DNA of 64,000 bases. Source: Streptomyces cathayae (GTDB lineage Bacteria; Actinomycetota; Actinomycetes; Streptomycetales; Streptomycetaceae). Location of the stretch: contig NZ_CP121682.1 in NCBI RefSeq assembly GCF_029760955.1, forward strand, positions 4,836,001 through 4,900,000. The letters are read 5' to 3'. The notes beneath the pieces were generated by a model. It did not search any database. It saw only the letters and a program-made list of their open reading frames with translations, and had not been told where the DNA came from. The position numbers were made by a program, and so were the translations under genes. Below are positions 1 through 64,000 of the stretch, piece after piece; positions within the stretch are counted from its first letter, which is position 1, and every line of letters starts with the position of its first letter.

Positions 1-2
1 CC

Positions 3-434
3 GACACCGTCACCGCCCCGGACCCGGGCACCGAGCCGACCGCCGGCGCACCCGATCCCGTCACCCCGCCCGAGGCCGGCCTCCCCGCGGGCGGCGGGGC
101 CGCCGCCCGGGACGGAGCCGTCGAGCCCGCCGCCCCGTCGCCGACGCCGTCGACCGGGACCACCCCGAAGCCGGGCACCGGCGCCTCCTCGAGCGCCCCG
201 GCCGAGCCCCCGGCCGGCGCGGAGCCCACCGCCACGCCGGCCCCCTCGGGCGGCACCAGCACCGCTCCGGCCCCGCCCCCCGCCGAGGAGGACCCCGGCG
301 GCGAGGAACCCGTCGGCGTCGACAACCGCGCCCAGGCGCCCGCCGACCGGCCGGCCGTGGCCGCCGAGAGCCCTGCCGCACCGCCGGCCCCGTCCACCGA
401 TCACGCCGTACCGTCCCCGGAGCACGTTCTCTGA
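3..434 (+). CDS. C-terminal part of a Pro/Ala-rich protein (possible MatA), 5' truncated by window edge
   Basis: Only the last 143 codons are present. The frame is open from the window edge to a TGA at 432-434. The visible part is low-complexity and rich in Pro, Ala, Thr and Glu, as in a disordered tail, with no recognisable domain. The stop overlaps the ATG of the next gene (TGATG), so the two are probably translationally coupled. In S. coelicolor/S. lividans the bifunctional polysaccharide gene matB is preceded by matA, so this may be the tail of a MatA-like protein; that is inference from position only. Confidence 0.6.
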   Translation, partial: DTVTAPDPGTEPTAGAPDPVTPPEAGLPAGGGAAARDGAVEPAAPSPTPSTGTTPKPGTGASSSAPAEPPAGAEPTATPAPSGGTSTAPAPPPAEEDPGGEEPVGVDNRAQAPADRPAVAAESPAAPPAPSTDHAVPSPEHVL

Positions 435-2647
435 TGGCATCCCACCCCCGCCGCCCCGGACCCGCGACCGGAGACCGAGGCGGCTCCCGGCGTCGCAGCC
501 GGCCCAGCCGCCGCCGTCTGCCCCTGCGCCTGCTGCTTCCGCTGCTCGTGCTCGTCGCCCTGGCGGCGATGCTCATGCTGCGCGGATACACGCACAGCGA
601 GATCCTCGCCGACCACCGCGTCCAGCCGCCCGCGCCCACCGACAAGGTGCCGGACAAGATCCTCGAGGGCGGCCCGGTCATCGACGCCCGTGAGGGCCGC
701 ACCGAGACCCTGAGCGTGCCCGACCGCCGGCTGGTCCTCACCTTCGACGACGGCCCGGACCCGGTCTGGACGCCGAGGGTGCTGGACGTGCTGAAGAAGC
801 ACGACGCGCACGGGGTCTTCTTCGTCACCGGCACCATGGCCTCCCGCTACCCGGGCCTCGTCCAGCGCATGGTCGACGAGGGCCACGAGATCGGCCTGCA
901 CACCTTCAACCACCCCGACCTCTCCCTCCAGTCCAAGGAACGCATCGACTGGGAGCTGTCGCAGAACCAGATGGCGATCACCGGCGCGGCCGGCATCCGC
1001 ACCTCGCTCTTCCGCCCGCCGTACTCCTCCTTCTCCGCCGCCATGGACAACAAGTCCTGGCCGGTCACCGAGTACATCGGCAGCCGCGGCTACATCACCG
1101 TCGTCAACAACACCGACAGCGAGGACTGGCAGCGGCCCGGCGTCGACGAGATCATCCGCCGTGCCACGCCCGAGAACGGCGAGGGCGCCATCGTCCTGAT
1201 GCACGACTCCGGCGGCGACCGCAGCCAGACCGTCGCGGCACTGGACAGGTTCCTGCCCGACCTGAAGGAGCAGGGCTACGCGTTCGACAACCTCACCGAG
1301 GCCCTGGACGCGCCCAGCGCGATGAGCCCGGTGACCGGCCCCGAGCTGTGGAAGGGCAAGGCGTGGGTCTTCCTGGTCCAGGCCTCGGAGAAGGTCACCA
1401 CCGGCCTGGCGGCGGGCCTGGCGATCGTCGGCTCCCTGGTCATCGCCCGCTTCGTGCTGATGCTCCTCCTCTCCGGCGCCCACGCCCGCCGGGTCCGCCG
1501 CCGGGGCTTCAGCTGGGGCCCGGCGGTCACCGAACCGGTGACGGTGCTGGTCCCGGCCTACAACGAGGCCAAGTGCATCGAGAACACCGTCCGTTCCCTG
1601 ATGGACAGCGACCACCCGATCGAGGTCCTGGTCATCGACGACGGCTCCAGCGACGGCACCGCCCGCATCGTCGAGGCCATGGGCCTGCCCAACGTCCGGG
1701 TGATCCGCCAGCTCAACGCGGGCAAACCGGCGGCGCTCAACCGGGGCCTGGCCAACGCCCGCCACGACATCGTCGTGATGATGGACGGCGACACGGTCTT
1801 CGAGCCGTCCACCGTCCGTGAACTCGTCCAGCCCTTCGGCGACCCGAAGGTGGGAGCCGTGGCGGGCAACGCGAAGGTCGGCAACAAGGACAGCCTCATC
1901 GGCGCCTGGCAGCACATCGAGTACGTGATGGGCTTCAACCTGGACCGCCGCATGTACGACATCCTGGGCTGCATGCCGACCATCCCGGGGGCCGTCGGCG
2001 CCTTCCGCCGCTCGGCACTTGTACCGCTCGGCGGCATGAGCGACGACACGCTCGCCGAGGACACCGACGTCACCATGGCGCTGCACCGGGCCGGCTGGCG
2101 CGTGGTCTACTCCGAGAACGCCCGCGCCTGGACCGAGGCCCCGGAGACCGTCCAGCAGCTGTGGTCCCAGCGCTACCGCTGGTCGTACGGCACGATGCAG
2201 GCCATCTGGAAGCACCGCCGCGCCGTGATCGAGAAGGGTCCCTCCGGCCGCTTCGGCCGGGTGGGCCTGCCCTTCGTCTCCCTGTTCATGATCGTGGCCC
2301 CGCTGCTGGCCCCCCTGATCGACGTCTTCCTGCTCTACGGCATCGTCTTCGGCCCGACCCAGAAGACGATCATGGCGTGGCTGGGCGTCCTGGCCGTCCA
2401 GGCGGTCTGCGCGGCCTTCGCCTTCCGCCTCGACCGCGAACGCATGACCCATCTGATCTCGCTGCCGCTGCAGCAGCTCCTCTACCGCCAGCTCATGTAC
2501 GTCGTGCTGCTCCAGTCCTGGATCACCGCGCTCACCGGCGGCCGCCTGCGCTGGCAGAAGCTGCGGCGCACCGGCGTCGTCGAGGCGCCCGGCGGCTCCG
2601 TACCCGGCCCGCGTGCGCAGAGCGACGACCGGAGGCCCGTGGCATGA
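434..2647 (+). CDS. matB: MatB-like bifunctional polysaccharide deacetylase / GT2 glycosyltransferase
   Basis: 737 aa membrane enzyme. A transmembrane helix at about residues 31-49 is followed by an extracytoplasmic NodB deacetylase domain (LTFDDGPDP 102-110, HTFNHPDLS 156-164, FRPPYS 193-198, MHDSG 256-260). A second helix lies at about 322-347. A cytoplasmic family 2 glycosyltransferase follows (DDG 402-404, DGD 451-453, EDTD 542-545, QRYRW 579-583) and then C-terminal membrane helices. This architecture matches MatB, which in S. lividans makes poly-beta-1,6-N-acetylglucosamine for hyphal aggregation (established knowledge recalled, not searched). The ATG overlaps the upstream stop and its own stop overlaps the next start (ATGA), giving a three-gene operon. 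The assignment to MatB rather than a related synthase is likely but not proven. Confidence 0.8.
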   Translation: MASHPRRPGPATGDRGGSRRRSRPSRRRLPLRLLLPLLVLVALAAMLMLRGYTHSEILADHRVQPPAPTDKVPDKILEGGPVIDAREGRTETLSVPDRRLVLTFDDGPDPVWTPRVLDVLKKHDAHGVFFVTGTMASRYPGLVQRMVDEGHEIGLHTFNHPDLSLQSKERIDWELSQNQMAITGAAGIRTSLFRPPYSSFSAAMDNKSWPVTEYIGSRGYITVVNNTDSEDWQRPGVDEIIRRATPENGEGAIVLMHDSGGDRSQTVAALDRFLPDLKEQGYAFDNLTEALDAPSAMSPVTGPELWKGKAWVFLVQASEKVTTGLAAGLAIVGSLVIARFVLMLLLSGAHARRVRRRGFSWGPAVTEPVTVLVPAYNEAKCIENTVRSLMDSDHPIEVLVIDDGSSDGTARIVEAMGLPNVRVIRQLNAGKPAALNRGLANARHDIVVMMDGDTVFEPSTVRELVQPFGDPKVGAVAGNAKVGNKDSLIGAWQHIEYVMGFNLDRRMYDILGCMPTIPGAVGAFRRSALVPLGGMSDDTLAEDTDVTMALHRAGWRVVYSENARAWTEAPETVQQLWSQRYRWSYGTMQAIWKHRRAVIEKGPSGRFGRVGLPFVSLFMIVAPLLAPLIDVFLLYGIVFGPTQKTIMAWLGVLAVQAVCAAFAFRLDRERMTHLISLPLQQLLYRQLMYVVLLQSWITALTGGRLRWQKLRRTGVVEAPGGSVPGPRAQSDDRRPVA

Positions 2648-3870
2648 CCCAGCACACGACCGAGCCCGCACCCGTACCGGAGCCCGCCGCGGCCCAGGCC
2701 GCCGGCGCCGCGACACCGGGCCGCGACCGGTACCTCGACCTGCTGCGCTCCATCGCCCTGGTCCGCGTCGTGGTCTACCACCTGTTCGGCTGGGCCTGGC
2801 TGACGGTGCTGTTCCCGTCGATGGGCGTGATGTTCGCGCTCGCGGGTTCGCTGATGGCGCGTTCCCTGAAGCGCCCGGCGGCCGGCGTGATCCGCAGCCG
2901 GATCCGCCGTCTCCTGCCGCCGCTGTGGGCGTTCGCCGCGGTCGTGCTGACGATGATGTTCGTGAACGGCTGGAACCCCGCGAAGGACGACGGCACCTGG
3001 GGCCTGGTCGGACTGGTCAACTACCTCGTCCCGATCGGTGCTCCCCCCTACCCCTGGGAGCTCGGCTCACCGTCGGGCCTGCTGGACGTCACCTGGGCGG
3101 TGCAGGCCGCGGGCCCGCTCTGGTACCTGCGCGCCTACCTGTGGTTCGTCCTCGCGTCACCGCTGCTGCTGTGGGCGTTCCGCCGGGCCCCCTGGCCGAC
3201 GCTGCTCGCCCCGCTGGGCCTGACGGCGGTCGTCGGCACCGGCCTGGTGACCATCCCCGGCGAAACGGGCCGCGCGATCACCGACTTCGCGGTCTACGGC
3301 GGCTGCTGGGTGCTGGGCTTCGCCCACCACGAGGGCATGCTGAAGCAGATCCCGCGCTACGTCTCGGTCTCCTGCGCGTCCCTGGTGATGGCCTTCGGCC
3401 TGTGGTGGGCGTCGGGCCACCTGGGCCCCGACGGCTGGGACCTCAACGACATCCCGCTGGCCCAGGCCGCCTGGTCGTTCGGTTTCGTGGTGATCCTGCT
3501 CCAGTACTCCCCGTCGTGGCGGGAACTCCCGGGGCGCCTGGCGCAGTGGGACAAGCTGGTGACCCTCTCCAACAACCGCGCGGTCACCATCTACCTGTGG
3601 CACAACCTGCTGATCATGGCGACGGTCCCGCTCGTCGACCTGCTGTACCGGCTCCCGTTCCTGCAGAGCGAGCGCGGGGTGGAGGCCATCGGCAGCACGT
3701 ACACGCTGTGGATGTTCGCCCTGGTCTGGCCGCTCATCGGCCTGACGGTCCTCGCGGTCGGCTGGGTCGAGGACCTCGCGGCGAAACGGAGGCCCCGCCT
3801 GTGGCCCAACGGAGCGAAGCGCTCCACCGGCCGGCGGAGCAGGGCCGGTGCGGCGGCGCACGGAGGCTGA
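2644..3870 (+). CDS. membrane acyltransferase, acyltransferase-3 family
   Basis: 408 aa with about ten hydrophobic segments. The N-terminal signature (LDLLRSIALVRVVVYH near residues 32-47, with the Arg and His typical of the family) identifies an acyltransferase-3 / OafA-like O-acyltransferase, which modifies glycans or lipids at the membrane. The start ATG overlaps the stop of the upstream synthase gene by 4 bases, so it is cotranscribed and probably modifies the polymer made by that enzyme, for example by O-acylation (inference). The C-terminus is basic. A 10-bp stem hairpin directly follows the stop. Confidence 0.8.
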   Translation: MTQHTTEPAPVPEPAAAQAAGAATPGRDRYLDLLRSIALVRVVVYHLFGWAWLTVLFPSMGVMFALAGSLMARSLKRPAAGVIRSRIRRLLPPLWAFAAVVLTMMFVNGWNPAKDDGTWGLVGLVNYLVPIGAPPYPWELGSPSGLLDVTWAVQAAGPLWYLRAYLWFVLASPLLLWAFRRAPWPTLLAPLGLTAVVGTGLVTIPGETGRAITDFAVYGGCWVLGFAHHEGMLKQIPRYVSVSCASLVMAFGLWWASGHLGPDGWDLNDIPLAQAAWSFGFVVILLQYSPSWRELPGRLAQWDKLVTLSNNRAVTIYLWHNLLIMATVPLVDLLYRLPFLQSERGVEAIGSTYTLWMFALVWPLIGLTVLAVGWVEDLAAKRRPRLWPNGAKRSTGRRSRAGAAAHGG

Positions 3871-3871
3871 C

Positions 3872-3899
3872 GCCGGGGGCCGTCCACTCGGCCCCCGGC
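3872..3899 (+). terminator. hairpin terminator after the polysaccharide operon
   Basis: Perfect 10-bp stem (GCCGGGGGCC / GGCCCCCGGC) with an 8-nt loop, starting 2 nt after the acyltransferase stop. There is no U-run, as is usual in Streptomyces. Confidence 0.6.
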
Positions 3900-4012
3900 C
3901 GCCGTGTCCTGAGCCCGGGACGCCGTGCCGTGGGGCTAACGTGAGGCGGTGCCAGCCGTTGTCGAGTCCCGTGCCGCGGGTACGGGACGTCCACGTGGAA
4001 GGGCCCGCCACC

Positions 4013-4420
4013 GTGTCTGCTGAACTCTCCGAGGACCTCAAGAAGCTCATCGACGACACCCCCGTCTTCGCGACGGTGGCCACCCTCCAGCCCGACGGCA
4101 GCCCGCAGCTGACGGTGACCTGGATCAAGCGCGACGGCGACGACCTGCTGATCTCTACGACCGTGGGCCGCAGGAAGGAGCAGAACCTGCGCCGCGACCC
4201 GCGGATCACCGTGATGATCAACCCGCCCACCGCGCCGTACACCTACGCCGAGGTGCGCGGAACGGCCACGCTCGGCACGGACGGCGGCCCGGAGCTGATC
4301 GAGGAACTCTCGCGCAAGTACACGGGCAAGGGGTACGCGGACTTCAACCCGGCCTCCGCCGCCGACGCCCCACGCGTCGTCGTCCGGGTCACCCCGCGCA
4401 AGGTCGTCGGCCCGCTCTAG
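4013..4420 (+). CDS. PPOX-class F420-dependent (or FMN) oxidoreductase family protein
   Basis: 135 aa single split-barrel protein. The pattern near the start (TPVFATVATLQPDGSPQLT), the central RRKEQNLRRDPRITV and the YAEVRG strand are typical of the pyridoxamine-phosphate-oxidase-like family that binds F420 or FMN. The substrate is unknown. GTG at 4013 is chosen because GGAAGGG lies about 11 nt upstream and the domain begins right after it. It stands alone between two terminators. A weak hairpin (7-bp stem, 4428-4447) follows the stop. Confidence 0.8.
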   Translation: MSAELSEDLKKLIDDTPVFATVATLQPDGSPQLTVTWIKRDGDDLLISTTVGRRKEQNLRRDPRITVMINPPTAPYTYAEVRGTATLGTDGGPELIEELSRKYTGKGYADFNPASAADAPRVVVRVTPRKVVGPL

Positions 4421-4427
4421 GACGAAG

Positions 4428-4447
4428 CACCGGCCGGGGCGCCGGTG
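4428..4447 (+). terminator. small hairpin after the split-barrel gene
   Basis: CACCGGC / GCCGGTG, 7-bp stem with a 6-nt loop, 8 nt past the stop. Weak on its own. Confidence 0.35.
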
Positions 4448-4709
4448 AAGCGATTCGACGAACCGGACGGACTGCCGCCGGATTCTCCTGAGCGGGCGTC
4501 ACCCCACCCCGTGCTCCGGAGTGCTCTTCATCACCAACTACGCCTTGCCATGCGCGCTTTCACGTGTGGAGGTACTGTGCAGGACGCTGATACTTTTCAG
4601 TGCCTTGAACTGTGAGGCGGCAGTCGGTCCGCAGTCGTGTGGACCGCAACCAAGTCGTAGGCTCGTACGTCTTGCTTGCGGGACTGGTGCTGAGTGCGAG
4701 GAGGGACAT

Positions 4710-7022
4710 GTGACGCCGGAGGGGCGAGGGGAAGAACCCGACGTCACCATGCAGTTGAAAGCACTCGGTTCGTTCACGGCAGAAGAGACCGTGCAGTTGC
4801 GCATGCCCGTGCAGCGCACCGCCGGCCCGAAGGGCGAGAAGCCCGAGCAGTCCGGGACGTCCGGGATACCCGGGGCAGCCGAGCCGGCTGACGAATCCGC
4901 CTCGGCGGAGGCCGCCTCCGCGGAGCGAATACGTGGCGGTGGAAAAGCCGGCCGATCGCCCCGTTCCAGAAACCGGAACCCCCGCAAGGCCCCCCGCCCC
5001 TCCCTCCGTTCCCGCCTCGCCGCCGACCCCCGCCTGGCACCCCTGCTGGGCGTCCTCGCCGCGTCGGCCGCCCGCCTCGCGCCCCACGCCCGCCGGATGA
5101 AGCCGGAGTACCCCCGGCCCGGACGCACCGACTGGCGCCGATGGCTGCCCTCCTGGCGGCAGTGGCTCGGCGGCACGTTCGCCGGCATCGGTCTCAGCGG
5201 CTTCTTCCTCGTCGTGGCCTACGCGGCCACCGACATCCCGGACGACCTCAACTCGCACGCCACCCAGCAGGACAACGTGTACTTCTGGGCCGACGGGACG
5301 CCCATGGCCCGTACCGGCTGGGTGCAGCGCCAGGAGATGCCGCTGCGGGACATCCCCGAGGACGTCCGCTGGGCGGTCCTCGCCGCCGAGAACGAGAACT
5401 TCTACAACGACCCCGGCATCTCCCCGATGGGCCTCACCCGCGCCGTGCTCCGCACGTTCGGCCAGGGCGACACCCAGGGCGGTTCGACCATCACCCAGCA
5501 GTACGTCAAGAACGCCTATCTGAACCAGGACCAGACGGTCCGCCGCAAGTTCACCGAGGCGATGATCGCCCTCAAGCTCGACAACCGGATGAGCAAGGAG
5601 GAGATCCTCGAGAGCTACCTCAACACCAGCTGGTTCGGCCGCGGCACCTACGGCATCCAGCGCGCCGCCCAGGCCTACTACGGCAAGGACGTCAGCGAAC
5701 TCGACGCCGGCGAGGCCGCGTTCCTGGCCTCCCTGCTCAAGGGCGCCGGCCTGTACGACCCGACCCTGAGCAGCGCCAACCGCGACCGGGCCGTGGAGCG
5801 CTGGACCTGGACCCTCGACCGGATGGTCGACATCGGCAAGCTCTCACCGGCCGAGCGGGCCACGTACAAGAAGTTCCCCGAGCCGCTGAAGAGCAACCCG
5901 CTGTACTCCACCGGTGAACAGAGCGACTACCTGGTCGAACTCGCCTCCCAGTACGCCAAGAAGGCCGGGAAGATCACCGAGAAGCAGTTCGACCTCGGCG
6001 GCTACCAGATTTACACGACCTTCGACAAGAAGCGGGAGAACCGGCTCACCGACGTCGTCACCAAGGCCCGCAAGAAGGCACTGAAGGACGACCCGAAGAC
6101 CGCGAAGGCCGTGCACTACGGGGCGGCCTCGGTGGCCGCCGACGGCCGGATCCTCGCCGTCTACGGCGGCCCCGACCACCGCAAGCAGGGCTACAACGAG
6201 TCCAACGCCACGACCGTCCCGGCCGGTACGGCCTTCACCCCGTTCGTGTACGCGGCGGGACTGCAGCACGGAGTCCGCACCACCCGTGACGGAGAGCGGA
6301 CCCCCGTCACCGGCGAGTCCCTCTACAACGGCGACCACGACGTGCCGGTGACCACGCCGGAGGGACCGTACTGGGACCGCAGCGGCCGCAAGGTCGCCGC
6401 CGGCAACGACGGGGAGAAGTCCTACGGGCAGATCTCCCTGCGCCGGGCGATGGCCCTCTCGGTGAACACGCCGTTCATGCAGCTCGGCATGGACACCGGC
6501 CTGGACAAGGTGCGCGCCACCGCCGTGGCCTCGGGACTGCTGCCCTCCAGCATCGGAGCCCGGGTGCCCGCGCTGTCGATGGGCAGCTCCACCCCCAGCG
6601 CCATCCGCATGGCCGGCGGCTACTCGACGTTCGCCGCGGCCGGCGAGCACACCGAGCCGTACTCGGTGCACCGCGTCACCCGCAACGGTGCCAAGATCCC
6701 CCTGGACCTGCCCGAGCCGCGCCGGGCGGTCCGCGCCGAGGTGGCCGAGGAGGTCAGCTCCGCGCTCACGGAGTCCTTCCGCACCGCCCACCCCGACGGC
6801 GCGCCCGCCACCGCGAAGGTGGCCGGGAAGCCCGGGACGACGGAGAAGGACACCGCCGCCTGGTACGTCGGCACGCACGAGTCCGTCTCCACGGCGATCG
6901 TCGTCTACCGCATCGACCTCACGGAGAGCCTCGAACCACTGCCGCTGGAGGGTCTCGCCGGCACCGCCGACGACAGCGTCCCCTACGGCATCTGGTCCGG
7001 CGCTCTGGGCCTTTCCGGATGA
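4710..7022 (+). CDS. class A penicillin-binding protein with a degenerate transpeptidase domain
   Basis: 770 aa. A Pro/Arg-rich cytoplasmic leader of about 150 residues precedes one membrane helix (WLGGTFAGIGLSGFFLVVAY). A GT51 peptidoglycan glycosyltransferase domain follows, retaining the catalytic Glu region (AVLAAENENFY) and GGSTITQQYVKN, and then a penicillin-binding transpeptidase fold. The transpeptidase motifs are altered: the expected SxxK reads TAFT (PAGTAFTPF) and the KTG box reads KPG (AGKPGTTE), while SVN is kept. It should polymerise glycan strands but probably cannot cross-link or bind beta-lactam covalently (inference). GTG 4710 has AGGAGG 5 nt upstream; ATG 4749 is an alternative. 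It lies among other envelope genes. Confidence 0.85.
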   Translation: MTPEGRGEEPDVTMQLKALGSFTAEETVQLRMPVQRTAGPKGEKPEQSGTSGIPGAAEPADESASAEAASAERIRGGGKAGRSPRSRNRNPRKAPRPSLRSRLAADPRLAPLLGVLAASAARLAPHARRMKPEYPRPGRTDWRRWLPSWRQWLGGTFAGIGLSGFFLVVAYAATDIPDDLNSHATQQDNVYFWADGTPMARTGWVQRQEMPLRDIPEDVRWAVLAAENENFYNDPGISPMGLTRAVLRTFGQGDTQGGSTITQQYVKNAYLNQDQTVRRKFTEAMIALKLDNRMSKEEILESYLNTSWFGRGTYGIQRAAQAYYGKDVSELDAGEAAFLASLLKGAGLYDPTLSSANRDRAVERWTWTLDRMVDIGKLSPAERATYKKFPEPLKSNPLYSTGEQSDYLVELASQYAKKAGKITEKQFDLGGYQIYTTFDKKRENRLTDVVTKARKKALKDDPKTAKAVHYGAASVAADGRILAVYGGPDHRKQGYNESNATTVPAGTAFTPFVYAAGLQHGVRTTRDGERTPVTGESLYNGDHDVPVTTPEGPYWDRSGRKVAAGNDGEKSYGQISLRRAMALSVNTPFMQLGMDTGLDKVRATAVASGLLPSSIGARVPALSMGSSTPSAIRMAGGYSTFAAAGEHTEPYSVHRVTRNGAKIPLDLPEPRRAVRAEVAEEVSSALTESFRTAHPDGAPATAKVAGKPGTTEKDTAAWYVGTHESVSTAIVVYRIDLTESLEPLPLEGLAGTADDSVPYGIWSGALGLSG

Positions 7023-7074
7023 CCACCGGCCGGGCGCCGCAGTCCCCCCACCGACTCTGGAGAACGAGCCGTAC

Positions 7075-8361
7075 ATGAAGCCATCGCCGGGGCGCCGCCG
7101 CAAGGCCAAAGCGCCGCGTCGCACCGCCGCCCTCCTCCGCCCCGGGGTCCTGGCGTCGGCGGCGCTTCTCACCGCCGCGTCGCTGACGGCGGGCTACCTG
7201 GTGCTGAACGGCACGGACGACACCGCGCCGACCGCTTCCTCGGGGGACGGCAAGAAGGCCGCGGGGGGCGCCGCCGAGGAGCCGGAATGGGACGGGAAGA
7301 CCAAGGTCCTGGGAGACGGCTCCACCTCCTACACCGGCCCGCAGAAGGACCGGTTGAAGCCGAAGCCGCTCAAGCCGGGCCAGAAGCCTCCCCAGTTCGT
7401 CGTCTTCTCCTGGGACGGCGCACTGCAGGGCGAGGACGGGCTCTTCTCGCACTTCCTGGACGTGGCCGACGAGAACGACGCCCGTATGACGTTCTTCCTC
7501 ACCGGGATCTACCTGGTGCCTAAGACCAGGACGGAGCTGTACGATCCGCCCCAGCACGACAGGGGAGCCGCGGCGATCAGCTACCCCACCGACGAGCACA
7601 TCCGCACCACGCTGGAGCAGTTGGGCAGGGCCTGGAAGAACGGGCACGAGATCGGCACCCACTTCAACGGGCACTTCTGCGGGGAGAAGGGCGGCGGCGA
7701 CTGGAGCGTCGCGGAGTGGAAGAGCGAGATCGACCAGTTCAACTCCTTCGTGAAGAAGTGGAAGACCAACACCGGCTACACGGACATGCCCCCGCTGCCC
7801 TTCGACGTCGACAAGGAGGTCACCGGCGGGCGCGCCCCCTGCCTGGAGGGCCAGGCGAACCTGCTGAAGGCCATCAAGGACTACGGCTACCGCTACGACT
7901 CCAGCTCCGCGGGGGACTTCCAGATATGGCCGACCAAGAAGGACGGCGTCTGGGACTTCCCGCTGCAGATGCTCCCGTACGAGGGCGGCAAGTACCAGGG
8001 CCTGTCCATGGACTTCAACTTCCTCTACAACCAGTCCGACGGCAAGACCGACGGTGATCCGGCCATGTACCCCCAGTGGGAAGAGGAGACCGTCGACACC
8101 TACATGGCCGGCTTCAACCGCGTCTACCACGGCAGCCGGGCACCCCTGTTCATCGGCAACCACTTCGAGGAGTGGAACGGCGGCATCTACATGCGGGCCG
8201 TGGAACGGGTCATCAGGAACGTGTGCGTCAAGAAGGACGTCCAGTGCGTGTCCTTCAAGGAACTGGCCGACTGGATGGACGTACAGGAACCCGCGACGCT
8301 GGAGCGGCTGCGCACCCTCGATCCGGCCCAGTCACCGGACTGGTCGACAGTAGTGAAATGA
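7075..8361 (+). CDS. secreted or membrane-anchored polysaccharide deacetylase family protein
   Basis: 428 aa. A basic N-terminus plus a hydrophobic stretch (residues 23-44) indicates a signal peptide or anchor, followed by an Ala/Ser/Lys linker. The NodB-like domain starts at FSWDGAL (111-117), then RMTFFLTG and the metal-binding HxxxH in THFNGHFCG. The usual DD of the first motif is a single D, so activity is likely but the family branch is unusual. It starts 52 nt after the penicillin-binding protein gene, with GGAG about 11 nt upstream of the ATG, and is probably cotranscribed with it. The substrate is unknown; peptidoglycan or an extracellular aminosugar polymer is plausible. Confidence 0.75.
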   Translation: MKPSPGRRRKAKAPRRTAALLRPGVLASAALLTAASLTAGYLVLNGTDDTAPTASSGDGKKAAGGAAEEPEWDGKTKVLGDGSTSYTGPQKDRLKPKPLKPGQKPPQFVVFSWDGALQGEDGLFSHFLDVADENDARMTFFLTGIYLVPKTRTELYDPPQHDRGAAAISYPTDEHIRTTLEQLGRAWKNGHEIGTHFNGHFCGEKGGGDWSVAEWKSEIDQFNSFVKKWKTNTGYTDMPPLPFDVDKEVTGGRAPCLEGQANLLKAIKDYGYRYDSSSAGDFQIWPTKKDGVWDFPLQMLPYEGGKYQGLSMDFNFLYNQSDGKTDGDPAMYPQWEEETVDTYMAGFNRVYHGSRAPLFIGNHFEEWNGGIYMRAVERVIRNVCVKKDVQCVSFKELADWMDVQEPATLERLRTLDPAQSPDWSTVVK

Positions 8362-8472
8362 CGGCCCGTCACCCCAGGGTCAACTGGCCTACCCCTCTTC
8401 ACAGATGCCGCACATCTCATGCGAGGATGCGCCTCCCGGCATCCCCCAGCCGGGGCAAGAGGGGAAACATCC

Positions 8473-9654
8473 ATGAAGTCGAGAAGAATAAGCCGCACGC
8501 GGCGCCGCGCCACCATATTCGGGGCGGCCACCGTCTCCGTCGTCGCCGGAGCGGCGATGCTGCCCGTCTGGAGCGCGGGCGCCGCGGTCACCGACGACCC
8601 GACGGTGGACGCCAAGACCAAGGCCACCTTCCAGCGCCTCGCGGACGCGGTCTTCACCGACCGCACGGAGGCCCTGGTCGCCGGCGGCCAGACCGACCGG
8701 GACAAGCCGCGGACCAACGGCTTCTCCGGAGACGTCCGGCTGTCCTCCGGCACGGCCCGCAGTGAGGACGCCGCACTGTCGAAGCTGGACCGGCGTCGGA
8801 ACGCACTCGCGAAGCTGGGCGAGAAGTACAGCAAGGGCAGCACGACCGTCACGCTGGGCGCCACCAACGTGAAGGGCCGCAAGGCGAAGGCCGTGGCCAC
8901 CGAGACCACGACCCTCACCTACGCGAAGGCCCGCGGCGGTGCGCCGGGCACCACGGGGTTCCAGACCCGTCACGAGCTGACGTTCACCGCGGACCGGCGG
9001 GGCGACTGGCAGCTGACCGGGATCAGCCCGGCCGACGAGGACAACCTCGCCGTGAACGAGACGACCGCGCCGCCGGCCGCCGAGCCCGTGACCGTGAAGT
9101 CGGCCACCACCACGCCTGCGGCGCCCAAGGCCGCGATCGCGTACCCCGGCCCGGCGAACCCGAAGAACCTCACGGCCAGCGGGCTGGACTACAAGGCGAT
9201 GGCCGACTACGCCAAGCGCCACTGGTCCGACTACAACCCGGACTACCCGAACTTCAACGGGGCGGGCGCGGGCGGCGACTGCACCAACTTCGTCAGCCAG
9301 GCCCTGAAGGAGGGCGGCTGGAAGCACGTCCCCGGCTACGTGTACGACTACACCCGGTGGTTCGGCAACGCCGAGATCCAGTCGCACTCGTTCGTCGGCG
9401 TCAACGAGTGGTCCTGGTTCGCCCAGAACTCGAAGCGGACGACCAGCCTCGCCAACGTCCACCAGATGGACGTCGGCGACGTGCTCCAGATCGACTTCGA
9501 CAACAACGGTTCGAAGGACCACACCATGATCGTCACGTCCCGCAGCCAGGGCGTGCCGTATCTGACGTACCACTCCACCAACACCTACAGCAGGTCGGTG
9601 ACGAGCATCATCGCGTCGTACCCGAACGCGTCGTACTACGCCTACCGCACCTGA
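8473..9654 (+). CDS. secreted protein with putative amidase domain (Amidase_6 type)
   Basis: 393 aa. A Tat-like N-terminus (several Arg, then a hydrophobic core ending near GAAVTDD) suggests export. The first 230 residues look like a variable mixed domain. The C-terminal part has YNPDYPNFNGAGAGGDCTN followed by FVSQ, and later DHTMIV, placing Cys and His as in the NlpC/CHAP-like putative amidase domain found in many Streptomyces secreted proteins. The start is chosen for AGAGGGG 7-10 nt upstream. It follows the deacetylase gene by 111 nt and ends before a strong terminator. A cell-wall amidase or peptidase role is inferred, not shown. Confidence 0.75.
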   Translation: MKSRRISRTRRRATIFGAATVSVVAGAAMLPVWSAGAAVTDDPTVDAKTKATFQRLADAVFTDRTEALVAGGQTDRDKPRTNGFSGDVRLSSGTARSEDAALSKLDRRRNALAKLGEKYSKGSTTVTLGATNVKGRKAKAVATETTTLTYAKARGGAPGTTGFQTRHELTFTADRRGDWQLTGISPADEDNLAVNETTAPPAAEPVTVKSATTTPAAPKAAIAYPGPANPKNLTASGLDYKAMADYAKRHWSDYNPDYPNFNGAGAGGDCTNFVSQALKEGGWKHVPGYVYDYTRWFGNAEIQSHSFVGVNEWSWFAQNSKRTTSLANVHQMDVGDVLQIDFDNNGSKDHTMIVTSRSQGVPYLTYHSTNTYSRSVTSIIASYPNASYYAYRT

Positions 9655-9730
9655 CCGCCCGGCTCCGGCCGTGATGCGGCGGCCACGCCTCACCCGTGCG
9701 CGGGCGGGGCGTGGCCGTCCGAAACGGCCG

Positions 9731-9761
9731 GGGGCCGCCGGACAGGGGTTCCGGCGGCCCC
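9731..9761 (+). terminator. strong hairpin terminator of the envelope gene block
   Basis: Perfect 12-bp GC-rich stem (GGGGCCGCCGGA / TCCGGCGGCCCC) with a 7-nt loop, 76 nt after the amidase-fold gene. The rest of 9655-9966 holds no credible gene apart from the leader of the small protein that follows. Confidence 0.7.
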
Positions 9762-9966
9762 GGGCCGGATGGTGTCCCGCCGGCTGGTGAGAGGCATCTC
9801 CGCGATCCCGACGCCGCGGGGCCGGAAACGGGTGCCGTGCCGAAAACCGTGAGCAGTCGGCGGGCATGTGTCACTCAAGCGCTCAGATGAGCGATATCAG
9901 GACAGTAGTGGCCGAAGTGCTCACGCTTTTGGTGTGGCGGACCGCCGCACCGGTCAGGAGATGCTC

Positions 9967-10131
9967 GTGAATAATTCCTCCCTCGGCGTCGTGCTGATGT
10001 CCGCCGGAGCCGTGGCCACCGTGGCCGGAGCCCTCATGTACGTCCTTCCGGGGCCCGGCCTTCCCGTCCTGATGCTGGGGCTGGCGCTCATGGTCGGCGG
10101 AGCCGCCGTACGGATCACCGGCGGCAGGTGA
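9967..10131 (+). CDS. small membrane protein, 54 aa
   Basis: Two hydrophobic helices joined by a PGPG turn (LMYVLPGPGLPVLMLGLAL). It resembles small Streptomyces membrane proteins of unknown function. GTG 9967 is preferred over ATG 9961 because AGGAG ends only one base before the ATG but 6-7 nt before the GTG. It converges on the DUF397 gene, 6 bp away. No function is proposed. Confidence 0.55.
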   Translation: MNNSSLGVVLMSAGAVATVAGALMYVLPGPGLPVLMLGLALMVGGAAVRITGGR

Positions 10132-10137
10132 ACACGG

Positions 10138-10311
10138 TCACTTCGCGACGTGCGTGAGGAAGGCGGTCCAGGAGGCGGGGGAGAGGGCGAGGCGCGGGCC
10201 GGCAGTGTCCTTCGAGTCACGGACGAGGACGGCGGCCGGGGCGGTGGCTATCTCGACGCAGTTGGAGGCGTCGGGGCTATATGTGGATTTACGCCATGGA
10301 ACATCGGTCAT
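10138..10311 (-). CDS. DUF397 domain protein (WhiJ-cassette small partner)
   Basis: 57 aa containing the DUF397 pattern WRKSTYSPDASNCVEIA, VLVRDSKD and LALSPASWTAFL. Such proteins are nearly always encoded beside Xre/WhiJ-type regulators in Streptomyces and are thought to modulate them. The start lies 11 bp after the regulator stop, so the two form one operon. GC content is a little lower than in the neighbours. Confidence 0.85.
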   Translation of the reverse strand: MTDVPWRKSTYSPDASNCVEIATAPAAVLVRDSKDTAGPRLALSPASWTAFLTHVAK

Positions 10312-10322
10312 GTGGGGCTCTC

Positions 10323-11174
10323 TCAGCTGTTTTGGGCGATACGGCGGATCAGGTCGCGGGACTCGGCAGGTTCGAGGGCGTTCGACTCCATGCGGTCCAG
10401 CACTGAACGGTACTTGTCCAATTGGGCTTCCGCGTCGAGGAATTCGCACCCGTGGTGGGTGTCCAGCTGCACAGTGTCGAGCTGTGGGACAGACCCCAGC
10501 AGGTAGTCGATCGACTGTCCCGTCCCAGGGAAGGACCCCTTGCCGAACGGGATGATCCGAACGGTGACGTGGTCGAGCTCGCTCATGTCCAGCAGGTGTT
10601 GGAGCTGGGCGCGGACGGTTGCGGAGCCGCCGTACCCCATGTGAAGAGCGGACTCGTGGATCACTGCCGTGTAAGGCGGCGGATCCTCGCGGTGAAGAAT
10701 GGCTTGGCGCTTGATGCGATGGGACACGCGGTGCTCGATCTCGTGCTGCCGCAGGGGCGGCACCGCCTCGCGGAAGAGGGCGCGGGCATGGTCGGTGGTC
10801 TGCAGGAGGGCGGGGATGTGAACCACCAGTGCCACGCGCAGGGCTGCCGCATGGTGCTCCAGTTCGGCGAGGTCGATGAGGCCTACGGGCAGGTTCTCGC
10901 GGTACTCCTCCCACCAGCCCCGTGATCGCCGCCCGGTCATCGCGGCCAGGGCGTCGACGAGCGCGATGTCGGAGCAGGCGTATGTGCGTGCCATGGAATG
11001 GATCCGGTCGGCGCTGACAGGTGTGCGGCCCGTTTCGATCATGCTGACGCGCGCCTGGTTGACGCCGAGCAACTCGCCGGCGCCGGTGGCGGTGAGGCCG
11101 GCTCGCTCACGGAGCTTGCGCAGTTCAGCGCCCAGCCTCCGTTGCCGCAGCGTCGGATTGTTGGTGGGCGGCAC
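10323..11174 (-). CDS. Xre-family regulator with C-terminal DUF5753 (WhiJ-like)
   Basis: 283 aa. The N-terminal helix-turn-helix (about residues 10-65) reads LRKLRERAGLTATGAGELLG and then VNQARVSMIETGR. A long C-terminal ligand or partner domain of the DUF5753 type follows. GTG 11174 is chosen for an AGGAAA site 6 nt upstream; a longer version from 11204 lacks this. In S. coelicolor, WhiJ relatives repress development together with DUF397 partners. The gene is divergent from an anti-sigma-like ATPase, and the shared intergenic region carries an inverted repeat that is a likely operator. Confidence 0.85.
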   Translation of the reverse strand: MPPTNNPTLRQRRLGAELRKLRERAGLTATGAGELLGVNQARVSMIETGRTPVSADRIHSMARTYACSDIALVDALAAMTGRRSRGWWEEYRENLPVGLIDLAELEHHAAALRVALVVHIPALLQTTDHARALFREAVPPLRQHEIEHRVSHRIKRQAILHREDPPPYTAVIHESALHMGYGGSATVRAQLQHLLDMSELDHVTVRIIPFGKGSFPGTGQSIDYLLGSVPQLDTVQLDTHHGCEFLDAEAQLDKYRSVLDRMESNALEPAESRDLIRRIAQNS

Positions 11175-11231
11175 AGCGTTTCCTTTCTGGCCGCGATGCG
11201 GCACCTCTCTCCCTCACACGAGTGAAACGTG

Positions 11232-11262
11232 GATGGATCCATTTGTTTTCGTAGGATCCATC
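11232..11262. promoter_or_regulatory. 9-bp inverted repeat, candidate operator between divergent genes
   Basis: GATGGATCC at 11232-11240 and GGATCCATC at 11254-11262 are exact reverse complements with a 13-bp spacer. Each arm carries its own GGATCC palindrome, 19 bp apart, about two helical turns. It sits in the 218-bp gap between the Xre gene and the ATPase gene, suiting a dimer-of-dimers repressor. Confidence 0.55.
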
Positions 11263-11392
11263 TAACCAGCCGCTCTACGGTGGTCACGTAACGCTCGACC
11301 GCCCGCTCCGGAAGCGCACCGCAACCGCGGCACTGCCACCGCCGGCGTCGCCGTTGAGCGAGCTCAAGTCGCCTTCTCCCATGGAGCCGTTC

Positions 11393-11851
11393 ATGGTCAC
11401 CGTAGCCCCGCCCCACCCCTGGGCGTACGCCCTTCGCTTGCCCCATGACCCTCGCGCCGTACGTGTCGCACGCATGACGGTGCGGGCCGTGCTCGGTGGG
11501 CACGGGAGGCAGGACGCCCTCGAGGCGGTGGAGCTGTTGACGTCCGAGCTGGTCACCAACGCCTACCGGCACACCGGGGGCCCCGCGTCGTTGCGGCTCA
11601 CCTGCCTGAGCGACGGCCGGCTGCGGGTCGGGGTGTGGGACAGCCACCCGCACATCCCGGCGCCGTTCGACGGGCCTCCCGGGGACCGGGGCGCGCTCGT
11701 CCCGGCCGGTGCCGAGTCCGGGCGAGGGCTGCGCATCGTGACCGAGTACGCGGACAGTTGGGGCGGGTGGGCGCTCGGGGACGGAGTGCTGGGGCGGAGT
11801 GCGGGGAAGTTGCTGTGGTTCGAGGTGGGCGGGCGGCGGGGCGCGGGGTGA
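11393..11851 (+). CDS. ATP-binding protein, anti-sigma (RsbW/SpoIIAB-like) HATPase fold
   Basis: 152 aa. The GHKL motifs are visible: N-box ELVTNAYRHT, then VWDSHPHIP (D-x-G-like region, degenerate) and SGRGLRIVTEYADSWG (G-box). This is the third member of the usual Xre/DUF397/ATPase cassette of Streptomyces (abaA-like locus). ATG 11393 is chosen for GGAG 6 nt upstream; ATG 11381 is possible. It may bind a sigma or anti-sigma partner, but no partner gene is adjacent. Confidence 0.75.
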   Translation: MVTVAPPHPWAYALRLPHDPRAVRVARMTVRAVLGGHGRQDALEAVELLTSELVTNAYRHTGGPASLRLTCLSDGRLRVGVWDSHPHIPAPFDGPPGDRGALVPAGAESGRGLRIVTEYADSWGGWALGDGVLGRSAGKLLWFEVGGRRGAG

Positions 11852-11929
11852 CGCCCGACCGGTGCGTCCGGCGGCTCTCACCCCGTACCCGCCGGGAGTG
11901 AGAGCGACGTTCCCCGGTGGTCATCCGCT

Positions 11930-11945
11930 GCCACAGGGCGGAAAC
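11930..11945 (+). promoter_or_regulatory. possible GlnR half-site upstream of narK
   Basis: GCCAC, six bases, then GAAAC, fitting most of the GTnAC-n6-GAAAC pattern of GlnR boxes, 74 bp before narK. There is no clear second half-site. Nitrate genes are known GlnR targets in Streptomyces, which is the reason for reporting a partial match. Confidence 0.3.
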
Positions 11946-12018
11946 ACTGTCCGCCTACCCTCGGGAGCAGTCCCTCGCGGCATCCGTCCGCCGCGCCCCG
12001 GAGAGCAGTGGAGGCGTC

Positions 12019-13374
12019 ATGACAGCCCCTGGCGGTCGCTGGATCCAGCACTGGGACCCCGAGGACGAGGACTTCTGGAACCGGACCGGGGAGCGGGTCG
12101 CCCGGCGGAACCTCCTCTTCTCCGTGCTGTCCGAGCACATCGGGTTCTCGGTGTGGACGATGTGGTCGGTGCTGGTGCTCTTCATGGGCCCGGAGTACGG
12201 GCTGACCCCGGCCGACAAGTTCCTGCTGACGTCCCTGGTGACGCTGGTCGGCGCCGTGGTCCGGGTGCCGTACACCTTCGCCGTCGCGGTGTTCGGCGGG
12301 CGGAACTGGACGGTCGTCTCCGCCGCCCTGCTGCTCATCCCCACGGTCGCCGCGTTCGCCGTGATGGAACCGGGGACGTCCTTCTCCACGTTCCTGCTGG
12401 TCGGCCTGCTGGCGGGCATCGGCGGCGGCAACTTCGCCTCCTCCATGACCAACATCAACGCCTTCTTCCCGCTGCGGAGGAAGGGCTGGGCGCTCGGCCT
12501 GAACGCCGGCGGCGGGAACATCGGCGTACCGGTGATCCAGCTCGCCGCCCTCGCGGTCATCGGGGCGGGCGGCGGGCCCCGGGTGCTGCTCGGCCTCTAC
12601 ATCCCGCTGATCGTCGTCGCCGCCGTGCTCGCCGGGCGGTACATGGACAACCTGGCCTCCGTGAGGAACGACACCGGGGCCGCCGGGGACGCCGTCCGGG
12701 AGCCGCACACCTGGATCATGTCCTTCCTCTACGTCGGCACCTTCGGCTCGTTCATCGGCTACAGCTTCGCCTTCGGGATGGTGCTGCAGAACGAGTTCGG
12801 CCGTACGCCGCTCCAGGCCGCGTACGTCACCTTCCTCGGCCCGCTGCTCGGCTCCCTGGTCCGCCCGGTGGGCGGACGGCTCGCCGACCGGTACGGCGGC
12901 GCGCGGATCACGCTGGGGAACTTCGTCGGCATGGGCGCGGCGACCGGGGTGCTGATCGTCGCCTCCACGCAGAAGTCCCCGGCGCTGTTCACCGCCGCCT
13001 TCGTGGTGCTGTTCGTGCTCACCGGCCTGGGCAACGGCTCGACGTACAAGATGATCCCGGGCATCTTCCAGGCCAAGGCGCGGGCCCGGGGGCTGAGCGG
13101 TGAGGAGGCGGCGGCGTACGGACGGCGGCTGTCCGGGGCCGCCATGGGGCTGATCGGCGCGGTGGGCGCGCTCGGCGGGGTCGGCATCAACCTCGCCTTT
13201 CGCCAGTCCTTCCTCTCCCACGGCTCCGGCACCGGCGCGTTCGCCGCCTTCCTGGCCTGGTACGCGGTCTGCCTCGCGGTCACCTGGGCCGTATACCTTC
13301 GCCGCCCGGCGCGGCCGGCCGGCACGACGGGCGTGGCGGAGAAGGCACCACAGGTCAGCCACGCCCGGGTGTGA
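12019..13374 (+). CDS. narK: NarK-type nitrate/nitrite transporter (MFS)
   Basis: 451 aa with 12 predicted helices. The nitrate signature glycine-rich helices are present (GLLAGIGGGNFASSMTNINAF and a second, GLGNGSTYKMIP), together with RKGWALGLNAGGGNIG. It imports nitrate or exchanges nitrate for nitrite at the membrane. The ATG has GTGGAGG 5 nt upstream. The next gene, 126 bp downstream, is nnaR, a regulator of nitrate use, an arrangement shared with other actinomycetes. Confidence 0.9.
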   Translation: MTAPGGRWIQHWDPEDEDFWNRTGERVARRNLLFSVLSEHIGFSVWTMWSVLVLFMGPEYGLTPADKFLLTSLVTLVGAVVRVPYTFAVAVFGGRNWTVVSAALLLIPTVAAFAVMEPGTSFSTFLLVGLLAGIGGGNFASSMTNINAFFPLRRKGWALGLNAGGGNIGVPVIQLAALAVIGAGGGPRVLLGLYIPLIVVAAVLAGRYMDNLASVRNDTGAAGDAVREPHTWIMSFLYVGTFGSFIGYSFAFGMVLQNEFGRTPLQAAYVTFLGPLLGSLVRPVGGRLADRYGGARITLGNFVGMGAATGVLIVASTQKSPALFTAAFVVLFVLTGLGNGSTYKMIPGIFQAKARARGLSGEEAAAYGRRLSGAAMGLIGAVGALGGVGINLAFRQSFLSHGSGTGAFAAFLAWYAVCLAVTWAVYLRRPARPAGTTGVAEKAPQVSHARV

Positions 13375-13500
13375 CGTAACACGGGGGACACGAAGCCGAA
13401 CCGAGCCCGTCATGGAGCATGGGCAGAGTCGGTCGGCATGAGGCCGAGCCGTGCCCCACGCAGCACACCGACTCGAGTGAGGGACGAGAATCCGGGAATC

Positions 13501-14670
13501 ATGGACGACGAACAAGAGCAGTCACCGGAACACGGACCCCTCGCGGGCTTCACCGTCGGGGTGACCGCCGCGCGCCGGGCCGACGAGCTGGGCGCGCTGC
13601 TCCAGCGGCGGGGCGCCGCCGTGCTGCACGCCCCGGCCCTGCGGATCGTGCCGCTCGCCGACGACAGCGAACTGCTGGCCGCGACCAAGGGGATCATCGA
13701 GCGGGCCCCGGACATCGCCGTCGCCACGACGGCGATCGGCTTCCGCGGCTGGGTCGAGGCCGCCGACGGCTGGGGACTGGGCGAGGAGCTGCTGGCGAAG
13801 CTGCGCGGGGCGCGGATCCTGGCGCGCGGACCGAAGGTGAAGGGCGCGATCCGGGCGGCCGGGCTGACGGAGGAGTGGTCGCCGCCGTCGGAGTCGATGG
13901 CCGAGGTGCTCGACCGGCTCCTGGCGGAGGGCGTCGACGGACTGCGGATCGCCCTCCAGCTGCACGGTGAACCGCTGCCCGGGTTCGTGGAGTCGCTGCG
14001 GGCCCAGGGAGCGGAGGTGGTGGGGGTGCCGGTGTACCGGTGGATGCCGCCGGAGGACATCGCTCCCGTCGACCGGCTGCTGGAAGCGACCGTCGCCCGG
14101 ACCCTGGACGCGGTCACCTTCACCAGCGCGCCCGCCGTCGCGTCCCTGCTGTCCCGGGCCGAACAGCGCGGGATGCTCGACGACGTCCTCGCCGCCCTGG
14201 GCCACGACGTCCTGCCCGCCTGCGTCGGCCCGGTCACCGCGCTGCCGCTGCAGGACCGGGGCATCGGCACCGTCCAGCCGGAACGCTTCCGGCTCGGCCC
14301 GCTCGTCCAGCTGCTCTGCCGGAAACTGCCCGGCCGGGCCCGCTCGTTGCCGGTCGCCGGGCACCGGCTGGAGATCCGCGGGCACGCCGTCGTGGTGGAC
14401 GGCGAGCTGCGCCCCGTACCGCCCGCGGGGATGTCGCTGCTGCGGGCGCTGGCCCGCCGGCCCGGCCGGGTCGTCGCCCGCGCGGACCTGCTGCGCGCGC
14501 TGCCGGGCGCCGGCCGCGACGAACACGCGGTGGAGACCGCGATGGCCCGCCTGCGCACCGCCCTCGGCACGCCGGAACTGATCCGGACGGTCGTCAAACG
14601 CGGCTACCGCCTCGCCCTGGACCCGCACCCGGAGCCGGAGCGCGCGGAGCCGGAGCACGCCGACGACTGA
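13501..14670 (+). CDS. nnaR: NnaR: uroporphyrinogen-III synthase-like domain fused to a winged-helix DNA-binding domain
   Basis: 389 aa. Residues about 15-270 form a HemD-like uroporphyrinogen-III synthase fold (FTVGVTAARRADELGALLQRRG, TSAPAV, CVGPVTA). Residues about 290-380 are an OmpR-type winged helix (LEIRGHAVVVDGELRPVPPA, then RTVVKRGYRLA). This fusion is NnaR, described in S. coelicolor as a nitrate/nitrite assimilation regulator acting with GlnR. Its position just after narK agrees. Whether the synthase domain is still enzymatic, for siroheme supply, cannot be seen here. ATG 13501 is chosen because it directly precedes the conserved domain. Confidence 0.85.
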   Translation: MDDEQEQSPEHGPLAGFTVGVTAARRADELGALLQRRGAAVLHAPALRIVPLADDSELLAATKGIIERAPDIAVATTAIGFRGWVEAADGWGLGEELLAKLRGARILARGPKVKGAIRAAGLTEEWSPPSESMAEVLDRLLAEGVDGLRIALQLHGEPLPGFVESLRAQGAEVVGVPVYRWMPPEDIAPVDRLLEATVARTLDAVTFTSAPAVASLLSRAEQRGMLDDVLAALGHDVLPACVGPVTALPLQDRGIGTVQPERFRLGPLVQLLCRKLPGRARSLPVAGHRLEIRGHAVVVDGELRPVPPAGMSLLRALARRPGRVVARADLLRALPGAGRDEHAVETAMARLRTALGTPELIRTVVKRGYRLALDPHPEPERAEPEHADD

Positions 14671-14798
14671 GGCCGGGGGGTTCCGGCCGGGGAGGCGGGC
14701 AGGCACTGTAGGAGGGAGCGGGTTTCCGGGACGGACTCCCCACTCGCTGCGCACCGGCCCCCACAGGGCCGGGGCGAACCCTAGGCGGTGACAGGCAC

Positions 14799-15395
14799 AT
14801 GGCACTGGGTACGGTCACGGCGCCCCACGAGCTGAGGTTCGACACCGGGCGGATCTGTCTGGATCTCCTCGCCACCACGCATCCCGAGGAACGGCTCGGC
14901 TCCGTCGAGGTGGTGTGCGCCTGGATCACCGGCTCCGGACTCGTCCCGGCGGGCACCCCGCTGGCCCACGCCGACGGCTCCTGGCCGGCCGCCTTCCGCG
15001 AACTGCGCGGGCACCTCGCCCGCCTGGTGCGCGGCCGGCCGGCGCCCGGCACCCCCGCGTACGCCCGCGCGCTCGCCCGCGTCAACGAGCTCGCCCGTGC
15101 CGCGCCCCCGGCGCCGCGGGCGGTGCCGGGGGACGACGGGACGCTGGTACGGCGGCTGGACGGGCCGCCCGGCAGCGCGGCCCTGCTCGCGGTGATCGCC
15201 CGGGACGCCGTGGACCTGCTCACCGACCCGCTCGCGCGCGCGAGCCTGCGGCAGTGCGAGGGCGACAACTGCCCGATCGTGTACCTGGACACCTCGCGCG
15301 GCCGCCGCAGGCGCTGGTGCTCCAGCGAGATCTGCGGAAACCGCGAACGGGTGGCCCGCCACCGCCGCCGGACCGCCGCCCTCCCCCGCGCCTGA
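14799..15395 (+). CDS. CGNR zinc finger protein (ABATE domain), putative regulator
   Basis: 198 aa. The N-terminal half is the ABATE stress-related domain (FDTGRICLDLLATTH). The C-terminal end carries the treble-clef CGNR finger (RQCEGDNCPIVYLD, RRRRWCSSEICGNRERV) with four Cys to bind zinc and a basic tail for DNA. Such proteins are small transcription factors of mostly unknown targets. The ribosome binding site is weak. It is transcribed alone; the 368 bp downstream lead to sigU. Confidence 0.8.
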   Translation: MALGTVTAPHELRFDTGRICLDLLATTHPEERLGSVEVVCAWITGSGLVPAGTPLAHADGSWPAAFRELRGHLARLVRGRPAPGTPAYARALARVNELARAAPPAPRAVPGDDGTLVRRLDGPPGSAALLAVIARDAVDLLTDPLARASLRQCEGDNCPIVYLDTSRGRRRRWCSSEICGNRERVARHRRRTAALPRA

Positions 15396-15763
15396 CCCGT
15401 CCTCACCCCCGGCCGGCCCACACGCGCCCCGGCCCTTTCGCTCCTCCCCGCTCTTCCTCATTCCTCTTCACTCCTCTTCACTCCTCCCCTCCAACTCCAC
15501 CGTCCCGTATGCGGCTTTCGTTCTCCGCCTCGCGAAGTGACTTCGCTTACACCTCGTTTGGTCTCCGCGTCGCGTGGGCAGCCCGGCCGGTCCGGCCGCT
15601 GTGGCGGGAATGTGAAGAAGAGGCGGGGGGAATGTGTGCCCATGTCCCGGTCTTCCCCCCGCTCCGCGGAAAACTCTCGCCTCAGGTTGAACATCCAACC
15701 CACCCCGTCCGTACCGGTTGTGGAGCGAACGACTGGGGGATCCCCCGGACACCGGAGGTGGGC
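15396..15763. other. intergenic region with pyrimidine tract and 15-bp palindrome upstream of sigU
   Basis: No gene is seen. 15435-15500 is a C/T-rich tract with short direct repeats of CTCTTCACTC. A perfect palindrome GCGAAGTGACTTCGC lies at 15532-15546. GGTTG / CAACC arms (15685-15700, 6-nt spacer) lie nearer sigU. These are plausible control sites for sigU, but no assignment is made. Confidence 0.4.
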
Positions 15764-16363
15764 GTGCGCAAGGATGCGGCCGTGGCCAATGAACGTGGAG
15801 CGAGGGCCCGACATCGCATGTCTCCGTCCTCATCGTCTCCGTCCTCATCGTCGAACGAACCTGACGAGGAGTTGATGCGTGCGCTGTATCGAGAGCACGC
15901 GGGACCCTTGCTCGCCTATGTCCTGCGCCTGGTCGCCGGAGACCGGCAACGCGCCGAGGACGTCGTGCAGGAGACGCTCATCCGTGCCTGGAAGAACGCC
16001 GGTCAGCTCAATCGAGCCACCGGTTCGGTACGCCCCTGGCTGGTGACGGTCGCCCGGCGCATCGTCATCGACGGCCACCGCAGCCGGCAGGCCCGGCCGC
16101 AGGAGGTCGATCCGTCGCCGCTGGAGGTCATCCCCGCGGAGGACGAGATCGACAAGGCGCTGTGGCTGATGACGCTGTCGGACGCACTCGACGACCTGAC
16201 CCCGGCTCACCGGGAGGTGCTCGTCGAAACGTACTTCAAGGGACGTACGGTCAATGAGGCGGCCGAGACGCTGGGCATACCCAGCGGCACGGTCCGCTCC
16301 AGGGTCTTCTACGCCCTGCGTTCGATGAAGCTGGCACTGGAGGAGCGGGGGGTGACGGCGTGA
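15764..16363 (+). CDS. sigU: ECF RNA polymerase sigma factor SigU
   Basis: 199 aa. Sigma region 2 (LMRALYREHAGPLLAYVLRL and DVVQETLIRAWKNA) and region 4 (LTPAHREVLVETYFKGRTVN, AAETLGIPSGTVRSRVFYALRS) are clear, with no extra domain, as in ECF factors. GTG 15764 has GGAGG 5 nt upstream. It overlaps the following ZAS anti-sigma gene (TGATG). The pair, the HelD gene and malic enzyme lie in the same order as sigU-rsuA in S. coelicolor, where SigU affects secretion and differentiation when released. The name rests on this recalled synteny. Confidence 0.85.
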   Translation: MRKDAAVANERGARARHRMSPSSSSPSSSSNEPDEELMRALYREHAGPLLAYVLRLVAGDRQRAEDVVQETLIRAWKNAGQLNRATGSVRPWLVTVARRIVIDGHRSRQARPQEVDPSPLEVIPAEDEIDKALWLMTLSDALDDLTPAHREVLVETYFKGRTVNEAAETLGIPSGTVRSRVFYALRSMKLALEERGVTA

Positions 16364-17202
16364 TGAACGGGTACGGGGGAAACCAGGGATTCGGCGCGGG
16401 TGGTTCGGGTATGTCTGGTGTCATGCAGGGATCACCGGTGCCGAACGAGCATGAGACCGTCGGCGCCTACGCTCTCGGGATCCTCGACGATGCCGAGGCG
16501 ACCACGTTCGAGGCGCACCTCGCGAGCTGCGAGTGGTGCGCCCAGCAGCTCGACGAACTCGCCGGTATGGAGCCGATGCTGGCCGCCCTCGCGGACCTGC
16601 CCGGCACCGGTACACCATCGCTCGGCGAGTCGCTGTCGGCCAAGCCGGCGCCGCGCGTGGTGGAGAAGCTGGTCGACGAGGTCGCCGAGCGCCGCGCCAA
16701 GAAGCGCCGCCGCAACTTCTACATGGTGGCCGCCGCCGGCGCCCTGATCGTCAGCGGCCCCTTCGTGGCCGTCGCGGCGAACAGCGGCAACGACGGCGGG
16801 GGCGGCGGGACCGGCGGCACCAACCAGACCCTCTCCGCGAACCCCGCGGAGGATCTCTTCGAGCAGATCCCCGACAAGATCACGGCCACCGACCCGGGCA
16901 CCAAGGTGTCCGTGACCCTGGCGCTGCAGAAGAAGGACTGGGGCACCGGCGTCGTCACGCAGCTGACGAACGTCAAGGGCCCCGAGAAGTGCGTGCTGAT
17001 CGCCATCGGCAAGAACGGCGAGCGGGAGACCGTCACCACCTGGTCCGTCCCGGAGTGGGGCTACGGCCTGCCGGACGCCAAGACGGACAAGGCCAAGCAG
17101 CCGCTCTACGTCCAGGGCGGCGCGTCGCTGGATCTCAACGACATCGACAAGTTCGAGGTCGTCAACTTCGACGGCGAGAAGCTGGTCGAGGTCGACGCAT
17201 AG
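16363..17202 (+). CDS. rsuA: membrane anti-sigma factor RsuA (zinc-binding ZAS domain)
   Basis: 279 aa. After a Gly-rich start, the ZAS motif H-x3-C-x2-C is visible (HETVGAYALGILDD, then HLASCEWCAQQL at about residues 48-59). One membrane helix follows (FYMVAAAGALIVSGPFVAVA, about 124-143), then an extracytoplasmic domain. It would hold SigU at the membrane until a signal arrives. Translation is coupled to sigU: ATG 16363 shares a base with the sigU TGA (GTG 16360 is an alternative). An 11-bp inverted repeat begins 8 nt after its stop. Confidence 0.85.
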   Translation: MNGYGGNQGFGAGGSGMSGVMQGSPVPNEHETVGAYALGILDDAEATTFEAHLASCEWCAQQLDELAGMEPMLAALADLPGTGTPSLGESLSAKPAPRVVEKLVDEVAERRAKKRRRNFYMVAAAGALIVSGPFVAVAANSGNDGGGGGTGGTNQTLSANPAEDLFEQIPDKITATDPGTKVSVTLALQKKDWGTGVVTQLTNVKGPEKCVLIAIGKNGERETVTTWSVPEWGYGLPDAKTDKAKQPLYVQGGASLDLNDIDKFEVVNFDGEKLVEVDA

Positions 17203-17209
17203 CCTCACG

Positions 17210-17261
17210 GGGCCCCCTTCGCGTACGGTTGACGGCTGCCCAGCACGTCAGAAGGGGGCCC
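17210..17261 (+). promoter_or_regulatory. 11-bp inverted repeat enclosing the helD ribosome binding site
   Basis: GGGCCCCCTTC (17210-17220) pairs exactly with GAAGGGGGCCC (17251-17261), with a 30-nt loop. The right arm contains the likely Shine-Dalgarno (AAGGGGG) of the helicase gene that starts at 17263. The hairpin would hide that site, or act as a terminator for rsuA. Confidence 0.5.
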
Positions 17262-17262
17262 G

Positions 17263-19569
17263 GTGGCCGCTCAGGCTCAGCAGGAAACCGCGGTCGATCC
17301 GGTTCACGATTCCGTTCGCGACCGGGAGATCACTACCGAACAGGAACACCTCGACCGGGTGTACCGACGGCTCGAGGAGAAGATCCACGAGGCCGAGTTC
17401 CTCATGCACGACGCCGCCCGGGGCGGCCAGGTCGGCACACCCGGCGCACTCGCCGAACGGGACGCCCAGGTCTTCCGGGCCGGCGTCCACCTCAACCGGC
17501 TGAACAACGAGTTCGAGGACTTCCTCTTCGGCCGGATCGACCTGCTCCGGGGCAAGGACGGCAAGAAGGGACCCGACGGCGCCTACACCGCCGTCGAGCC
17601 CGCCGAGGGAGCCATCCGCCCCGACGGCACCGCCGACATCGCCGAGACCCTGCACATCGGCCGCATCGGTGTCCTCGACGAGGAGTACTCCCCGCTGGTC
17701 ATCGACTGGCGGGCGCCCGCCGCCGCCCCCTTCTACCGGTCCACCCCGGTCGATCCGGGCCGGGTGGTGCGCCGGCGCGTCATCCGCTCCAAGGGCCGCC
17801 GGGTCCTCGGCGTCGAGGACGACCTGATGCGTCCCGAGCTGACGGCCTCCCTGGACGGCCACGAACTGCCGGTCGTCGGCGACGGCGCCCTGATGGCCGC
17901 GCTCGGCCAGGCCCGTACCCACAGCATGCGGGACATCGTGGCCTCCATCCAGGCCGAGCAGGACCTGGTGATCCGCGCCCCCGCCGCCTCCGTGACCTAC
18001 GTCGAGGGCGGCCCCGGCACCGGCAAGACCGCCGTCGCCCTGCACCGTGCTGCCTACCTGCTCTACCAGGACCGGCGCCGGTACGCGGGCGGCATCCTGA
18101 TCGTCTCGCCCACCCCGCTCCTGGTCGCCTACACCGAGGGCGTGCTGCCCTCCCTCGGCGAGGAGGGCCAGGTCGCCATCCGCGCCATCGGCTCCCTGGG
18201 CGACGACGTGTCCGGCACCGGGGCCACCCTGTACGACACCCCGGCCGTGGCCCGCGCCAAGGGCTCGTACCGCATGCTCAAGGTGATCAGGAAGGCCGCC
18301 CGCGGCGCCCTGGAGCACGGCGCCACGCCGACCCGGCTGCGGGTCGTCGTCTTCGGCCGGCGGATCGAACTGGACGCCGACGAGCTGGCGGCCGTCCGCC
18401 ACACCGCCCTCGGCGGCACCGCACCGGTGAACCTGCTGCGCCCCCGCGCCCGCAAGCTGCTGCTGGACGCGTTGTGGGGGCGCTCCGGCGCGGCCGGCCG
18501 GCACACCGATCCGGAGCTCGCCGCCGAACTGCGCTCCTCCTTCGACGACGACGTCACCACCGAGGACGACTTCCTCTCCTTCTTCGACGCCTGGTGGCCC
18601 GAGCTGACCCCGGCCGCCGTGCTGGACGCCATGGCGGACGAGCGGCGCCTCGGCCGCTGGGCCCGGCGGATCCTCAACCCGGGCGAGGTCCGCAGGGTCG
18701 CCCGTTCGCTGCGCCGGGACGGCCGCTCGGTGCACGACGTCGCCCTGCTCGACGAGCTGCAGGCCGTCCTCGGAGCCCCCTCCCGGCCCCGGCGCAGGCG
18801 CGAACTCGACCCGCTGGACCAGCTCACCGGCCTCGAGGAGCTGATGCCGGTGCGCGAGGAGTCGCAGCGCGAGCGGGCCGAGCGCCTCGCCCAGGAGCGC
18901 ACCGAGTACGCCCACGTCATCGTCGACGAGGCGCAGGACCTCACCCCGATGCAGTGGCGCATGGTCGGCCGGCGCGGCCGGCAGGCCACCTGGACGATCG
19001 TCGGCGACCCCGCCCAGTCCTCCTGGTCCGACCCCGACGAGGCCGCCCAGGCCCGCGACGAGGCTCTCGGCAGCAGGCCCCGCCGCCGCTTCGAACTCAC
19101 CGTGAACTACCGCAACCCGGCCGAGATCGCCGGCCTCGCCGCCAAGGTGCTGGCGCTCGCCATGCCCGGGACCGAGGCGCCGAGGGCGGTGCGCTCCACG
19201 GGCGTCGAGCCGCGCTTCGTCGTCGCGGAGGGCACGCTGGGCGAGACCGTGCGCGCGGAGACGGCCCGGCTGCTGGAGCGGGTGGACGGCACGGTCGGTG
19301 TGGTCGTCGCCATGCAGCGCCGGGAGGAGGCGCGGCGCTGGCTCGACGGGCTGGGGGACCGCGCGGTGGCCCTCGGCAGCCTGGAGGCCAAGGGCCTGGA
19401 GTACGACGCGACGATCGTGGTCTCCCCGGCCGAGATCGCCGACGAGTCCCCGGCCGGCCTGCGCGTCCTGTACGTCGCCCTGACCCGGGCGACCCAGCAG
19501 CTCACCGTCGTCTCGACGCGACGGGACGAGCCGGACGCCGCCGGAGTGCCGGACCTGCTCCGGGACTGA
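17263..19569 (+). CDS. HelD/HelR-family RNA polymerase-associated helicase-like ATPase
   Basis: 768 aa. An N-terminal coiled-coil (EQEHLDRVYRRLEEKIHEAE) suits insertion into the polymerase secondary channel. Split SF1 helicase domains follow: Walker A GGPGTGKTAVALHRAAYLLY at about residue 244, Walker B VIVDEAQDLTPMQW, VGDPAQS, and a C-terminal VALTRATQQL motif. HelD proteins remove stalled RNA polymerase from DNA, and actinobacterial HelR gives rifamycin tolerance; which subtype this is needs alignment. I see no rifamycin-associated element upstream. GTG 17263 follows AAGGGGG that lies inside an inverted repeat. Confidence 0.8.
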   Translation: MAAQAQQETAVDPVHDSVRDREITTEQEHLDRVYRRLEEKIHEAEFLMHDAARGGQVGTPGALAERDAQVFRAGVHLNRLNNEFEDFLFGRIDLLRGKDGKKGPDGAYTAVEPAEGAIRPDGTADIAETLHIGRIGVLDEEYSPLVIDWRAPAAAPFYRSTPVDPGRVVRRRVIRSKGRRVLGVEDDLMRPELTASLDGHELPVVGDGALMAALGQARTHSMRDIVASIQAEQDLVIRAPAASVTYVEGGPGTGKTAVALHRAAYLLYQDRRRYAGGILIVSPTPLLVAYTEGVLPSLGEEGQVAIRAIGSLGDDVSGTGATLYDTPAVARAKGSYRMLKVIRKAARGALEHGATPTRLRVVVFGRRIELDADELAAVRHTALGGTAPVNLLRPRARKLLLDALWGRSGAAGRHTDPELAAELRSSFDDDVTTEDDFLSFFDAWWPELTPAAVLDAMADERRLGRWARRILNPGEVRRVARSLRRDGRSVHDVALLDELQAVLGAPSRPRRRRELDPLDQLTGLEELMPVREESQRERAERLAQERTEYAHVIVDEAQDLTPMQWRMVGRRGRQATWTIVGDPAQSSWSDPDEAAQARDEALGSRPRRRFELTVNYRNPAEIAGLAAKVLALAMPGTEAPRAVRSTGVEPRFVVAEGTLGETVRAETARLLERVDGTVGVVVAMQRREEARRWLDGLGDRAVALGSLEAKGLEYDATIVVSPAEIADESPAGLRVLYVALTRATQQLTVVSTRRDEPDAAGVPDLLRD

Positions 19570-19627
19570 ACCCGGAAAAAGGCTCTCGGGGGAATGGTCC
19601 TGCGCCATCCGTTTGTTAGCCTGGCAA

Positions 19628-19766
19628 GTGACACCGGCCCGATCCAAGCCCCCGGGCCCAACCTTCGTCGCTACGAGCGACCACTTGCCGCGAGGCGAGC
19701 ATGGCGGGTCGGTGTCACTGAACGACCGAGAGGCCCATGTCACTTCCGGGTGACATGGGCCTCTCG
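19628..19766 (+). ncRNA. candidate structured non-coding RNA with three-way junction and intrinsic terminator
   Basis: A 14-bp outer helix (19628-19641 with 19705-19718, one G-U) encloses two hairpins: GTCGCT-acg-AGCGAC (19667-19681) and CTTGCC-GCGA-GGCGAG (19684-19699, GNRA loop). A C-rich segment near 19648-19659 is left single-stranded. Eight bases later comes a perfect 17-bp stem with 6-nt loop (19727-19766), a strong terminator shape. A TAGCCT -10 element at 19617-19622 would start transcription at about 19628, exactly at the helix. It lies 58 nt past the helicase gene and 231 nt before malic enzyme, so it may be a free small RNA or a cis-acting leader. I match it to no known family. Confidence 0.65.
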
Positions 19767-19997
19767 CGTCCCTGCCCCGGGTCTGCTGCGGGCGGGCTGC
19801 GGGCCGCTCCGCGCAGCGACTTACGTGCGACCCCCTGCCTCTCGTATGGTGGAACGGTCTTTCCGAAAGCTGCCGCATATACCCGCTTTCCGCGCGAACA
19901 AAACGTTCGCAATAGGAGGCGGCTACCGCGTACTCAGGGGTAGGTGCGACGATCGGACGGCACGAACAGCTACAGGTGAAAGCAGAGGAAGTCGGCC
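19767..19997 (+). other. leader region of malic enzyme gene
   Basis: No gene is seen. GCGAAC / GTTCGC arms with a 5-base spacer lie at 19894-19910, close to an AGGAGG at 19915-19919 that is not followed by a usable start. The malic enzyme has its own AGAGGAAG site just before 19998. Confidence 0.35.
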
Positions 19998-21416
19998 ATG
20001 GCAACGGCGCCCAGCGTCTCCTACTCGATGACCATCCGGCTGGAGGTGCCGTCGAGCGGGACCTCCGTCTCCCAGCTCACCACCGCGGTGGAGTCCTCCG
20101 GCGGCACGGTCACCGGCCTCGACGTCACCGCGTCCGGGCACGAGCGGCTCCGGATCGACGTCACCATCGCGGCCACCTCCACCGGGCACGCCGACGAGAT
20201 CGTGGAGAAGCTCCGCGACATCGAGGGCGTCACCCTGGGCAAGGTCTCGGACCGTACGTTCCTGATGCACCTCGGCGGCAAGATCGAGATGGCGTCCAAG
20301 CACCCCATCCGCAACCGCGACGACCTCTCCATGATCTACACGCCGGGTGTGGCCCGCGTCTGCATGGCGATCGCCGAGAACCCCGAGGACGCCCGCCGCC
20401 TCACCATCAAGCGCAACTCCGTTGCGGTCGTGACGGACGGCTCCGCCGTGCTCGGCCTGGGCAACATCGGCCCCAAGGCCGCTCTCCCCGTGATGGAGGG
20501 CAAGGCCGCCCTGTTCAAGCGGTTCGCCGGCATCGACGCCTGGCCGCTCTGCCTCGACACCCAGGACACCGACGCGATCGTCGAGATCGTCAAGGCCATC
20601 GCCCCGGGCTTCGCCGGCATCAACCTGGAGGACATCTCCGCGCCGCGCTGCTTCGAGATCGAGGCCCGGCTGCGCGAGGCCCTCGACATCCCCGTCTTCC
20701 ACGACGACCAGCACGGCACCGCGATCGTCGTCCTGGCGGCCCTGACCAACGCGCTGCGGGTCACCGGCAAGGCGATCGAGAACATCCGGGTCGTCATGTC
20801 CGGCGCCGGCGCGGCCGGCACGGCCATCCTGAAGCTGCTGATCGCGGCCGGTGTGAAGAACGCCGTCGTGGCCGACATCCACGGCGTGGTGCACGCGGGC
20901 CGCGAGGACCTGGTGGACACCCCCGCCGACTCCCCGCTGTGCTGGATCGCCGACCACACCAACCCGGAGAACCTGACGGGCACGCTGAAGGAGGCCGTGC
21001 GCGGCGCGGACGTCTTCATCGGCGTCTCCGCCCCGAACGTCCTCGACGGCGCGGACGTCGCCGCGATGGCCGAGGGCGCGGTCGTCTTCGCGCTCGCGAA
21101 CCCCGACCCCGAGGTGGACCCGGGCGTCGCCCGCGAGACCGCGGCCGTGGTGGCCACCGGCCGCTCCGACTTCCCGAACCAGATCAACAACGTGCTGGTG
21201 TTCCCGGGCGTGTTCCGCGGCCTGCTGGACGCCCAGTCCCGCACCGTCAACACGGAGATGATGCTCGCCGCCGCGCAGGCCCTCGCCGACGTGGTCACCG
21301 AGGACGAGCTGAACCCGAACTACATCATCCCGAGCGTGTTCAACGACAGGGTCGCGGGCGCGGTCGCCGACGCCGTGCGGGAAGCGGCGAAACTGACGCA
21401 GACCTCGGCCTCCTAG
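19998..21416 (+). CDS. malic enzyme, NAD-type, with N-terminal ACT domain
   Basis: 472 aa. Residues about 8-80 form an ACT-like regulatory domain ([17 protein letters not shown], then LRIDVTIAA). The malic enzyme core follows: [27 protein letters not shown], the Rossmann fold [17 protein letters not shown] and a C-terminal [11 protein letters not shown]. It oxidatively decarboxylates malate to pyruvate at the TCA/gluconeogenesis node. S. coelicolor has an NAD- and an NADP-dependent enzyme; by position this matches the NAD type. AGAGGAAG precedes the ATG. A 22-bp inverted repeat follows the gene. Confidence 0.9.
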
Positions 21417-21493
21417 GGCCTGTCCGGCGGATCCCGGGGGCGGGCGGCGTCGCTGTGACCATCACCACGACAGGTGTGCGACCGGCGCGTCGT

Positions 21494-21548
21494 GGAACCC
21501 TTGCTGTACGGCCGCGCTCTATCGTGGCGGCCGTACAGCAAGGGTTCC
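21494..21548 (+). terminator. 22-bp perfect inverted repeat after malic enzyme
   Basis: Arms 21494-21515 and 21527-21548 are exact reverse complements over 22 bases, with an 11-nt loop (GCTCTATCGTG). It is a very stable hairpin 78 nt past the stop, longer than most terminators in this window. It could be a terminator or the remnant of a small palindromic element. Confidence 0.6.
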
Positions 21549-21879
21549 GCCCTCCGGCTCCCGCGCTCTGCTGCCGGAAGCGGACGCAGTGTCACCGACA
21601 TCAGGCCGTCGCGTTCCCCGTGTGACCCCCATGGGTGACTCCCATGGGTGTTCTCATGGCTTCTGCGGGTGCCGGATTGGCGTTACTGCCGCAGGTAGAG
21701 GCAGGATGCTGCACCAGGACAATGTCCAGAAGGCAAGCACCTCCAGGGGTGTGCGGGCCCGACAGGACCCGGGTCCGGGCCCTCACCGAGGACCCTGGCA
21801 GCATCGGCTTGACCGTGCCCTGCGTGCGGCCCTGCCGCGTGGCACGCCTCAACGGCAAGAAGAACACGGGAGTAACAAC
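21549..21879 (+). other. hup leader region with tandem CCCATGGGTG repeats
   Basis: No gene is seen. CCCATGGGTG occurs twice 13 bp apart (21628-21637, 21641-21650). GGGCCCG / CGGGCCC arms flank a GACCCGGGTC palindrome near 21754-21782. TTGACC at 21809-21814 could be a -35, but no good -10 follows. The hup ribosome binding site is CGGGAG at about 21867-21872. Confidence 0.35.
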
Positions 21880-22161
21880 ATGAACCGCAGTGAGCTGGTG
21901 GCCGCGCTGGCCGACCGCGCCGAGGTGACCCGCAAGGACGCCGACGCCGTGCTGGCCGCGTTCGCCGAGGTCGTCGGCGACATCGTCTCCAAGGGGGACG
22001 AGAAGGTCACCATCCCCGGTTTCCTGACCTTCGAGCGCACCCACCGTGCCGCTCGCACCGCGCGCAACCCGCAGACCGGTGAGCCGATCCAGATCCCGGC
22101 CGGCTACAGCGTGAAGGTCTCCGCGGGCTCGAAGCTCAAGGAAGCCGCCAAGGGCAAGTGA
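21880..22161 (+). CDS. hupA: nucleoid-associated protein HU
   Basis: 93 aa, the typical length for HU. MNRSELVAALADRAEVTRKD begins the dimerisation helices, GFLTFERTHRAARTARNPQTG is the DNA-binding beta arm signature, and the protein ends VSAGSKLKEAAKGK without the long Lys-rich tail of the second Streptomyces HU (HupS). It bends and compacts DNA. It is transcribed alone between a long leader and a perfect Rho-independent terminator. Position beside malic enzyme and murA matches S. coelicolor hupA. Confidence 0.95.
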   Translation: MNRSELVAALADRAEVTRKDADAVLAAFAEVVGDIVSKGDEKVTIPGFLTFERTHRAARTARNPQTGEPIQIPAGYSVKVSAGSKLKEAAKGK

Positions 22162-22210
22162 TTCTGCCGTTCGTACGTCCCGGGACGGCGTACGGCGCAC
22201 AGTGACGTCG

Positions 22211-22245
22211 AAAGGGCGGCCACCCGAACGGGTGGCCGCCCTTTT
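22211..22245 (+). terminator. classical intrinsic terminator of hup
   Basis: Perfect 15-bp stem (AAAGGGCGGCCACCC / GGGTGGCCGCCCTTT) with loop GAAC and a T-run, the best textbook terminator in the window. Confidence 0.9.
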
Positions 22246-22279
22246 GGCAAGCCCGAATCAAGCCAGCCGAGCCCCTCGC

Positions 22280-22502
22280 CCCCAGCCGGTCGGGGCCGGG
22301 GGCTCGGGGAGTGGGTCAGCCGAGGGCCTTGCCGGGGAGTTCGACCTTCGCCCCCAGCTCGACCAGCTTCTCCATGCTGTGTCTGCCCGGGGGACGACCC
22401 CCGGACCCCAGCCGGTCGGGGCCGGGGGCTCGGGGAGTGGGTCAGCCGAGGGCCTTGCCGGGGAGTTCGACCTTCGCCCCCAGCTCGACCAGCTTCTCCA
22501 TG
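22280..22502. repeat. 97-bp direct duplication of the murA 3' end (period 126 bp)
   Basis: 22280-22376 and 22406-22502 appear identical base for base. The right copy is the true 3' end of murA (last 20 codons and stop); the left copy is a non-coding duplicate that would still read MEKLVELGAKVELPGKALG-stop on the minus strand. The 29-bp spacer contains a CCGGGGG-acga-CCCCCGG hairpin. Further left, GAGCCCC/GGGGCTC arms (about 22270-22305) may terminate murA. Confidence 0.85.
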
Positions 22503-23788
22503 AAGTTCTCGTAGCCGCGGTTGATCAGGCCGATGCCGTGGACGCGGGACGTGCCCTGGGCGGCGAGGGCGGCGATCAGGTAGGAGAAGCCGCCGCGCAG
22601 GTCGGGGATGACCAGATCGGCGCCCTGGAGCCGGGTCGGGCCCGAGACGACGGCCGAGTGGAGGAAGTTGCGCTGGCCGAAACGGCAGCGGGAGCCGCCC
22701 AGGCACTCGCGGTAGAGCTGGATGTGCGCGCCCATCTGGTTGAGCGCCGAGGTGAAGCCGAGCCGGGACTCGTAGACCGTCTCGTGGACGATGGACAGCC
22801 CGGTCGCCTGCGTCAGGGCGACCACCAGCGGCTGCTGCCAGTCGGTCTGGAAGCCCGGGTGGACGTCCGTCTCCAGCGCGATGGACTTGAGCTGGCCGCC
22901 GGGGTGCCAGAAGCGGATGCCCTCGTCGTCGATCTCGAAGGCACCGCCCACCTTCCGGTAGGTGTTCAGGAACGTCATCATCGAGCGCTGCTGGGCGCCG
23001 CGGACGTAGATGTTGCCCTCGGTCGCCAGCGCCGCGGACGCCCAGGAGGCGGCCTCCAGGCGGTCGGGGAGGGCGCGGTGGTTGTAGCCGCCGAGCTTGT
23101 CCACACCGGTGATGCGGATGGTCCGGTCGGTGTCCATCGCGATGATCGCGCCCATTTTCTGCAGGACGCAGATCAGGTCCTCGATCTCCGGCTCCACCGC
23201 CGCGTTGGACAGCTCGGTGACGCCCTCCGCGAGGACCGCCGTCAGCAGCACCTGCTCCGTCGTGCCGACGGACGGGTACGGAAGCTCGATCTTCGTGCCG
23301 CGCAGCCGCTGCGGGGCCTCCAGGTACTGGCCGTCCGCCCGCTTCTCGATCGTCGCGCCGAACTGGCGCAGCACGTCGAAGTGGAAGTCGATCGGCCGGC
23401 CGCCGATGTCGCAGCCGCCCAGACCGGGGATGAAGGCGTGCCCGAGACGGTGCAGCAGCGGTCCGCAGAACAGGATCGGGATGCGCGACGAACCCGCGTG
23501 GGCATCGATGTCGGCGACGTTGGCGCTCTCCACCCGCGTCGGGTCGAGCACCAGTTCACCGGGCTCGTCGCCCGGACGCACCGTCACCCCGTGCAGCTGC
23601 AGCAGTCCTCGCACGACCCGGACGTCACGGATGTCCGGGACGTTGCCCAGTCGGCTCGGCTCACTGCCCAGCAGGGCGGCGACCATGGCCTTCGGTACGA
23701 GGTTCTTCGCACCGCGGACCCGGATCTCACCCTCCAGCGGGTTTCCGCCGTGGACAAGCAGGACGTCTTCAGCTCCGTTGACGGTCAT
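22442..23788 (-). CDS. murA: UDP-N-acetylglucosamine 1-carboxyvinyltransferase
   Basis: 448 aa. This enzyme adds enolpyruvate to UDP-GlcNAc, the first committed step of peptidoglycan synthesis, in the cytoplasm. It shows GGNPLEGEIRVRGAKNLVPK at the N-terminus, and the active-site loop GLGGCDIGGRP carries Cys126, the residue alkylated by fosfomycin in sensitive enzymes. The C-terminal DLRGGFSYLIAALAAQG is typical. ATG 23788 is chosen because the conserved domain starts within ten residues; a longer frame upstream is unlike the family. The last 19 residues and stop are duplicated just downstream. Confidence 0.92.
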   Translation of the reverse strand: MTVNGAEDVLLVHGGNPLEGEIRVRGAKNLVPKAMVAALLGSEPSRLGNVPDIRDVRVVRGLLQLHGVTVRPGDEPGELVLDPTRVESANVADIDAHAGSSRIPILFCGPLLHRLGHAFIPGLGGCDIGGRPIDFHFDVLRQFGATIEKRADGQYLEAPQRLRGTKIELPYPSVGTTEQVLLTAVLAEGVTELSNAAVEPEIEDLICVLQKMGAIIAMDTDRTIRITGVDKLGGYNHRALPDRLEAASWASAALATEGNIYVRGAQQRSMMTFLNTYRKVGGAFEIDDEGIRFWHPGGQLKSIALETDVHPGFQTDWQQPLVVALTQATGLSIVHETVYESRLGFTSALNQMGAHIQLYRECLGGSRCRFGQRNFLHSAVVSGPTRLQGADLVIPDLRGGFSYLIAALAAQGTSRVHGIGLINRGYENFMEKLVELGAKVELPGKALG

Positions 23789-24109
23789 GAATCTCGCGTT
23801 CCGTGGAGGGGGGCAGGGGCCAGAAGGGCAAGCGTAGTCGCCCTTCCCCCGGGCTCTGCCAGCCCGTGTGCGACCAGGTCTCCGCCCCGCCGCCCCCACG
23901 ACACGAGCAGTCCCTCAGTGGCCACTCGGGGTCACCGCCGTACTGTGCGCCGGGGGTGCTCCCGTACGCCCGCCGGGCCCCCGGACCTCCGGCCGCGGAC
24001 CGCTCGGGACGCGGCTCCACCAGGGAGCTCCGCCGCCGCGCGGCCCGGTTCACCCGCGTACCCCCGATTGCCTCCCCACGGAAAGGGAAGATGCGGGATC
24101 ATGTCTGGC
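23789..24109. other. divergent promoter region murA / yqgE-like
   Basis: 321 bp without a gene. On the minus strand TACGCT could be a -10 for murA. A palindrome AGTGGCCACT lies at 23917-23926. The yqgE-like gene has GGGAAG upstream. Nothing else is recognised. Confidence 0.3.
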
Positions 24110-24682
24110 ATGACCGAGGTGTCCTCGCTCACAGGGCGGCTGCTCGTGGCCACTCCCGCCCTGGCGGACCCGAACTTCGACCGTGCGGTGGTGCTCCTCC
24201 TCGACCACGACGAGGAGGGCTCCCTGGGTGTCGTTCTCAACCGTCCGACCCCGGTGGACGTGGCGGACATCCTGGAGGGCTGGGGGGATCTGGCCGGCGA
24301 ACCGGGGGTCGTCTTCCAGGGCGGCCCGGTGTCGCTGGACTCGGCCCTCGGTGTCGCCGTCGTCCCCGGCGGGGCGGGGAACCGGGCCGCGCCGCTGGGC
24401 TGGCGCCAGGTGCACGGCGCGATCGGGCTGGTCGACCTGGAGGCGCCGCCCGAGCTGCTCGCCTCCGTCCTCGGCTCGCTGCGCATCTTCGCCGGATACG
24501 CGGGCTGGGGCCCCGGCCAGCTGGAGGAGGAGCTGGTGGACGGCGCCTGGTACGTCGTCGAGTCGGAGCCCGGCGACGTCTCGTCCCCGGCGCCCGAGCG
24601 GCTCTGGCGGGAGGTGCTGCGCCGTCAGCGGGGCGAGTTGGCGATGGTGGCCACGTATCCGGACGATCCGTCGCTCAACTGA
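24110..24682 (+). CDS. YqgE/AlgH family protein (UPF0301, DUF179)
   Basis: 190 aa. Conserved family blocks are present: LTGRLLVATPALADPNFDRA, LGVVLNRPTPVDV, FQGGPVSLDSALGVAV, and FAGYAGWGPGQLEEE near the end. Its molecular role is unknown, though the fold is solved in other bacteria. ATG 24110 follows ATG 24101 (three residues earlier) in the same frame, and either may be used. Divergent from murA, it is probably followed in the same transcript by the DUF3039 gene 29 bp later. Confidence 0.85.
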   Translation: MTEVSSLTGRLLVATPALADPNFDRAVVLLLDHDEEGSLGVVLNRPTPVDVADILEGWGDLAGEPGVVFQGGPVSLDSALGVAVVPGGAGNRAAPLGWRQVHGAIGLVDLEAPPELLASVLGSLRIFAGYAGWGPGQLEEELVDGAWYVVESEPGDVSSPAPERLWREVLRRQRGELAMVATYPDDPSLN

Positions 24683-24711
24683 TGCGCGTGAGCTTCAGTA
24701 CCCTGGTGCTC

Positions 24712-25008
24712 ATGAGCACTCTTGAGCCCGAGCGCGGGACTGGTACGGGGACCCTCGTCGAGCCGACGCCGCAGACGTCCCACGGCGACGGTGACCACGA
24801 GCGCTACGCCCACTACGTCCAGAAGGACAAGATCATGGCGAGCGCACTCGACGGCACGCCCGTCGTGGCGCTGTGCGGCAAGGTGTGGGTGCCGGGCCGG
24901 GACCCGAAGAAGTACCCCGTCTGCCCCATGTGCAAGGAGATCTACGAGTCCATGAGCGGTGGCGACGACGAGGGCGGCAAGGGCGGCAAGGGCAAGGGCG
25001 GAAAGTAG
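24712..25008 (+). CDS. DUF3039 zinc-ribbon-like small protein
   Basis: 98 aa. The core HERYAHYVQKDKIMASALDG plus VVALCGKVWVPGRDP and CPMCKEIYE gives three conserved Cys, suggesting a metal site. The tail is Gly/Lys-rich. It is conserved in actinobacteria with unknown function. The start is right after a short gap from the YqgE-like gene, and a hairpin follows about 56 nt past the stop. Confidence 0.8.
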   Translation: MSTLEPERGTGTGTLVEPTPQTSHGDGDHERYAHYVQKDKIMASALDGTPVVALCGKVWVPGRDPKKYPVCPMCKEIYESMSGGDDEGGKGGKGKGGK

Positions 25009-25064
25009 GCCCCGGCCTTCCCGAGGAGCCGTCCGGGCCGCGTGGCCGTCGTCCGGACGCGTTC

Positions 25065-25103
25065 AGGCCCCCGGGTGCGTTTTGCGCGCCCTGGGGGCCT
25101 TTG
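25065..25103 (+). terminator. hairpin terminator with short T-run
   Basis: AGGCCCCCGGG pairs with CCCTGGGGGCCT (one mismatch) around a 13-nt loop, followed by TTT. It closes the YqgE-DUF3039 transcript. Confidence 0.65.
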
Positions 25104-25144
25104 TGCTGCCCGCGCGTTGCGCGGAGTGCTTCCGCCGGTCACAG

Positions 25145-25160
25145 AGTGGTCGAGACCTCT
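25145..25160. promoter_or_regulatory. DasR-responsive element (dre-like) upstream of the sugar ABC operon
   Basis: AGTGGTCGAGACCTCT matches the dre consensus A(C/G)TGGTCTAGACCA(C/G)T at 14 of 16 positions, counting the allowed C/G alternatives. It lies 98 bp before the binding-protein gene. DasR is the GlcNAc-responsive GntR regulator of Streptomyces, and the operon ends with a hexosaminidase, which fits. Confidence 0.65.
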
Positions 25161-25257
25161 TGTGGGCCGGTTCACCCAGTACCTAACCTCCGGTGTTGTT
25201 GTGCACGGCGAAACATTCATTGCGTATGTTGCAACGCCCCATCGGAGGAAGCAGTCC

Positions 25258-26550
25258 ATGAAGCTGTCCGTCCGCCTGGTCGCCCTCGCGGCCGTCCTCG
25301 CCACCGCGGCCTGCGCGCCCCAGACTTCCTCGGGCTCCTCCTCGGCCGAGGACGAGAAGACCGGGACCTTACGCGTCTGGCTCTTCCGGGAAGTCAACAA
25401 CGCGCCCAAGGAAGAGGCCGTCGAGTCCGTCGTCGCCGGGTTCGAGCAGGCGCACGACGGCGTCGAGGTCACCGTGGAGTACATCCCGGTCGAGACCCGC
25501 GCCCAGCGCATCAAGGCCGCCTTCAACGACCCGAAGTCCGCGCCCGACCTCGTCGAGTACGGCAACACGGACACCGCCGGATACGTGAAGGACGGCGGAC
25601 TCGCCGACGTCACCGAGGAGTTCGGCGCCTGGGACGAGGCCAAGGACACCGACCCGACCGCCCGGCAGTCGGTCACCGTCGACGGCAGGGTCTACGGCGC
25701 GCCGTACTTCGTCGGCGTGCGCGCGCTCTACTACCGCACCGACGTCTTCGAGGAACTCGGGCTCGAGGCGCCCAGGTCACAGGCCGAGCTGATCTCCACG
25801 GCCCGGAAGATCCGCGCCGCGAAGCCGGAGCTGTACGGCATCGCCGTCGGCGGCGCCTACACCTACGGCGCGATGCCCTTCATCTGGGCCCACGGCGGCG
25901 AACTCGCCACCGGCAAGGGGGGCTCGTACGCCTCAGCGATCGACACCCCCGCCGCCCGCAAGGGCATCGAGGCGTACACCTCCCTCTTCGGCGACGACAA
26001 CTGCCCGGCCGCCAAGTGCGCCGGCATGGGGGGCAACGACACGGTGACCGCCTTCGCCGCGGGCAGGGCCGCCATGGCGATCGGCGGCGACTTCAGCCAC
26101 GCGGCCGTCGAGGCCGGCAAGGTGAAGGGCCGGTACGCGGTCGTGCCGCTGCCGGGAGTGCGGTCCGGGTCCATCGCCCCCGCTTTCGCGGGCGGGAACA
26201 ACCTGGGTGTCCTGAAGTCGACTTCGCACCGCACCCTCGCCGTCGACCTGATGCGGCGGCTCGCCTCGAAGGAGGCGCAGGGCGAACTGTTCGACGCGAT
26301 GGGCTTCCTGCCGACCTTCTCCGACGTGCGGCAGCAGACGGCCGCGAAGGAGCCGTTCCTGAAGCCGTTCGTCGAGACCCTCGCCGCCGACACCAAGTTC
26401 GTGCCGGCCTCGCCGGCCTGGGCGCAGATCGACTCCTCGCTGGTGCTGCCGACGATGTTCCAGGAGGTCGTCAGCGGCAAGAAGGACGTGGCGGCCGCGT
26501 CGGAGAGCGCCGCACGGAAGATGAACGAGGCGTTTGGCTCCGCTGGATGA
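25258..26550 (+). CDS. sugar ABC transporter substrate-binding lipoprotein
   Basis: 430 aa. Lipobox LATAAC at residues 14-19 gives a membrane-anchored lipoprotein. It is a family 1 solute-binding protein (TLRVWLFREVNN, VTVEYIPVETRAQRIKAAF, PDLVEYGNTD, FAAGRAAMAIGGDF). It delivers a sugar, probably a GlcNAc-containing oligosaccharide given the hexosaminidase in the same operon and the upstream dre-like site. Codon 38 is TTA, the rare Leu codon read only by bldA tRNA in Streptomyces. CGGAGGAAG precedes the ATG. The stop overlaps the first permease gene (ATGA). Confidence 0.88.
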   Translation: MKLSVRLVALAAVLATAACAPQTSSGSSSAEDEKTGTLRVWLFREVNNAPKEEAVESVVAGFEQAHDGVEVTVEYIPVETRAQRIKAAFNDPKSAPDLVEYGNTDTAGYVKDGGLADVTEEFGAWDEAKDTDPTARQSVTVDGRVYGAPYFVGVRALYYRTDVFEELGLEAPRSQAELISTARKIRAAKPELYGIAVGGAYTYGAMPFIWAHGGELATGKGGSYASAIDTPAARKGIEAYTSLFGDDNCPAAKCAGMGGNDTVTAFAAGRAAMAIGGDFSHAAVEAGKVKGRYAVVPLPGVRSGSIAPAFAGGNNLGVLKSTSHRTLAVDLMRRLASKEAQGELFDAMGFLPTFSDVRQQTAAKEPFLKPFVETLAADTKFVPASPAWAQIDSSLVLPTMFQEVVSGKKDVAAASESAARKMNEAFGSAG

Positions 26551-27533
26551 CTGTGCCCATGAGCTCGGGGGCTGCGAGTCGTCGGCGGCTGCGGGTGGTG
26601 CGTGGCCGGTCGCGCCCACGCGGCGGTAGCCGCAGATCCAACACGGCCCCGCGCCCCTTTGGGGGCTGGATCACCCCCTGGCTGTATCTGGCGCCCGCCC
26701 TCGTCGTCCTCGGGGGGCTGCTCGCCTATCCGGTCTACCAACTCGGCCTGATCTCGCTCTTCCACTTCACCCAGGCGCAGGTCAGCGGCGGCGAACCGAC
26801 CACCTTCAAGGGGTTCGGCAACTACGCCGAGCTCTTCGCCGACGACCAGTTCTGGCAGGTGCTGCTGGCCACCCTGCTGTTCGCGGCGGCCTGTGTGGTG
26901 TCCACCCTGGCCGTCGGCTGCGCGCTCGCCGTGCTGCTCACCCGGGTGCGCGCCGTGCCCCGGCTCGCCCTGATGCTGGCCGGGCTCGGCGCCTGGGCGA
27001 CCCCGGCCGTCACCGGCTCCACGGTGTGGCTGTTCCTCTTCGACGCCGACTTCGGCCCGGTGAACCGGGTGCTGGGCCTGGGCGACCACGCGTGGACGTA
27101 CGGGCGGTACAGCGCCTTCTTCCTCGTCCTGCTCGAAGTGGTCTGGTGCTCCTTCCCGTTCGTGATGGTCACCGTCTACGCCGGCATCCGCGCCGTACCC
27201 GCCGAGGTGCTGGAGGCCGCCGCCCTGGACGGCGCCTCGCAGTGGCGCATCTGGCGCTCGGTGCTCGCCCCGATGCTCCGGCCGATCCTGGTGGTCGTCA
27301 CCATCCAGTCGGTGATCTGGGACTTCAAGATCTTCACCCAGATCTACGTCATGACGGGCGGCGGCGGCATCGCCGGCCAGAACCTGGTCCTGAACGTCTA
27401 CGCCTACCAGAAGGCGTTCGCGTCCTCGCAGTACAGCCTCGGCGCCGCGATCGGCGTGGTGATGCTGCTGATCCTGCTCTCCGTCACGCTGGTGTACCTG
27501 CGGCTGCTGCGCCGTCAGGGGGAGGAACTGTGA
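26547..27533 (+). CDS. sugar ABC transporter permease (MalF/UgpA-like)
   Basis: 328 aa with six membrane helices after a long basic N-terminus. The inner-membrane component signature EAAALDGASQWRIWRSVLAP is clear. It overlaps the binding protein by 4 bases. Residues about 9-38 (Arg-rich, RRRLRVVRGRSRPRGGSRRS) are encoded by sequence resembling a dispersed intergenic repeat common in Streptomyces genomes, so this tail may be a late insertion. No ATPase gene is in the operon, as usual in Streptomyces, where the shared ATPase MsiK energises many sugar importers. Confidence 0.88.
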   Translation: MTVPMSSGAASRRRLRVVRGRSRPRGGSRRSNTAPRPFGGWITPWLYLAPALVVLGGLLAYPVYQLGLISLFHFTQAQVSGGEPTTFKGFGNYAELFADDQFWQVLLATLLFAAACVVSTLAVGCALAVLLTRVRAVPRLALMLAGLGAWATPAVTGSTVWLFLFDADFGPVNRVLGLGDHAWTYGRYSAFFLVLLEVVWCSFPFVMVTVYAGIRAVPAEVLEAAALDGASQWRIWRSVLAPMLRPILVVVTIQSVIWDFKIFTQIYVMTGGGGIAGQNLVLNVYAYQKAFASSQYSLGAAIGVVMLLILLSVTLVYLRLLRRQGEEL

Positions 27534-28420
27534 GTCTCGTGGACCGGAGCGGGGCGCGCCGGGGGAATCGCCGGGGGAGTCCTGTGCGCCGGTTCGTACG
27601 GCGTCCGTGGCGGCTCGCGGCCGAGGCGACGGCGCTGCTCGTCGCGGTGGTGGTGGCCTTCCCGCTCTACTGGATGGTGCTGGGTGCCTTCAAACCGGCC
27701 GGCGAGATCGAGTCGGACCGGCCCCGGCCGTGGACCCTGACCCCCACCCTGGACTCCTTCCGACGGGTGTTCGGGCAGCAGGAATTCGGCCGGTACTTCG
27801 TCAACAGCGTGGTCGTCGCGGTCGCCGTGGTGATCGCCTCGGCGCTGATCGCCTTTCTCGCGGCGACCGCCGTGACGCGGTTCAGGTTCCGTATGCGGAC
27901 CACCCTGCTGATCATGTTTCTGGTGGCCCAGATGGTGCCCGTGGAGGCGCTGACGATTCCGCTGTTCTTCCTCATGCGGGACCTCGGCCAGTTGAACACG
28001 CTGTGGTCGCTGATCCTGCCGCACATCGCGTTCTCGCTGCCGTTCGCGATCTGGATGCTGCGGGGGTTCGTGAAAGCCGTTCCCGAGGCGCTGGAGGAGG
28101 CCGCGTACATCGACGGAGCGAGCCGCGCGCGGTTCCTGTGGCAGATCCTTTTCCCGCTCGTTCTGCCGGGGCTCGTGGCCACCAGTGTGTTTTCCTTCAT
28201 CTCCACCTGGAACGACTTCCTGTTCGCCAAGTCCTTCATCATCAGCGACATCTCGCAGTCGACGCTTCCGATGGCCCTGCTGGTCTTCTACAAGCCGGAC
28301 GAGCCGGACTGGGGCGGCGTGATGGCGGCGTCCACGGTGATGACGATCCCGGTGCTGGTCTTCTTCGTACTCGTACAGCGGCGCCTGGTCTCCGGACTGG
28401 GCGGAGCGGTAAAGGACTGA
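27530..28420 (+). CDS. sugar ABC transporter permease (MalG/UgpE-like)
   Basis: 296 aa with six helices. EEAAYIDGASRARFLWQILF is the EAA loop that contacts the ATPase. GTG overlaps the stop of the first permease by 4 bases (GTGA). It forms the channel with the first permease. The gap to the hexosaminidase gene is 3 bp, so all four genes form one operon. Confidence 0.9.
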   Translation: MSLVDRSGARRGNRRGSPVRRFVRRPWRLAAEATALLVAVVVAFPLYWMVLGAFKPAGEIESDRPRPWTLTPTLDSFRRVFGQQEFGRYFVNSVVVAVAVVIASALIAFLAATAVTRFRFRMRTTLLIMFLVAQMVPVEALTIPLFFLMRDLGQLNTLWSLILPHIAFSLPFAIWMLRGFVKAVPEALEEAAYIDGASRARFLWQILFPLVLPGLVATSVFSFISTWNDFLFAKSFIISDISQSTLPMALLVFYKPDEPDWGGVMAASTVMTIPVLVFFVLVQRRLVSGLGGAVKD

Positions 28421-28423
28421 ACC

Positions 28424-30085
28424 ATGACCGAACTCATTCCGGCGCCCCGCGGCGTCGTCGCCGGTTCCGGCGAGGTGCGGCTGACGGCGCGCTCCCGGCT
28501 CCACGCCGGTCCCGGGACGGAGGGCGTCGGCCGATGGCTGCGCACCGTCCTCGGGCAGGCGACCGGTCTGCCGCTGGGCGAGGGCAGGGAACTCGACAAC
28601 CCCGACGGCACGGACGGCGACGGCATCGGGCTCCTGCTCGACCCCGGGCTCGGTCCCGAGGAGTACCGCCTCGTCAGCGACCGGACGGGCGTCCTGATCG
28701 AGGGCGGCAGCGCGGCCGGTGTCTTCTGGGGCGCCCAGACGCTGCGGCAGCTCCTCGGCCCCGACGCGTACCGCAGGGCCCCGCTCGGCCGCGACCGGGT
28801 GTGGGCGGTGCCGCACGGGACGATCGAGGATTCCCCCCGCTTCCGCTGGCGCGGACTCATGCTCGACGTCGCCCGGCACTTCATGCCCAAGGAAGGCGTG
28901 CTGCGCTATCTCGATCTGATGGCGGCGCACAAACTCAACGTCCTCCACTTTCATCTGACGGATGATCAGGGGTGGCGTATCGAGATCAAAAGGTATCCGA
29001 AGCTGACCGAGATCGGTTCCTGGCGGGCCCGGACGAAAGTCGGGCACCGGGCGTCACCGCTGTGGGACGACACACCGCACGGTGGCCACTACACGCAGGA
29101 CGACATCCGCGAGATCGTCGCCTACGCCGCCGAGCGGCATATCAGCGTCGTACCGGAGATCGACGTACCCGGGCACTCGCAGGCCGCCATCGCCGCGTAT
29201 CCGGAACTCGGCAACACCGATGTCATCGACACCGCCTCCCTGACCGTCTGGGACACCTGGGGGATCAATCCGAACGTACTCGCCCCCACCGACAACACCC
29301 TGCGCTTCTACGAAGGGGTGCTCGAGGAGGTCCTGGAACTGTTCCCCGCGGACGCCGGCCCCTCCGTTCCCTTTTCGGGGTTCGTACACCTCGGCGGCGA
29401 CGAATGCCCCAAGGACCAGTGGCGTGCGTCGGCCGTCGCGCAGCAGCGGATCAACGACCTCGGCCTGGCCGACGAGGACGCTCTGCAGTCCTGGTTCGTC
29501 GGGCACTTCGCCACCTGGCTCGCCGCGCGGGGGCGCCGGCTGATCGGCTGGGACGAGATCCTGGAGGGGGGACTCGCCCCGGGCGCCGCCGTGTCGTCCT
29601 GGCGCGGCTACGCCGGCGGGGTCGCCGCCGCCCGTGCGGGACACGACGTGGTCATGTGCCCCGAGCAGCACGTCTACCTGGACCACCGGCAGGACGCGGG
29701 CCCCGACGAGCCGGTGCCGATCGGGTACGTGCGCACCCTGGAGGACGTCTACCGGTTCGAGCCCGTGCCGCCGCAGCTGACGGCCGAGGAGGCCGGGCGG
29801 GTCCTGGGCACCCAGGCCAACGCGTGGTCCGAGGTGACGGAGAACCAGGATCGGGTGGACTACCAGGTCTTCCCCCGGCTGGCCGCCTTCGCCGAGGTCG
29901 CCTGGAGCGCGCTGCCGGCTCCCGCGGAACGGGACTTCGCCGATTTCGAACGGCGGACGACGGCCCACCGCCGGCGCCTCGACGCCCTGGGTGTCGCCCA
30001 CCGCCCGCCCACCGGACCGCTCCCCTGGCAGCGGCGCCCCGGAGTGCTGGGCCGCCCCCTCGACGGCCCGCCCCCGAACCGGTAG
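28424..30085 (+). CDS. GH20 beta-N-acetylhexosaminidase, intracellular
   Basis: 553 aa. The N-terminal GH20b domain leads into the catalytic barrel with RFRWRGLMLDVARHFMPKE, HFHLTDDQGWRIEIKRYP and the catalytic pair Asp-Glu in HLGGDECPK (about residues 326-334). No signal peptide is visible, so it likely acts in the cytoplasm on imported chito-oligosaccharides or GlcNAc glycosides, releasing GlcNAc. This explains its place at the end of the transporter operon. It is followed by a long GC-rich terminator. Confidence 0.9.
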   Translation: MTELIPAPRGVVAGSGEVRLTARSRLHAGPGTEGVGRWLRTVLGQATGLPLGEGRELDNPDGTDGDGIGLLLDPGLGPEEYRLVSDRTGVLIEGGSAAGVFWGAQTLRQLLGPDAYRRAPLGRDRVWAVPHGTIEDSPRFRWRGLMLDVARHFMPKEGVLRYLDLMAAHKLNVLHFHLTDDQGWRIEIKRYPKLTEIGSWRARTKVGHRASPLWDDTPHGGHYTQDDIREIVAYAAERHISVVPEIDVPGHSQAAIAAYPELGNTDVIDTASLTVWDTWGINPNVLAPTDNTLRFYEGVLEEVLELFPADAGPSVPFSGFVHLGGDECPKDQWRASAVAQQRINDLGLADEDALQSWFVGHFATWLAARGRRLIGWDEILEGGLAPGAAVSSWRGYAGGVAAARAGHDVVMCPEQHVYLDHRQDAGPDEPVPIGYVRTLEDVYRFEPVPPQLTAEEAGRVLGTQANAWSEVTENQDRVDYQVFPRLAAFAEVAWSALPAPAERDFADFERRTTAHRRRLDALGVAHRPPTGPLPWQRRPGVLGRPLDGPPPNR

Positions 30086-30123
30086 CGCCCGCCCCGCCCC
30101 GCCGGTGCGGGGCGGGGCGGGCG
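30086..30123 (+). terminator. 17-bp stem terminator of the sugar operon
   Basis: CGCCCGCCCCGCCCCGC pairs perfectly with the reverse complement after a CGGT loop, starting directly after the hexosaminidase stop. Confidence 0.75.
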
Positions 30124-30389
30124 CTCCGGCGATGCCCCGAAGTCCGCCCAACTCCTAACAGGTCGTGAAAAAGGACACAAGGGTCACCGAAGAGTGCTGT
30201 TCGACCGCACCGGCGATGTCCCGCCAAATCGGGCCATGTCCGGGGTGAAGTGGGTGAATGCCTCCTAGCGGACCCCTGTCTTCGGCACTCGCGAAGATGT
30301 GCCAGAGTTGCCACGTCCGCCCTGTCAGGTCGTACCGTACGGCTGCGACAGGTGGGACCAGGTGGGGCCGCGGGAAGGGGCAGCCGGTT

Positions 30390-31283
30390 TTGAGCACGCA
30401 CGCACCGCAGGCGGCGCAGGCCGTGACGCTGCCCACGACGCTGGACGAGGCGGTGGCGGCGCTCACCGCCGTGCCCGCCGCCGTGCCCGTCGCGGGCGGC
30501 ACCGACCTGATGGCCTCCGTCAACTCCGGGCAGCTCAGGCCCGCGGCGCTGGTCGGCCTCGGCCGGATCAGCGAGATCCGCGGCTGGCAGTACCAGGACG
30601 GCCACGCGCTGCTCGGCGCGGGCCTCACCCACGCCCGTATGGGCCGCCCCGACTTCGCGGCCCTCATCCCGGCGCTCGCCGCCTCCGCGCGTGCCGCCGG
30701 ACCGCCGCACATCCGCAACGCGGGCACCCTGGGCGGCAACATCGCCTCCGCCGCCCCCACCGGTGACTCGCTGCCCGTGCTGGCCGCGCTGGAGGCGACG
30801 CTGATCATCGCGGGACAGGGCGGAGCCCGCCGGGAGATCCCGGTGTCGCACCTGCTGGCCGGGATGGACATGCTGCGCGCCGGTGAACTCATCGGCTACG
30901 TGCGCGTACCGCTGCTGCACGCCCCGCAGGTGTTCCTCAAGGCCACCGGCCGCACCGGCCCCGGCCGCGCGCTGGCGTCCGTCGCCCTGGTGCTCGACCC
31001 CGCCCGGCGCGGCGTCCGCTGCGCGGTGGGCGCCATAGCGCCGATGGCGCTGCGGCCCCTGGAGGCCGAGCAGTGGGTGGCCCAGCTCATCGACTGGGAC
31101 AACAACCGCGCGATCGTGCCGGAGGCGCTGAACGCGTTCGGGGAGTACGTCGCCGCGGCCTGCATCCCCGACCCGGTCCCCGAGGAGGACGGCTCCGTCA
31201 CGCCGTTGCCCCCCGCGGTACTGCATCTGCGGCGCACCGTCGCCGCGCTGGCCCGACGAGCACTGGGGAGGGCGCTGTCGTGA
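30390..31283 (+). CDS. FAD-binding medium subunit of a molybdenum hydroxylase (xanthine dehydrogenase/CO dehydrogenase family)
   Basis: 297 aa. FAD-binding PCMH motifs VAGGTDLMASVNSGQL and RNAGTLGGNIASAAPTGDS are clear, and the C-terminal CODH flavoprotein domain follows. It carries electrons from the Fe-S subunit to an acceptor. The start is uncertain: TTG 30390 is chosen for GGAAGGGG about 9 nt upstream, since no ATG or GTG suits. The 266-bp region upstream of it holds no gene. Its stop overlaps the next start (GTGA). Confidence 0.85.
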   Translation: MSTHAPQAAQAVTLPTTLDEAVAALTAVPAAVPVAGGTDLMASVNSGQLRPAALVGLGRISEIRGWQYQDGHALLGAGLTHARMGRPDFAALIPALAASARAAGPPHIRNAGTLGGNIASAAPTGDSLPVLAALEATLIIAGQGGARREIPVSHLLAGMDMLRAGELIGYVRVPLLHAPQVFLKATGRTGPGRALASVALVLDPARRGVRCAVGAIAPMALRPLEAEQWVAQLIDWDNNRAIVPEALNAFGEYVAAACIPDPVPEEDGSVTPLPPAVLHLRRTVAALARRALGRALS

Positions 31284-33112
31284 CCGACGAGCAGCACGGA
31301 GAGGGCACGTCCCGGGGCGGCGGCAGCCGCTGGGACCCGTTGCCCCAGGGCGACTACGACGACGGCGCCACGGCCTTCGTGAACCTCCCCGAGGGGGGCA
31401 TCGAGGCCCTGCTGGACTCGATGGAGAGCCCGCTCGCCGCACCCGGCCACGGCTACGTGCCGCCGCCGATCACCGTCACCCCCGCCCCCGAGGGCACCGA
31501 CCCGGCGGCACCCGGCGGCTGGACGGTGCCGGGCGCGCCCGCCGACGGCGCCCAGTGGAACGCCCCGTACGACCCGCAGGCCCCGTACGACCCGCAGGGC
31601 GGCCCGTCCGGGCAGACGGCAGGGCAGGGCGGCCCCGAGGCGCGGACCGCGCAGGGGCACAGCGGGCAGGGGCACAGCGGGCAGGGGCACAGCGGGCAGG
31701 ACCGGTTCACGTACGACCCCGGGGCCTCCGGGCAGTGGGCCTTCGAGGAGCCGCCCGCCGCCGGGAACCCGGCACCGGGTTCCGACGTGACCGGGCAGTG
31801 GTCGATCCCCGTGGCCGAGGGCGACCTCCCGGACGAGTCCGGCGAGTTCACCACCTCCGCCCTGGCCGAGCAGTGGGGCGCCACCCCGCCGGTCACCCCG
31901 CCCGCCACCCTTCCCGGCGGCGCCCCCGCGCCCTGGGCCACGCAGTCCATCGGACAACCGTGGGGGCCGGGTGTACCGGGTGTGGACCCGCATCACCCCG
32001 AGACCGGCTCCGAGCCCGGTTCCGGCCGGGAGCAGGGCGGCCCGGAACCCGGCCGGCCCGCGGAGCCCGGCCGCGACACGCCCACGCCGGGGCGGCCCGC
32101 GCCCGAACCGCCGTCACCCGCCGAGCCCCACTGGCGGACCGAGCCGGAGGCCTACCGGGAGGCGGCCGGAGTGCCGTCCGCCCCTGAGCTCCGCGAGCAC
32201 CCGCAACCGGGCACGGAGGGCGCCGTACGGCCCGCTCCCGGCCCCGGAGAGCCTGCCGAGGCGGCCGAGGGTGCCCGGCGCCCCGAAGCCCCGCACGAGG
32301 CCCAGGAAGCCCCACGACGCCCCACCGGTGACGACCCGTCCGAGCCGGCCGCCGCCCCCGAAGCGGCAGAGCACCCCGAACCCTCCGCGCCCCCCGCGCC
32401 GGACGGCTCGCCGACCGGGACCGAACCGCTCCCCGGAGTCGCGCACGACGATCACCCCCTCGCCACCTACGTGCTGAGCGTCAACGGCACCGACCGGCCC
32501 GTCACCGACGCCTGGATCGGCGAGTCGCTGCTCTACGTGCTGCGCGAGCGCCTCGGGCTCGCCGGTGCCAAGGACGGCTGCTCGCAGGGCGAGTGCGGGG
32601 CCTGCAACGTGCAGGTCGACGGCCGGCTCGTGGCGTCCTGCCTGGTCCCGGCCGTCACCACGGCCGGCAGCGAGGTCCGTACCGTCGAGGGCCTCGCCCA
32701 GGACGGGCAGCCGTCGGACGTGCAGCGGGCACTCGCGCGGTGCGGCGCGGTGCAGTGCGGCTTCTGCGTACCGGGCATGGCGATGACCGTGCACGACCTG
32801 CTGGAGGGCAACCCGGAGCCCAGCCGGCTGGAGACCCGTCAGGCGCTGTGCGGCAACCTGTGCCGCTGCTCCGGCTACCGGGGCGTGGTGGAGGCGGTCC
32901 AGGAGGTCGTCGCCGAACGCGAGGCGCACGCCGAGTACGCCGAGCACGCCGAGCACGCCGAACCCGACCCGGGCGCGGACCCGGGCACGGTTCCGGGCGA
33001 GCCCCGCATCCCGCACCAGGCCGGACCGGGCGCCGGCGGCGTCAACCCCGCCGCGTTCCCGCCCCCCGGACCGCACGACCGGCCCCACGGCCAGGACGGA
33101 GGCCAGGCGTGA
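31280..33112 (+). CDS. 2Fe-2S subunit of a molybdenum hydroxylase with about 400-residue disordered N-terminal extension
   Basis: 610 aa, against about 160 for the usual subunit. The last 200 residues hold a normal two-cluster domain: ferredoxin-like CSQGECGACNVQVDG and helical RCGAVQCGFCVPGMAMT, CGNLCRCSGYRG. Before it lies a Pro/Gly/Glu-rich low-complexity stretch with repeats (DPQAPYDPQ, three copies of GQGHS). The frame stays open with normal codon use, so the extension appears to be coding. It overlaps both neighbours by 4 bases. The extension could bind a partner or the envelope; its role is unknown. Confidence 0.85.
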   Translation: MTDEQHGEGTSRGGGSRWDPLPQGDYDDGATAFVNLPEGGIEALLDSMESPLAAPGHGYVPPPITVTPAPEGTDPAAPGGWTVPGAPADGAQWNAPYDPQAPYDPQGGPSGQTAGQGGPEARTAQGHSGQGHSGQGHSGQDRFTYDPGASGQWAFEEPPAAGNPAPGSDVTGQWSIPVAEGDLPDESGEFTTSALAEQWGATPPVTPPATLPGGAPAPWATQSIGQPWGPGVPGVDPHHPETGSEPGSGREQGGPEPGRPAEPGRDTPTPGRPAPEPPSPAEPHWRTEPEAYREAAGVPSAPELREHPQPGTEGAVRPAPGPGEPAEAAEGARRPEAPHEAQEAPRRPTGDDPSEPAAAPEAAEHPEPSAPPAPDGSPTGTEPLPGVAHDDHPLATYVLSVNGTDRPVTDAWIGESLLYVLRERLGLAGAKDGCSQGECGACNVQVDGRLVASCLVPAVTTAGSEVRTVEGLAQDGQPSDVQRALARCGAVQCGFCVPGMAMTVHDLLEGNPEPSRLETRQALCGNLCRCSGYRGVVEAVQEVVAEREAHAEYAEHAEHAEPDPGADPGTVPGEPRIPHQAGPGAGGVNPAAFPPPGPHDRPHGQDGGQA

Positions 33113-35424
33113 GCAACGAAGCCGCCACCGTGCAGGCCGCACGGGCCGCGGAGGACGCCTCCCGGGCGGAACCGGTCCCGCGCGGACTGGGCACCTCCCT
33201 GCCGGCCTCCGACACCCGCGCCAAGACCGAGGGCACCTTCCCGTACGCCGCCGACCTGTGGGCCGAGGGCCTGCTGTGGGCGGCCGTGCTGCGCTCGCCC
33301 CACCCGCACGCGCGCATCGTGTCCATCGACACCACCCACGCGCGCGAGATGCCCGGGGTGCGCGCCGTCGTCACCCACGAGGACGTCCCCGGCGACCCGC
33401 TGTACGGCCGTGGCCGCGCCGACCGTCCGGTCTTCGCCTCCGACGTCGTACGCCACCACGGCGAGGCCATCGCCGCCGTCGCCGCCGACCACCCGGACAC
33501 CGCGCGGCTGGCCGCCGCCGCCGTCATCGTCGAGTACGAGGTGCTCGACCCGGTGATCGACCCCGAACAGGCCTTCGAGGCCGAGCCGTTGCACCCCGAC
33601 GGCAACCTGATCCGGCACATCCCGCTGCGCCACGGCGACCCGGACGCGGTCGGCGACCTCGTCGTCGAGGGCCTGTACCGCATCGGCCGCCAGGACCCCG
33701 CCCCCATCGGCGCCGAGGCCGGACTCGCGGTACCCCGTCCCGACGGGGGCGTCGAGCTGTACCTGGCCTCCACCGACCCGCACGGCGACCGGGACACCGC
33801 CGCCGCCGCGTTCGACCTGGAACCCGACCGCGTCAAGATCGTCGTCACCGGTGTGCCCGGCGCCGTCGCCGACCGCGAGGACCAGAGCTTCCAGCTGCCG
33901 CTCGGCCTGCTGGCGCTGCGGACCGGCTGCCCGGTCAAACTCACCGCCACGCGCGAGGAGTCCTTCCTCGGCCACGCCCACCGGCACCCCACCCTGCTGC
34001 GCTACCGCCACCACGCCGACGCCGAGGGCAAGCTGGTGAAGGTCGAGGCGCAGATCCTGCTCGACGCGGGCGCCTACGCCGACAGTTCCTCCGAGGCCCT
34101 GGCCGCCGCCGTCGCCTTCGCCTGCGGCCCCTACGTCGTCCCGAACGCCTTCATCGAGGGCTGGGCGGTCCGCACCAACAACCCGCCCTCCGGCCATGTG
34201 CGCGGCGAGGGCGCCCTGCAGGTGTGCGCCGCCCACGAGGCGCAGATGGACAAGCTGGCCAAGAAACTCGGCCTCGACCCGGCCGAGCTGCGCCTGCGCA
34301 ACGTCATGGCGACCGGCGACGTCCTGCCCACCGGCCAGACCGTGACCTGCCCCGCCCCGGTCGCCGAACTCCTCGAAGCGGTACAGGACTTCCCGCTGCC
34401 GCCGCTGCCCAAGGACACCCCCGCGGAGGAGTGGCTGCTGCCCGGCGGCCCCGAGGGCGCCGGGGAACCGGGCGCGGTGCGCCGCGGGGTGGGCTACGGC
34501 CTCGGCATGGTGCACATGCTCGGCGGCGAGGGCGCGGACGAGGTGTCCACGGCCACCGTGAAGGTCCAGGACGGCGTGGCGACGGTGCTGTGCGCGGCCG
34601 TCGAGACCGGCCAGGGCTTCACCACGCTGGCCCGGCAGATCGTCCAGGAGGTCCTCGGCGTCGACGAGGTGCGGGTGGCCCCCGTGGACACCGACCAGCC
34701 CCCGGCGGGCGCGGGCTGCCGCGGCCGGCACACCTGGGTGTCGGGCGGCGCGGTGGAGCGCGCGGCGAAGATGGTCCGCACCCAGCTCCTCCAGCCCCTG
34801 GCCCACACGTTCGGCATGTCCGCCGAGCTGCTCCAGATCACCGACGGCAGGATCACCTCGTACGACGGGGTGCTGTCGACGCCCGTCGCCGAGGCCCTGG
34901 AGGGCAAGGAACTCTGGGCCACCGCCCAGTGCCGTCCGCACCCCACGGAACCCCTGGACGACTTCGGTCAGGGCGACGCCTTCGTCGGGATGTCCTTCTG
35001 CGCGATCCGCGCGGTGGTCGACGTCGACATCGAGATCGGCTCGGTACGGGTCGTGGAACTGGCCGTCGCCCAGGACGTGGGCCGGGTGCTGAACCCGGCC
35101 CAGCTGGCCGCCCGGATCGAGGCGGGGGTGACCCAGGGCGTGGGCGCCGCGCTCACCGAGAACCTGCGCACGCCCCGCGGCCTGATCCGCCACCCCGACC
35201 TCACCGGCTACGCCCTCCCGACCGCCCTGGACGCGCCCGACATCCAGATCGTGAAACTCGTGGAGGAGCGGGACGTGGTCGCGCCCTTCGGCGCGAAGGC
35301 GGTCAGCGCGGTGCCGGTGGTGACCTCGCCGGCGGCCATCGCCTCCGCCGTCCGGGCCGCCACCGGCCGCCCGGTCAACCGCCTGCCGATCCGCCCCCAG
35401 GCCGCGGTGGTGACCAGCGGCTGA
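33109..35424 (+). CDS. molybdopterin-binding large subunit, xanthine dehydrogenase family, with altered active-site motifs
   Basis: 771 aa. Both molybdenum hydroxylase domains are present (LPASDTRAKTEGTFPYAADL, GRQDPAPIGAEAGLAV, GHVRGEGALQ, GCRGRHTWVSGGAV). The C-terminal active-site loop, usually GVGE with the catalytic Glu, reads AKAVSAVPVV, so the Glu is replaced by Ala or the loop is rearranged. The HxPxEP-like region reads APIGAE. It may use a different mechanism or be inactive as a hydroxylase (inference). The substrate is unknown. It ends before a 13-bp hairpin. Confidence 0.85.
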   Translation: MSNEAATVQAARAAEDASRAEPVPRGLGTSLPASDTRAKTEGTFPYAADLWAEGLLWAAVLRSPHPHARIVSIDTTHAREMPGVRAVVTHEDVPGDPLYGRGRADRPVFASDVVRHHGEAIAAVAADHPDTARLAAAAVIVEYEVLDPVIDPEQAFEAEPLHPDGNLIRHIPLRHGDPDAVGDLVVEGLYRIGRQDPAPIGAEAGLAVPRPDGGVELYLASTDPHGDRDTAAAAFDLEPDRVKIVVTGVPGAVADREDQSFQLPLGLLALRTGCPVKLTATREESFLGHAHRHPTLLRYRHHADAEGKLVKVEAQILLDAGAYADSSSEALAAAVAFACGPYVVPNAFIEGWAVRTNNPPSGHVRGEGALQVCAAHEAQMDKLAKKLGLDPAELRLRNVMATGDVLPTGQTVTCPAPVAELLEAVQDFPLPPLPKDTPAEEWLLPGGPEGAGEPGAVRRGVGYGLGMVHMLGGEGADEVSTATVKVQDGVATVLCAAVETGQGFTTLARQIVQEVLGVDEVRVAPVDTDQPPAGAGCRGRHTWVSGGAVERAAKMVRTQLLQPLAHTFGMSAELLQITDGRITSYDGVLSTPVAEALEGKELWATAQCRPHPTEPLDDFGQGDAFVGMSFCAIRAVVDVDIEIGSVRVVELAVAQDVGRVLNPAQLAARIEAGVTQGVGAALTENLRTPRGLIRHPDLTGYALPTALDAPDIQIVKLVEERDVVAPFGAKAVSAVPVVTSPAAIASAVRAATGRPVNRLPIRPQAAVVTSG

Positions 35425-35429
35425 CGGCG

Positions 35430-35458
35430 CGGCAGCCGACGGATGCCGTCGGCTGCCG
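35430..35458 (+). terminator. 13-bp stem terminator of the molybdenum hydroxylase operon
   Basis: CGGCAGCCGACGG and its exact reverse complement around a 3-nt ATG loop, 5 nt past the stop. Short direct repeats of GCTGACGGCTG follow. Confidence 0.75.
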
Positions 35459-35778
35459 ACGATGGCTGTCGGTGGCCGCTGACGGCTGCTGACGGCTGCC
35501 GGAGAACGTGTTTCAGGTTTATTCACGCGCGAAGGCAACGCACAGGGGTGTTCACGCGTCTTGTGGGGTGAGGGCGGCCGTGTCCGTGTGCGGCCGCCTG
35601 CCCGTCCGGCCGTCCGCCGGGCCGTCCGTCCGTGGTGGACCGGGGCGTTGTCAGTGGTGGCGCGTAGTGTTCCGAGCGGTGGGGGACGGCTGCCGGCCCG
35701 AAGGCGCGGGGGCCCCTCCTGTCCGGGCGGGGCGGAGCACGGTACACGGGACTGAGCACACGAATGCGCGGGGGAGCC
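35459..35778. other. intergenic region before the SUKH-like gene
   Basis: 320 bp with no gene. Short GCTGACGGCTGC repeats occur at 35476-35501, then a locally AT-richer stretch (GGTTTATTCACGCG at about 35516-35529) that may hold a promoter. No confident -35/-10 pair. Confidence 0.3.
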
Positions 35779-37017
35779 ATGAGCACGACCGACACCGTTG
35801 TCACGGATGTCGTGGACGTCGCGGCAGCGATCACCCTGACCGACGACGCCCTCGACCCGTTCGTCACGCACGCGTCCACGCGCCGCTGGCTGACCGGCCC
35901 CGGACTGCCGTGCGACAGCGGCCTGTTCAGTTTCGCGCGGCTGCGGACCGAGGGCCTGCGCACCGTCGCCGGCGCGACGGGCGGCGCGGGGGAGGCGGGG
36001 GGCAGGCTCTCCGCGGAGCTGCGGGACCAGCTGGTCATCGGCGGGCTGCTCGGCCCGGCCGGCACGGAGACCGGGTCGGTCCTGCTGGACGGGGCCACCG
36101 GCGCGGTCTCGACGACGTACTTCTTCCCCGACCGCCCCGACGGCCCTGACCGCCCCGACCGTTTTGACCGCCACGACCTGATGGACGTCCGCCCGCTCGC
36201 CCCGTCGCTGCCGACCCTGGTGCGGTTCGCCGCCGCCACGGACGAACTGGCGGGACTGCGCGGCCAGTTCGCCGCCTACGCGGGCCGCTACGGCACGAAG
36301 GCGGTGGCCGAGGCCTCGCGGCAGCTGCTCGCGGTGTTCGAGGAGGGCGCGGACGGCGAGCCGGCCCCGCTGTGGCGGATGGCCGCACTGATCCGGCCGC
36401 TGGCCCTGGTGGCGGGTCCGGGCACGGCCTCGGGGCTCGCCCTCGACCTCCCGGTGCGCCTGCTGGACCAGGAGTTCGGCCGGGGCGGTGTGGTCCGCTT
36501 CGAGGAGGTCGACTTCCCCGCGACGCTCACGCACGAGCCGACCCGCCGCTTCCTGCGCGAGACGGGCCTGCCGGAGGACGGCTTCCTCTTCCAGCTGGAC
36601 ACCGACCTGCCGTTGCGGACCCTCACGGAGTACTACGCCGACGGCGAGGGCGAGTTCCCGCCCGCCCGCCTCCCCGCCCACGCCGACCGGCTGATACGCC
36701 TCGGCCACTTGACCGACGACCACAGCCTGGTCGTCGACGGCGCCACCGGCGCGGTCCTGAACTGGAGCGGGCCGGACTCCGTCCTGTACCCGCTGAACAC
36801 GGACATCTCGACCCTCGCCTTCACCCTCTGGCTGCTGCACCGCGAGCACGCCATCGACGAGGAGTCGGGCCACGTGCTGACCAGCGAGACGTACGACCAG
36901 CTGGCCATGACGATGATCCAGGTCCTGTCCGCCGTCGACCCCACGGGCACCACGACCGACGCGGACTGGCACTACTGGACGGAACTGTTCCAGGACGAGG
37001 CGGGCGGAGTGCTCTGA
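35779..37017 (+). CDS. tandem SUKH-4-like (SMI1/KNR4-type immunity) protein
   Basis: 412 aa. Two similar halves are visible. Residues about 18-190 carry TRRWLTGPGLPCDSGLFSF and VLLDGATGAVSTTYF. Residues about 238-405 carry TRRFLRETGLPEDGFLFQL and LVVDGATGAVLNW. Each half fits the SUKH-4 pattern found in Streptomyces immunity-like proteins. SUKH proteins often neutralise polymorphic toxins, but no toxin gene is adjacent. ATG 35779 follows GGGGGAG. A DRPDGPDRPDRFDRHD repeat lies between strands of the first domain. Confidence 0.65.
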   Translation: MSTTDTVVTDVVDVAAAITLTDDALDPFVTHASTRRWLTGPGLPCDSGLFSFARLRTEGLRTVAGATGGAGEAGGRLSAELRDQLVIGGLLGPAGTETGSVLLDGATGAVSTTYFFPDRPDGPDRPDRFDRHDLMDVRPLAPSLPTLVRFAAATDELAGLRGQFAAYAGRYGTKAVAEASRQLLAVFEEGADGEPAPLWRMAALIRPLALVAGPGTASGLALDLPVRLLDQEFGRGGVVRFEEVDFPATLTHEPTRRFLRETGLPEDGFLFQLDTDLPLRTLTEYYADGEGEFPPARLPAHADRLIRLGHLTDDHSLVVDGATGAVLNWSGPDSVLYPLNTDISTLAFTLWLLHREHAIDEESGHVLTSETYDQLAMTMIQVLSAVDPTGTTTDADWHYWTELFQDEAGGVL

Positions 37018-37029
37018 GCCCCGCTCGCC

Positions 37030-37386
37030 TCAGCCACCCGCCCGCAACGGGCATCCGGTGCCGACGCGCGCGGTGAGTTCGGCGCGCAGGGCGGTGAGTT
37101 CCGCCATCCGCGTGTCGACGACCCGGATCTTCTCCGCGAACAGCGCGGACAGCGCCTGCGCGGTGTCCGGGGCGTCGCGCAGTTCCTCACCGTGCCGTGC
37201 GATCTCCGCCAGGGAGAACCCGAGCGTCTGCGCGGTGCGGACGTACTGCAGCCAGACCACCGTCTCGGGCGCGAAGTCGCGGTAACCGCTGGGCAGTCGC
37301 CGACTCGTGACGAGGCCGAGCTTCTCGTAGAACCGGACGGTGTCCCTGGACAGGCCCGCTCGCGCGGCCAACTCCCCTATCAGCAT
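37030..37386 (-). CDS. MerR-family transcriptional regulator
   Basis: 118 aa. The winged helix IGELAARAGLSRDTVRFYEK and GYRDFAPETVVWLQYVRTAQ are followed by a short coiled-coil, with one Cys near the C-terminus (TGCPLRAGG). It is divergent from a small membrane protein gene whose promoter has the 20-bp spacer typical of MerR-activated promoters. The effector cannot be told from this. Confidence 0.85.
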   Translation of the reverse strand: MLIGELAARAGLSRDTVRFYEKLGLVTSRRLPSGYRDFAPETVVWLQYVRTAQTLGFSLAEIARHGEELRDAPDTAQALSALFAEKIRVVDTRMAELTALRAELTARVGTGCPLRAGG

Positions 37387-37407
37387 GGCCCTCCGTCGGC
37401 CGGTGGC

Positions 37408-37439
37408 TTGACCTTGGACCCTACTCCACTGTTTAGCGT
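37408..37439 (+). promoter_or_regulatory. MerR-type promoter with 20-bp spacer
   Basis: TTGACC (37408-37413) and TAGCGT (37434-37439) are 20 bp apart, and TGGA / TCCA arms lie in the spacer. An over-long spacer is how MerR regulators control promoters. It points right, toward 37476. Confidence 0.5.
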
Positions 37440-37475
37440 GAGGCACCGCCACCGCCGACCAGCAGGAGCTTCCTC

Positions 37476-37937
37476 GTGCCTCTCCTCCCCTCTCCTTCCC
37501 GGGCCTCCTACCTCCGTGTCGTACGGGTGAGTGCCTGGTACGACCTCGTCGTCACGGCCGGATTCGCGACCCCCTGGACCTACGCCCTGGCGCACGGCCT
37601 GCTGTCGTCGGCGGGTGACGCCCTCGGGCTGGGCGCCCTGCCCGACCGCGACCCGGTGCAGACCCTGTACGCGAATCTGATGGGTTCGGTCGTGGTCGTC
37701 TGGTCCGTCCTGCGCCTCAGGAGGACACGGCCGGCACACGGGATCTACGACGGCGCCGCCCGCACGCTGTTCTCGGCCTGGTTCGCGTACGCGCTGGCCA
37801 GTGGTGCCACGGGGCTGCTGTGGCTGTTCCTCGCCGTGGAGGTGGCGTTCGGCGCGGTCCAGCTCGTGCCGTGGTGGCGGCGGGCGGACGAGCGGAAGGA
37901 CGGGGTGGAAGCGGCGCTCGGCGGAACGACGGGGTGA
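37476..37937 (+). CDS. small integral membrane protein under MerR control
   Basis: 153 aa with four hydrophobic helices, resembling DoxX-like or other four-helix membrane proteins, but no firm family is recognised. GTG 37476 has AGGAG 7 nt upstream. The divergent MerR gene and its long-spacer promoter suggest induction by the same signal. Confidence 0.7.
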   Translation: MPLLPSPSRASYLRVVRVSAWYDLVVTAGFATPWTYALAHGLLSSAGDALGLGALPDRDPVQTLYANLMGSVVVVWSVLRLRRTRPAHGIYDGAARTLFSAWFAYALASGATGLLWLFLAVEVAFGAVQLVPWWRRADERKDGVEAALGGTTG

Positions 37938-38000
37938 CCCGCACGAGGACCCCGAGACCCGTCGGCGCGGCGGAGTCTCGGGGGCTCCCGTCTCGAGTGC

Positions 38001-38330
38001 CTACTCCTCGTCAGTCTCCTCGTCGGACTCGTCGTCGTCCTCGTACGGCGGGATGCGCTGCCCCCGGCTCTCGCAGATGTGCAGGACGTCGGTCAGGCAC
38101 TCGGCCAGGCGCCGGGTGACGAAGTGGTACTCGTCGGCCGTGACGGGCGTCCCGGAGCCGAGGAGGGCCTTGGACAGATCCAGCACCGCGGAGGCCGTCG
38201 CGATCTGCTGCTCCTCGATCCTGTCGGCGAGAAGGGACAGGGGGGTGGCTGTGCCGTCGGCCGACAGGAAAGCCGGTTTGCCGTCGTCGCTCCACGGCAG
38301 CAGACGCAGGTGGGTGGGGGAGAGGGTCAT
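38001..38330 (-). CDS. conserved Streptomyces hypothetical protein, 109 aa
   Basis: It starts MTLSPTHLRLLPWSDDGKPA and ends in an acidic tail (PPYEDDDESDEETDEE). The ATG overlaps the stop of the upstream small gene (38327-38330), so they form one transcript. I recognise this as part of a common Streptomyces cassette (two short ORFs divergent from a short GntR gene), of unknown function. Confidence 0.65.
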   Translation of the reverse strand: MTLSPTHLRLLPWSDDGKPAFLSADGTATPLSLLADRIEEQQIATASAVLDLSKALLGSGTPVTADEYHFVTRRLAECLTDVLHICESRGQRIPPYEDDDESDEETDEE

Positions 38331-38635
38331 GCCGGCACTCCGTGGAAGTCGATGCCGAGGGCGGCGAGGGTGGGAGAGGTTCGCCGGTCCTGCTGCCACA
38401 GGCGCTCCTGCTCCCGCTCGTGGGCGATGAGGTAGGGCCGTACGAGCGGCAAGTCGTCGGCCTTGACGAACGCGGCGGCACGGGGAGAGCGGTGGGCGGG
38501 ACGTCCCGCACCCACCGCTTTGTGCGTGATGATCAACCGCCGTGTCGGCGTGTTCGCCGCGTGCCCGGCGGGACGTCGGCGCCTGCCGGTGGACGGCAAG
38601 AGCCAGGAGAAAAGCGCGGCCAGTAGGCTTTGCAT
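38327..38635 (-). CDS. conserved Streptomyces hypothetical protein, 102 aa
   Basis: The N-terminus is hydrophobic then basic. The C-terminal part reads VRPYLIAHEREQERLWQQDR and then TSPTLAALGIDFHGV, a pattern common in small Streptomyces proteins beside GntR or Xre regulators. The function is unknown. It overlaps the 109-aa gene by 4 bases and is divergent from the GntR gene. Confidence 0.65.
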   Translation of the reverse strand: MQSLLAALFSWLLPSTGRRRRPAGHAANTPTRRLIITHKAVGAGRPAHRSPRAAAFVKADDLPLVRPYLIAHEREQERLWQQDRRTSPTLAALGIDFHGVPA

Positions 38636-38725
38636 GTCGGCACTCCTTCGCAGTGCGGGCCATGCCCCCGGACAGTTCGCCCTGTCGCGGGGGTTCTGTG
38701 GTGTGTCCTGCGTTGCAGAGTGTAC

Positions 38726-38743
38726 GCGTATACGAGTATTCGC
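38726..38743. promoter_or_regulatory. imperfect palindrome in the divergent GntR promoter region
   Basis: GCGTATACG next to AGTATTCGC: the two 9-base halves match as inverted repeats at 7 of 9 positions. It contains CGTATACG and lies 39 bp before the GntR start in AT-richer DNA. A likely GntR operator. Confidence 0.4.
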
Positions 38744-38781
38744 GGTCGCGTGATTGTGCAGATTCGCGGATTCTCGGTTGC

Positions 38782-39012
38782 ATGGACCTTGACCGCTCAG
38801 TACCCGTCTGGCCCCAGGTCGCAGAGGAACTGCGACGCCGCCTCGATGCTGGGCAGTACCCCGCCGGCGAGCGTTTCCCCGCAGTGAACGAGCTGGCGGC
38901 CGAGCTGGACGTGGCTCCCTCGACGGTGCAGAAAGCCGTGGCCGCTCTCCGAGAAGAGGGGCGCCTCTACACCGTGCTGGGTCAAGGCTCGTTCGTGAAG
39001 GGCGACGAGTGA
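38782..39012 (+). CDS. minimal GntR-type winged-helix regulator, 76 aa
   Basis: It consists only of the GntR DNA-binding domain (VWPQVAEELRRRLDAGQYPA, FPAVNELAAELDVAPSTVQK, LREEGRLYTVLGQGSFV) with no effector domain. Such short GntR proteins occur on actinomycete integrative elements and beside small hypothetical genes. It is divergent from the two small ORFs and is followed 180 bp later by tRNA-Cys on the other strand. Confidence 0.8.
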   Translation: MDLDRSVPVWPQVAEELRRRLDAGQYPAGERFPAVNELAAELDVAPSTVQKAVAALREEGRLYTVLGQGSFVKGDE

Positions 39013-39138
39013 CAAGGGGTGGTGTGAGCAGGCAGAGGGAAGTGCCGCACCACCCCGGACGACTATGGCGTCCTCGCCCGGGGCACCCGTGTCCAGCAGG
39101 TCATGGACCCATGTGCGGCGAAGGGCCGAGCGACTGAC

Positions 39139-39172
39139 CTGGCTCTGCGTCTGACCGGAGGCGCAGAGCCAG
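39139..39172 (-). terminator. hairpin downstream of tRNA-Cys
   Basis: CTGGCTCTGCG pairs exactly with CGCAGAGCCAG around a 12-nt loop, 22 nt past the tRNA 3' end on the minus strand. Confidence 0.6.
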
Positions 39173-39194
39173 GAGCCGCGTCATCGCTGTTCAG

Positions 39195-39266
39195 AGGCCG
39201 TGGCGGGAATCGAACCCGCGTCACTCGCTTTGCAGGCGAGTCCCTCAACCACTCGGGCACACGGCC
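39195..39266 (-). tRNA. tRNA-Cys (GCA)
   Basis: The minus strand folds as a cloverleaf: acceptor GGCCGTG / CACGGCC, anticodon stem CTCGC / GCGAG with loop CTGCAAA (anticodon GCA), T-arm GCGGG-TTCGATT-CCCGC, and discriminator U, which is the identity base for Cys. No CCA is encoded. It has a short variable loop. Confidence 0.92.
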
Positions 39267-39464
39267 GTGTTCGTCGGAGTTCCTCGGAACCGGTGCACCG
39301 ACCGTAGGCCGCGGTGGGAGGAAGACTCAAGGGAAGGGCGGGCGCCGCAACGGGACTGCCATGCCCCGTTCACAAAAGGGCGGCGGGACGTAGGTCCGAG
39401 GTCCTGGTCAGGTCCCGACCCCCGACAGGGGTCAAAGCAGTCCGTGGCCCTTACTCTGGCGGGC

Positions 39465-40943
39465 ATGACCACCCCGAACCCGCGCGACACCGGTGTCGCC
39501 GACCCCGCCGACCTCGCCGGGGCCACCGTTCCCGTCCCGGCCCTCGCCCCCGACCCCGACGCGACCGTACTGAGCCGCCCCTACCGGGCGCTGAGCATCG
39601 GGATCGTCTCCGTGGTGCTGCTGATCGCCTTCGAGGCGACCGCGGTGGGTACGGCGATGCCGGTGGCGGCGCGGGAGCTGGACGGGGTGTCCCTGTACGC
39701 GTTCGCGTTCTCGGGGTACTTCACGACGAGCCTGTTCGGCATGGTGCTCTCCGGCCAGTGGTCGGACCGGCGCGGCCCGCTCGCGCCGCTGACCTGGGGC
39801 ATCGCCTCCTTCGCCGTCGGTCTGCTGCTCTCCGGGACGGCGGGCGCGATGTGGCCGTTCATCCTCGGGCGGGCCGTGCAGGGGCTCGGCGGCGGGCTGG
39901 TGATCGTCGCGCTGTACGTCGTGGTCGGGCGGGCCTACCCGGAGCGGCTGCGGCCGGCGATCATGGCCGCGTTCGCGGCGAGCTGGGTCGTGCCGTCGAT
40001 CGTCGGCCCGCTGGCCTCCGGCACGGTGACCGAACACCTCGGCTGGCGGTGGGTGTTCCTCGGCATCCCGGCCCTGGTGGTGTTCCCGCTGGCCCTGGCG
40101 CTGCCGCAGATACGCCGACTGGCCTCCGGCCCGGTGCACGACGGCGCGGAGGCGCCGGCCTCCTTCGACCGCCGCCGCATCCGGCTCGCCCTGGCGATCT
40201 CCTTCGGCGCCGGACTGCTCCAGTACGCCGCCCAGGACCTGCGCTGGCTCTCCCTGCTGCCCGCCGCGGCGGGCGTGGCGCTGCTCGTCCCCGCGGTGCT
40301 GGGACTGCTCCCGCACGGCACCTGGCGGGCGGCCCGCGGACTGCCCTCGGTGGTGCTGCTGCGCGGCGTCGCCGCCGGGTCCTTCATCGCCGCGGAGTCC
40401 TTCGTCCCGCTGATGCTGGTCACCCAGCGGGGACTCAGCCCCACGCTCGCCGGGTTCTCGCTCGCGGCGGGCGGCGTGACCTGGGCGCTGGGCTCCTGGC
40501 TCCAGTCGCGGCCGCGACTGGAGCCGTACCGGGAGCGGCTGATGACCCTCGGGATGCTGCTGGTGGCGGCGTCCATCGCGGGGGCCCCGAGCGTGCTGAT
40601 CCCCGCGGTGCCCGCCTGGGCGACGGCCGTCGCCTGGGCCTTCGGCTGCCTCGGGATGGGCCTGGTGATCTCCTCCACCAGCGTGCTGCTGCTCCAGCTC
40701 TCCGCCCCCGAGGAGGCCGGCGCCAACTCCGCCGCCCTCCAGATCTCCGACGGCCTCTCCAACGTCCTCCTCCTTGCCATGGGCGGCGCCGCCTTCGCCG
40801 CCCTCGGCGGCGGCATGGCGGCCCACGGGGCGACCCAGACCACCGGCTCCCACCCGGCCGCCTTCGCCGCGGTGTTCCTGCCGATGGCAGCGGTGGCCCT
40901 GGCGGGCGTGTGGGTGACGAGGCGGCTGCGGGTATCCAAGTGA
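39465..40943 (+). CDS. MFS transporter, drug/proton antiporter type
   Basis: 492 aa with about 14 hydrophobic segments. Motif A is present as GQWSDRRGPLAPL, motif C-like regions as VPSIVGPLASGTV, plus FEATAVGTAMPVAARELDG in helix 1 as in DHA2/EmrB-type exporters. The substrate is unknown. The ribosome binding site is weak (GGCGGGC). It is transcribed alone; the toxin-antitoxin pair starts 32 bp later with its own operator. Confidence 0.85.
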   Translation: MTTPNPRDTGVADPADLAGATVPVPALAPDPDATVLSRPYRALSIGIVSVVLLIAFEATAVGTAMPVAARELDGVSLYAFAFSGYFTTSLFGMVLSGQWSDRRGPLAPLTWGIASFAVGLLLSGTAGAMWPFILGRAVQGLGGGLVIVALYVVVGRAYPERLRPAIMAAFAASWVVPSIVGPLASGTVTEHLGWRWVFLGIPALVVFPLALALPQIRRLASGPVHDGAEAPASFDRRRIRLALAISFGAGLLQYAAQDLRWLSLLPAAAGVALLVPAVLGLLPHGTWRAARGLPSVVLLRGVAAGSFIAAESFVPLMLVTQRGLSPTLAGFSLAAGGVTWALGSWLQSRPRLEPYRERLMTLGMLLVAASIAGAPSVLIPAVPAWATAVAWAFGCLGMGLVISSTSVLLLQLSAPEEAGANSAALQISDGLSNVLLLAMGGAAFAALGGGMAAHGATQTTGSHPAAFAAVFLPMAAVALAGVWVTRRLRVSK

Positions 40944-40950
40944 CACCGCG

Positions 40951-40970
40951 TGGTACCACGTAGTACCGTT
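40951..40970. promoter_or_regulatory. tandem 10-bp operator of the toxin-antitoxin pair
   Basis: The perfect palindrome GTGGTACCAC (40951-40960) is followed at once by the near-copy GTAGTACCGT (40961-40970), 5 bp before the antitoxin ATG. Adjacent 10-bp repeats fit cooperative binding by a ribbon-helix-helix antitoxin. Confidence 0.5.
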
Positions 40971-40975
40971 GGGGC

Positions 40976-41173
40976 ATGGCTGGACTGAATCTGCGGTTTA
41001 CCGACGAAGAGCTCGACGCCCTGCGTGAGCGTGCGGCTGCGGAGGGGCGCAGCATGCAGGCCTTCGCGCACGACGCGGTGGTCGCGGCCATAAACGAGCA
41101 TTCGAGGCTGTTCAACGAGGCGGCCGAGCACGTGCTGAAAGCCAGTGCGGAGCTCAACCGGAGGCTCGCCTGA
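40976..41173 (+). CDS. ribbon-helix-helix antitoxin paired with Doc
   Basis: 65 aa. LNLRFTDEELDALRERAAAE and GRSMQAFAHDAVVAAIN fit a CopG/Arc-type ribbon-helix-helix DNA-binding protein. The C-terminal EHVLKASAELNRRLA probably grips the toxin. Its stop overlaps the toxin start (TGATG). Doc toxins classically pair with Phd, so an RHH partner is a variant arrangement. Confidence 0.8.
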   Translation: MAGLNLRFTDEELDALRERAAAEGRSMQAFAHDAVVAAINEHSRLFNEAAEHVLKASAELNRRLA

Positions 41174-41541
41174 TGCACTACCTCACGCTGCCCGAGTTGC
41201 TGAACCTCGCGAAGCGGCTCGGGGAGGACGCGGTGCGCGATTACGGGTTGCTGGACTCGGCGCTGGCGCGTCCGCAGTCGAGTGTGTTCGGCCAGGACGC
41301 CTATCCGGACGTATGGCAGAAGGCCGCGGCGCTGATGGAGTCCCTCGCGCGCAACCACGCTCTCGTCGACGGGAACAAGCGCCTCGCCTGGTACGCGACC
41401 TGGGTCTTCTTGCACATGAACGGGCACGCGCTGGATCCGGACTTCGATGTGGACGAAGCGGAGAGGTTTGTCCTGGACGTATGCCAGGGCGCACTGGACG
41501 TGCCCAAGATCGCGTCCCAGCTGCCGCGTTTCGCGCGCTGA
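41173..41541 (+). CDS. Doc/Fic-family death-on-curing toxin
   Basis: 122 aa, the usual Doc length. The motif HALVDGNKRLAW (about residues 64-75) matches H-x-[FL]-x-D-[AG]-N-K-R of Doc kinases, which phosphorylate elongation factor Tu and stop translation. YLTLPELLNLAKRLGEDAVR at the start is typical of type II Doc proteins. It is coupled to the antitoxin, and an 8-bp hairpin (41577-41596) ends the transcript. Confidence 0.85.
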   Translation: MHYLTLPELLNLAKRLGEDAVRDYGLLDSALARPQSSVFGQDAYPDVWQKAAALMESLARNHALVDGNKRLAWYATWVFLHMNGHALDPDFDVDEAERFVLDVCQGALDVPKIASQLPRFAR

Positions 41542-41576
41542 ATGTGAACTCGGTCCCACCCGGGGGTGACCCTGCA

Positions 41577-41596
41577 CGGCCCGGGGGACCGGGCCG
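41577..41596 (+). terminator. hairpin after the Doc gene
   Basis: CGGCCCGG and CCGGGCCG, 8-bp stem with a 4-nt loop, 36 nt past the toxin stop. Confidence 0.5.
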
Positions 41597-41674
41597 CCGG
41601 GGCGCGGATATGGTGGCTCGGTCGTCATCGGCGGCCGCGCCGCCCGAACCAGCCCCCGTCCCCCCACGGAGACC

Positions 41675-43465
41675 GTGACTACCACCGCCGCTTCCGCCTC
41701 GCACCACCTGTCCCCCGCCTTTCCCGGCCGCGCCCCCTGGGGCACCGCCGGGAAACTGCGCGCCTGGCAGCAGGGGGCGATGGAGAAGTACCTCCAGGAA
41801 CAGCCGCGCGACTTCCTGGCGGTCGCCACCCCGGGCGCCGGAAAGACGACCTTCGCGCTGACGCTGGCCTCCTGGCTGCTGCACCACCACGTCGTGCAGC
41901 AGGTGACCGTCGTCGCGCCCACCGAGCACCTGAAGAAGCAGTGGGCCGAGGCCGCCGCGCGGATAGGCATCAAGCTGGACCCCGAGTACAGCGCGGGCCC
42001 GCTCGGCAAGGACTACCACGGCGTCGCCATCACCTACGCCGGTGTCGGGGTCCGCCCCATGCTGCACCGCAACCGCGTCGAGCAGCGCAAGACCCTGGTC
42101 ATCCTCGACGAGATCCACCACGCCGGTGACAGCAAGTCCTGGGGCGAAGCGTGCCTGGAGGCGTTCGAGCCGGCCACCCGCAGGCTCGCGCTCACCGGTA
42201 CGCCGTTCCGGTCCGACACCAACCCCATCCCGTTCGTGGCGTACGAGGAGGGCGACGACGGCATCCGCCGGTCGGCCGCCGACTACACCTACGGCTACGG
42301 TTCCGCGCTCCGCGACAACGTCGTCCGTCCCGTCATCTTCCTCTCCTACAGCGGCAACATGCGCTGGCGAACCAAGGCCGGCGACGAGGTCGAGGCCCGC
42401 CTCGGCGAGCCCATGACCAAGGACGCGGTCAGCCAGGCCTGGCGCACCGCCCTCGACCCGCGCGGCGAGTGGATGCCGTCCGTGCTGCGCGCCGCGGACC
42501 AGCGGCTGACCGAGGTCAGGAAGTCCGTCCCGGACGCCGGGGCCCTCGTCATCGCCACCGACCAGGACTCTGCCCGCGCCTACGCCAAGCTGATCCGCGA
42601 GATCACCGGCGACAAGCCCACCGTCGTCCTGTCCGACGACACCGGCGCCTCGAAACGGATCGACGACTTCAGCGGCGGCGACGACCGCTGGATGGTCGCC
42701 GTCCGCATGGTGTCCGAGGGCGTCGACGTGCCGCGCCTGGCGGTCGGCGTGTACGCCACCACCATCTCCACCCCGCTGTTCTTCGCCCAGGCCGTCGGCC
42801 GTTTCGTGCGGTCCCGGCGGCGCGGCGAGACCGCTTCCGTGTTCCTGCCGACCATCCCGAACCTGCTGGAGTTCGCGAACGAGATGGAACGCGAGCGCGA
42901 CCACGTCCTCGACAAGCCCAAGAAGGACGGCGAGGAGGACCCGTACGCCGACTCCGAGAAGGAGATGGACGAGGCGAACCGGGAGCAGGACGAGGACACC
43001 GGCGAGGACATGCTGCCCTTCGAGGCACTGGAGTCCGACGCCGTCTTCGACCGGGTCACCTACAACGGCGCCGACTTCGGCATGCAGGCCCACCCCGGCA
43101 GCGAGGAGGAGCAGGACTACCTCGGCATCCCGGGCCTCCTCGAACCCGACCAGGTGGAGCTGCTGCTGCAGAAGCGGCAGGCCCGGCAGATCGCGCACAG
43201 CCGCAAGAAGCCGGACAGCGAGGCCGACCTGCTCGAACTGCCCGCCGAGCGGCGCCCCGTGGTCTCCCACAAGGAGATGATGGAACTGCGCCGCCAGCTC
43301 AACAACATGGTCGGCGCCTACGTCCACCAGAGCGGCAAACCGCACGGCGTCATCCACACAGAGCTGCGCCGCGTCTGCGGCGGACCGCCCGCCGCGGAGG
43401 CCACACCGGGCCAGCTGCGCCAGCGCATCGCCAAGGTGCAGGAGTGGGCCACCCGCATGCGGTGA
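41675..43465 (+). CDS. DEAD/DEAH-box SF2 helicase
   Basis: 596 aa. Motif I ATPGAGKTTFALTLASWLL, motif II ILDEIHHAGD (DEIH), motif III LTGTPFRSD and a C-terminal helicase domain with RMVSEGVDVPRLAVGVYATT, QAVGRFVRSRRRG. The long acidic insert (DEEDPYADSEKEMDEANREQ region) is unlike RecQ or UvrB; it resembles ResIII-type helicases of phages and actinobacteria. The role, in DNA repair or defence, is unknown. GTG 41675 follows GGAGA closely. It is transcribed alone. Confidence 0.8.
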   Translation: MTTTAASASHHLSPAFPGRAPWGTAGKLRAWQQGAMEKYLQEQPRDFLAVATPGAGKTTFALTLASWLLHHHVVQQVTVVAPTEHLKKQWAEAAARIGIKLDPEYSAGPLGKDYHGVAITYAGVGVRPMLHRNRVEQRKTLVILDEIHHAGDSKSWGEACLEAFEPATRRLALTGTPFRSDTNPIPFVAYEEGDDGIRRSAADYTYGYGSALRDNVVRPVIFLSYSGNMRWRTKAGDEVEARLGEPMTKDAVSQAWRTALDPRGEWMPSVLRAADQRLTEVRKSVPDAGALVIATDQDSARAYAKLIREITGDKPTVVLSDDTGASKRIDDFSGGDDRWMVAVRMVSEGVDVPRLAVGVYATTISTPLFFAQAVGRFVRSRRRGETASVFLPTIPNLLEFANEMERERDHVLDKPKKDGEEDPYADSEKEMDEANREQDEDTGEDMLPFEALESDAVFDRVTYNGADFGMQAHPGSEEEQDYLGIPGLLEPDQVELLLQKRQARQIAHSRKKPDSEADLLELPAERRPVVSHKEMMELRRQLNNMVGAYVHQSGKPHGVIHTELRRVCGGPPAAEATPGQLRQRIAKVQEWATRMR

Positions 43466-43759
43466 CCCGTTCCGCCGACGCACGCCCGGCGGTCGAATCG
43501 GGGCAAAAAACGCCAGTTCAGGGATGAGGGTGCCCGGATTCTGGACAAAGCCTTCCGCTGACCGGACCGGCTCGCTACTGTCCGGCTACGCACACGCCCC
43601 GTGGCAGCGCCGCCGCGGAGCGCAGCCGTGAAGCGACCGTGCCCGGGACATGGCCGGGCCGCCGGCCGATCGGCGGCCTCTGAAGCGCGTCGCCGACGGG
43701 ACTCGGTGACGCATACGCCGCGAGAGGGCCGTCGACCTCACCACGAAGGAGTGGGCGTC

Positions 43760-44401
43760 GTGACCGCGGAGACCTCTCAGACGCTCGACCGGGGACTGCG
43801 GGTCCTCAAGCTGCTGGCCGATACGGACCACGGCCTGACCGTCACCGAGCTTTCCCACCGACTGGGCGTGAACCGGACCGTCGTGTACCGGCTGCTCGCC
43901 ACACTGGAACAGCACGCGCTGGTACGCCGTGACCTCGGCGGCCGGGCCCGGGTCGGGCTCGGCGTGCTGCGGCTGGGCCACCAGGTGCATCCGCTGGTCC
44001 GGGAGGCGGCGATGCCGGCCCTCCGGTCGCTGGCGGAGGACATCGGCGCGACCGCGCACCTGACCCTGGTCGACGGGGCGGACGCGCTGGCCGTGGCGGT
44101 GGTGGAACCGTCGTGGACGGACTACCACGTCGCCTACCGCGCCGGGTTCCGGCACCCGCTGGAACGGGGCGCCGCCGGCAAGGCGATCATCTCGGCCCGC
44201 CTGCGACGGCCCGACGACCCCGGATACACCCTCACCCACGGCGAACTGGAGGCCGGGGCGTGCGGGGCGGCGGCGCCCCTGCTGGGAGTCACCGGGGTCG
44301 AGGGCAGCGTCGGCGTGGTGATGCTGGCCGACGTGGTCCCCGAACGGGTCGGCCCCCGGGTCATGGACGCGGCCCGCGAGGTCGCGGAGGCCCTGCGCTG
44401 A
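43760..44401 (+). CDS. IclR-family transcriptional regulator, short form
   Basis: 213 aa against about 250 in the family. The N-terminal winged helix is normal (QTLDRGLRVLKLLADTDHGL, TVTELSHRLGVNRTVVYRLL). In the C-terminal effector domain, LERGAAGKAIIS is followed almost directly by GYTLTHGELEAGACGAAAPL, so a helical stretch of some 30-40 residues appears missing. GTG 43760 has AAGGAG 8 nt upstream. The 294 bp before it hold no gene but a possible TACTGT -10 near 43576. The target is unknown. Confidence 0.8.
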   Translation: MTAETSQTLDRGLRVLKLLADTDHGLTVTELSHRLGVNRTVVYRLLATLEQHALVRRDLGGRARVGLGVLRLGHQVHPLVREAAMPALRSLAEDIGATAHLTLVDGADALAVAVVEPSWTDYHVAYRAGFRHPLERGAAGKAIISARLRRPDDPGYTLTHGELEAGACGAAAPLLGVTGVEGSVGVVMLADVVPERVGPRVMDAAREVAEALR

Positions 44402-44523
44402 GGGTGGGGGCGTCGGGGCGAGCACCGGTGGTCGTCGGGGTGCCGCGTCCAGGGCCGGTGGGGCGTCGCGCCGAGGGTCGGTGGTCGACGGTTGTCGGGG
44501 GCAGCGCGGCGAAGGCGTCACGT

Positions 44524-44529
44524 TAGATT
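44524..44529 (+). promoter_or_regulatory. -10 element suggesting a leaderless mRNA
   Basis: TAGATT ends 6 nt before the GTG start of the S16 protease gene at 44536, so transcription would begin at or beside the start codon. No ribosome binding site is visible. No good -35. Confidence 0.4.
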
Positions 44530-44535
44530 GATCCC

Positions 44536-45327
44536 GTGCTCTCTCGCCTCACACGTTCCCAGGCCCTGGCCGTCTGCGCCGCCCCCACCGTCGCCCTGCT
44601 GGCCACGGCGGTCTTCGCGCCGCTGCCGTTCTCGGTGGCCCAGCCGGGGCTGACGGCCGACGTGCTCGGCGAGAACAAGGGCACGCAGGTCATCACGATC
44701 TCCGGCGCCGAGACCCGCGAGACCACCGGCCAGCTGCGGATGACGACGATCGAGGCGACCTCCCCGGACACCCGGGTCGACCTCCCCGACGTGATCGACA
44801 GCTGGTTCGGTACCGACCAGGCGGTCATGCCCCGCGACGCGGTCTACCCCTCCGGGGGCGACGTCAAGGAGATCGAGCGCTACAACGAGAAGCAGATGAA
44901 GCAGTCGCAGGACGAGGCCACCCGGGCCGCGCTGGGCTACCTGGATCTGGACGGCAAGGGCATCGAGGTCGAGCTGAAGCTCGCCGACGTCGGCGGCCCC
45001 AGCGCCGGCCTGCTCTTCTCCCTCGGCATCGTCGACAAGCTGAACGGCGACGGCAGCGGCGGCGACCTCACCGGCGGCCGGATCATCGCCGGTACGGGGA
45101 CCATCGACGCGGACGGCACGGTCGGCGCCGTGGGCGGCGTGCCGCTGAAGACGCAGGCCGCCCGGCGGGACGGCGCGACCGTCTTCCTGGTGCCCGAGGC
45201 GGAGTGCGCCCAGGCCCGGACCGAACTCCCCGAGGGGCTGCGCCTGATCCCGGTCACCACCCTCGAGGGCACCGTCGACGCCCTGGTCTCCCTGCAGAAG
45301 GGCACCGGCAAGATCCCCCGCTGCTGA
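44536..45327 (+). CDS. secreted/membrane-anchored Lon-type (S16) serine protease
   Basis: 263 aa. A hydrophobic segment at residues 10-30 anchors or exports it. The C-terminal Lon protease domain has Ser156 in GGPSAGLLF and Lys205 in GGVPLKTQAA, the Ser-Lys dyad of family S16, with EVELKLADVG before it. No AAA+ domain and no clear PDZ domain are present, unlike YlbL-type relatives. It may trim envelope proteins (inference). It converges on the osmoprotectant operon, 13 bp away. Confidence 0.8.
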   Translation: MLSRLTRSQALAVCAAPTVALLATAVFAPLPFSVAQPGLTADVLGENKGTQVITISGAETRETTGQLRMTTIEATSPDTRVDLPDVIDSWFGTDQAVMPRDAVYPSGGDVKEIERYNEKQMKQSQDEATRAALGYLDLDGKGIEVELKLADVGGPSAGLLFSLGIVDKLNGDGSGGDLTGGRIIAGTGTIDADGTVGAVGGVPLKTQAARRDGATVFLVPEAECAQARTELPEGLRLIPVTTLEGTVDALVSLQKGTGKIPRC

Positions 45328-45340
45328 CCGGGCGCCGCCG

Positions 45341-46309
45341 TTACTTCTTCCTGACGAAGCCCTCGTCCACCATCCAGTCCAGCGCCACCTGGTGGGGGTC
45401 CTGCCCGTCCACGTCCACCTTCGCGTTCAGGGTCCGCGCCACCTCGTTGTCCAGCCTCGCCGTGACCGGGTCGAGGACCTCCGCGATCGCCGGCCACTCC
45501 TTGAAGGTGCCGCTGTTGATCATCGGTGCCGCGTTGTAGTTGGGGAAGAACTTCCTGTCGTCCGCCATCACCACCAGGTTCATGGACTTGATGCGGCCGT
45601 CGGTGGTGAAGACCTCGCCGTAGGTGCAGGCGCCCTTGGCCGTCTGGGTGTAGATGATCCCGGTGTCCATCTGCGTGATGTTGCCCGCGCCCACGTCCAT
45701 GCCGTAGGCCTTCTCCATGCCCGGCAGTCCGTCCGCCCGGTTGGCGAACTCGCCCTCCACGCACAGCGTCACCGCCGCCGGGTCGGACTTCGCCAGCGCG
45801 GCCACGTCCGACAGCGACTTCGTGCCGTACTTCCTGAAGTTCGCCTGGTTCATGGCCAGGGCGTAGGTGTTGTTCAGCGCCGCCGGCTCCAGCCAGGTCA
45901 CCCCGTTCTTCACGTCGGCCTCGCGCACCGCCTCCCACTGCTTGCGCGGGTCGGGGATGGGCCTGCTGTTGCCCTGGTAGGTGATCCACGCCGTGCCGGT
46001 GTACTCGTACGCGGCGTCCGCGACCCCCTTCACGACCGCCGCCCGGGAGCCGACCGAGCCCTGGATGCCGGTGCGGTCGACGACGTCGGCGCCCGCCGCC
46101 TGGAAGGCGATGCCCATGATCGCGCCCAGGATCAGCTGCTCGGTGAACTCCTTCGAGGTGACGGTGAGTTTCGCGCCCTCCAGGGGCCTGCCCTTCCCGA
46201 CCGAGCCGGGTTCCACGTCGTCGACCATGGGGGAGCCGCTGGTCAGCCCGCAGGAGGAGAGTCCCGCCAGCAGCATCCCGGCGAGCAGCAGGCACAGGCG
46301 GCGCCTCAT
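45341..46309 (-). CDS. glycine betaine/choline-type ABC transporter substrate-binding lipoprotein
   Basis: 322 aa. Lipobox LAGLSSC ending at Cys20. It is an OsmF/OpuBC-type domain: LTVTSKEFTEQLILGAIMGI, YEYTGTAWITY, LEPAALNNTYALAM, VCTYGEVF-like region, and FKEWPAIAEVLDPV. It captures quaternary amines outside the cell. It is the last gene of a four-gene operon (permease, ATPase, permease, binding protein) and overlaps the permease before it by 4 bases. Confidence 0.88.
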   Translation of the reverse strand: MRRRLCLLLAGMLLAGLSSCGLTSGSPMVDDVEPGSVGKGRPLEGAKLTVTSKEFTEQLILGAIMGIAFQAAGADVVDRTGIQGSVGSRAAVVKGVADAAYEYTGTAWITYQGNSRPIPDPRKQWEAVREADVKNGVTWLEPAALNNTYALAMNQANFRKYGTKSLSDVAALAKSDPAAVTLCVEGEFANRADGLPGMEKAYGMDVGAGNITQMDTGIIYTQTAKGACTYGEVFTTDGRIKSMNLVVMADDRKFFPNYNAAPMINSGTFKEWPAIAEVLDPVTARLDNEVARTLNAKVDVDGQDPHQVALDWMVDEGFVRKK

Positions 46310-47235
46310 GTGTCCGTCTCCAGCCCCCGTGGCCGCAGCAGCAGCTCGGCCAGCGAGGCCAGCCAGTCCACCAGCAGGGCCAGGGCGACGGTGAGGATCG
46401 AGCCCAGCACCAGGACCGGCATCCGCTGGCTGGTGATGCCGGTGGTGATCAGCACGCCCAGACCGCCGCCCCCGCCGAAGGTCGCGAGCGTGGCCGTGCC
46501 GACGTTCAGCACGAGCGCCGTACGCACCCCGGCGAGGATGAGGGGGACGGCCAGCGGCAGCTCCACCCGGGCCAGCACGCCCAGCGGGGACAGGCCGATG
46601 CCGCGCGCCGCCTCCAGCAGCGCCGGGTCGTTGGCCCGCAGTCCCGCGAGGGTGTTGGAGAGCACCGGCAGCACGGCGTAGGCGATGATGCCGATGAGGG
46701 CGGCCCTGCGGCCGATGCCCAGCCAGATCACCAGCAGCGCGAGCAGACCGATCGCGGGCGTCGCCTGGCCCATGTTGGCGAACGCCGTCGCGGCCGGGGC
46801 GGCCCGGCGGAACGCGGGCCGGGTCAGCAGGATGCCCAGCGGGATCGCGATGATCAGTACGAAGAACGTCGAGATCACGGTCAGCTCGATGTGCTGCCAG
46901 AGCGCCTTGGACACCTGCCCGTGGGACAGCGCGTTCCGGGACAGCGGGTCCAGATCGGCCTGGACGAACCACAGCCAGGTCGCGAGCAGCAGGGCGACCA
47001 GCGCCGTGGGCAGGAGCGTCAGCCGCTGCCAGGTCACCCGGGGCGCGCTCGCGACCGGGGCCCCGGACCCCGGGGGCCCCGGCCGCGCACCGCGCGTGGC
47101 CCCGCCCCCGCCCCTGCCGTCGTCGCTCCCGTCGCCGCCCCCGTCGCCGTCACCGTGGTCGTGGTCGTGGTCCCGGAAGGCGAGCCTCCTGGCCTCGTGC
47201 TCGTCGTCGGGCCGGTGCCCCGGAGAGGCGCTCAC
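46306..47235 (-). CDS. osmoprotectant ABC transporter permease with Asp/His/Gly-rich N-terminus
   Basis: 309 aa. After a cytoplasmic leader of about 75 residues very rich in Asp, His and Gly (RDHDHDHGDGDGGGDGSDDG), a BPD transmembrane domain follows with EAARGIGLSPLGVLARVELP as the ATPase-contact loop. OpuBB-like permeases normally lack such a leader, which is encoded by a simple repetitive DNA tract. It overlaps the ATPase gene by 4 bases (GTGA). Confidence 0.85.
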   Translation of the reverse strand: MSASPGHRPDDEHEARRLAFRDHDHDHGDGDGGGDGSDDGRGGGGATRGARPGPPGSGAPVASAPRVTWQRLTLLPTALVALLLATWLWFVQADLDPLSRNALSHGQVSKALWQHIELTVISTFFVLIIAIPLGILLTRPAFRRAAPAATAFANMGQATPAIGLLALLVIWLGIGRRAALIGIIAYAVLPVLSNTLAGLRANDPALLEAARGIGLSPLGVLARVELPLAVPLILAGVRTALVLNVGTATLATFGGGGGLGVLITTGITSQRMPVLVLGSILTVALALLVDWLASLAELLLRPRGLETDT

Positions 47236-48542
47236 GCGCCACCCTCCCCGCCCGCGCCCTCCTGCTCGGCGTGCGTCCGGTCGCTCCGCCGGCCCTCCAG
47301 CTCGTGCTGGGCCTCCATCGCCTCCAGCCGGTCGGCCTCCAGGAGTTCGTGCACCGAGTTCATCAGCGTCTCCACGTCGACGACACCCTGGTACGTGCCG
47401 CGCCCGCCGGTGACCACCACCCGCCCCGAACTGTCGGTGAGGACGGCCTCCAGCGCGTCCCGCAGGGTCGCGTTCCGGGTCACCGTGTCCTGCACCAGGG
47501 TGCCCGCGCGGGCCAGCGAGCCCTTGGCCCGCATCAGGTCGCCGCGCCGGAGCCACTTGTAGGGGCGGCCCCGCCGGTCGAGCAGCAGGATCTCGTTCGA
47601 GCCGCTGGAGCGGAGCATGTCGAAGATCTGCTGGAGTGGGTCGTCGACGGTCACCGTCGGATAGTCGGTGATCCCCACGTCCCGCACCCGGGTGAGGTTC
47701 AGCCGCTTCAGCGCCGCCCCGGCGCCGACGAAGCCCGAGACGAAGTCGTCCGACGGGTTGGTGAGGATCGCCTCCGGGGTGTCGAACTGGGCGATGTGCG
47801 AGCGTTCGCGCAGCACCGCGATCCGGTCGCCCAGCTTGATCGCCTCGTCGAAGTCGTGGGTGACGAAGACGATCGTCTTGTGCAGTTCGTGCTGCAGCCG
47901 GATCAGCTCGTCCTGGAGGTGGTCCCGGGTGATCGGGTCCACCGCCCCGAACGGCTCGTCCATCAGCAGGACCGGCGGATCCGCCGCCAGCGCCCGCGCC
48001 ACCCCCACCCGTTGCTGCTGCCCGCCGGAGAGCCGGCGCGGATAGCGGTCGTGGAACTCGCCGGGGTCCAGACCGACCAGGTCCAGCATCTGCTCCACCC
48101 GGTCCCGCACCCGGGCCGCCGGCCAGCGCAGCATCTTCGGCACCAGCGCGATGTTCTGCGCCACCGTCATGTGCGGGAACAGCCCGCTGGCCTGGATCGC
48201 GTACCCGACCTGGCGGCGCAGCCGCACCGGGTCCATGTGGGTGACGTCCTCGCCGCCGATGCGGATGCGGCCACTGCTCGGCTCGATCAGCCGGTTGATC
48301 ATCTTCAGCGTGGTCGACTTCCCGCAGCCGGACGGGCCGACGAGGATGACGGTCTCGCCCGCCCTGATCTCCATGCTGACGTCGTCGACCGCCGGCTGCG
48401 CACTGCCCGGGTACCGCTTGGTGAGGTTCTCCAGCTCGATGGGCGCCCCGGTGGCCGACGGCGCGGCGGCGGTTTTTGACGCTCCGGTCGCTCCGGCCGC
48501 CCCGGACGTCCTGGGGACCCCCGGCGTCGGTGGCTCAGACAC
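47232..48542 (-). CDS. osmoprotectant ABC transporter ATPase with C-terminal CBS domains
   Basis: 436 aa. Walker A GPSGCGKST, signature LSGGQQQRVGVARALA, Walker B PPVLLMDEPFGAVDP. Residues about 290-400 contain paired CBS-like segments (VTVDDPLQQIFDMLRSSG, TRNATLRDALEAVLTD), which in OpuA-type systems sense ionic strength or nucleotides. The N-terminal 35 residues are Ala/Thr-rich. GTG start overlaps the upstream permease by 8 bases. Confidence 0.9.
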   Translation of the reverse strand: MSEPPTPGVPRTSGAAGATGASKTAAAPSATGAPIELENLTKRYPGSAQPAVDDVSMEIRAGETVILVGPSGCGKSTTLKMINRLIEPSSGRIRIGGEDVTHMDPVRLRRQVGYAIQASGLFPHMTVAQNIALVPKMLRWPAARVRDRVEQMLDLVGLDPGEFHDRYPRRLSGGQQQRVGVARALAADPPVLLMDEPFGAVDPITRDHLQDELIRLQHELHKTIVFVTHDFDEAIKLGDRIAVLRERSHIAQFDTPEAILTNPSDDFVSGFVGAGAALKRLNLTRVRDVGITDYPTVTVDDPLQQIFDMLRSSGSNEILLLDRRGRPYKWLRRGDLMRAKGSLARAGTLVQDTVTRNATLRDALEAVLTDSSGRVVVTGGRGTYQGVVDVETLMNSVHELLEADRLEAMEAQHELEGRRSDRTHAEQEGAGGEGGA

Positions 48543-49182
48543 GGATCCCCCTGGAGATGGTCAGCCGTCCGAGCAGGACGTACGCGGCGTCGAAGAGCAG
48601 CGCGAGGACGATGATCCCGAGGGTGCCCGCGAGGACCTGGTTGAGCGCGTTCTTGCTGCCCAGCGAGGCGATCCCGCGGAAGATCAGGTTTCCGAGGCCG
48701 GGACCGGAGGCGTAGGCGGCGATGGCGGCGATGCCCATCAGCATCTGCGTGGAGACCCGGATCCCGGTGAGGATCGGCGGCCAGGCCAGCGGCAGTTCGA
48801 CCCGCGCCAGCCGGGCCGTCCGCGACATGCCGATGCCCGTGGCCGCGTCCACCAGCGACGGATCGACCCCGCGCAGGCCGACGATGGCGTTGCGCACGAT
48901 CGGCAGCAGCCCGTACAGCGTCAGCGCGATCACCGTCGGCGGCACCCCGAGCCCCACCAGCGGGATCAGCAGGCCGATCATGGCCAGCGACGGGATGGTC
49001 AGCAGGGTCGAGGTGGCGGTCGTGGCCAGGTCGCCCGCCCAGTCGCTGCGGTACGTCGCGACCCCGATCAGCACCCCGAGCACGGTCGCCGCCACCATGC
49101 ACTGGAAGACGACACTGGCGTGCTGGTACGCGTCGACGAGCAGCTGCTGGTGGCGGTTGCCCAGGTACTCCCAGAAGTTCAC
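48535..49182 (-). CDS. osmoprotectant ABC transporter permease (first gene of operon)
   Basis: 215 aa, five or six helices, with ATGIGMSRTARLARVELPLA as the contact loop. It is a normal OpuB-type length without extension. GTG 49182 begins the operon; the upstream 34 bp separate it from the Lrp gene on the same strand, so the Lrp gene could be cotranscribed with it. Confidence 0.88.
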   Translation of the reverse strand: MNFWEYLGNRHQQLLVDAYQHASVVFQCMVAATVLGVLIGVATYRSDWAGDLATTATSTLLTIPSLAMIGLLIPLVGLGVPPTVIALTLYGLLPIVRNAIVGLRGVDPSLVDAATGIGMSRTARLARVELPLAWPPILTGIRVSTQMLMGIAAIAAYASGPGLGNLIFRGIASLGSKNALNQVLAGTLGIIVLALLFDAAYVLLGRLTISRGIRV

Positions 49183-49216
49183 GTCCGCTCACCCCAGCTC
49201 GGCCAGGCCCGTCCGG

Positions 49217-49744
49217 TCAGTCCGGTGTGCCCCGGCCGCCCTGCGGCGGCTCGCGGAGCGCCGCCTGCTCCACCAGGGGGATGATCCGCAGCGGAACGGG
49301 GTTCTCCATCACGATCGCCGTGGCGGCCCGGACGATTCCATCAAAACCGACGACCCGGTCGATCACCCGTTGGAGATCGGCGTTGGAACGGGCCACGAGC
49401 CGGCACAGCATGTCCCCGCTGCCGGTGGTGGTGTGCAGCTCGAGGACCTCCGGCACACTCGCCAAGTGCTCCCGGACATCGGGTCCTTGACCCTGCCGGA
49501 TCTCCAGCGTCGCGAACGCCGTGACCGGGTAGCCGAGGGCCGCCGGGTCCACCTGGGGACCGAACCCGCGGATGACTCCGTTCGACTGAAGCCGGTCCAG
49601 CCGCGCCTGCACCGTCCCCCGCGCCACCCCGAGCCGCCGGGACATCTCCAGCACCCCCGTCCGCGGCTCCCGCGCCAGCAGCACGATGATCCGGCCGTCC
49701 AGCTGATCGATCGCCACGGAGGCCTCCCGGTGCGTGGTGGTCAT
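49217..49744 (-). CDS. Lrp/AsnC-family regulator divergent from hppD
   Basis: 175 aa. Helix-turn-helix LLAREPRTGVLEMSRRLGVA and VARGTVQARLDRLQSNGVI, then a RAM ligand domain (VTAFATLEIRQG, GSGDMLCRLVARS). It is divergent from 4-hydroxyphenylpyruvate dioxygenase with 101 bp between starts, so it probably controls tyrosine breakdown in response to an aromatic amino acid or keto acid. ATG 49744 is preferred over 49786 because it sits just before the conserved domain. Confidence 0.85.
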   Translation of the reverse strand: MTTTHREASVAIDQLDGRIIVLLAREPRTGVLEMSRRLGVARGTVQARLDRLQSNGVIRGFGPQVDPAALGYPVTAFATLEIRQGQGPDVREHLASVPEVLELHTTTGSGDMLCRLVARSNADLQRVIDRVVGFDGIVRAATAIVMENPVPLRIIPLVEQAALREPPQGGRGTPD

Positions 49745-49806
49745 CCTGTACAGAAAGCCCGGTGAATCGGGCGTTCGACTGGACATCCTGCCCAGCGGAT
49801 ACGTGA

Positions 49807-50994
<1,188 letters not shown>

Positions 50995-51051
50995 CCGGTC
51001 GGGTCGGCCGGCCGCGGGACGCCGGCTGGCGGGGCGCCGGGTGCGGGGTGC

Positions 51052-51095
51052 GGGGCGCCGGGCGCCGGGTGCCGGGCGCCCGCATCCGGCGCCCC
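51052..51095 (+). terminator. GC-rich hairpin after hppD
   Basis: GGGGCGCCGG (51052-51061) and CCGGCGCCCC (51086-51095) are 10-bp inverted arms with further GGGCGCC pairing between them, 57 nt past the stop. Confidence 0.5.
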
Positions 51096-51186
51096 ACCGG
51101 CCGACCCCGCCTCGGCCCACCGGCCGACCTCGTTTCGGCCCACCGGCCGACCTCGTTTCGGCCCACCGGCCGACCCCGCCTTAGTC
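51095..51186. repeat. four tandem 23-bp repeats between convergent genes
   Basis: Units start at 51095, 51118, 51141 and 51164, each CACCGGCCGAC followed by CCCGCCTCGGCC or CTCGTTTCGGCC. The two middle units are identical. The array ends about 25 bp before the stop of the TPR gene. Confidence 0.85.
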
Positions 51187-51210
51187 CACCTCAGCCTGCT
51201 GCGACCTACT

Positions 51211-53076
51211 TCAGTCTGCTTCGTCCCGCCTCGGTCTGCTTCGGCCCGCTTCGGCTTCTTCTGCTCCCACGGCTTCTTCGGATTCCCCGGCCCTCTCGGC
51301 TCCCACGGCCTTTTCGGCTTCCCTGGTCCTCTCGGTTCTTTCGGCTTCTTCAGCCCCTTCAGCCCCTTCAGCCCCTTCGGCCCTTTCGGCCCTTTCGGCC
51401 TCCTTGGCCCTCTTGGCCCTCTTGGCCCTCTTGGCTTCCTCGGCCTTCTTGGCTCTCTCGGTTTCTTCCGTCTTCTCAGCCCGCTTGGCTACTTCTGCCC
51501 TCTCGGCTTCCCCGGCCCTTTTGGCCTCCTTGGCCTCCTTGGCCTTCTCGGCTTCCTCGAGCCTCTTGGCTTTCTCGGCCTTCTCGGCTTCCAAGGCTTC
51601 CTTGGCCCTCTTGGCCTCTTCTGCCCTCTCGGCCTCCTCGGCCCAGGCGGGCGGTCCGTCGTCGACGGGTGGTTCGCCCAGCCGTTCCAGTGCCGCCTCG
51701 GCCTGCGGCACCCGGAGCGGGGAGAAATACGGGTTGAGCGCCATCGCCTCCCGCAGATGCCGCCGCGCCGGCCCCCAACGCCCCAGTTGCCCCTCGATCA
51801 TGCCCCGGTGGAAGAGGGACAGGGCGTTGCGCACCCCGCCCTTCGTCCTCTCCGTCGCCCGCACCGCGTACTCCAGCGCCTCCTCGGGTTTCCCCGACCG
51901 GTGCAGCGCCCAGCCCAGCGCGTCGGCCACCTCCGCCGACGGCTGCCGCCTCCACTCCGCCCGCAGCAGCCGCACCGCGGCCCCGGGGTCCCCGTGGTCC
52001 GCCTCGAACCGCCCGAGGACCAGGTCCTCGTCGACCCCGTGCGCGGCGGCCGCCCGCACCCGCTCGCGCAGCAGGTCGTACTGCACCCGGGCCGCCTGCC
52101 GCAGCCCCAGCGACGTGTACAACTCGCCCAGCTCCAGCGCGTACTCCGGTCGCGGCTGCCGGGCCAGCGCCGCCCGGTAGGCGTCGATCGCCTCCGTGGT
52201 CCGCCCGAGCGCGGCCAGCGCCCTGCCCTGCCCCGCCTGTGCCGCCCGCTGGTCCGGGTCGGTCCGCAGCGCCTCCTGGAAGTGCCGCAGCGCGTCCTCC
52301 CGGTCGCCGCGCTCCCAGGCCAGCTGTCCGGCCCGCTCCAGATACCCGGCCCGCTCGGCGGGGTCCCCGGCCGCGGCGGCGGCGTCGGACAGCTGGGCCG
52401 CCGCGTCCTCCTGCAGACCCTTGTCCCGGTACAGGGCCGCCGCCCGCGCCATCACGACCGGTCCCGACCACAGCGCCTTCAGCCTGTCCAGCGTCTTTTC
52501 CGCCGCCCCGCCGTCGCCGAGTCCTGCATACGCCTCGATCAGCGGCGGATACGTCGTCCACCGCTTCGGCTCCAGCCGCAGCGCCCGTTCGCCCCACTCG
52601 CGTGCGGCGGGGTAGTCGCGGCGCGCGTTTGCCAGCACCGCCATCCCGCGCAGCGCCCCGGCGTTGTCCTTCGCCCGTACCTTCAGCGAGGTGCGCAGCG
52701 CCTGCTCGGCCCGCGGGTAGTGCGCGGGGTCCGCCAGCCGTCGCCCCTGCTCCACCCGGGCCGCCCCGAGCACCGCCCAGGCCTCCGCGTCCTGCGGATG
52801 CTTCTCCAGATGCCGCTGCCGCTCCGCGATCAGGCTCTCCAGACCGGGCAGCGACGTCGGCACGCCACTGGCGACCGCCGCCAGGGCCGGTGCCCCCGGC
52901 GCCGGCTCCACGGGCCCGTCCGCCCCGTGCCCCCACGGCAGCAGCACCAGCACCCCGCCGATCACGGCGCACCCGGCGACCGAGCCGAGCAGCATCCGGC
53001 GGTTCACCCGCCGACGGGGCCCGCCGTGCCCAGGGGGCGCGTCCGGCTCGCGGGTCTCTTGTGGCTTGTCGTCCAT
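51211..53076 (-). CDS. TPR-repeat membrane protein with 140-residue charged Ala/Glu/Lys/Arg tail
   Basis: 621 aa. One membrane helix (about residues 31-50) is followed by an extracytoplasmic or cytoplasmic array of tetratricopeptide repeats (for example ALRHFQEALRTDPDQRAAQA and AIDAYRAALARQPRPEYALE). From about residue 479 to the end the protein is made only of Ala, Glu, Lys and Arg-rich segments (EEAERAEEAKRAKEALEAEK style), predicting a long single alpha helix. The DNA there is a degenerate short repeat rich in CTTGGCC/CTCGGCC. A scaffold role is likely; the partner is unknown. Confidence 0.8.
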   Translation of the reverse strand: MDDKPQETREPDAPPGHGGPRRRVNRRMLLGSVAGCAVIGGVLVLLPWGHGADGPVEPAPGAPALAAVASGVPTSLPGLESLIAERQRHLEKHPQDAEAWAVLGAARVEQGRRLADPAHYPRAEQALRTSLKVRAKDNAGALRGMAVLANARRDYPAAREWGERALRLEPKRWTTYPPLIEAYAGLGDGGAAEKTLDRLKALWSGPVVMARAAALYRDKGLQEDAAAQLSDAAAAAGDPAERAGYLERAGQLAWERGDREDALRHFQEALRTDPDQRAAQAGQGRALAALGRTTEAIDAYRAALARQPRPEYALELGELYTSLGLRQAARVQYDLLRERVRAAAAHGVDEDLVLGRFEADHGDPGAAVRLLRAEWRRQPSAEVADALGWALHRSGKPEEALEYAVRATERTKGGVRNALSLFHRGMIEGQLGRWGPARRHLREAMALNPYFSPLRVPQAEAALERLGEPPVDDGPPAWAEEAERAEEAKRAKEALEAEKAEKAKRLEEAEKAKEAKEAKRAGEAERAEVAKRAEKTEETERAKKAEEAKRAKRAKRAKEAERAERAEGAEGAEGAEEAERTERTREAEKAVGAERAGESEEAVGAEEAEAGRSRPRRDEAD

Positions 53077-53198
53077 GGCGCACACTGTGCGTCACATCAT
53101 CTGTCGATACGACGAACCACACCCCGGCTCACGGCGGCTTACCACCGGGTGCCGTACGCGGGGTTCACACCGATGGCCCTGGGTGTCACGCTGTGATC

Positions 53199-54608
53199 AT
53201 GAGCCGTATCGAAGCGCGACGCGATGAAGACACGGTGCCGGCCGACATCCTCGTCGACCGCCTGCTCGGCGGCCTGCCCCCCGAAGCGGTGCTCACCGAC
53301 CCCGACATCACGGCCTCCTACGCCAACGACATGGCGAGCTTCTGCCCGGCCGGCAGCCCGGCGGTGGTCGTCCTGCCCCGTACGGTCGAACAGGTCCAGC
53401 ACGTCATGCGCACCGCCACCGCACTGCGCGTCCCGGTCGTCCCGCAGGGCGCCCGCACCGGCCTGTCCGGCGCCGCCAACGCGACCGACGGATGCATCGT
53501 GCTCTCCCTGACCAGGATGGACGCCATCCTGGAGATCAACCCCGTCGACCGGATCGCCGTCGTCGAACCCGGCGTCGTCAACGCCGCCCTCTCCCGGGCC
53601 GTCGGCGAGCACGGCCTCTTCTATCCACCCGACCCCTCCAGCTGGGAGACGTGCACCATCGGCGGCAACATCGGCACCGCCTCCGGCGGGCTGTGCTGCG
53701 TGAAGTACGGGGTCACCGCCGAGTACGTACTCGGCCTCGACGTGGTCCTCGCCGACGGCCGCCTGATGTCCACCGGCCGCCGCACCGCCAAGGGCGTCGC
53801 CGGATACGACCTGACCCGCCTGTTCGTCGGTTCCGAGGGTTCCCTCGGCATCGTCGTGCGCGCGGTCCTCGCCCTGCGGCCCGAACCGCCCGAGCAGCTC
53901 GTCCTGGCCGCCGAGTTCGCCTCCGGCGCCGCCGCCTGCGACGCGGTGTGCCGCATCATGGCCGGCGGGCACGTCCCCTCGCTCCTCGAACTCATGGACC
54001 GCACCACGGTCAAGGCCGTCAACGACATGACCCACATGGGCCTCCCCGAGAGCACCGAGGCCCTGCTGCTCGCGGCGTTCGACACCACCGACCCCGCCGC
54101 CGACCTCGCCGCCCTCGGCGCGCTCTGCGAGGCCGCCGGAGCCACCCAGGTCGTACCGGCCGACGACACCGCCGAGTCCGAACTGCTGCTCAAGGCCCGG
54201 CGGCTGTCCCTGGTCGCGCTGGAAGCGGTCAAGGGCACCACGATGATCGACGACGTGTGCGTGCCCCGCTCCCGGCTCGGCGAACTCATCGACGGCGTCG
54301 AACGGATCTCCGAGAAGTACCGGCTCACCATCGGCGTCGTCGCCCACGCGGGGGACGGCAACACCCACCCGACGGTCTGCTTCGACGCCCAGGACCCCGA
54401 GGAGTCGCGCCGCGCCCGCGAGTCCTTCGACGAGATCATGGCCCTCGGCCTGGAACTCGGCGGCACCATCACCGGCGAGCACGGCGTCGGTGTCCTGAAG
54501 AAGGAGTGGCTGGCGCGCGAGATCGGCCCGGTGGGCCTGGAGATGCAGCGGGCCGTCAAACGGACCTTCGACCCGCTGAACCTCCTGAACCCGGGCAAGC
54601 TCTTCTGA
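53199..54608 (+). CDS. FAD-linked oxidase, GlcD/D-lactate dehydrogenase type
   Basis: 469 aa. PCMH FAD domain: PRTVEQVQHVMRTATALRVP, VPQGARTGLSGAAN, CTIGGNIGTASGG, FVGSEGSLGIV. C-terminal FAD-oxidase domain ends GEHGVGVLKKEW and LLNPGKLF. Enzymes of this group oxidise glycolate, D-lactate or other 2-hydroxy acids; there is no GlcE/GlcF gene alongside. No clear ribosome binding site. It is followed by a hairpin that is unusually AT-containing. Confidence 0.88.
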   Translation: MSRIEARRDEDTVPADILVDRLLGGLPPEAVLTDPDITASYANDMASFCPAGSPAVVVLPRTVEQVQHVMRTATALRVPVVPQGARTGLSGAANATDGCIVLSLTRMDAILEINPVDRIAVVEPGVVNAALSRAVGEHGLFYPPDPSSWETCTIGGNIGTASGGLCCVKYGVTAEYVLGLDVVLADGRLMSTGRRTAKGVAGYDLTRLFVGSEGSLGIVVRAVLALRPEPPEQLVLAAEFASGAAACDAVCRIMAGGHVPSLLELMDRTTVKAVNDMTHMGLPESTEALLLAAFDTTDPAADLAALGALCEAAGATQVVPADDTAESELLLKARRLSLVALEAVKGTTMIDDVCVPRSRLGELIDGVERISEKYRLTIGVVAHAGDGNTHPTVCFDAQDPEESRRARESFDEIMALGLELGGTITGEHGVGVLKKEWLAREIGPVGLEMQRAVKRTFDPLNLLNPGKLF

Positions 54609-54641
54609 ACGACCGCTGCCCGCACCGCCTTTCCCCACCGC

Positions 54642-54669
54642 ACCGGTACGAAAGGTTTTTCGTACCGGT
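54642..54669 (+). terminator. 12-bp stem hairpin after the FAD oxidase
   Basis: ACCGGTACGAAA pairs exactly with TTTCGTACCGGT around GGTT, 34 nt past the stop. Confidence 0.7.
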
Positions 54670-54782
54670 ACCAGATCGGCGCCCGAAAGGGGTGGGTCCG
54701 GCCGGACGGGCGGTGATGCTTGCGCCCGTCTGATAGATGTGGTTCCCCCGACCCACCCCCGAGCAGATACGGGACGACGGAC

Positions 54783-56225
54783 ATGAGCGCCCCCACCCCG
54801 GCCCCCGGCGACGACACGCCGCGCGAAGGCTACTACCCGGACCCGTCCATTCCCGGGTACGTCCGGTACTGGAACGGTGCCGCCTGGGTGCCGGGCACGA
54901 GCCGTCCGGCACCGGAGGGCGGCGGCGCGCCCCTCGCGCCGGCGGCGTCCGCCGGTACCGCTCCGGCGCCCTCCGCCGAGGAGACCGGCCCGCACTTCTT
55001 CGACGAGGACCCGGCCGACGAACCGTCCCCGTTCTCCTCCCCGTTCCCTTCTTCATCCCCTTCTTCGCCGCCTTCTCCGTCGCCCTCCCCGGCCGAATCC
55101 CAGCACGGCAGCCGGCCCGAGCCCGCCTCCGCCTGGGGCGCCGACCGCTCCCGCCAGTCGGGCTTCGGCGGCGACCAGGACCGCCGGGTCTCCTGGGGCG
55201 CGGACCCGAGAGTGCCGCACGCCCCCGGTCCGGACGCCGGCGGGACGCCCCCGGACGACGAGTTCGTGTTCCACCCGCCGGCGGCGCAGTCGCCCACCGC
55301 GCCCGCCGCCTCTTTTGGGCCCGCCCCGTCCTCCGGCGGTGCCCCGGCGGAGGAGGGCACCATGACCTTCCGTGCCGCCGGCCCGCGCAAGGGTCCGTCC
55401 GGGGGGCCCGGTTTCGGGGCCGGCAAGGCCGCCGCCGCGCGTGCCGCCCGCGCCGTCTCCGCCCAGGCGGCGAACGGGAGTCCGGCCGCCGCCACCCCGG
55501 CTGCCGCTCCGCAGGCCGTTCCTCCGCAAGCCGTCCCTCCGCAGGCCGCCGCTCCGACTCCCGCCCCCGCCCCCGCCCCGACCCCGGCACCGGCACCGGG
55601 GCCGCTGTCGAGCGGCCCCGGTGGGGGGCAGTCCTCCTGGGCGCAGCAGGTGAACCGGCGCACGGACGGGGAGGAGCGGCCCCCCGCGCCGTGGAAGCCA
55701 CCGGTCGAGGACGTGTTCCAGGCTGCCGCCAGACGCCAGGCCTCGGCCCGGCCCGCGGGACTCGGCAAGCGGCTGGTCGCGCGTCTGCTGGACACGGTCC
55801 TGCTCGGCGGGATCACCGCGGTGGCCGCCGTGCCGCTCGGCATCGCGGCGGCGGACCACATCAAAGCGAAGATCGACGCGGCCAAACTGTCCGGCGAGAC
55901 CGTCACGGTGTGGCTGCTCGACGGCACCACGTCGGTCCACCTCGGCATCGTCCTCGCCGTCCTCCTGGTCGGCGGTGTCCTCTACGAGGTGCTGCCCACC
56001 GTCACATGGGGCCGCACCCTGGGCAAGAAGCTGATGGGGCTCGAGGTACGGGACATCGAGGGACACGAGGCGCCGGAGTGGGGCGCGGCCCTGCGCCGTT
56101 GGCTGGTCTACAGCATCCCCGGTCTGCTCGTCATCGGTGTGGTGGGCGTCCTGTGGTGTCTGTTCGACAAGCCGTGGCGGCAGTGCTGGCACGACAAGGC
56201 CGCACACACGTTCGTCGCGGGCTAG
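54783..56225 (+). CDS. RDD-family membrane protein with N-terminal DUF2510
   Basis: 480 aa. The N-terminal DUF2510 motif GYYPDPSIPGYVRYWNGAAW is followed by a 280-residue Pro/Ala/Ser-rich linker (PAPAPAPTPAPAPG style). The C-terminal RDD domain carries LGKRLVARLLDTVLLGGITA, TWGRTLGKKLMGLEVRD and LFDKPWRQCWHDKAAHTFV with three helices. RDD proteins are membrane proteins of largely unknown role, sometimes in ion or osmotic transport. A second RDD gene follows 103 bp later. Confidence 0.85.
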   Translation: MSAPTPAPGDDTPREGYYPDPSIPGYVRYWNGAAWVPGTSRPAPEGGGAPLAPAASAGTAPAPSAEETGPHFFDEDPADEPSPFSSPFPSSSPSSPPSPSPSPAESQHGSRPEPASAWGADRSRQSGFGGDQDRRVSWGADPRVPHAPGPDAGGTPPDDEFVFHPPAAQSPTAPAASFGPAPSSGGAPAEEGTMTFRAAGPRKGPSGGPGFGAGKAAAARAARAVSAQAANGSPAAATPAAAPQAVPPQAVPPQAAAPTPAPAPAPTPAPAPGPLSSGPGGGQSSWAQQVNRRTDGEERPPAPWKPPVEDVFQAAARRQASARPAGLGKRLVARLLDTVLLGGITAVAAVPLGIAAADHIKAKIDAAKLSGETVTVWLLDGTTSVHLGIVLAVLLVGGVLYEVLPTVTWGRTLGKKLMGLEVRDIEGHEAPEWGAALRRWLVYSIPGLLVIGVVGVLWCLFDKPWRQCWHDKAAHTFVAG

Positions 56226-56328
56226 GGCCTTTTCCGCCGGAAATTCTCTGACGGATCGTCCCGGCGCCGGTACTCCGGACGGCGGCTCGCCGGATGCGAT
56301 GCCGGGGGGTTCGCGGTCGACTCGGGCC

Positions 56329-57039
56329 ATGAGCACCGAACCGCCCCCCGGCTCCGGTCAGCAGCCGCCGGACGACGACCCGTTCAAGAAGCAGCCCCCA
56401 CCCGGCAGCCAGCCCCCGCCGCCGCACCAGGGCGCGGGCGGCGGTTCGCAGGCGGGTGGCGGTGACCCGTACGGCAGTGGTGGCGGTGACCCGTACGGCG
56501 GTGGTGGCGGAGGTCCGTACGGTGGGGGCGGCCCCTACGGGCCTGGCCCCGGCGGCCCTTACGGGTCCGGTCCCGGCGACCCCCTCGCGGGGATGCCGCC
56601 GCTCGCCGACAGCGGCAGGCGCACCCTCGCCCGCATCATCGACATGATCCTCGTGGGCATCGTCCTCTGGCTGCTCACCTGGCCCTTCGGGGTGAGCGAG
56701 TACAACGTGAACGGCGACCAGATCAACGCGGGGAAGTCCTTCGCCCAGTCCCTCATCGCCGCGGTCCTCTACATCGGCTACGACACGTTCATGACGGCCC
56801 GCACGGGGCAGACCCTCGGCAAGAAGTGGCTGAAACTGAGGGTGGCCGACCTGTCCGACGGCGCGACCCCGTCCACGCAGACGTCACTGACCCGTGCCGC
56901 CGTGCTCTGGCTGCCGTTCGCGTTCTGCTGCGCCTGCGTCTGGACCGTGATCGCGGGTGGCTGGAGCTTCTTCGACCGGCCCTACAAGCAGGGCCTGCAC
57001 GACAAGGCGGCCAAGACGGTCGTGGTGAGCACACGATGA
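56329..57039 (+). CDS. RDD-family membrane protein, short form
   Basis: 236 aa. A Gly/Pro/Tyr-rich repeat leader (GGGDPYG units) of about 95 residues is followed by the RDD domain: DSGRRTLARIIDMILVGIVL, RTGQTLGKKWLKLRVADL, FFDRPYKQGLHDKAAKTVV. It is clearly a paralogue of the preceding gene and may form a complex with it. An 11-bp hairpin begins 2 nt after the stop. Confidence 0.85.
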   Translation: MSTEPPPGSGQQPPDDDPFKKQPPPGSQPPPPHQGAGGGSQAGGGDPYGSGGGDPYGGGGGGPYGGGGPYGPGPGGPYGSGPGDPLAGMPPLADSGRRTLARIIDMILVGIVLWLLTWPFGVSEYNVNGDQINAGKSFAQSLIAAVLYIGYDTFMTARTGQTLGKKWLKLRVADLSDGATPSTQTSLTRAAVLWLPFAFCCACVWTVIAGGWSFFDRPYKQGLHDKAAKTVVVSTR

Positions 57040-57040
57040 C

Positions 57041-57067
57041 GCCGGGCCGGCTCGAGGCCGGCCCGGC
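57041..57067. terminator. bidirectional hairpin between convergent genes
   Basis: GCCGGGCCGGC and GCCGGCCCGGC, perfect 11-bp stem with 5-nt loop, in the 33-bp gap between two converging genes. Confidence 0.7.
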
Positions 57068-57072
57068 ACCCG

Positions 57073-57366
57073 TCAGGAGACGGCCCGCGCCCGCACCGCC
57101 TCGCGGGCCGGTGCGGCTGCCGGTGACGGCACGGTCGCCCGTACCGGCTCCTGCGGCGCGGACCGCACCACCGGGGCGGGACGGGTGCGCCCGGAGAGCG
57201 GCACCGTCATGGCCACCAGCAGTCCGAGGGCGAGCGCCGCGACGACGACGAGCGCGATCCCCGCGCCCGAACTCGTCTGTGACAACAGCAGCATGGTGAA
57301 GGTCGAGAAGACCACGGTGCACGAACCGTAGACGAGCTGAGCGACAGTCGGACGGGGCATGGCCAT
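57073..57366 (-). CDS. small membrane protein of unknown function, 97 aa
   Basis: It starts MAMPRPTVAQLVYGSCTVVF with two hydrophobic helices (through LLSQTSSGAGIALVVVAALA) and then a Pro/Arg/Ala-rich cytoplasmic tail. ATG 57366 is chosen for GAGG 5 nt upstream; ATG 57360 is two codons later. It resembles conserved small Streptomyces membrane proteins. No function is proposed. Confidence 0.65.
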   Translation of the reverse strand: MAMPRPTVAQLVYGSCTVVFSTFTMLLLSQTSSGAGIALVVVAALALGLLVAMTVPLSGRTRPAPVVRSAPQEPVRATVPSPAAAPAREAVRARAVS

Positions 57367-57725
57367 CGTGTCCTCGGGAATCGGGGGCTGGCGGCCTGGC
57401 TTTCCACCGGCTCGACGGTGTGCCGCCAGGCGACTCTCACCGCGAGCGTGCCCGAGCGGAACGCACGGTAAGCGTGACCTGACCGACGGGGCCGGTGCAC
57501 AGGGGGCGCACGGAGTCATGCCGTCCGCACGGCCGTGCCCGGCGTGTCCGCGAAGTCAACGGCGCCTCTGCATAATGCAATTGTCCTGTTCAAGTCAAGG
57601 TCTGTTTTTTCTGCTGAACCTTTAGTCAAATGTGGTCACTTGACTACACGCGTTGATCACGTGTGCGCGACCATCCATCACCCGGACCCTGCTTTCGCGC
57701 GCACGAACGCGGGAGGGGATCTCAA
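57367..57725 (+). other. promoter region of the M6 protease gene
   Basis: 359 bp without a gene. The part at 57570-57660 is the most AT-rich stretch here and holds T-runs, a TAGTCAA / TTGACTA inverted repeat and another CAAGTCAAG copy near 57590. Confidence 0.5.
57623..57646. promoter_or_regulatory. 7-bp inverted repeat, candidate operator for the M6 protease
   Basis: TAGTCAA at 57623-57629 and TTGACTA at 57640-57646 with a 10-bp spacer, about 80 bp before the protease start. The right arm could also be a -35. Confidence 0.4.
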
Positions 57726-60086
57726 GTGACCAGTAGACCCTGGACGTTCAGAGCAGCCGCGACGGGCGTGGCGCTCGCGGCGGTCACCGCCACCTGCTCT
57801 GCGTTCACCGTGGCCCAGGCCGACACGGCCGACCGGGCCGACCGGCCCGCCACCGTGGACCGACAGGACCCGGCGGAGCACCAGCACGTGGAGCACGACC
57901 TCGCGGGGCCGCTCTCCAAGACAAGGACGGCACAGCGCGAAGAGGCCCTGAACCAGGTCATATCAGGCCAGGCGTCGGTCAAGAACCGGGACGGTTCGAA
58001 GGTCGTCGAACTCAAGGGCAAGGGCAAGAAGGGCACCGGCAAGTACGTCGAGCTCGGCCGCGAGAAGACCGACAAGATCTTCACGATCCTGGTCGAGTTC
58101 GGCGACGAGATCGACAGCCGCTACGGCGGCACCCGCGGCCCGCTGCACAACGAGATAGCCGAGCCGGACCGCAGGGTGGACAACTCCACCGCGTGGCAGG
58201 CGGACTACGACCAGAAGCACTTCGAGGACATGTACTTCGGCACCGGCAAGGGTGTCGAGTCGCTCAAGACGTACTACGAGAAGCAGTCCTCGGGCCGCTA
58301 CTCGGTCGAGGGCGAGGTCTCCGACTGGGTCAAGGTCCCCTACAACGAGGCCCGTTACGGCTCCAACCAGTGCGTTCCCGACAACTGCGCCTGGTACGTG
58401 GTGCAGGACGGCGTCAACGCCTGGGTCGACGACCAGAAGGCGGCCGGCCGGACCGGCGCCGAGATCAGCGCCGATCTCGCCGAGTACGACCAGTGGGACC
58501 GCTACGACCACGACGGCGACGGCGACTTCAACGAGCCCGACGGCTACATCGACCACTTCCAGATCGTGCACGCCGGTGAGGACGAGTCCGCCGGCGGCGG
58601 TGCCCAGGGCGAGGACGCGATCTGGGCCCACCGCTGGTACGCCTTCGGCACCGACGCCGGCGCCACCGGACCCGAGCAGAACAAGCTCGGCGGCACCCAG
58701 ATCGGCGACACCGGCATCTGGGTCGGCGACTACACCATCCAGCCGGAGAACGGCGGACTCGGCGTCTTCGCCCACGAGTACGGTCACGACCTCGGTCTGC
58801 CGGACCACTACGACACCGCGGGCGGTGAGAACTCCACCGGCTTCTGGACCCTGATGTCCTCCGGCTCCTGGCTCGGCACCGGCAAGAACGAGATCGGTGA
58901 CCTGCCCGGCGACATGACCGCCTGGGACAAGCTCCAGCTGGGCTGGCTGGACTACGACACGGCCAAGGCCGCGACGAAGTCGAAGCACAAGCTGGGCCCC
59001 GCCGAGTACAACACCCGTGACAAGCAGGCTCTCGTGGTCGCGCTGCCCGAGAAGGCGGTCACCACCGAGGTGGTCGTCCCGGCCGAGGGCGAGACCCAGT
59101 GGTGGAGCGGCAGCGGTGACGACCTGAGGAACACCCTGACCCGTTCGGTGGACCTCACCGGCAAGGCGTCGGCCGAGCTGACCCTCGACGGCTGGTACGA
59201 GATCGAGTCCGACTACGACTTCCTCTACGCCGAGGTCTCGACCGACGACGGCGCCAACTGGACCGCCCTGGACGGCACGGTGGACGGCCGGCCGATCCCA
59301 CGCGACGGCAGCGACAAGCCGGCCCTGCACGGCACGGTCGACGGCTACCAGCCGCTGGCGTACCCGCTGGACGCCTACGCCGGTCAGCGGATCGACCTGC
59401 GCTTCCGCTACCAGACCGACGGCGGCCTGGCGATGAAGGGCTTCGCGGCCGACCGGATCTCGGTGACGGCGGACGGCACCGCCCTGTTCACGGACGACGC
59501 GGAGACCGCGGACGCCGCCTGGACGGCGAAGGGCTTCTCCCGCATCGGAGCGTCCTTCACCAAGGACTACGCGCAGTACTACATCGCCGAGAACCGCCAG
59601 TACGTGTCGTACGACAAGACGTTGAAGGTCGGCCCGTACAACTTCGGCTTCGCGAACAGCCGTCCGGACTGGGTGGAGCACTTCCCGTACCAGAACGGCC
59701 TGTTGATCTGGAAGTGGGACACCTCCCAGGCCGACAACAACACCAGCCGCCACCCGGGCAGGGGCCTGATCCTGCCGGTCGACTCGCACCCGACCGCGCT
59801 GAAGTGGTCCGACGGCACGCTGATGCGCAACCGTATCCAGACGTACGACGCGCCGTTCAGCACGTTCCGCACGGACGGCATCACGCTGCACAAGAACGGC
59901 GTCGCGACCAAGATCCGCTCCTCGAAGGGGGTGCCGGTCTTCAACGACCGGACGAACACCTACTACGACGGGACGAACCCGACCGGTGGTGTCCAGATCA
60001 CTGACACCAACACCAAGATCAAGATCGTCAAGGAGTCCGGAAACGGCTCGACGATCCACCTCGAAGTGGGCCGCGCGACGAAGTAA
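57726..60086 (+). CDS. secreted M6-family (immune inhibitor A-type) zinc metalloprotease
   Basis: 786 aa. A signal peptide (RPWTFRAAATGVALAAVTAT to about residue 35) leads to a propeptide, then the M6 catalytic domain with zinc motif HEYGHDLG at about residues 350-357 and a downstream SSGSWLG region. The C-terminal part contains beta-rich domains (SDYDFLYAEVSTDDGANWTA). It digests extracellular proteins. GTG 57726 has GGGAGGGG about 8 nt upstream. Transcription is probably controlled through the AT-rich region before it, and a 9-bp hairpin follows. Confidence 0.92.
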   Translation: MTSRPWTFRAAATGVALAAVTATCSAFTVAQADTADRADRPATVDRQDPAEHQHVEHDLAGPLSKTRTAQREEALNQVISGQASVKNRDGSKVVELKGKGKKGTGKYVELGREKTDKIFTILVEFGDEIDSRYGGTRGPLHNEIAEPDRRVDNSTAWQADYDQKHFEDMYFGTGKGVESLKTYYEKQSSGRYSVEGEVSDWVKVPYNEARYGSNQCVPDNCAWYVVQDGVNAWVDDQKAAGRTGAEISADLAEYDQWDRYDHDGDGDFNEPDGYIDHFQIVHAGEDESAGGGAQGEDAIWAHRWYAFGTDAGATGPEQNKLGGTQIGDTGIWVGDYTIQPENGGLGVFAHEYGHDLGLPDHYDTAGGENSTGFWTLMSSGSWLGTGKNEIGDLPGDMTAWDKLQLGWLDYDTAKAATKSKHKLGPAEYNTRDKQALVVALPEKAVTTEVVVPAEGETQWWSGSGDDLRNTLTRSVDLTGKASAELTLDGWYEIESDYDFLYAEVSTDDGANWTALDGTVDGRPIPRDGSDKPALHGTVDGYQPLAYPLDAYAGQRIDLRFRYQTDGGLAMKGFAADRISVTADGTALFTDDAETADAAWTAKGFSRIGASFTKDYAQYYIAENRQYVSYDKTLKVGPYNFGFANSRPDWVEHFPYQNGLLIWKWDTSQADNNTSRHPGRGLILPVDSHPTALKWSDGTLMRNRIQTYDAPFSTFRTDGITLHKNGVATKIRSSKGVPVFNDRTNTYYDGTNPTGGVQITDTNTKIKIVKESGNGSTIHLEVGRATK

Positions 60087-60111
60087 ACAGCGTTTTCGCA
60101 GCTCAGAGCGT

Positions 60112-60147
60112 GATCGGCGGTGACCCCCTGGCGGGTTGCCGCCGATC
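60112..60147 (+). terminator. hairpin after the M6 protease
   Basis: GATCGGCGG pairs exactly with CCGCCGATC around an 18-nt loop, 25 nt past the stop. Confidence 0.55.
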
Positions 60148-60209
60148 CGTGTTTAGGTGCGTCCTGTGGCTTTCTTATTGACACCTGGTCCGACGGGGGT
60201 ATGACATCC

Positions 60210-60554
60210 ATGGCCGCAGGAGGTTTCTGCAAGCTGCCGAACGGCACCGTGGTGGTGGCGCTGAACCTGCCCAGCCCCGCCGCCGGCCCCACCGGCTCGG
60301 TGCGCTTCCTCGTGCACGCGGGCAACCGGGCGCGCGCCCTGACCAGGCTGCGCAACCTGGGCCTGCGCGCCGTCTACCTGCGGGGCAACGCGGCCCCGCC
60401 GAGCCCCGACGAGATCACCGCGGTGCTGCACCATCCCGACGGGCTCATCTGGCGCACGGCACCCGGCAGCGGCGTCCTGGCCGGCACCGCGCCGGCCGTG
60501 GAGCTGTGGCATCCGATCAGGGCACTGCTCGGGCGCCCCACGGCCCCCGCCTGA
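60210..60554 (+). CDS. small conserved protein of unknown function, 114 aa
   Basis: It reads GGFCKLPNGTVVVALNLPSP near the start, RFLVHAGNRARALTRLRNLG in the middle, then PDEITAVLHHPDGLIWRT. No domain is recognised. ATG 60210 is preferred because GGGGG lies 11 nt upstream; ATG 60201 is too close to it. It is convergent with pncA, 38 bp away. Confidence 0.6.
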   Translation: MAAGGFCKLPNGTVVVALNLPSPAAGPTGSVRFLVHAGNRARALTRLRNLGLRAVYLRGNAAPPSPDEITAVLHHPDGLIWRTAPGSGVLAGTAPAVELWHPIRALLGRPTAPA

Positions 60555-60592
60555 CCCGGCGGTCCCGCGGTCACCGCACGCCTCCTGCGCGT

Positions 60593-61186
60593 CTACTGCA
60601 CGACGGGCTTCCCCGAGAGCTCCACGCCCGCTCCGCGCAGCTCCTCGAGCGCCCGCTCGGTGGTCTGTGCGGCCACCCCGGCGGTGAGGTCGAGCAGGAC
60701 CTGGGCGCGGAAGCCCTCGCGGGTGGCGTCCAGCGCGGTGGCGCGCACGCAGTGGTCGGTGGCGATGCCCACCACGTCCACCTCGTCGATCTGCCGCTCC
60801 CGCAGCCAGTCGGCCAGCGTCACACCGTTCTCGTCGGTCCCCTCGAAGCCGCTGTACGCCGCCGAGTACGCCCCCTTGTCGAAGACGGCGTCGACCGCGC
60901 CGGAGCTGACCGCGGGGGCGAAGTTCGGGTGGAAGCCGGCGCCCTCCGTCCCGGCGACGCAGTGCGCGGGCCAGGAGCTGACGTAGTCGGGGTTGTCGGC
61001 GAAGTGGCCGCCGGGGGCGATGTGGTGGTCGCGGGTGGCCACCACGTGCCGGTAGCCGGCCGGGGCCGGGGTCTGAGCGATCAGCTCGGTGATGGCGGCG
61101 GCCACGTCGGCACCACCGGTGACGGCGAGGCTGCCCCCCTCGCAGAAGTCGTTCTGCACGTCAACGACGATCAAGGCGCGGCGCAT
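60593..61186 (-). CDS. pncA: nicotinamidase
   Basis: 197 aa. It converts nicotinamide to nicotinate in the NAD salvage pathway. The catalytic triad is visible as Asp9 (VDVQNDF), Lys104 (FDKGAYSAAY) and Cys146 (TDHCVRATA); metal-binding Asp/His lie in TRDHHIAPGGHFA. It is followed upstream (same strand, 251 bp) by pncB, the next enzyme, so the two are probably coregulated. The gap between them has short GATCGA repeats. Confidence 0.93.
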   Translation of the reverse strand: MRRALIVVDVQNDFCEGGSLAVTGGADVAAAITELIAQTPAPAGYRHVVATRDHHIAPGGHFADNPDYVSSWPAHCVAGTEGAGFHPNFAPAVSSGAVDAVFDKGAYSAAYSGFEGTDENGVTLADWLRERQIDEVDVVGIATDHCVRATALDATREGFRAQVLLDLTAGVAAQTTERALEELRGAGVELSGKPVVQ

Positions 61187-61437
61187 GGTCGGAGTCCTTC
61201 GGCTGTGGGGTCGGGTGGGGAGCGGACCCGGCCGGTGAGGCTCCGGGCCCGTGGAGTGCGGATCGGTACGGATCGTGCACGAAATCGAACGAGAAATCGA
61301 ACGGAGGGTCGGGTGCGGGATCGAGTGCGGGATCGAACGTGGAGCGGTGCGGACAGGTGTGCGGCACGACGGGCCGGGGTCCCGGCCGGGGAGCCGTGCG
61401 CGCGGCGGGTGCGGGGCGTGCAGCGGGACACGCAGTT

Positions 61438-62790
61438 CTAGCTACCCGAGCCCTCGCACGCGTACTCCGTCGGAATGACGGGTTCTCCCCGGGAGAGCTG
61501 GGTCGCGGAGAGCGGCAGCTCGGCGCGGGCCGCCCGGTGCCGCTCGCGGAGCACGTCCAGCGGCTCGCGCGCGGTCGCGGTCACCTCGCCGCCCTTGACC
61601 AGTTCCACCAGCAGCTGCCGGTCGGCCAGCGCGTCGGGCACCTGCCCGGTGCCGACCACCTCGGCCTCGGCGACACCGTCCCCGTCCAGCCGCCGCGCGG
61701 CCCACTTGCGGCCGCCGACGGAGGTCTTGCCACCGGTGGACCTCTTCGCCACCGGCACCAGCGGTGCCTTCGGGTCGGTGGACTCGGCGCGGGCGACCAG
61801 CTTGTAGACCATGGAGGCCGTCGGGTGCCCGGAGCCGGTCACCAGCTGGGTGCCGACGCCGTACGCGTCCACCGGCGCGGCGGCCAGGGAGGCGATGGCG
61901 TACTCGTCCAGGTCGGAGGTCACCAGGATCCTCGTCCCGGTGGCGCCCAGCTCGTCCAGCTGCTGCCGCACCCGGTGCGCCACCAGCAGCAGGTCACCGG
62001 AGTCGATCCGTACGGCGCCCAGCTCCGGCCCGGCGACCTCGACGGCCGCGCGGACCGCCTCGGCCACGTCGTAGGTGTCCACCAGCAGTGTCGTACCGCC
62101 GCCGAGGGAGTCGACCTGCGCCCGGAAGGCGTCCCGCTCGCTGTCGTGCACCAGGGTGAAGGCGTGCGCGGAGGTGCCCACGGTCGGGATGTTGTAGCGG
62201 AAGCCGGCCGCCAGGTCCGAGGTGGAGGTGAAGCCGCCGAGGTACGCGGCCCGGGCGGCGGCCACCGCGGCCAGCTCGTGGGTGCGCCGGGCGCCCATCT
62301 CGATCAGCGGCCGGTCCCCGGCGGCGGAGGACATCCGGGAGGCCGCCGCGGCGATCGCCGAGTCGTGGTTGAGGATCGACAGGATCACGGTCTCCAGCAG
62401 CACGCACTCCGCGAAACTGCCTTCCACCCGCATGATCGGCGAGCCCGGGAAGTACACCTCACCCTCCGGGTAGCCCCAGATGTCGCCGGAGAAGCGGTAG
62501 TCGGCCAGCCAGTCGAGGGTCCGCCCGTCGACGACGTTCTTCTCGCGCAGGAAGTCGAGGACGGCCCCGTCGAAACGGAAGTTCTCCACCGCGTCCAGGA
62601 CCCGCCCGGTGCCGGCCACCACGCCGTAGCGGCGGCCGTCCGGCAGGCGCCGGGTGAAGACCTCGAACACGCTGCGCCGGTCGGCGGTGCCACCGTTCAG
62701 GGCGGCCTGCAGCATCGTCAGCTCATAGTGGTCGGTGAAGAGCGCCGTGGACGGAACAGCCACCGGCAACCCAAGGTCCGCTGTGTTCAT
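61438..62790 (-). CDS. pncB: nicotinate phosphoribosyltransferase
   Basis: 450 aa. It makes nicotinate mononucleotide from nicotinate and PRPP, the step after PncA. Signatures TDHYELTMLQAALN, FEVFTRRLPDGRRYGV, GARRTHELAAVAAARAAYLG and IDSGDL are present. TAGCAT on the minus strand ends 7 nt before the ATG, with no ribosome binding site, suggesting a leaderless transcript. A 15-bp palindrome overlaps the presumed -35. Confidence 0.93.
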   Translation of the reverse strand: MNTADLGLPVAVPSTALFTDHYELTMLQAALNGGTADRRSVFEVFTRRLPDGRRYGVVAGTGRVLDAVENFRFDGAVLDFLREKNVVDGRTLDWLADYRFSGDIWGYPEGEVYFPGSPIMRVEGSFAECVLLETVILSILNHDSAIAAAASRMSSAAGDRPLIEMGARRTHELAAVAAARAAYLGGFTSTSDLAAGFRYNIPTVGTSAHAFTLVHDSERDAFRAQVDSLGGGTTLLVDTYDVAEAVRAAVEVAGPELGAVRIDSGDLLLVAHRVRQQLDELGATGTRILVTSDLDEYAIASLAAAPVDAYGVGTQLVTGSGHPTASMVYKLVARAESTDPKAPLVPVAKRSTGGKTSVGGRKWAARRLDGDGVAEAEVVGTGQVPDALADRQLLVELVKGGEVTATAREPLDVLRERHRAARAELPLSATQLSRGEPVIPTEYACEGSGS

Positions 62791-62811
62791 ACGACGAATG
62801 CTACCCCCATT

Positions 62812-62826
62812 TCGTCACTCTGACGA
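62812..62826. promoter_or_regulatory. 15-bp palindrome over the pncB promoter
   Basis: TCGTCA-CTC-TGACGA, perfect arms, 22-36 bp before the pncB start and where its -35 should be. A candidate operator for NAD-salvage control. Confidence 0.5.
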
Positions 62827-62954
62827 TTTCTATCCCGTCACGGACCGGCCGGGGCCGGTCGCGGGTGCGGTCCCGCAGGTGATTCCGGGTGAAACCCGGA
62901 CGTATGACGGCCCGTGCGGGCCGGTTTGTGCTCTTGACGCCTTCCGGTGGCAGC

Positions 62955-63272
62955 ATGGGCACTGTGACGTCACCCGCACCCCTGGAGATCGAACGCACCG
63001 AGTCGGCGGAAGAGGCCTTCGCCGTACCCGAGCCCGACGTCCCCTGGATCACCATCGTCCACAACGACCCGGTCAACCTCATGAGCTATGTGACGTACGT
63101 CTTCCAGACGTACTTCGGCTACTCCAAGGACAAGGCCACCAAGCTCATGCTCGACGTCCACCACAAGGGTCGGGCGGTCGTCTCCAGCGGCACGCGCGAG
63201 GAAATGGAACGCGACGTCCAGGCCATGCACGGCTACGGCCTGTGGGCCACCCTCCAGCAGGACCGGAAGTGA
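62955..63272 (+). CDS. clpS: ClpS, adaptor of the Clp protease
   Basis: 105 aa. The core [20 protein letters not shown] and [20 protein letters not shown] holds the N-degron pocket and the ClpA/ClpC contact face. It delivers proteins with destabilising N-termini to ClpC-ClpP. ATG 62955 and GTG 62964 are both possible, and no strong ribosome binding site is seen. It is followed 56 bp later by a DUF2017 gene, a neighbour seen in other actinobacteria. Confidence 0.93.
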
Positions 63273-63328
63273 CCACGCCGGACCCGACCCACCCCCGCCC
63301 GCGTGACCGGAAGTAGCGAATCGCCTCC

Positions 63329-63931
63329 ATGTCAGGACAATTCGAACCGCTCCCCGACGGCGGCGCGGCCGTCGCCCTCGACGACGTCGAGATCTCCATC
63401 ATCCGCTCCCTGGCCGTGCAGCTCATGGAGCTCCTCGGCCCCGGCCCGGCCGAGGACGCCCCCGACGACCCGCTCGCCGGACTCTTCACCGAGGGCCCGA
63501 GCGAGCCGCCCACCGACCCGGTGCTGCGCCGGCTCTTCCCGGACGCCTACGGCGACCCCGAGGAGCCCGACTCCCTCAAGGACACCGAGGAACAGCGGGC
63601 GCACTCCGCGGAGTTCCGCCGCTTCACCGAGAACGACCTGCGGGCCGGCAAACGCGACAACGCCCTCGCGGTGATCCGCTCCCTGGACGCCCTCACCGCG
63701 GCCGGTGAGGGCGGGGCGGTGCTGAAGCTCTCGGCCGGGGAGTCCCGGCAGTGGCTCGGCGCGCTGAACGACCTGCGCCTGGCGATCGGCTCCCGGCTGG
63801 AGATCGACGACGAGGGCGACACCGACCTCCTTTTCCGCCTCCCGGACGAGGACCCGCGCAAGCCCATGGTGATGGCGTACCTGTGGCTCGGCGGCCTCCA
63901 GGAGACCCTCGTCGAGACCCTCATGCCGTAG
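63329..63931 (+). CDS. DUF2017 family protein
   Basis: 200 aa. DVEISIIRSLAVQLMELLG at the start and RQWLGALNDLRLAIGSRLEI then AYLWLGGLQETLVETLM at the end match DUF2017, an actinobacterial family commonly encoded after clpS. Mostly helical, no membrane segment; the function is unknown. Probably cotranscribed with clpS. The last 69 bases of the window hold nothing recognisable. Confidence 0.85.
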   Translation: MSGQFEPLPDGGAAVALDDVEISIIRSLAVQLMELLGPGPAEDAPDDPLAGLFTEGPSEPPTDPVLRRLFPDAYGDPEEPDSLKDTEEQRAHSAEFRRFTENDLRAGKRDNALAVIRSLDALTAAGEGGAVLKLSAGESRQWLGALNDLRLAIGSRLEIDDEGDTDLLFRLPDEDPRKPMVMAYLWLGGLQETLVETLMP

Positions 63932-64000
63932 GCGCGCCACGCCCGCCGCCGCCCGCCGCAGGGCCGAGTCGCCGCCCGTCGCGGTGCGGCGCCACGCTTT

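Follow-up and report, generated by a model that had tools for sequence, protein, structure and literature searches.

A branched RNA family of Actinomycetes with a SigR/SigH-type promoter match in many of its members

To our knowledge, few regulatory RNAs are common to a whole class of Actinobacteria. OxyS and other small RNAs driven by stress sigma factors are short and free-standing, are induced by stress, and combine a branched fold with a terminator; the comparison with the family described here concerns how such RNAs work. Promoters of SigR/SigH follow the consensus GGAAT-N18/19-GTT. In Streptomyces coelicolor, scr2952 was reportedly described as a small RNA by Vockenhuber et al. in 2011.

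According to excerpts of PMC8388888, scr2952 expression was confirmed in S. coelicolor, the RNA is conserved in over half of the Streptomyces tested, and it is in Rfam; the accessible part of the S. lividans Rfam table in PMC8079986 has no entry under 2952. In the literature, SCO2952 is described as a HelD and SCO2951 as a malic enzyme. Small RNAs are named after the right flanking gene (Moody et al., PMC3765725, in extract), so scr2952 would sit between SCO2951 and SCO2952, the 60-nt intergenic distance found 5' of helD in the window being too small. The window is the whole 64,000-nt stretch of Streptomyces cathayae DNA analysed here. The genes that flank its RNA are of the same kinds as SCO2952 and SCO2951, and the same order is found in 36 of 37 Streptomyces loci. 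The S. coelicolor member of the family is probably scr2952, with its placement in this gap inferred from the name. Whereas scr2952 is reportedly in Rfam, the window RNA has no match in Rfam 15. RF02829, considered as the scr2952 family, turned out to be Scr4115 and matches elsewhere in the genome. The main texts of three S. coelicolor transcriptome papers, supplements apart, do not contain scr2952, SCO2951 or SCO2952, and the accessible portions of the literature on scr2952 gave no link to SigR or to other genera.

Two further known RNAs invite comparison. The 6C RNA (RF01066), described in an excerpt of PMC8388888 as an actinobacterial sRNA with C runs, has these runs in common with the window RNA but folds into two C-loop hairpins, whereas the window RNA forms one branched junction and has no Rfam match. 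6S and Ms1 (scr3559) are likewise widespread structured RNAs of Actinobacteria; the window RNA differs from them in its core of about 90 nt and has no Rfam match to 6S.

The locus and its predicted fold

In the window, a helD-like gene (17263-19569) is followed by the structured RNA and then by a malic enzyme gene (19998-21416). The helD-like product has UvrD-type helicase domains, and its top NCBIfam matches, HelR/HelD, are both below the cut-offs; the malic enzyme contains both Pfam malic domains above the cut-off. The N-terminus of the malic enzyme (residues 8-79) also gives a weak, sub-threshold ACT-domain match, which would hint at possible control by a small ligand. An inverted repeat, GCGAAC-AAAAC-GTTCGC, lies 5' of this gene at 19894-19910 and is a possible malic enzyme operator; near-identical repeats, for example GCGAACAATACGTTCGC, occur 3' of the RNA in other Streptomyces loci. 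Upstream of helD, at 15500-17202, are genes for an ECF sigma factor and a zinc-finger anti-sigma factor, a pair which we take to resemble sigU-rsuA.

The initial annotation had described a structured RNA between helD and malic enzyme, with a 14-bp closing helix, two inner hairpins, one of them with a GNRA loop, and a 17-bp hairpin, and all of these elements were recovered. The 150 nt of the + strand at 19617-19766 have a minimum free energy (MFE) of -88.4 kcal/mol and a fold z of -8.05 against 200 dinucleotide shuffles, none of which was as stable. The opposite (-) strand also folds well (z -5.87), because long inverted repeats necessarily fold on both strands. The features are as follows.

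19628..19718, + strand: type I RNA core (fold; covariance model score 109.4 bits, the window sequence being in the model; covariation)
19628..19641, + strand: closing helix P1, 5' strand (14/14 pairs with two-sided changes)
19705..19718, + strand: closing helix P1, 3' strand, partner of 19628..19641 (two-sided changes)
19644..19646, + strand: P2, 5' strand CCA, pairing with 19702-19704 (3/3 pairs two-sided; 89% and 79% of cells paired in two sets)
19702..19704, + strand: P2, 3' strand TGG (two-sided changes)
19648..19663, + strand: C-rich junction strand GCCCCCGGGCCCAACC, proposed functional site (CCCCGG conserved)
19667..19681, + strand: P3 hairpin (2/6 pairs two-sided; 98.8% of cells paired)
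19684..19699, + strand: P4 hairpin with a GNGA (GNRA-type) tetraloop, GCGA in the window (covariation; second loop letter C, U or A)
19727..19766, + strand: 17-bp hairpin, probable terminator without a T-run (arms 19727-19743 and 19750-19766, perfect pairing)

A third small hairpin of the MFE structure, GCC/GGC, is not kept in distant relatives as judged by eye. The CCCC letters of the junction are only half unpaired in the predicted ensembles, with a mean of 0.52. RNAalifold offered an alternative in which the C-rich strand pairs with P4; it rests on columns with hardly any variation and was set aside in favour of P4, whose outer pairs change together.

The hairpin behind the core had been called a built-in terminator. 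The perfect 17-bp stem is there, but it lacks a T-run and a simple terminator scan makes no call on it. A hairpin of at least 10 pairs, with G-U allowed, stands 3' of the RNA in 34 of 37 Streptomyces loci and in 23 of 98 loci overall, against 3% in shuffles. Strong downstream hairpins are not general in the family.

It had further been suggested that the closing helix and the terminator arm could compete for the 5' end of the RNA, as in a riboswitch; such an element would act in cis on malic enzyme, as a riboswitch or attenuator. The repeated sequence behind this suggestion is real in the window, with TGTCAC at 19713-19718 and again at 19738-19743 and GTGACA at 19628, and all 37 Streptomyces loci have malic enzyme downstream on the same strand. 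The competition itself did not survive comparison. The first eight bases of P1 can form at least six consecutive Watson-Crick pairs with the hairpin arm in 1 of 37 Streptomyces loci (37 genomes), that of the window's own genome; under the identical strict rule without G-U, the true P1 partner passes in 15 of 37. Forcing GTGACA (19628-19633) onto the TGTCAC of the terminator arm costs 34.6 kcal/mol. Taken together, these two results suggest that the sharing of TGTCAC arose locally by chance. Nor could the RNA be upheld as a leader of malic enzyme, for the checked loci of other genera have no malic enzyme nearby. With neither a conserved alternative pairing nor a constant gene linkage found in these comparisons, a malic enzyme riboswitch is hardly credible.

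Covariation, distribution and gene neighbours

Compensatory changes in related genomes had been named beforehand as the test that could refute the structure; they were looked for, and the structure passed. A covariance model, R1, was built from 21 sequences. In the R1-aligned set of 97 distinct sequences, two-sided changes are seen at 22 of 29 pairs, among them all 14 pairs of P1, and 94.1% of cells are paired, as compared with 77.2% in shuffled and 32-41% in slid controls. Because the R1 alignment was fitted to the structure, an alignment of 21 sequences made by MAFFT only was also counted; here 15 of 29 pairs are two-sided and 95.0% of cells are paired. A further set of 78 distinct sequences again has two-sided changes in 14/14 pairs of P1 and 3/3 of P2, and its number of two-sided pairs, one of five measures, was reached by 19 of 500 shuffles. 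Three of the 83 source loci for this set (L188, L190, L206) gave no match, and alignment A2 took 9 of the 38 Streptomyces loci. P3 and P4 vary little, and few of their pairs change on both sides. The junction CCCCGG is kept in 169 of 171 distinct type I relatives. The internal core of the family looks conserved far deeper than is usual for antisense RNAs. It is close to certain that the sequence is an RNA family.

How far does this family extend? With a 176-nt query, blastn found matches in 101 of the 150 genomes sampled, the own genome included: all 90 further members of the genus and 10 of the 59 genomes from outside it, one of which (G120) matches in the terminator part only. Of the 394 class genomes, 226, from 73 of 137 genera, have an R1 match, and the other 168 have none under strict filters. 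In a phylum-wide sample, R1 matches 30 of 396 genomes, all 30 in this same class. Within the own order, 147 of 147 genomes have type I or type II, 15 of them by weak matches alone (E 5e-7 to 0.009). In the mycobacterial genus, 56 of 118 genomes have a match, a count that includes at least one doubtful genome (G925), which has weak matches alone; four weak matches in this genus (L292, L299, L300, L303; E 0.002-0.008) do not resemble the family on visual inspection and were excluded from the alignments. A scan with an exact pattern drawn from P3 and P4, without CCCCGG or the promoter, has Cellulomonas, Brevibacterium, Arthrobacter, Nocardia, Mycobacterium, Gordonia, Rhodococcus, Geodermatophilus, Nocardioides, Microbacterium, Rothia and others among the matches listed. 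All 74 of the pattern-scan loci that were put to R1 (L100-L173) match it. Since the P3/P4 pattern was used to fetch L100-L218, counting P3 and P4 motif letters in these loci is circular.

The initial annotation could name no family for the RNA, and Rfam 15 was of the same mind: at the gathering score, no family covers the RNA, whether in the window, at nine distant loci or at 13 type II loci. What Rfam did match in those stretches was tRNAs and, in L033, one ASdes about 900 nt away from the RNA. Four weak Rfam matches inside 19542-19815 resemble chance.

The genes beside the RNA change from lineage to lineage. Among the 37 Streptomyces loci (36 genomes, one represented twice), malic enzyme follows the RNA in all 37, and helD precedes it on the same strand in 36. 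By tblastn, neither gene was found at ten distant loci, and when 98 loci were clustered by their neighbours, the malic enzyme and helD clusters consisted of Streptomyces loci only. An uncharacterised protein of about 209 aa is encoded upstream on the same strand in 46 of the 98 loci (L162 and 45 others), its gene ending 20-100 nt before the RNA in 32 of them; it has no Pfam or NCBIfam family. Several NCBI records call this protein 'DNA-directed RNA polymerase subunit beta'. Four loci of mycobacterial type (L064, L070, L078, L108) have a WhiB-family gene upstream on the same strand, identified by Pfam on the L064 protein and presumably WhiB6, and genes that by eye look like phosphate transport stand beside the RNA in other loci. 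Since the neighbours differ between lineages, the RNA is independent of any one of them.

Could the sequence be a mere 3'-end stabiliser or terminator of the upstream gene, with no separate RNA? The same-strand position of helD in 36/37 Streptomyces loci and of the uncharacterised protein gene in 46/98 loci would fit such an element. It would not account for the variation of neighbours between lineages, for core letters conserved beyond what pairing asks (CCCCGG in 169/171), or for a promoter motif at a fixed distance 5' of P1, and we hold this explanation to be very unlikely.

Promoter elements and proposed role

Immediately upstream of P1 lie three promoter-like elements.

19591..19595, + strand: SigR/SigH-type -35 GGAAT (motif count; also before trxB and rsrA in the own genome)
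19615..19617, + strand: SigR/SigH-type -10 GTT, spacer 19 (motif count)
19617..19622, + strand: housekeeping-type -10 TAGCCT (sequence; TAnnnT enriched in relatives without the SigR motif)

The TAGCCT element had been proposed as the -10 of the RNA, and it is present at 19617-19622, although a simple promoter scan of the window locus gave no sigma-70 type promoter. In the window, the SigR-type and housekeeping-type elements overlap: GTTAGCCT. The spacing GGAAT-N18/19-GTT that marks promoters of the SigR/SigH regulon is thus found here, though not in all relatives. Taken by itself, the motif is not above chance in the window, where 2 were found against 1.33 expected. In the own genome, the trxB and rsrA matches are also preceded by the SigR-type motif, at distances of 112 and 965 nt, respectively.

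Across relatives the motif is frequent and fixed in place. In the first set, GGAAT-N17-20-GTT is upstream of the RNA in 31 of 97 loci, against a shuffle mean of 0.23 and a maximum of 2; without Streptomyces the count is 26 of 88 (shuffle mean 0.19), and with GGAAA also allowed it is 34 loci. The distance from the end of the GTT to P1 is 4-11 nt in 32 of these 34, and the spacer is 18 in 21. In the second set, 27 of 28 loci from the genus of G531 have the motif upstream, as do 17 of the 52 remaining loci; shuffles average 0.075 and 0.11, respectively, and the downstream control gave 0 of 78. That genus is taken to be mycobacterial because the stretch upstream of L237 is identical to that of L108, from [Mycobacterium] manitobense. 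Removal of two places shared with the first set and of one duplicate leaves 25 of 26 and 17 of 51, i.e. 42 of 77. Both sets together have the motif in 73 of 174 distinct upstream stretches. As judged from these promoter sequences, the link of the RNA to SigR/SigH would be a strong one.

The motif, in its GGAAT or GGAAA form, is absent from 93 of 171 distinct loci, and 66 of these 93 have TAnnnT at -25 to -3, as compared with 9.4 expected; SigR control therefore cannot be universal, and other lineages seem to use a housekeeping promoter. The same 66 loci suit an alternative in which the RNA is a housekeeping or protein-binding RNA, attached to RNA polymerase or another protein in the manner of 6S or Ms1 and transcribed mainly from sigma-70 type promoters, with SigR control secondary in some lineages. 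The compact branched fold, which would also suit a protein-binding RNA, and the invariant core letters point the same way. Against it stand the SigR-type motif at its fixed place in 42/77 second-set loci, the 168/394 class genomes without a match, and the polymerase-bound RNAs found by RIP-seq, of which the accessible main text of PMC11077062, supplements apart, names scr3559 and scr0792 and not scr2952. On balance, we regard a housekeeping role as unlikely.

We consider it probable, on the strength of sequence comparison, that the locus is a free-standing small RNA gene found class-wide, with a SigR/SigH-type promoter match and a terminator-like hairpin; the predicted time of its transcription is thiol-oxidative stress, and the RNA is likely to act as a trans regulator through its C-rich strand. 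Stress induction is predicted from the SigR-type promoter match in many genomes. Under thiol stress, SigR/SigH would transcribe the RNA from the first base of P1; P1 and the downstream hairpin may protect the product, and the C-rich strand held in the junction would be the working site, from which the RNA may act in trans on other transcripts. The most speculative part of the scheme is that the invariant CCCCGG strand might pair with target mRNAs or bind a protein. As a proposal, we rank trans action above a protein-binding housekeeping role. In the open-access literature listings, we found no report tying a class-wide actinobacterial RNA to the SigR/SigH thiol-stress response. If the proposed trans regulator is real, a stress regulon studied through its proteins gains an RNA member.

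A second, longer form

A second model, R2, also gave weaker matches of about 115 nt, which we call type II. Common to type II are P1, CCCCGGGC (18 of 18 aligned rows) and CGCCG-N-GAGGCG (16 of 18); CCCCGG is present in all 18 rows. The P3 arm is longer and has two-sided changes of its own. A separate covariance model, R3, was made for type II, from which a small helix with a two-base loop drawn by RNAalifold was left out as impossible. R3 matches in at most 108 of 388 class genomes, frequently with two to four copies per genome; 108 is an upper bound for type II, because the weakest R3 matches repeat type I places (e.g. G455:C3:495650). Five genomes from two other families of this order were checked, and in each the long form is the sole match. 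Upstream of type II, GGAA[TAC]-N17-20-GTT occurs in 11 of 19, and a downstream hairpin of at least 10 pairs likewise in 11 of 19. Among 44 type II loci no neighbour gene is widely shared: the largest cluster proved to be a reading frame that overlaps the RNA, and the remaining clusters comprise 2 to 5 loci.

The initial annotation contained neither the SigR-type motif nor the distribution across the class, nor the second type. A broader reading can be put forward tentatively: the SigR/SigH thiol-stress regulon of Actinomycetes may have an ancient RNA arm, one family in two architectures that share an invariant CCCCGG and a GNGA hairpin, possibly a ribonucleoprotein-like regulator that was kept while its neighbours changed.

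The own genome (G000) has four type II copies, at C1:5552-5667 (-), C1:7462045-7462160 (+), C1:315803-315918 (+) and C2:89370-89485 (-). Two of them are close to the ends of the main contig, at distances of about 5.5 and 2.4 kb, and one is on the second contig. Elsewhere, type II copies occur as pairs 2-4 kb apart, as at G735:C1:5331020 and 5334567 and at G1043:C24:96800 and 99000.
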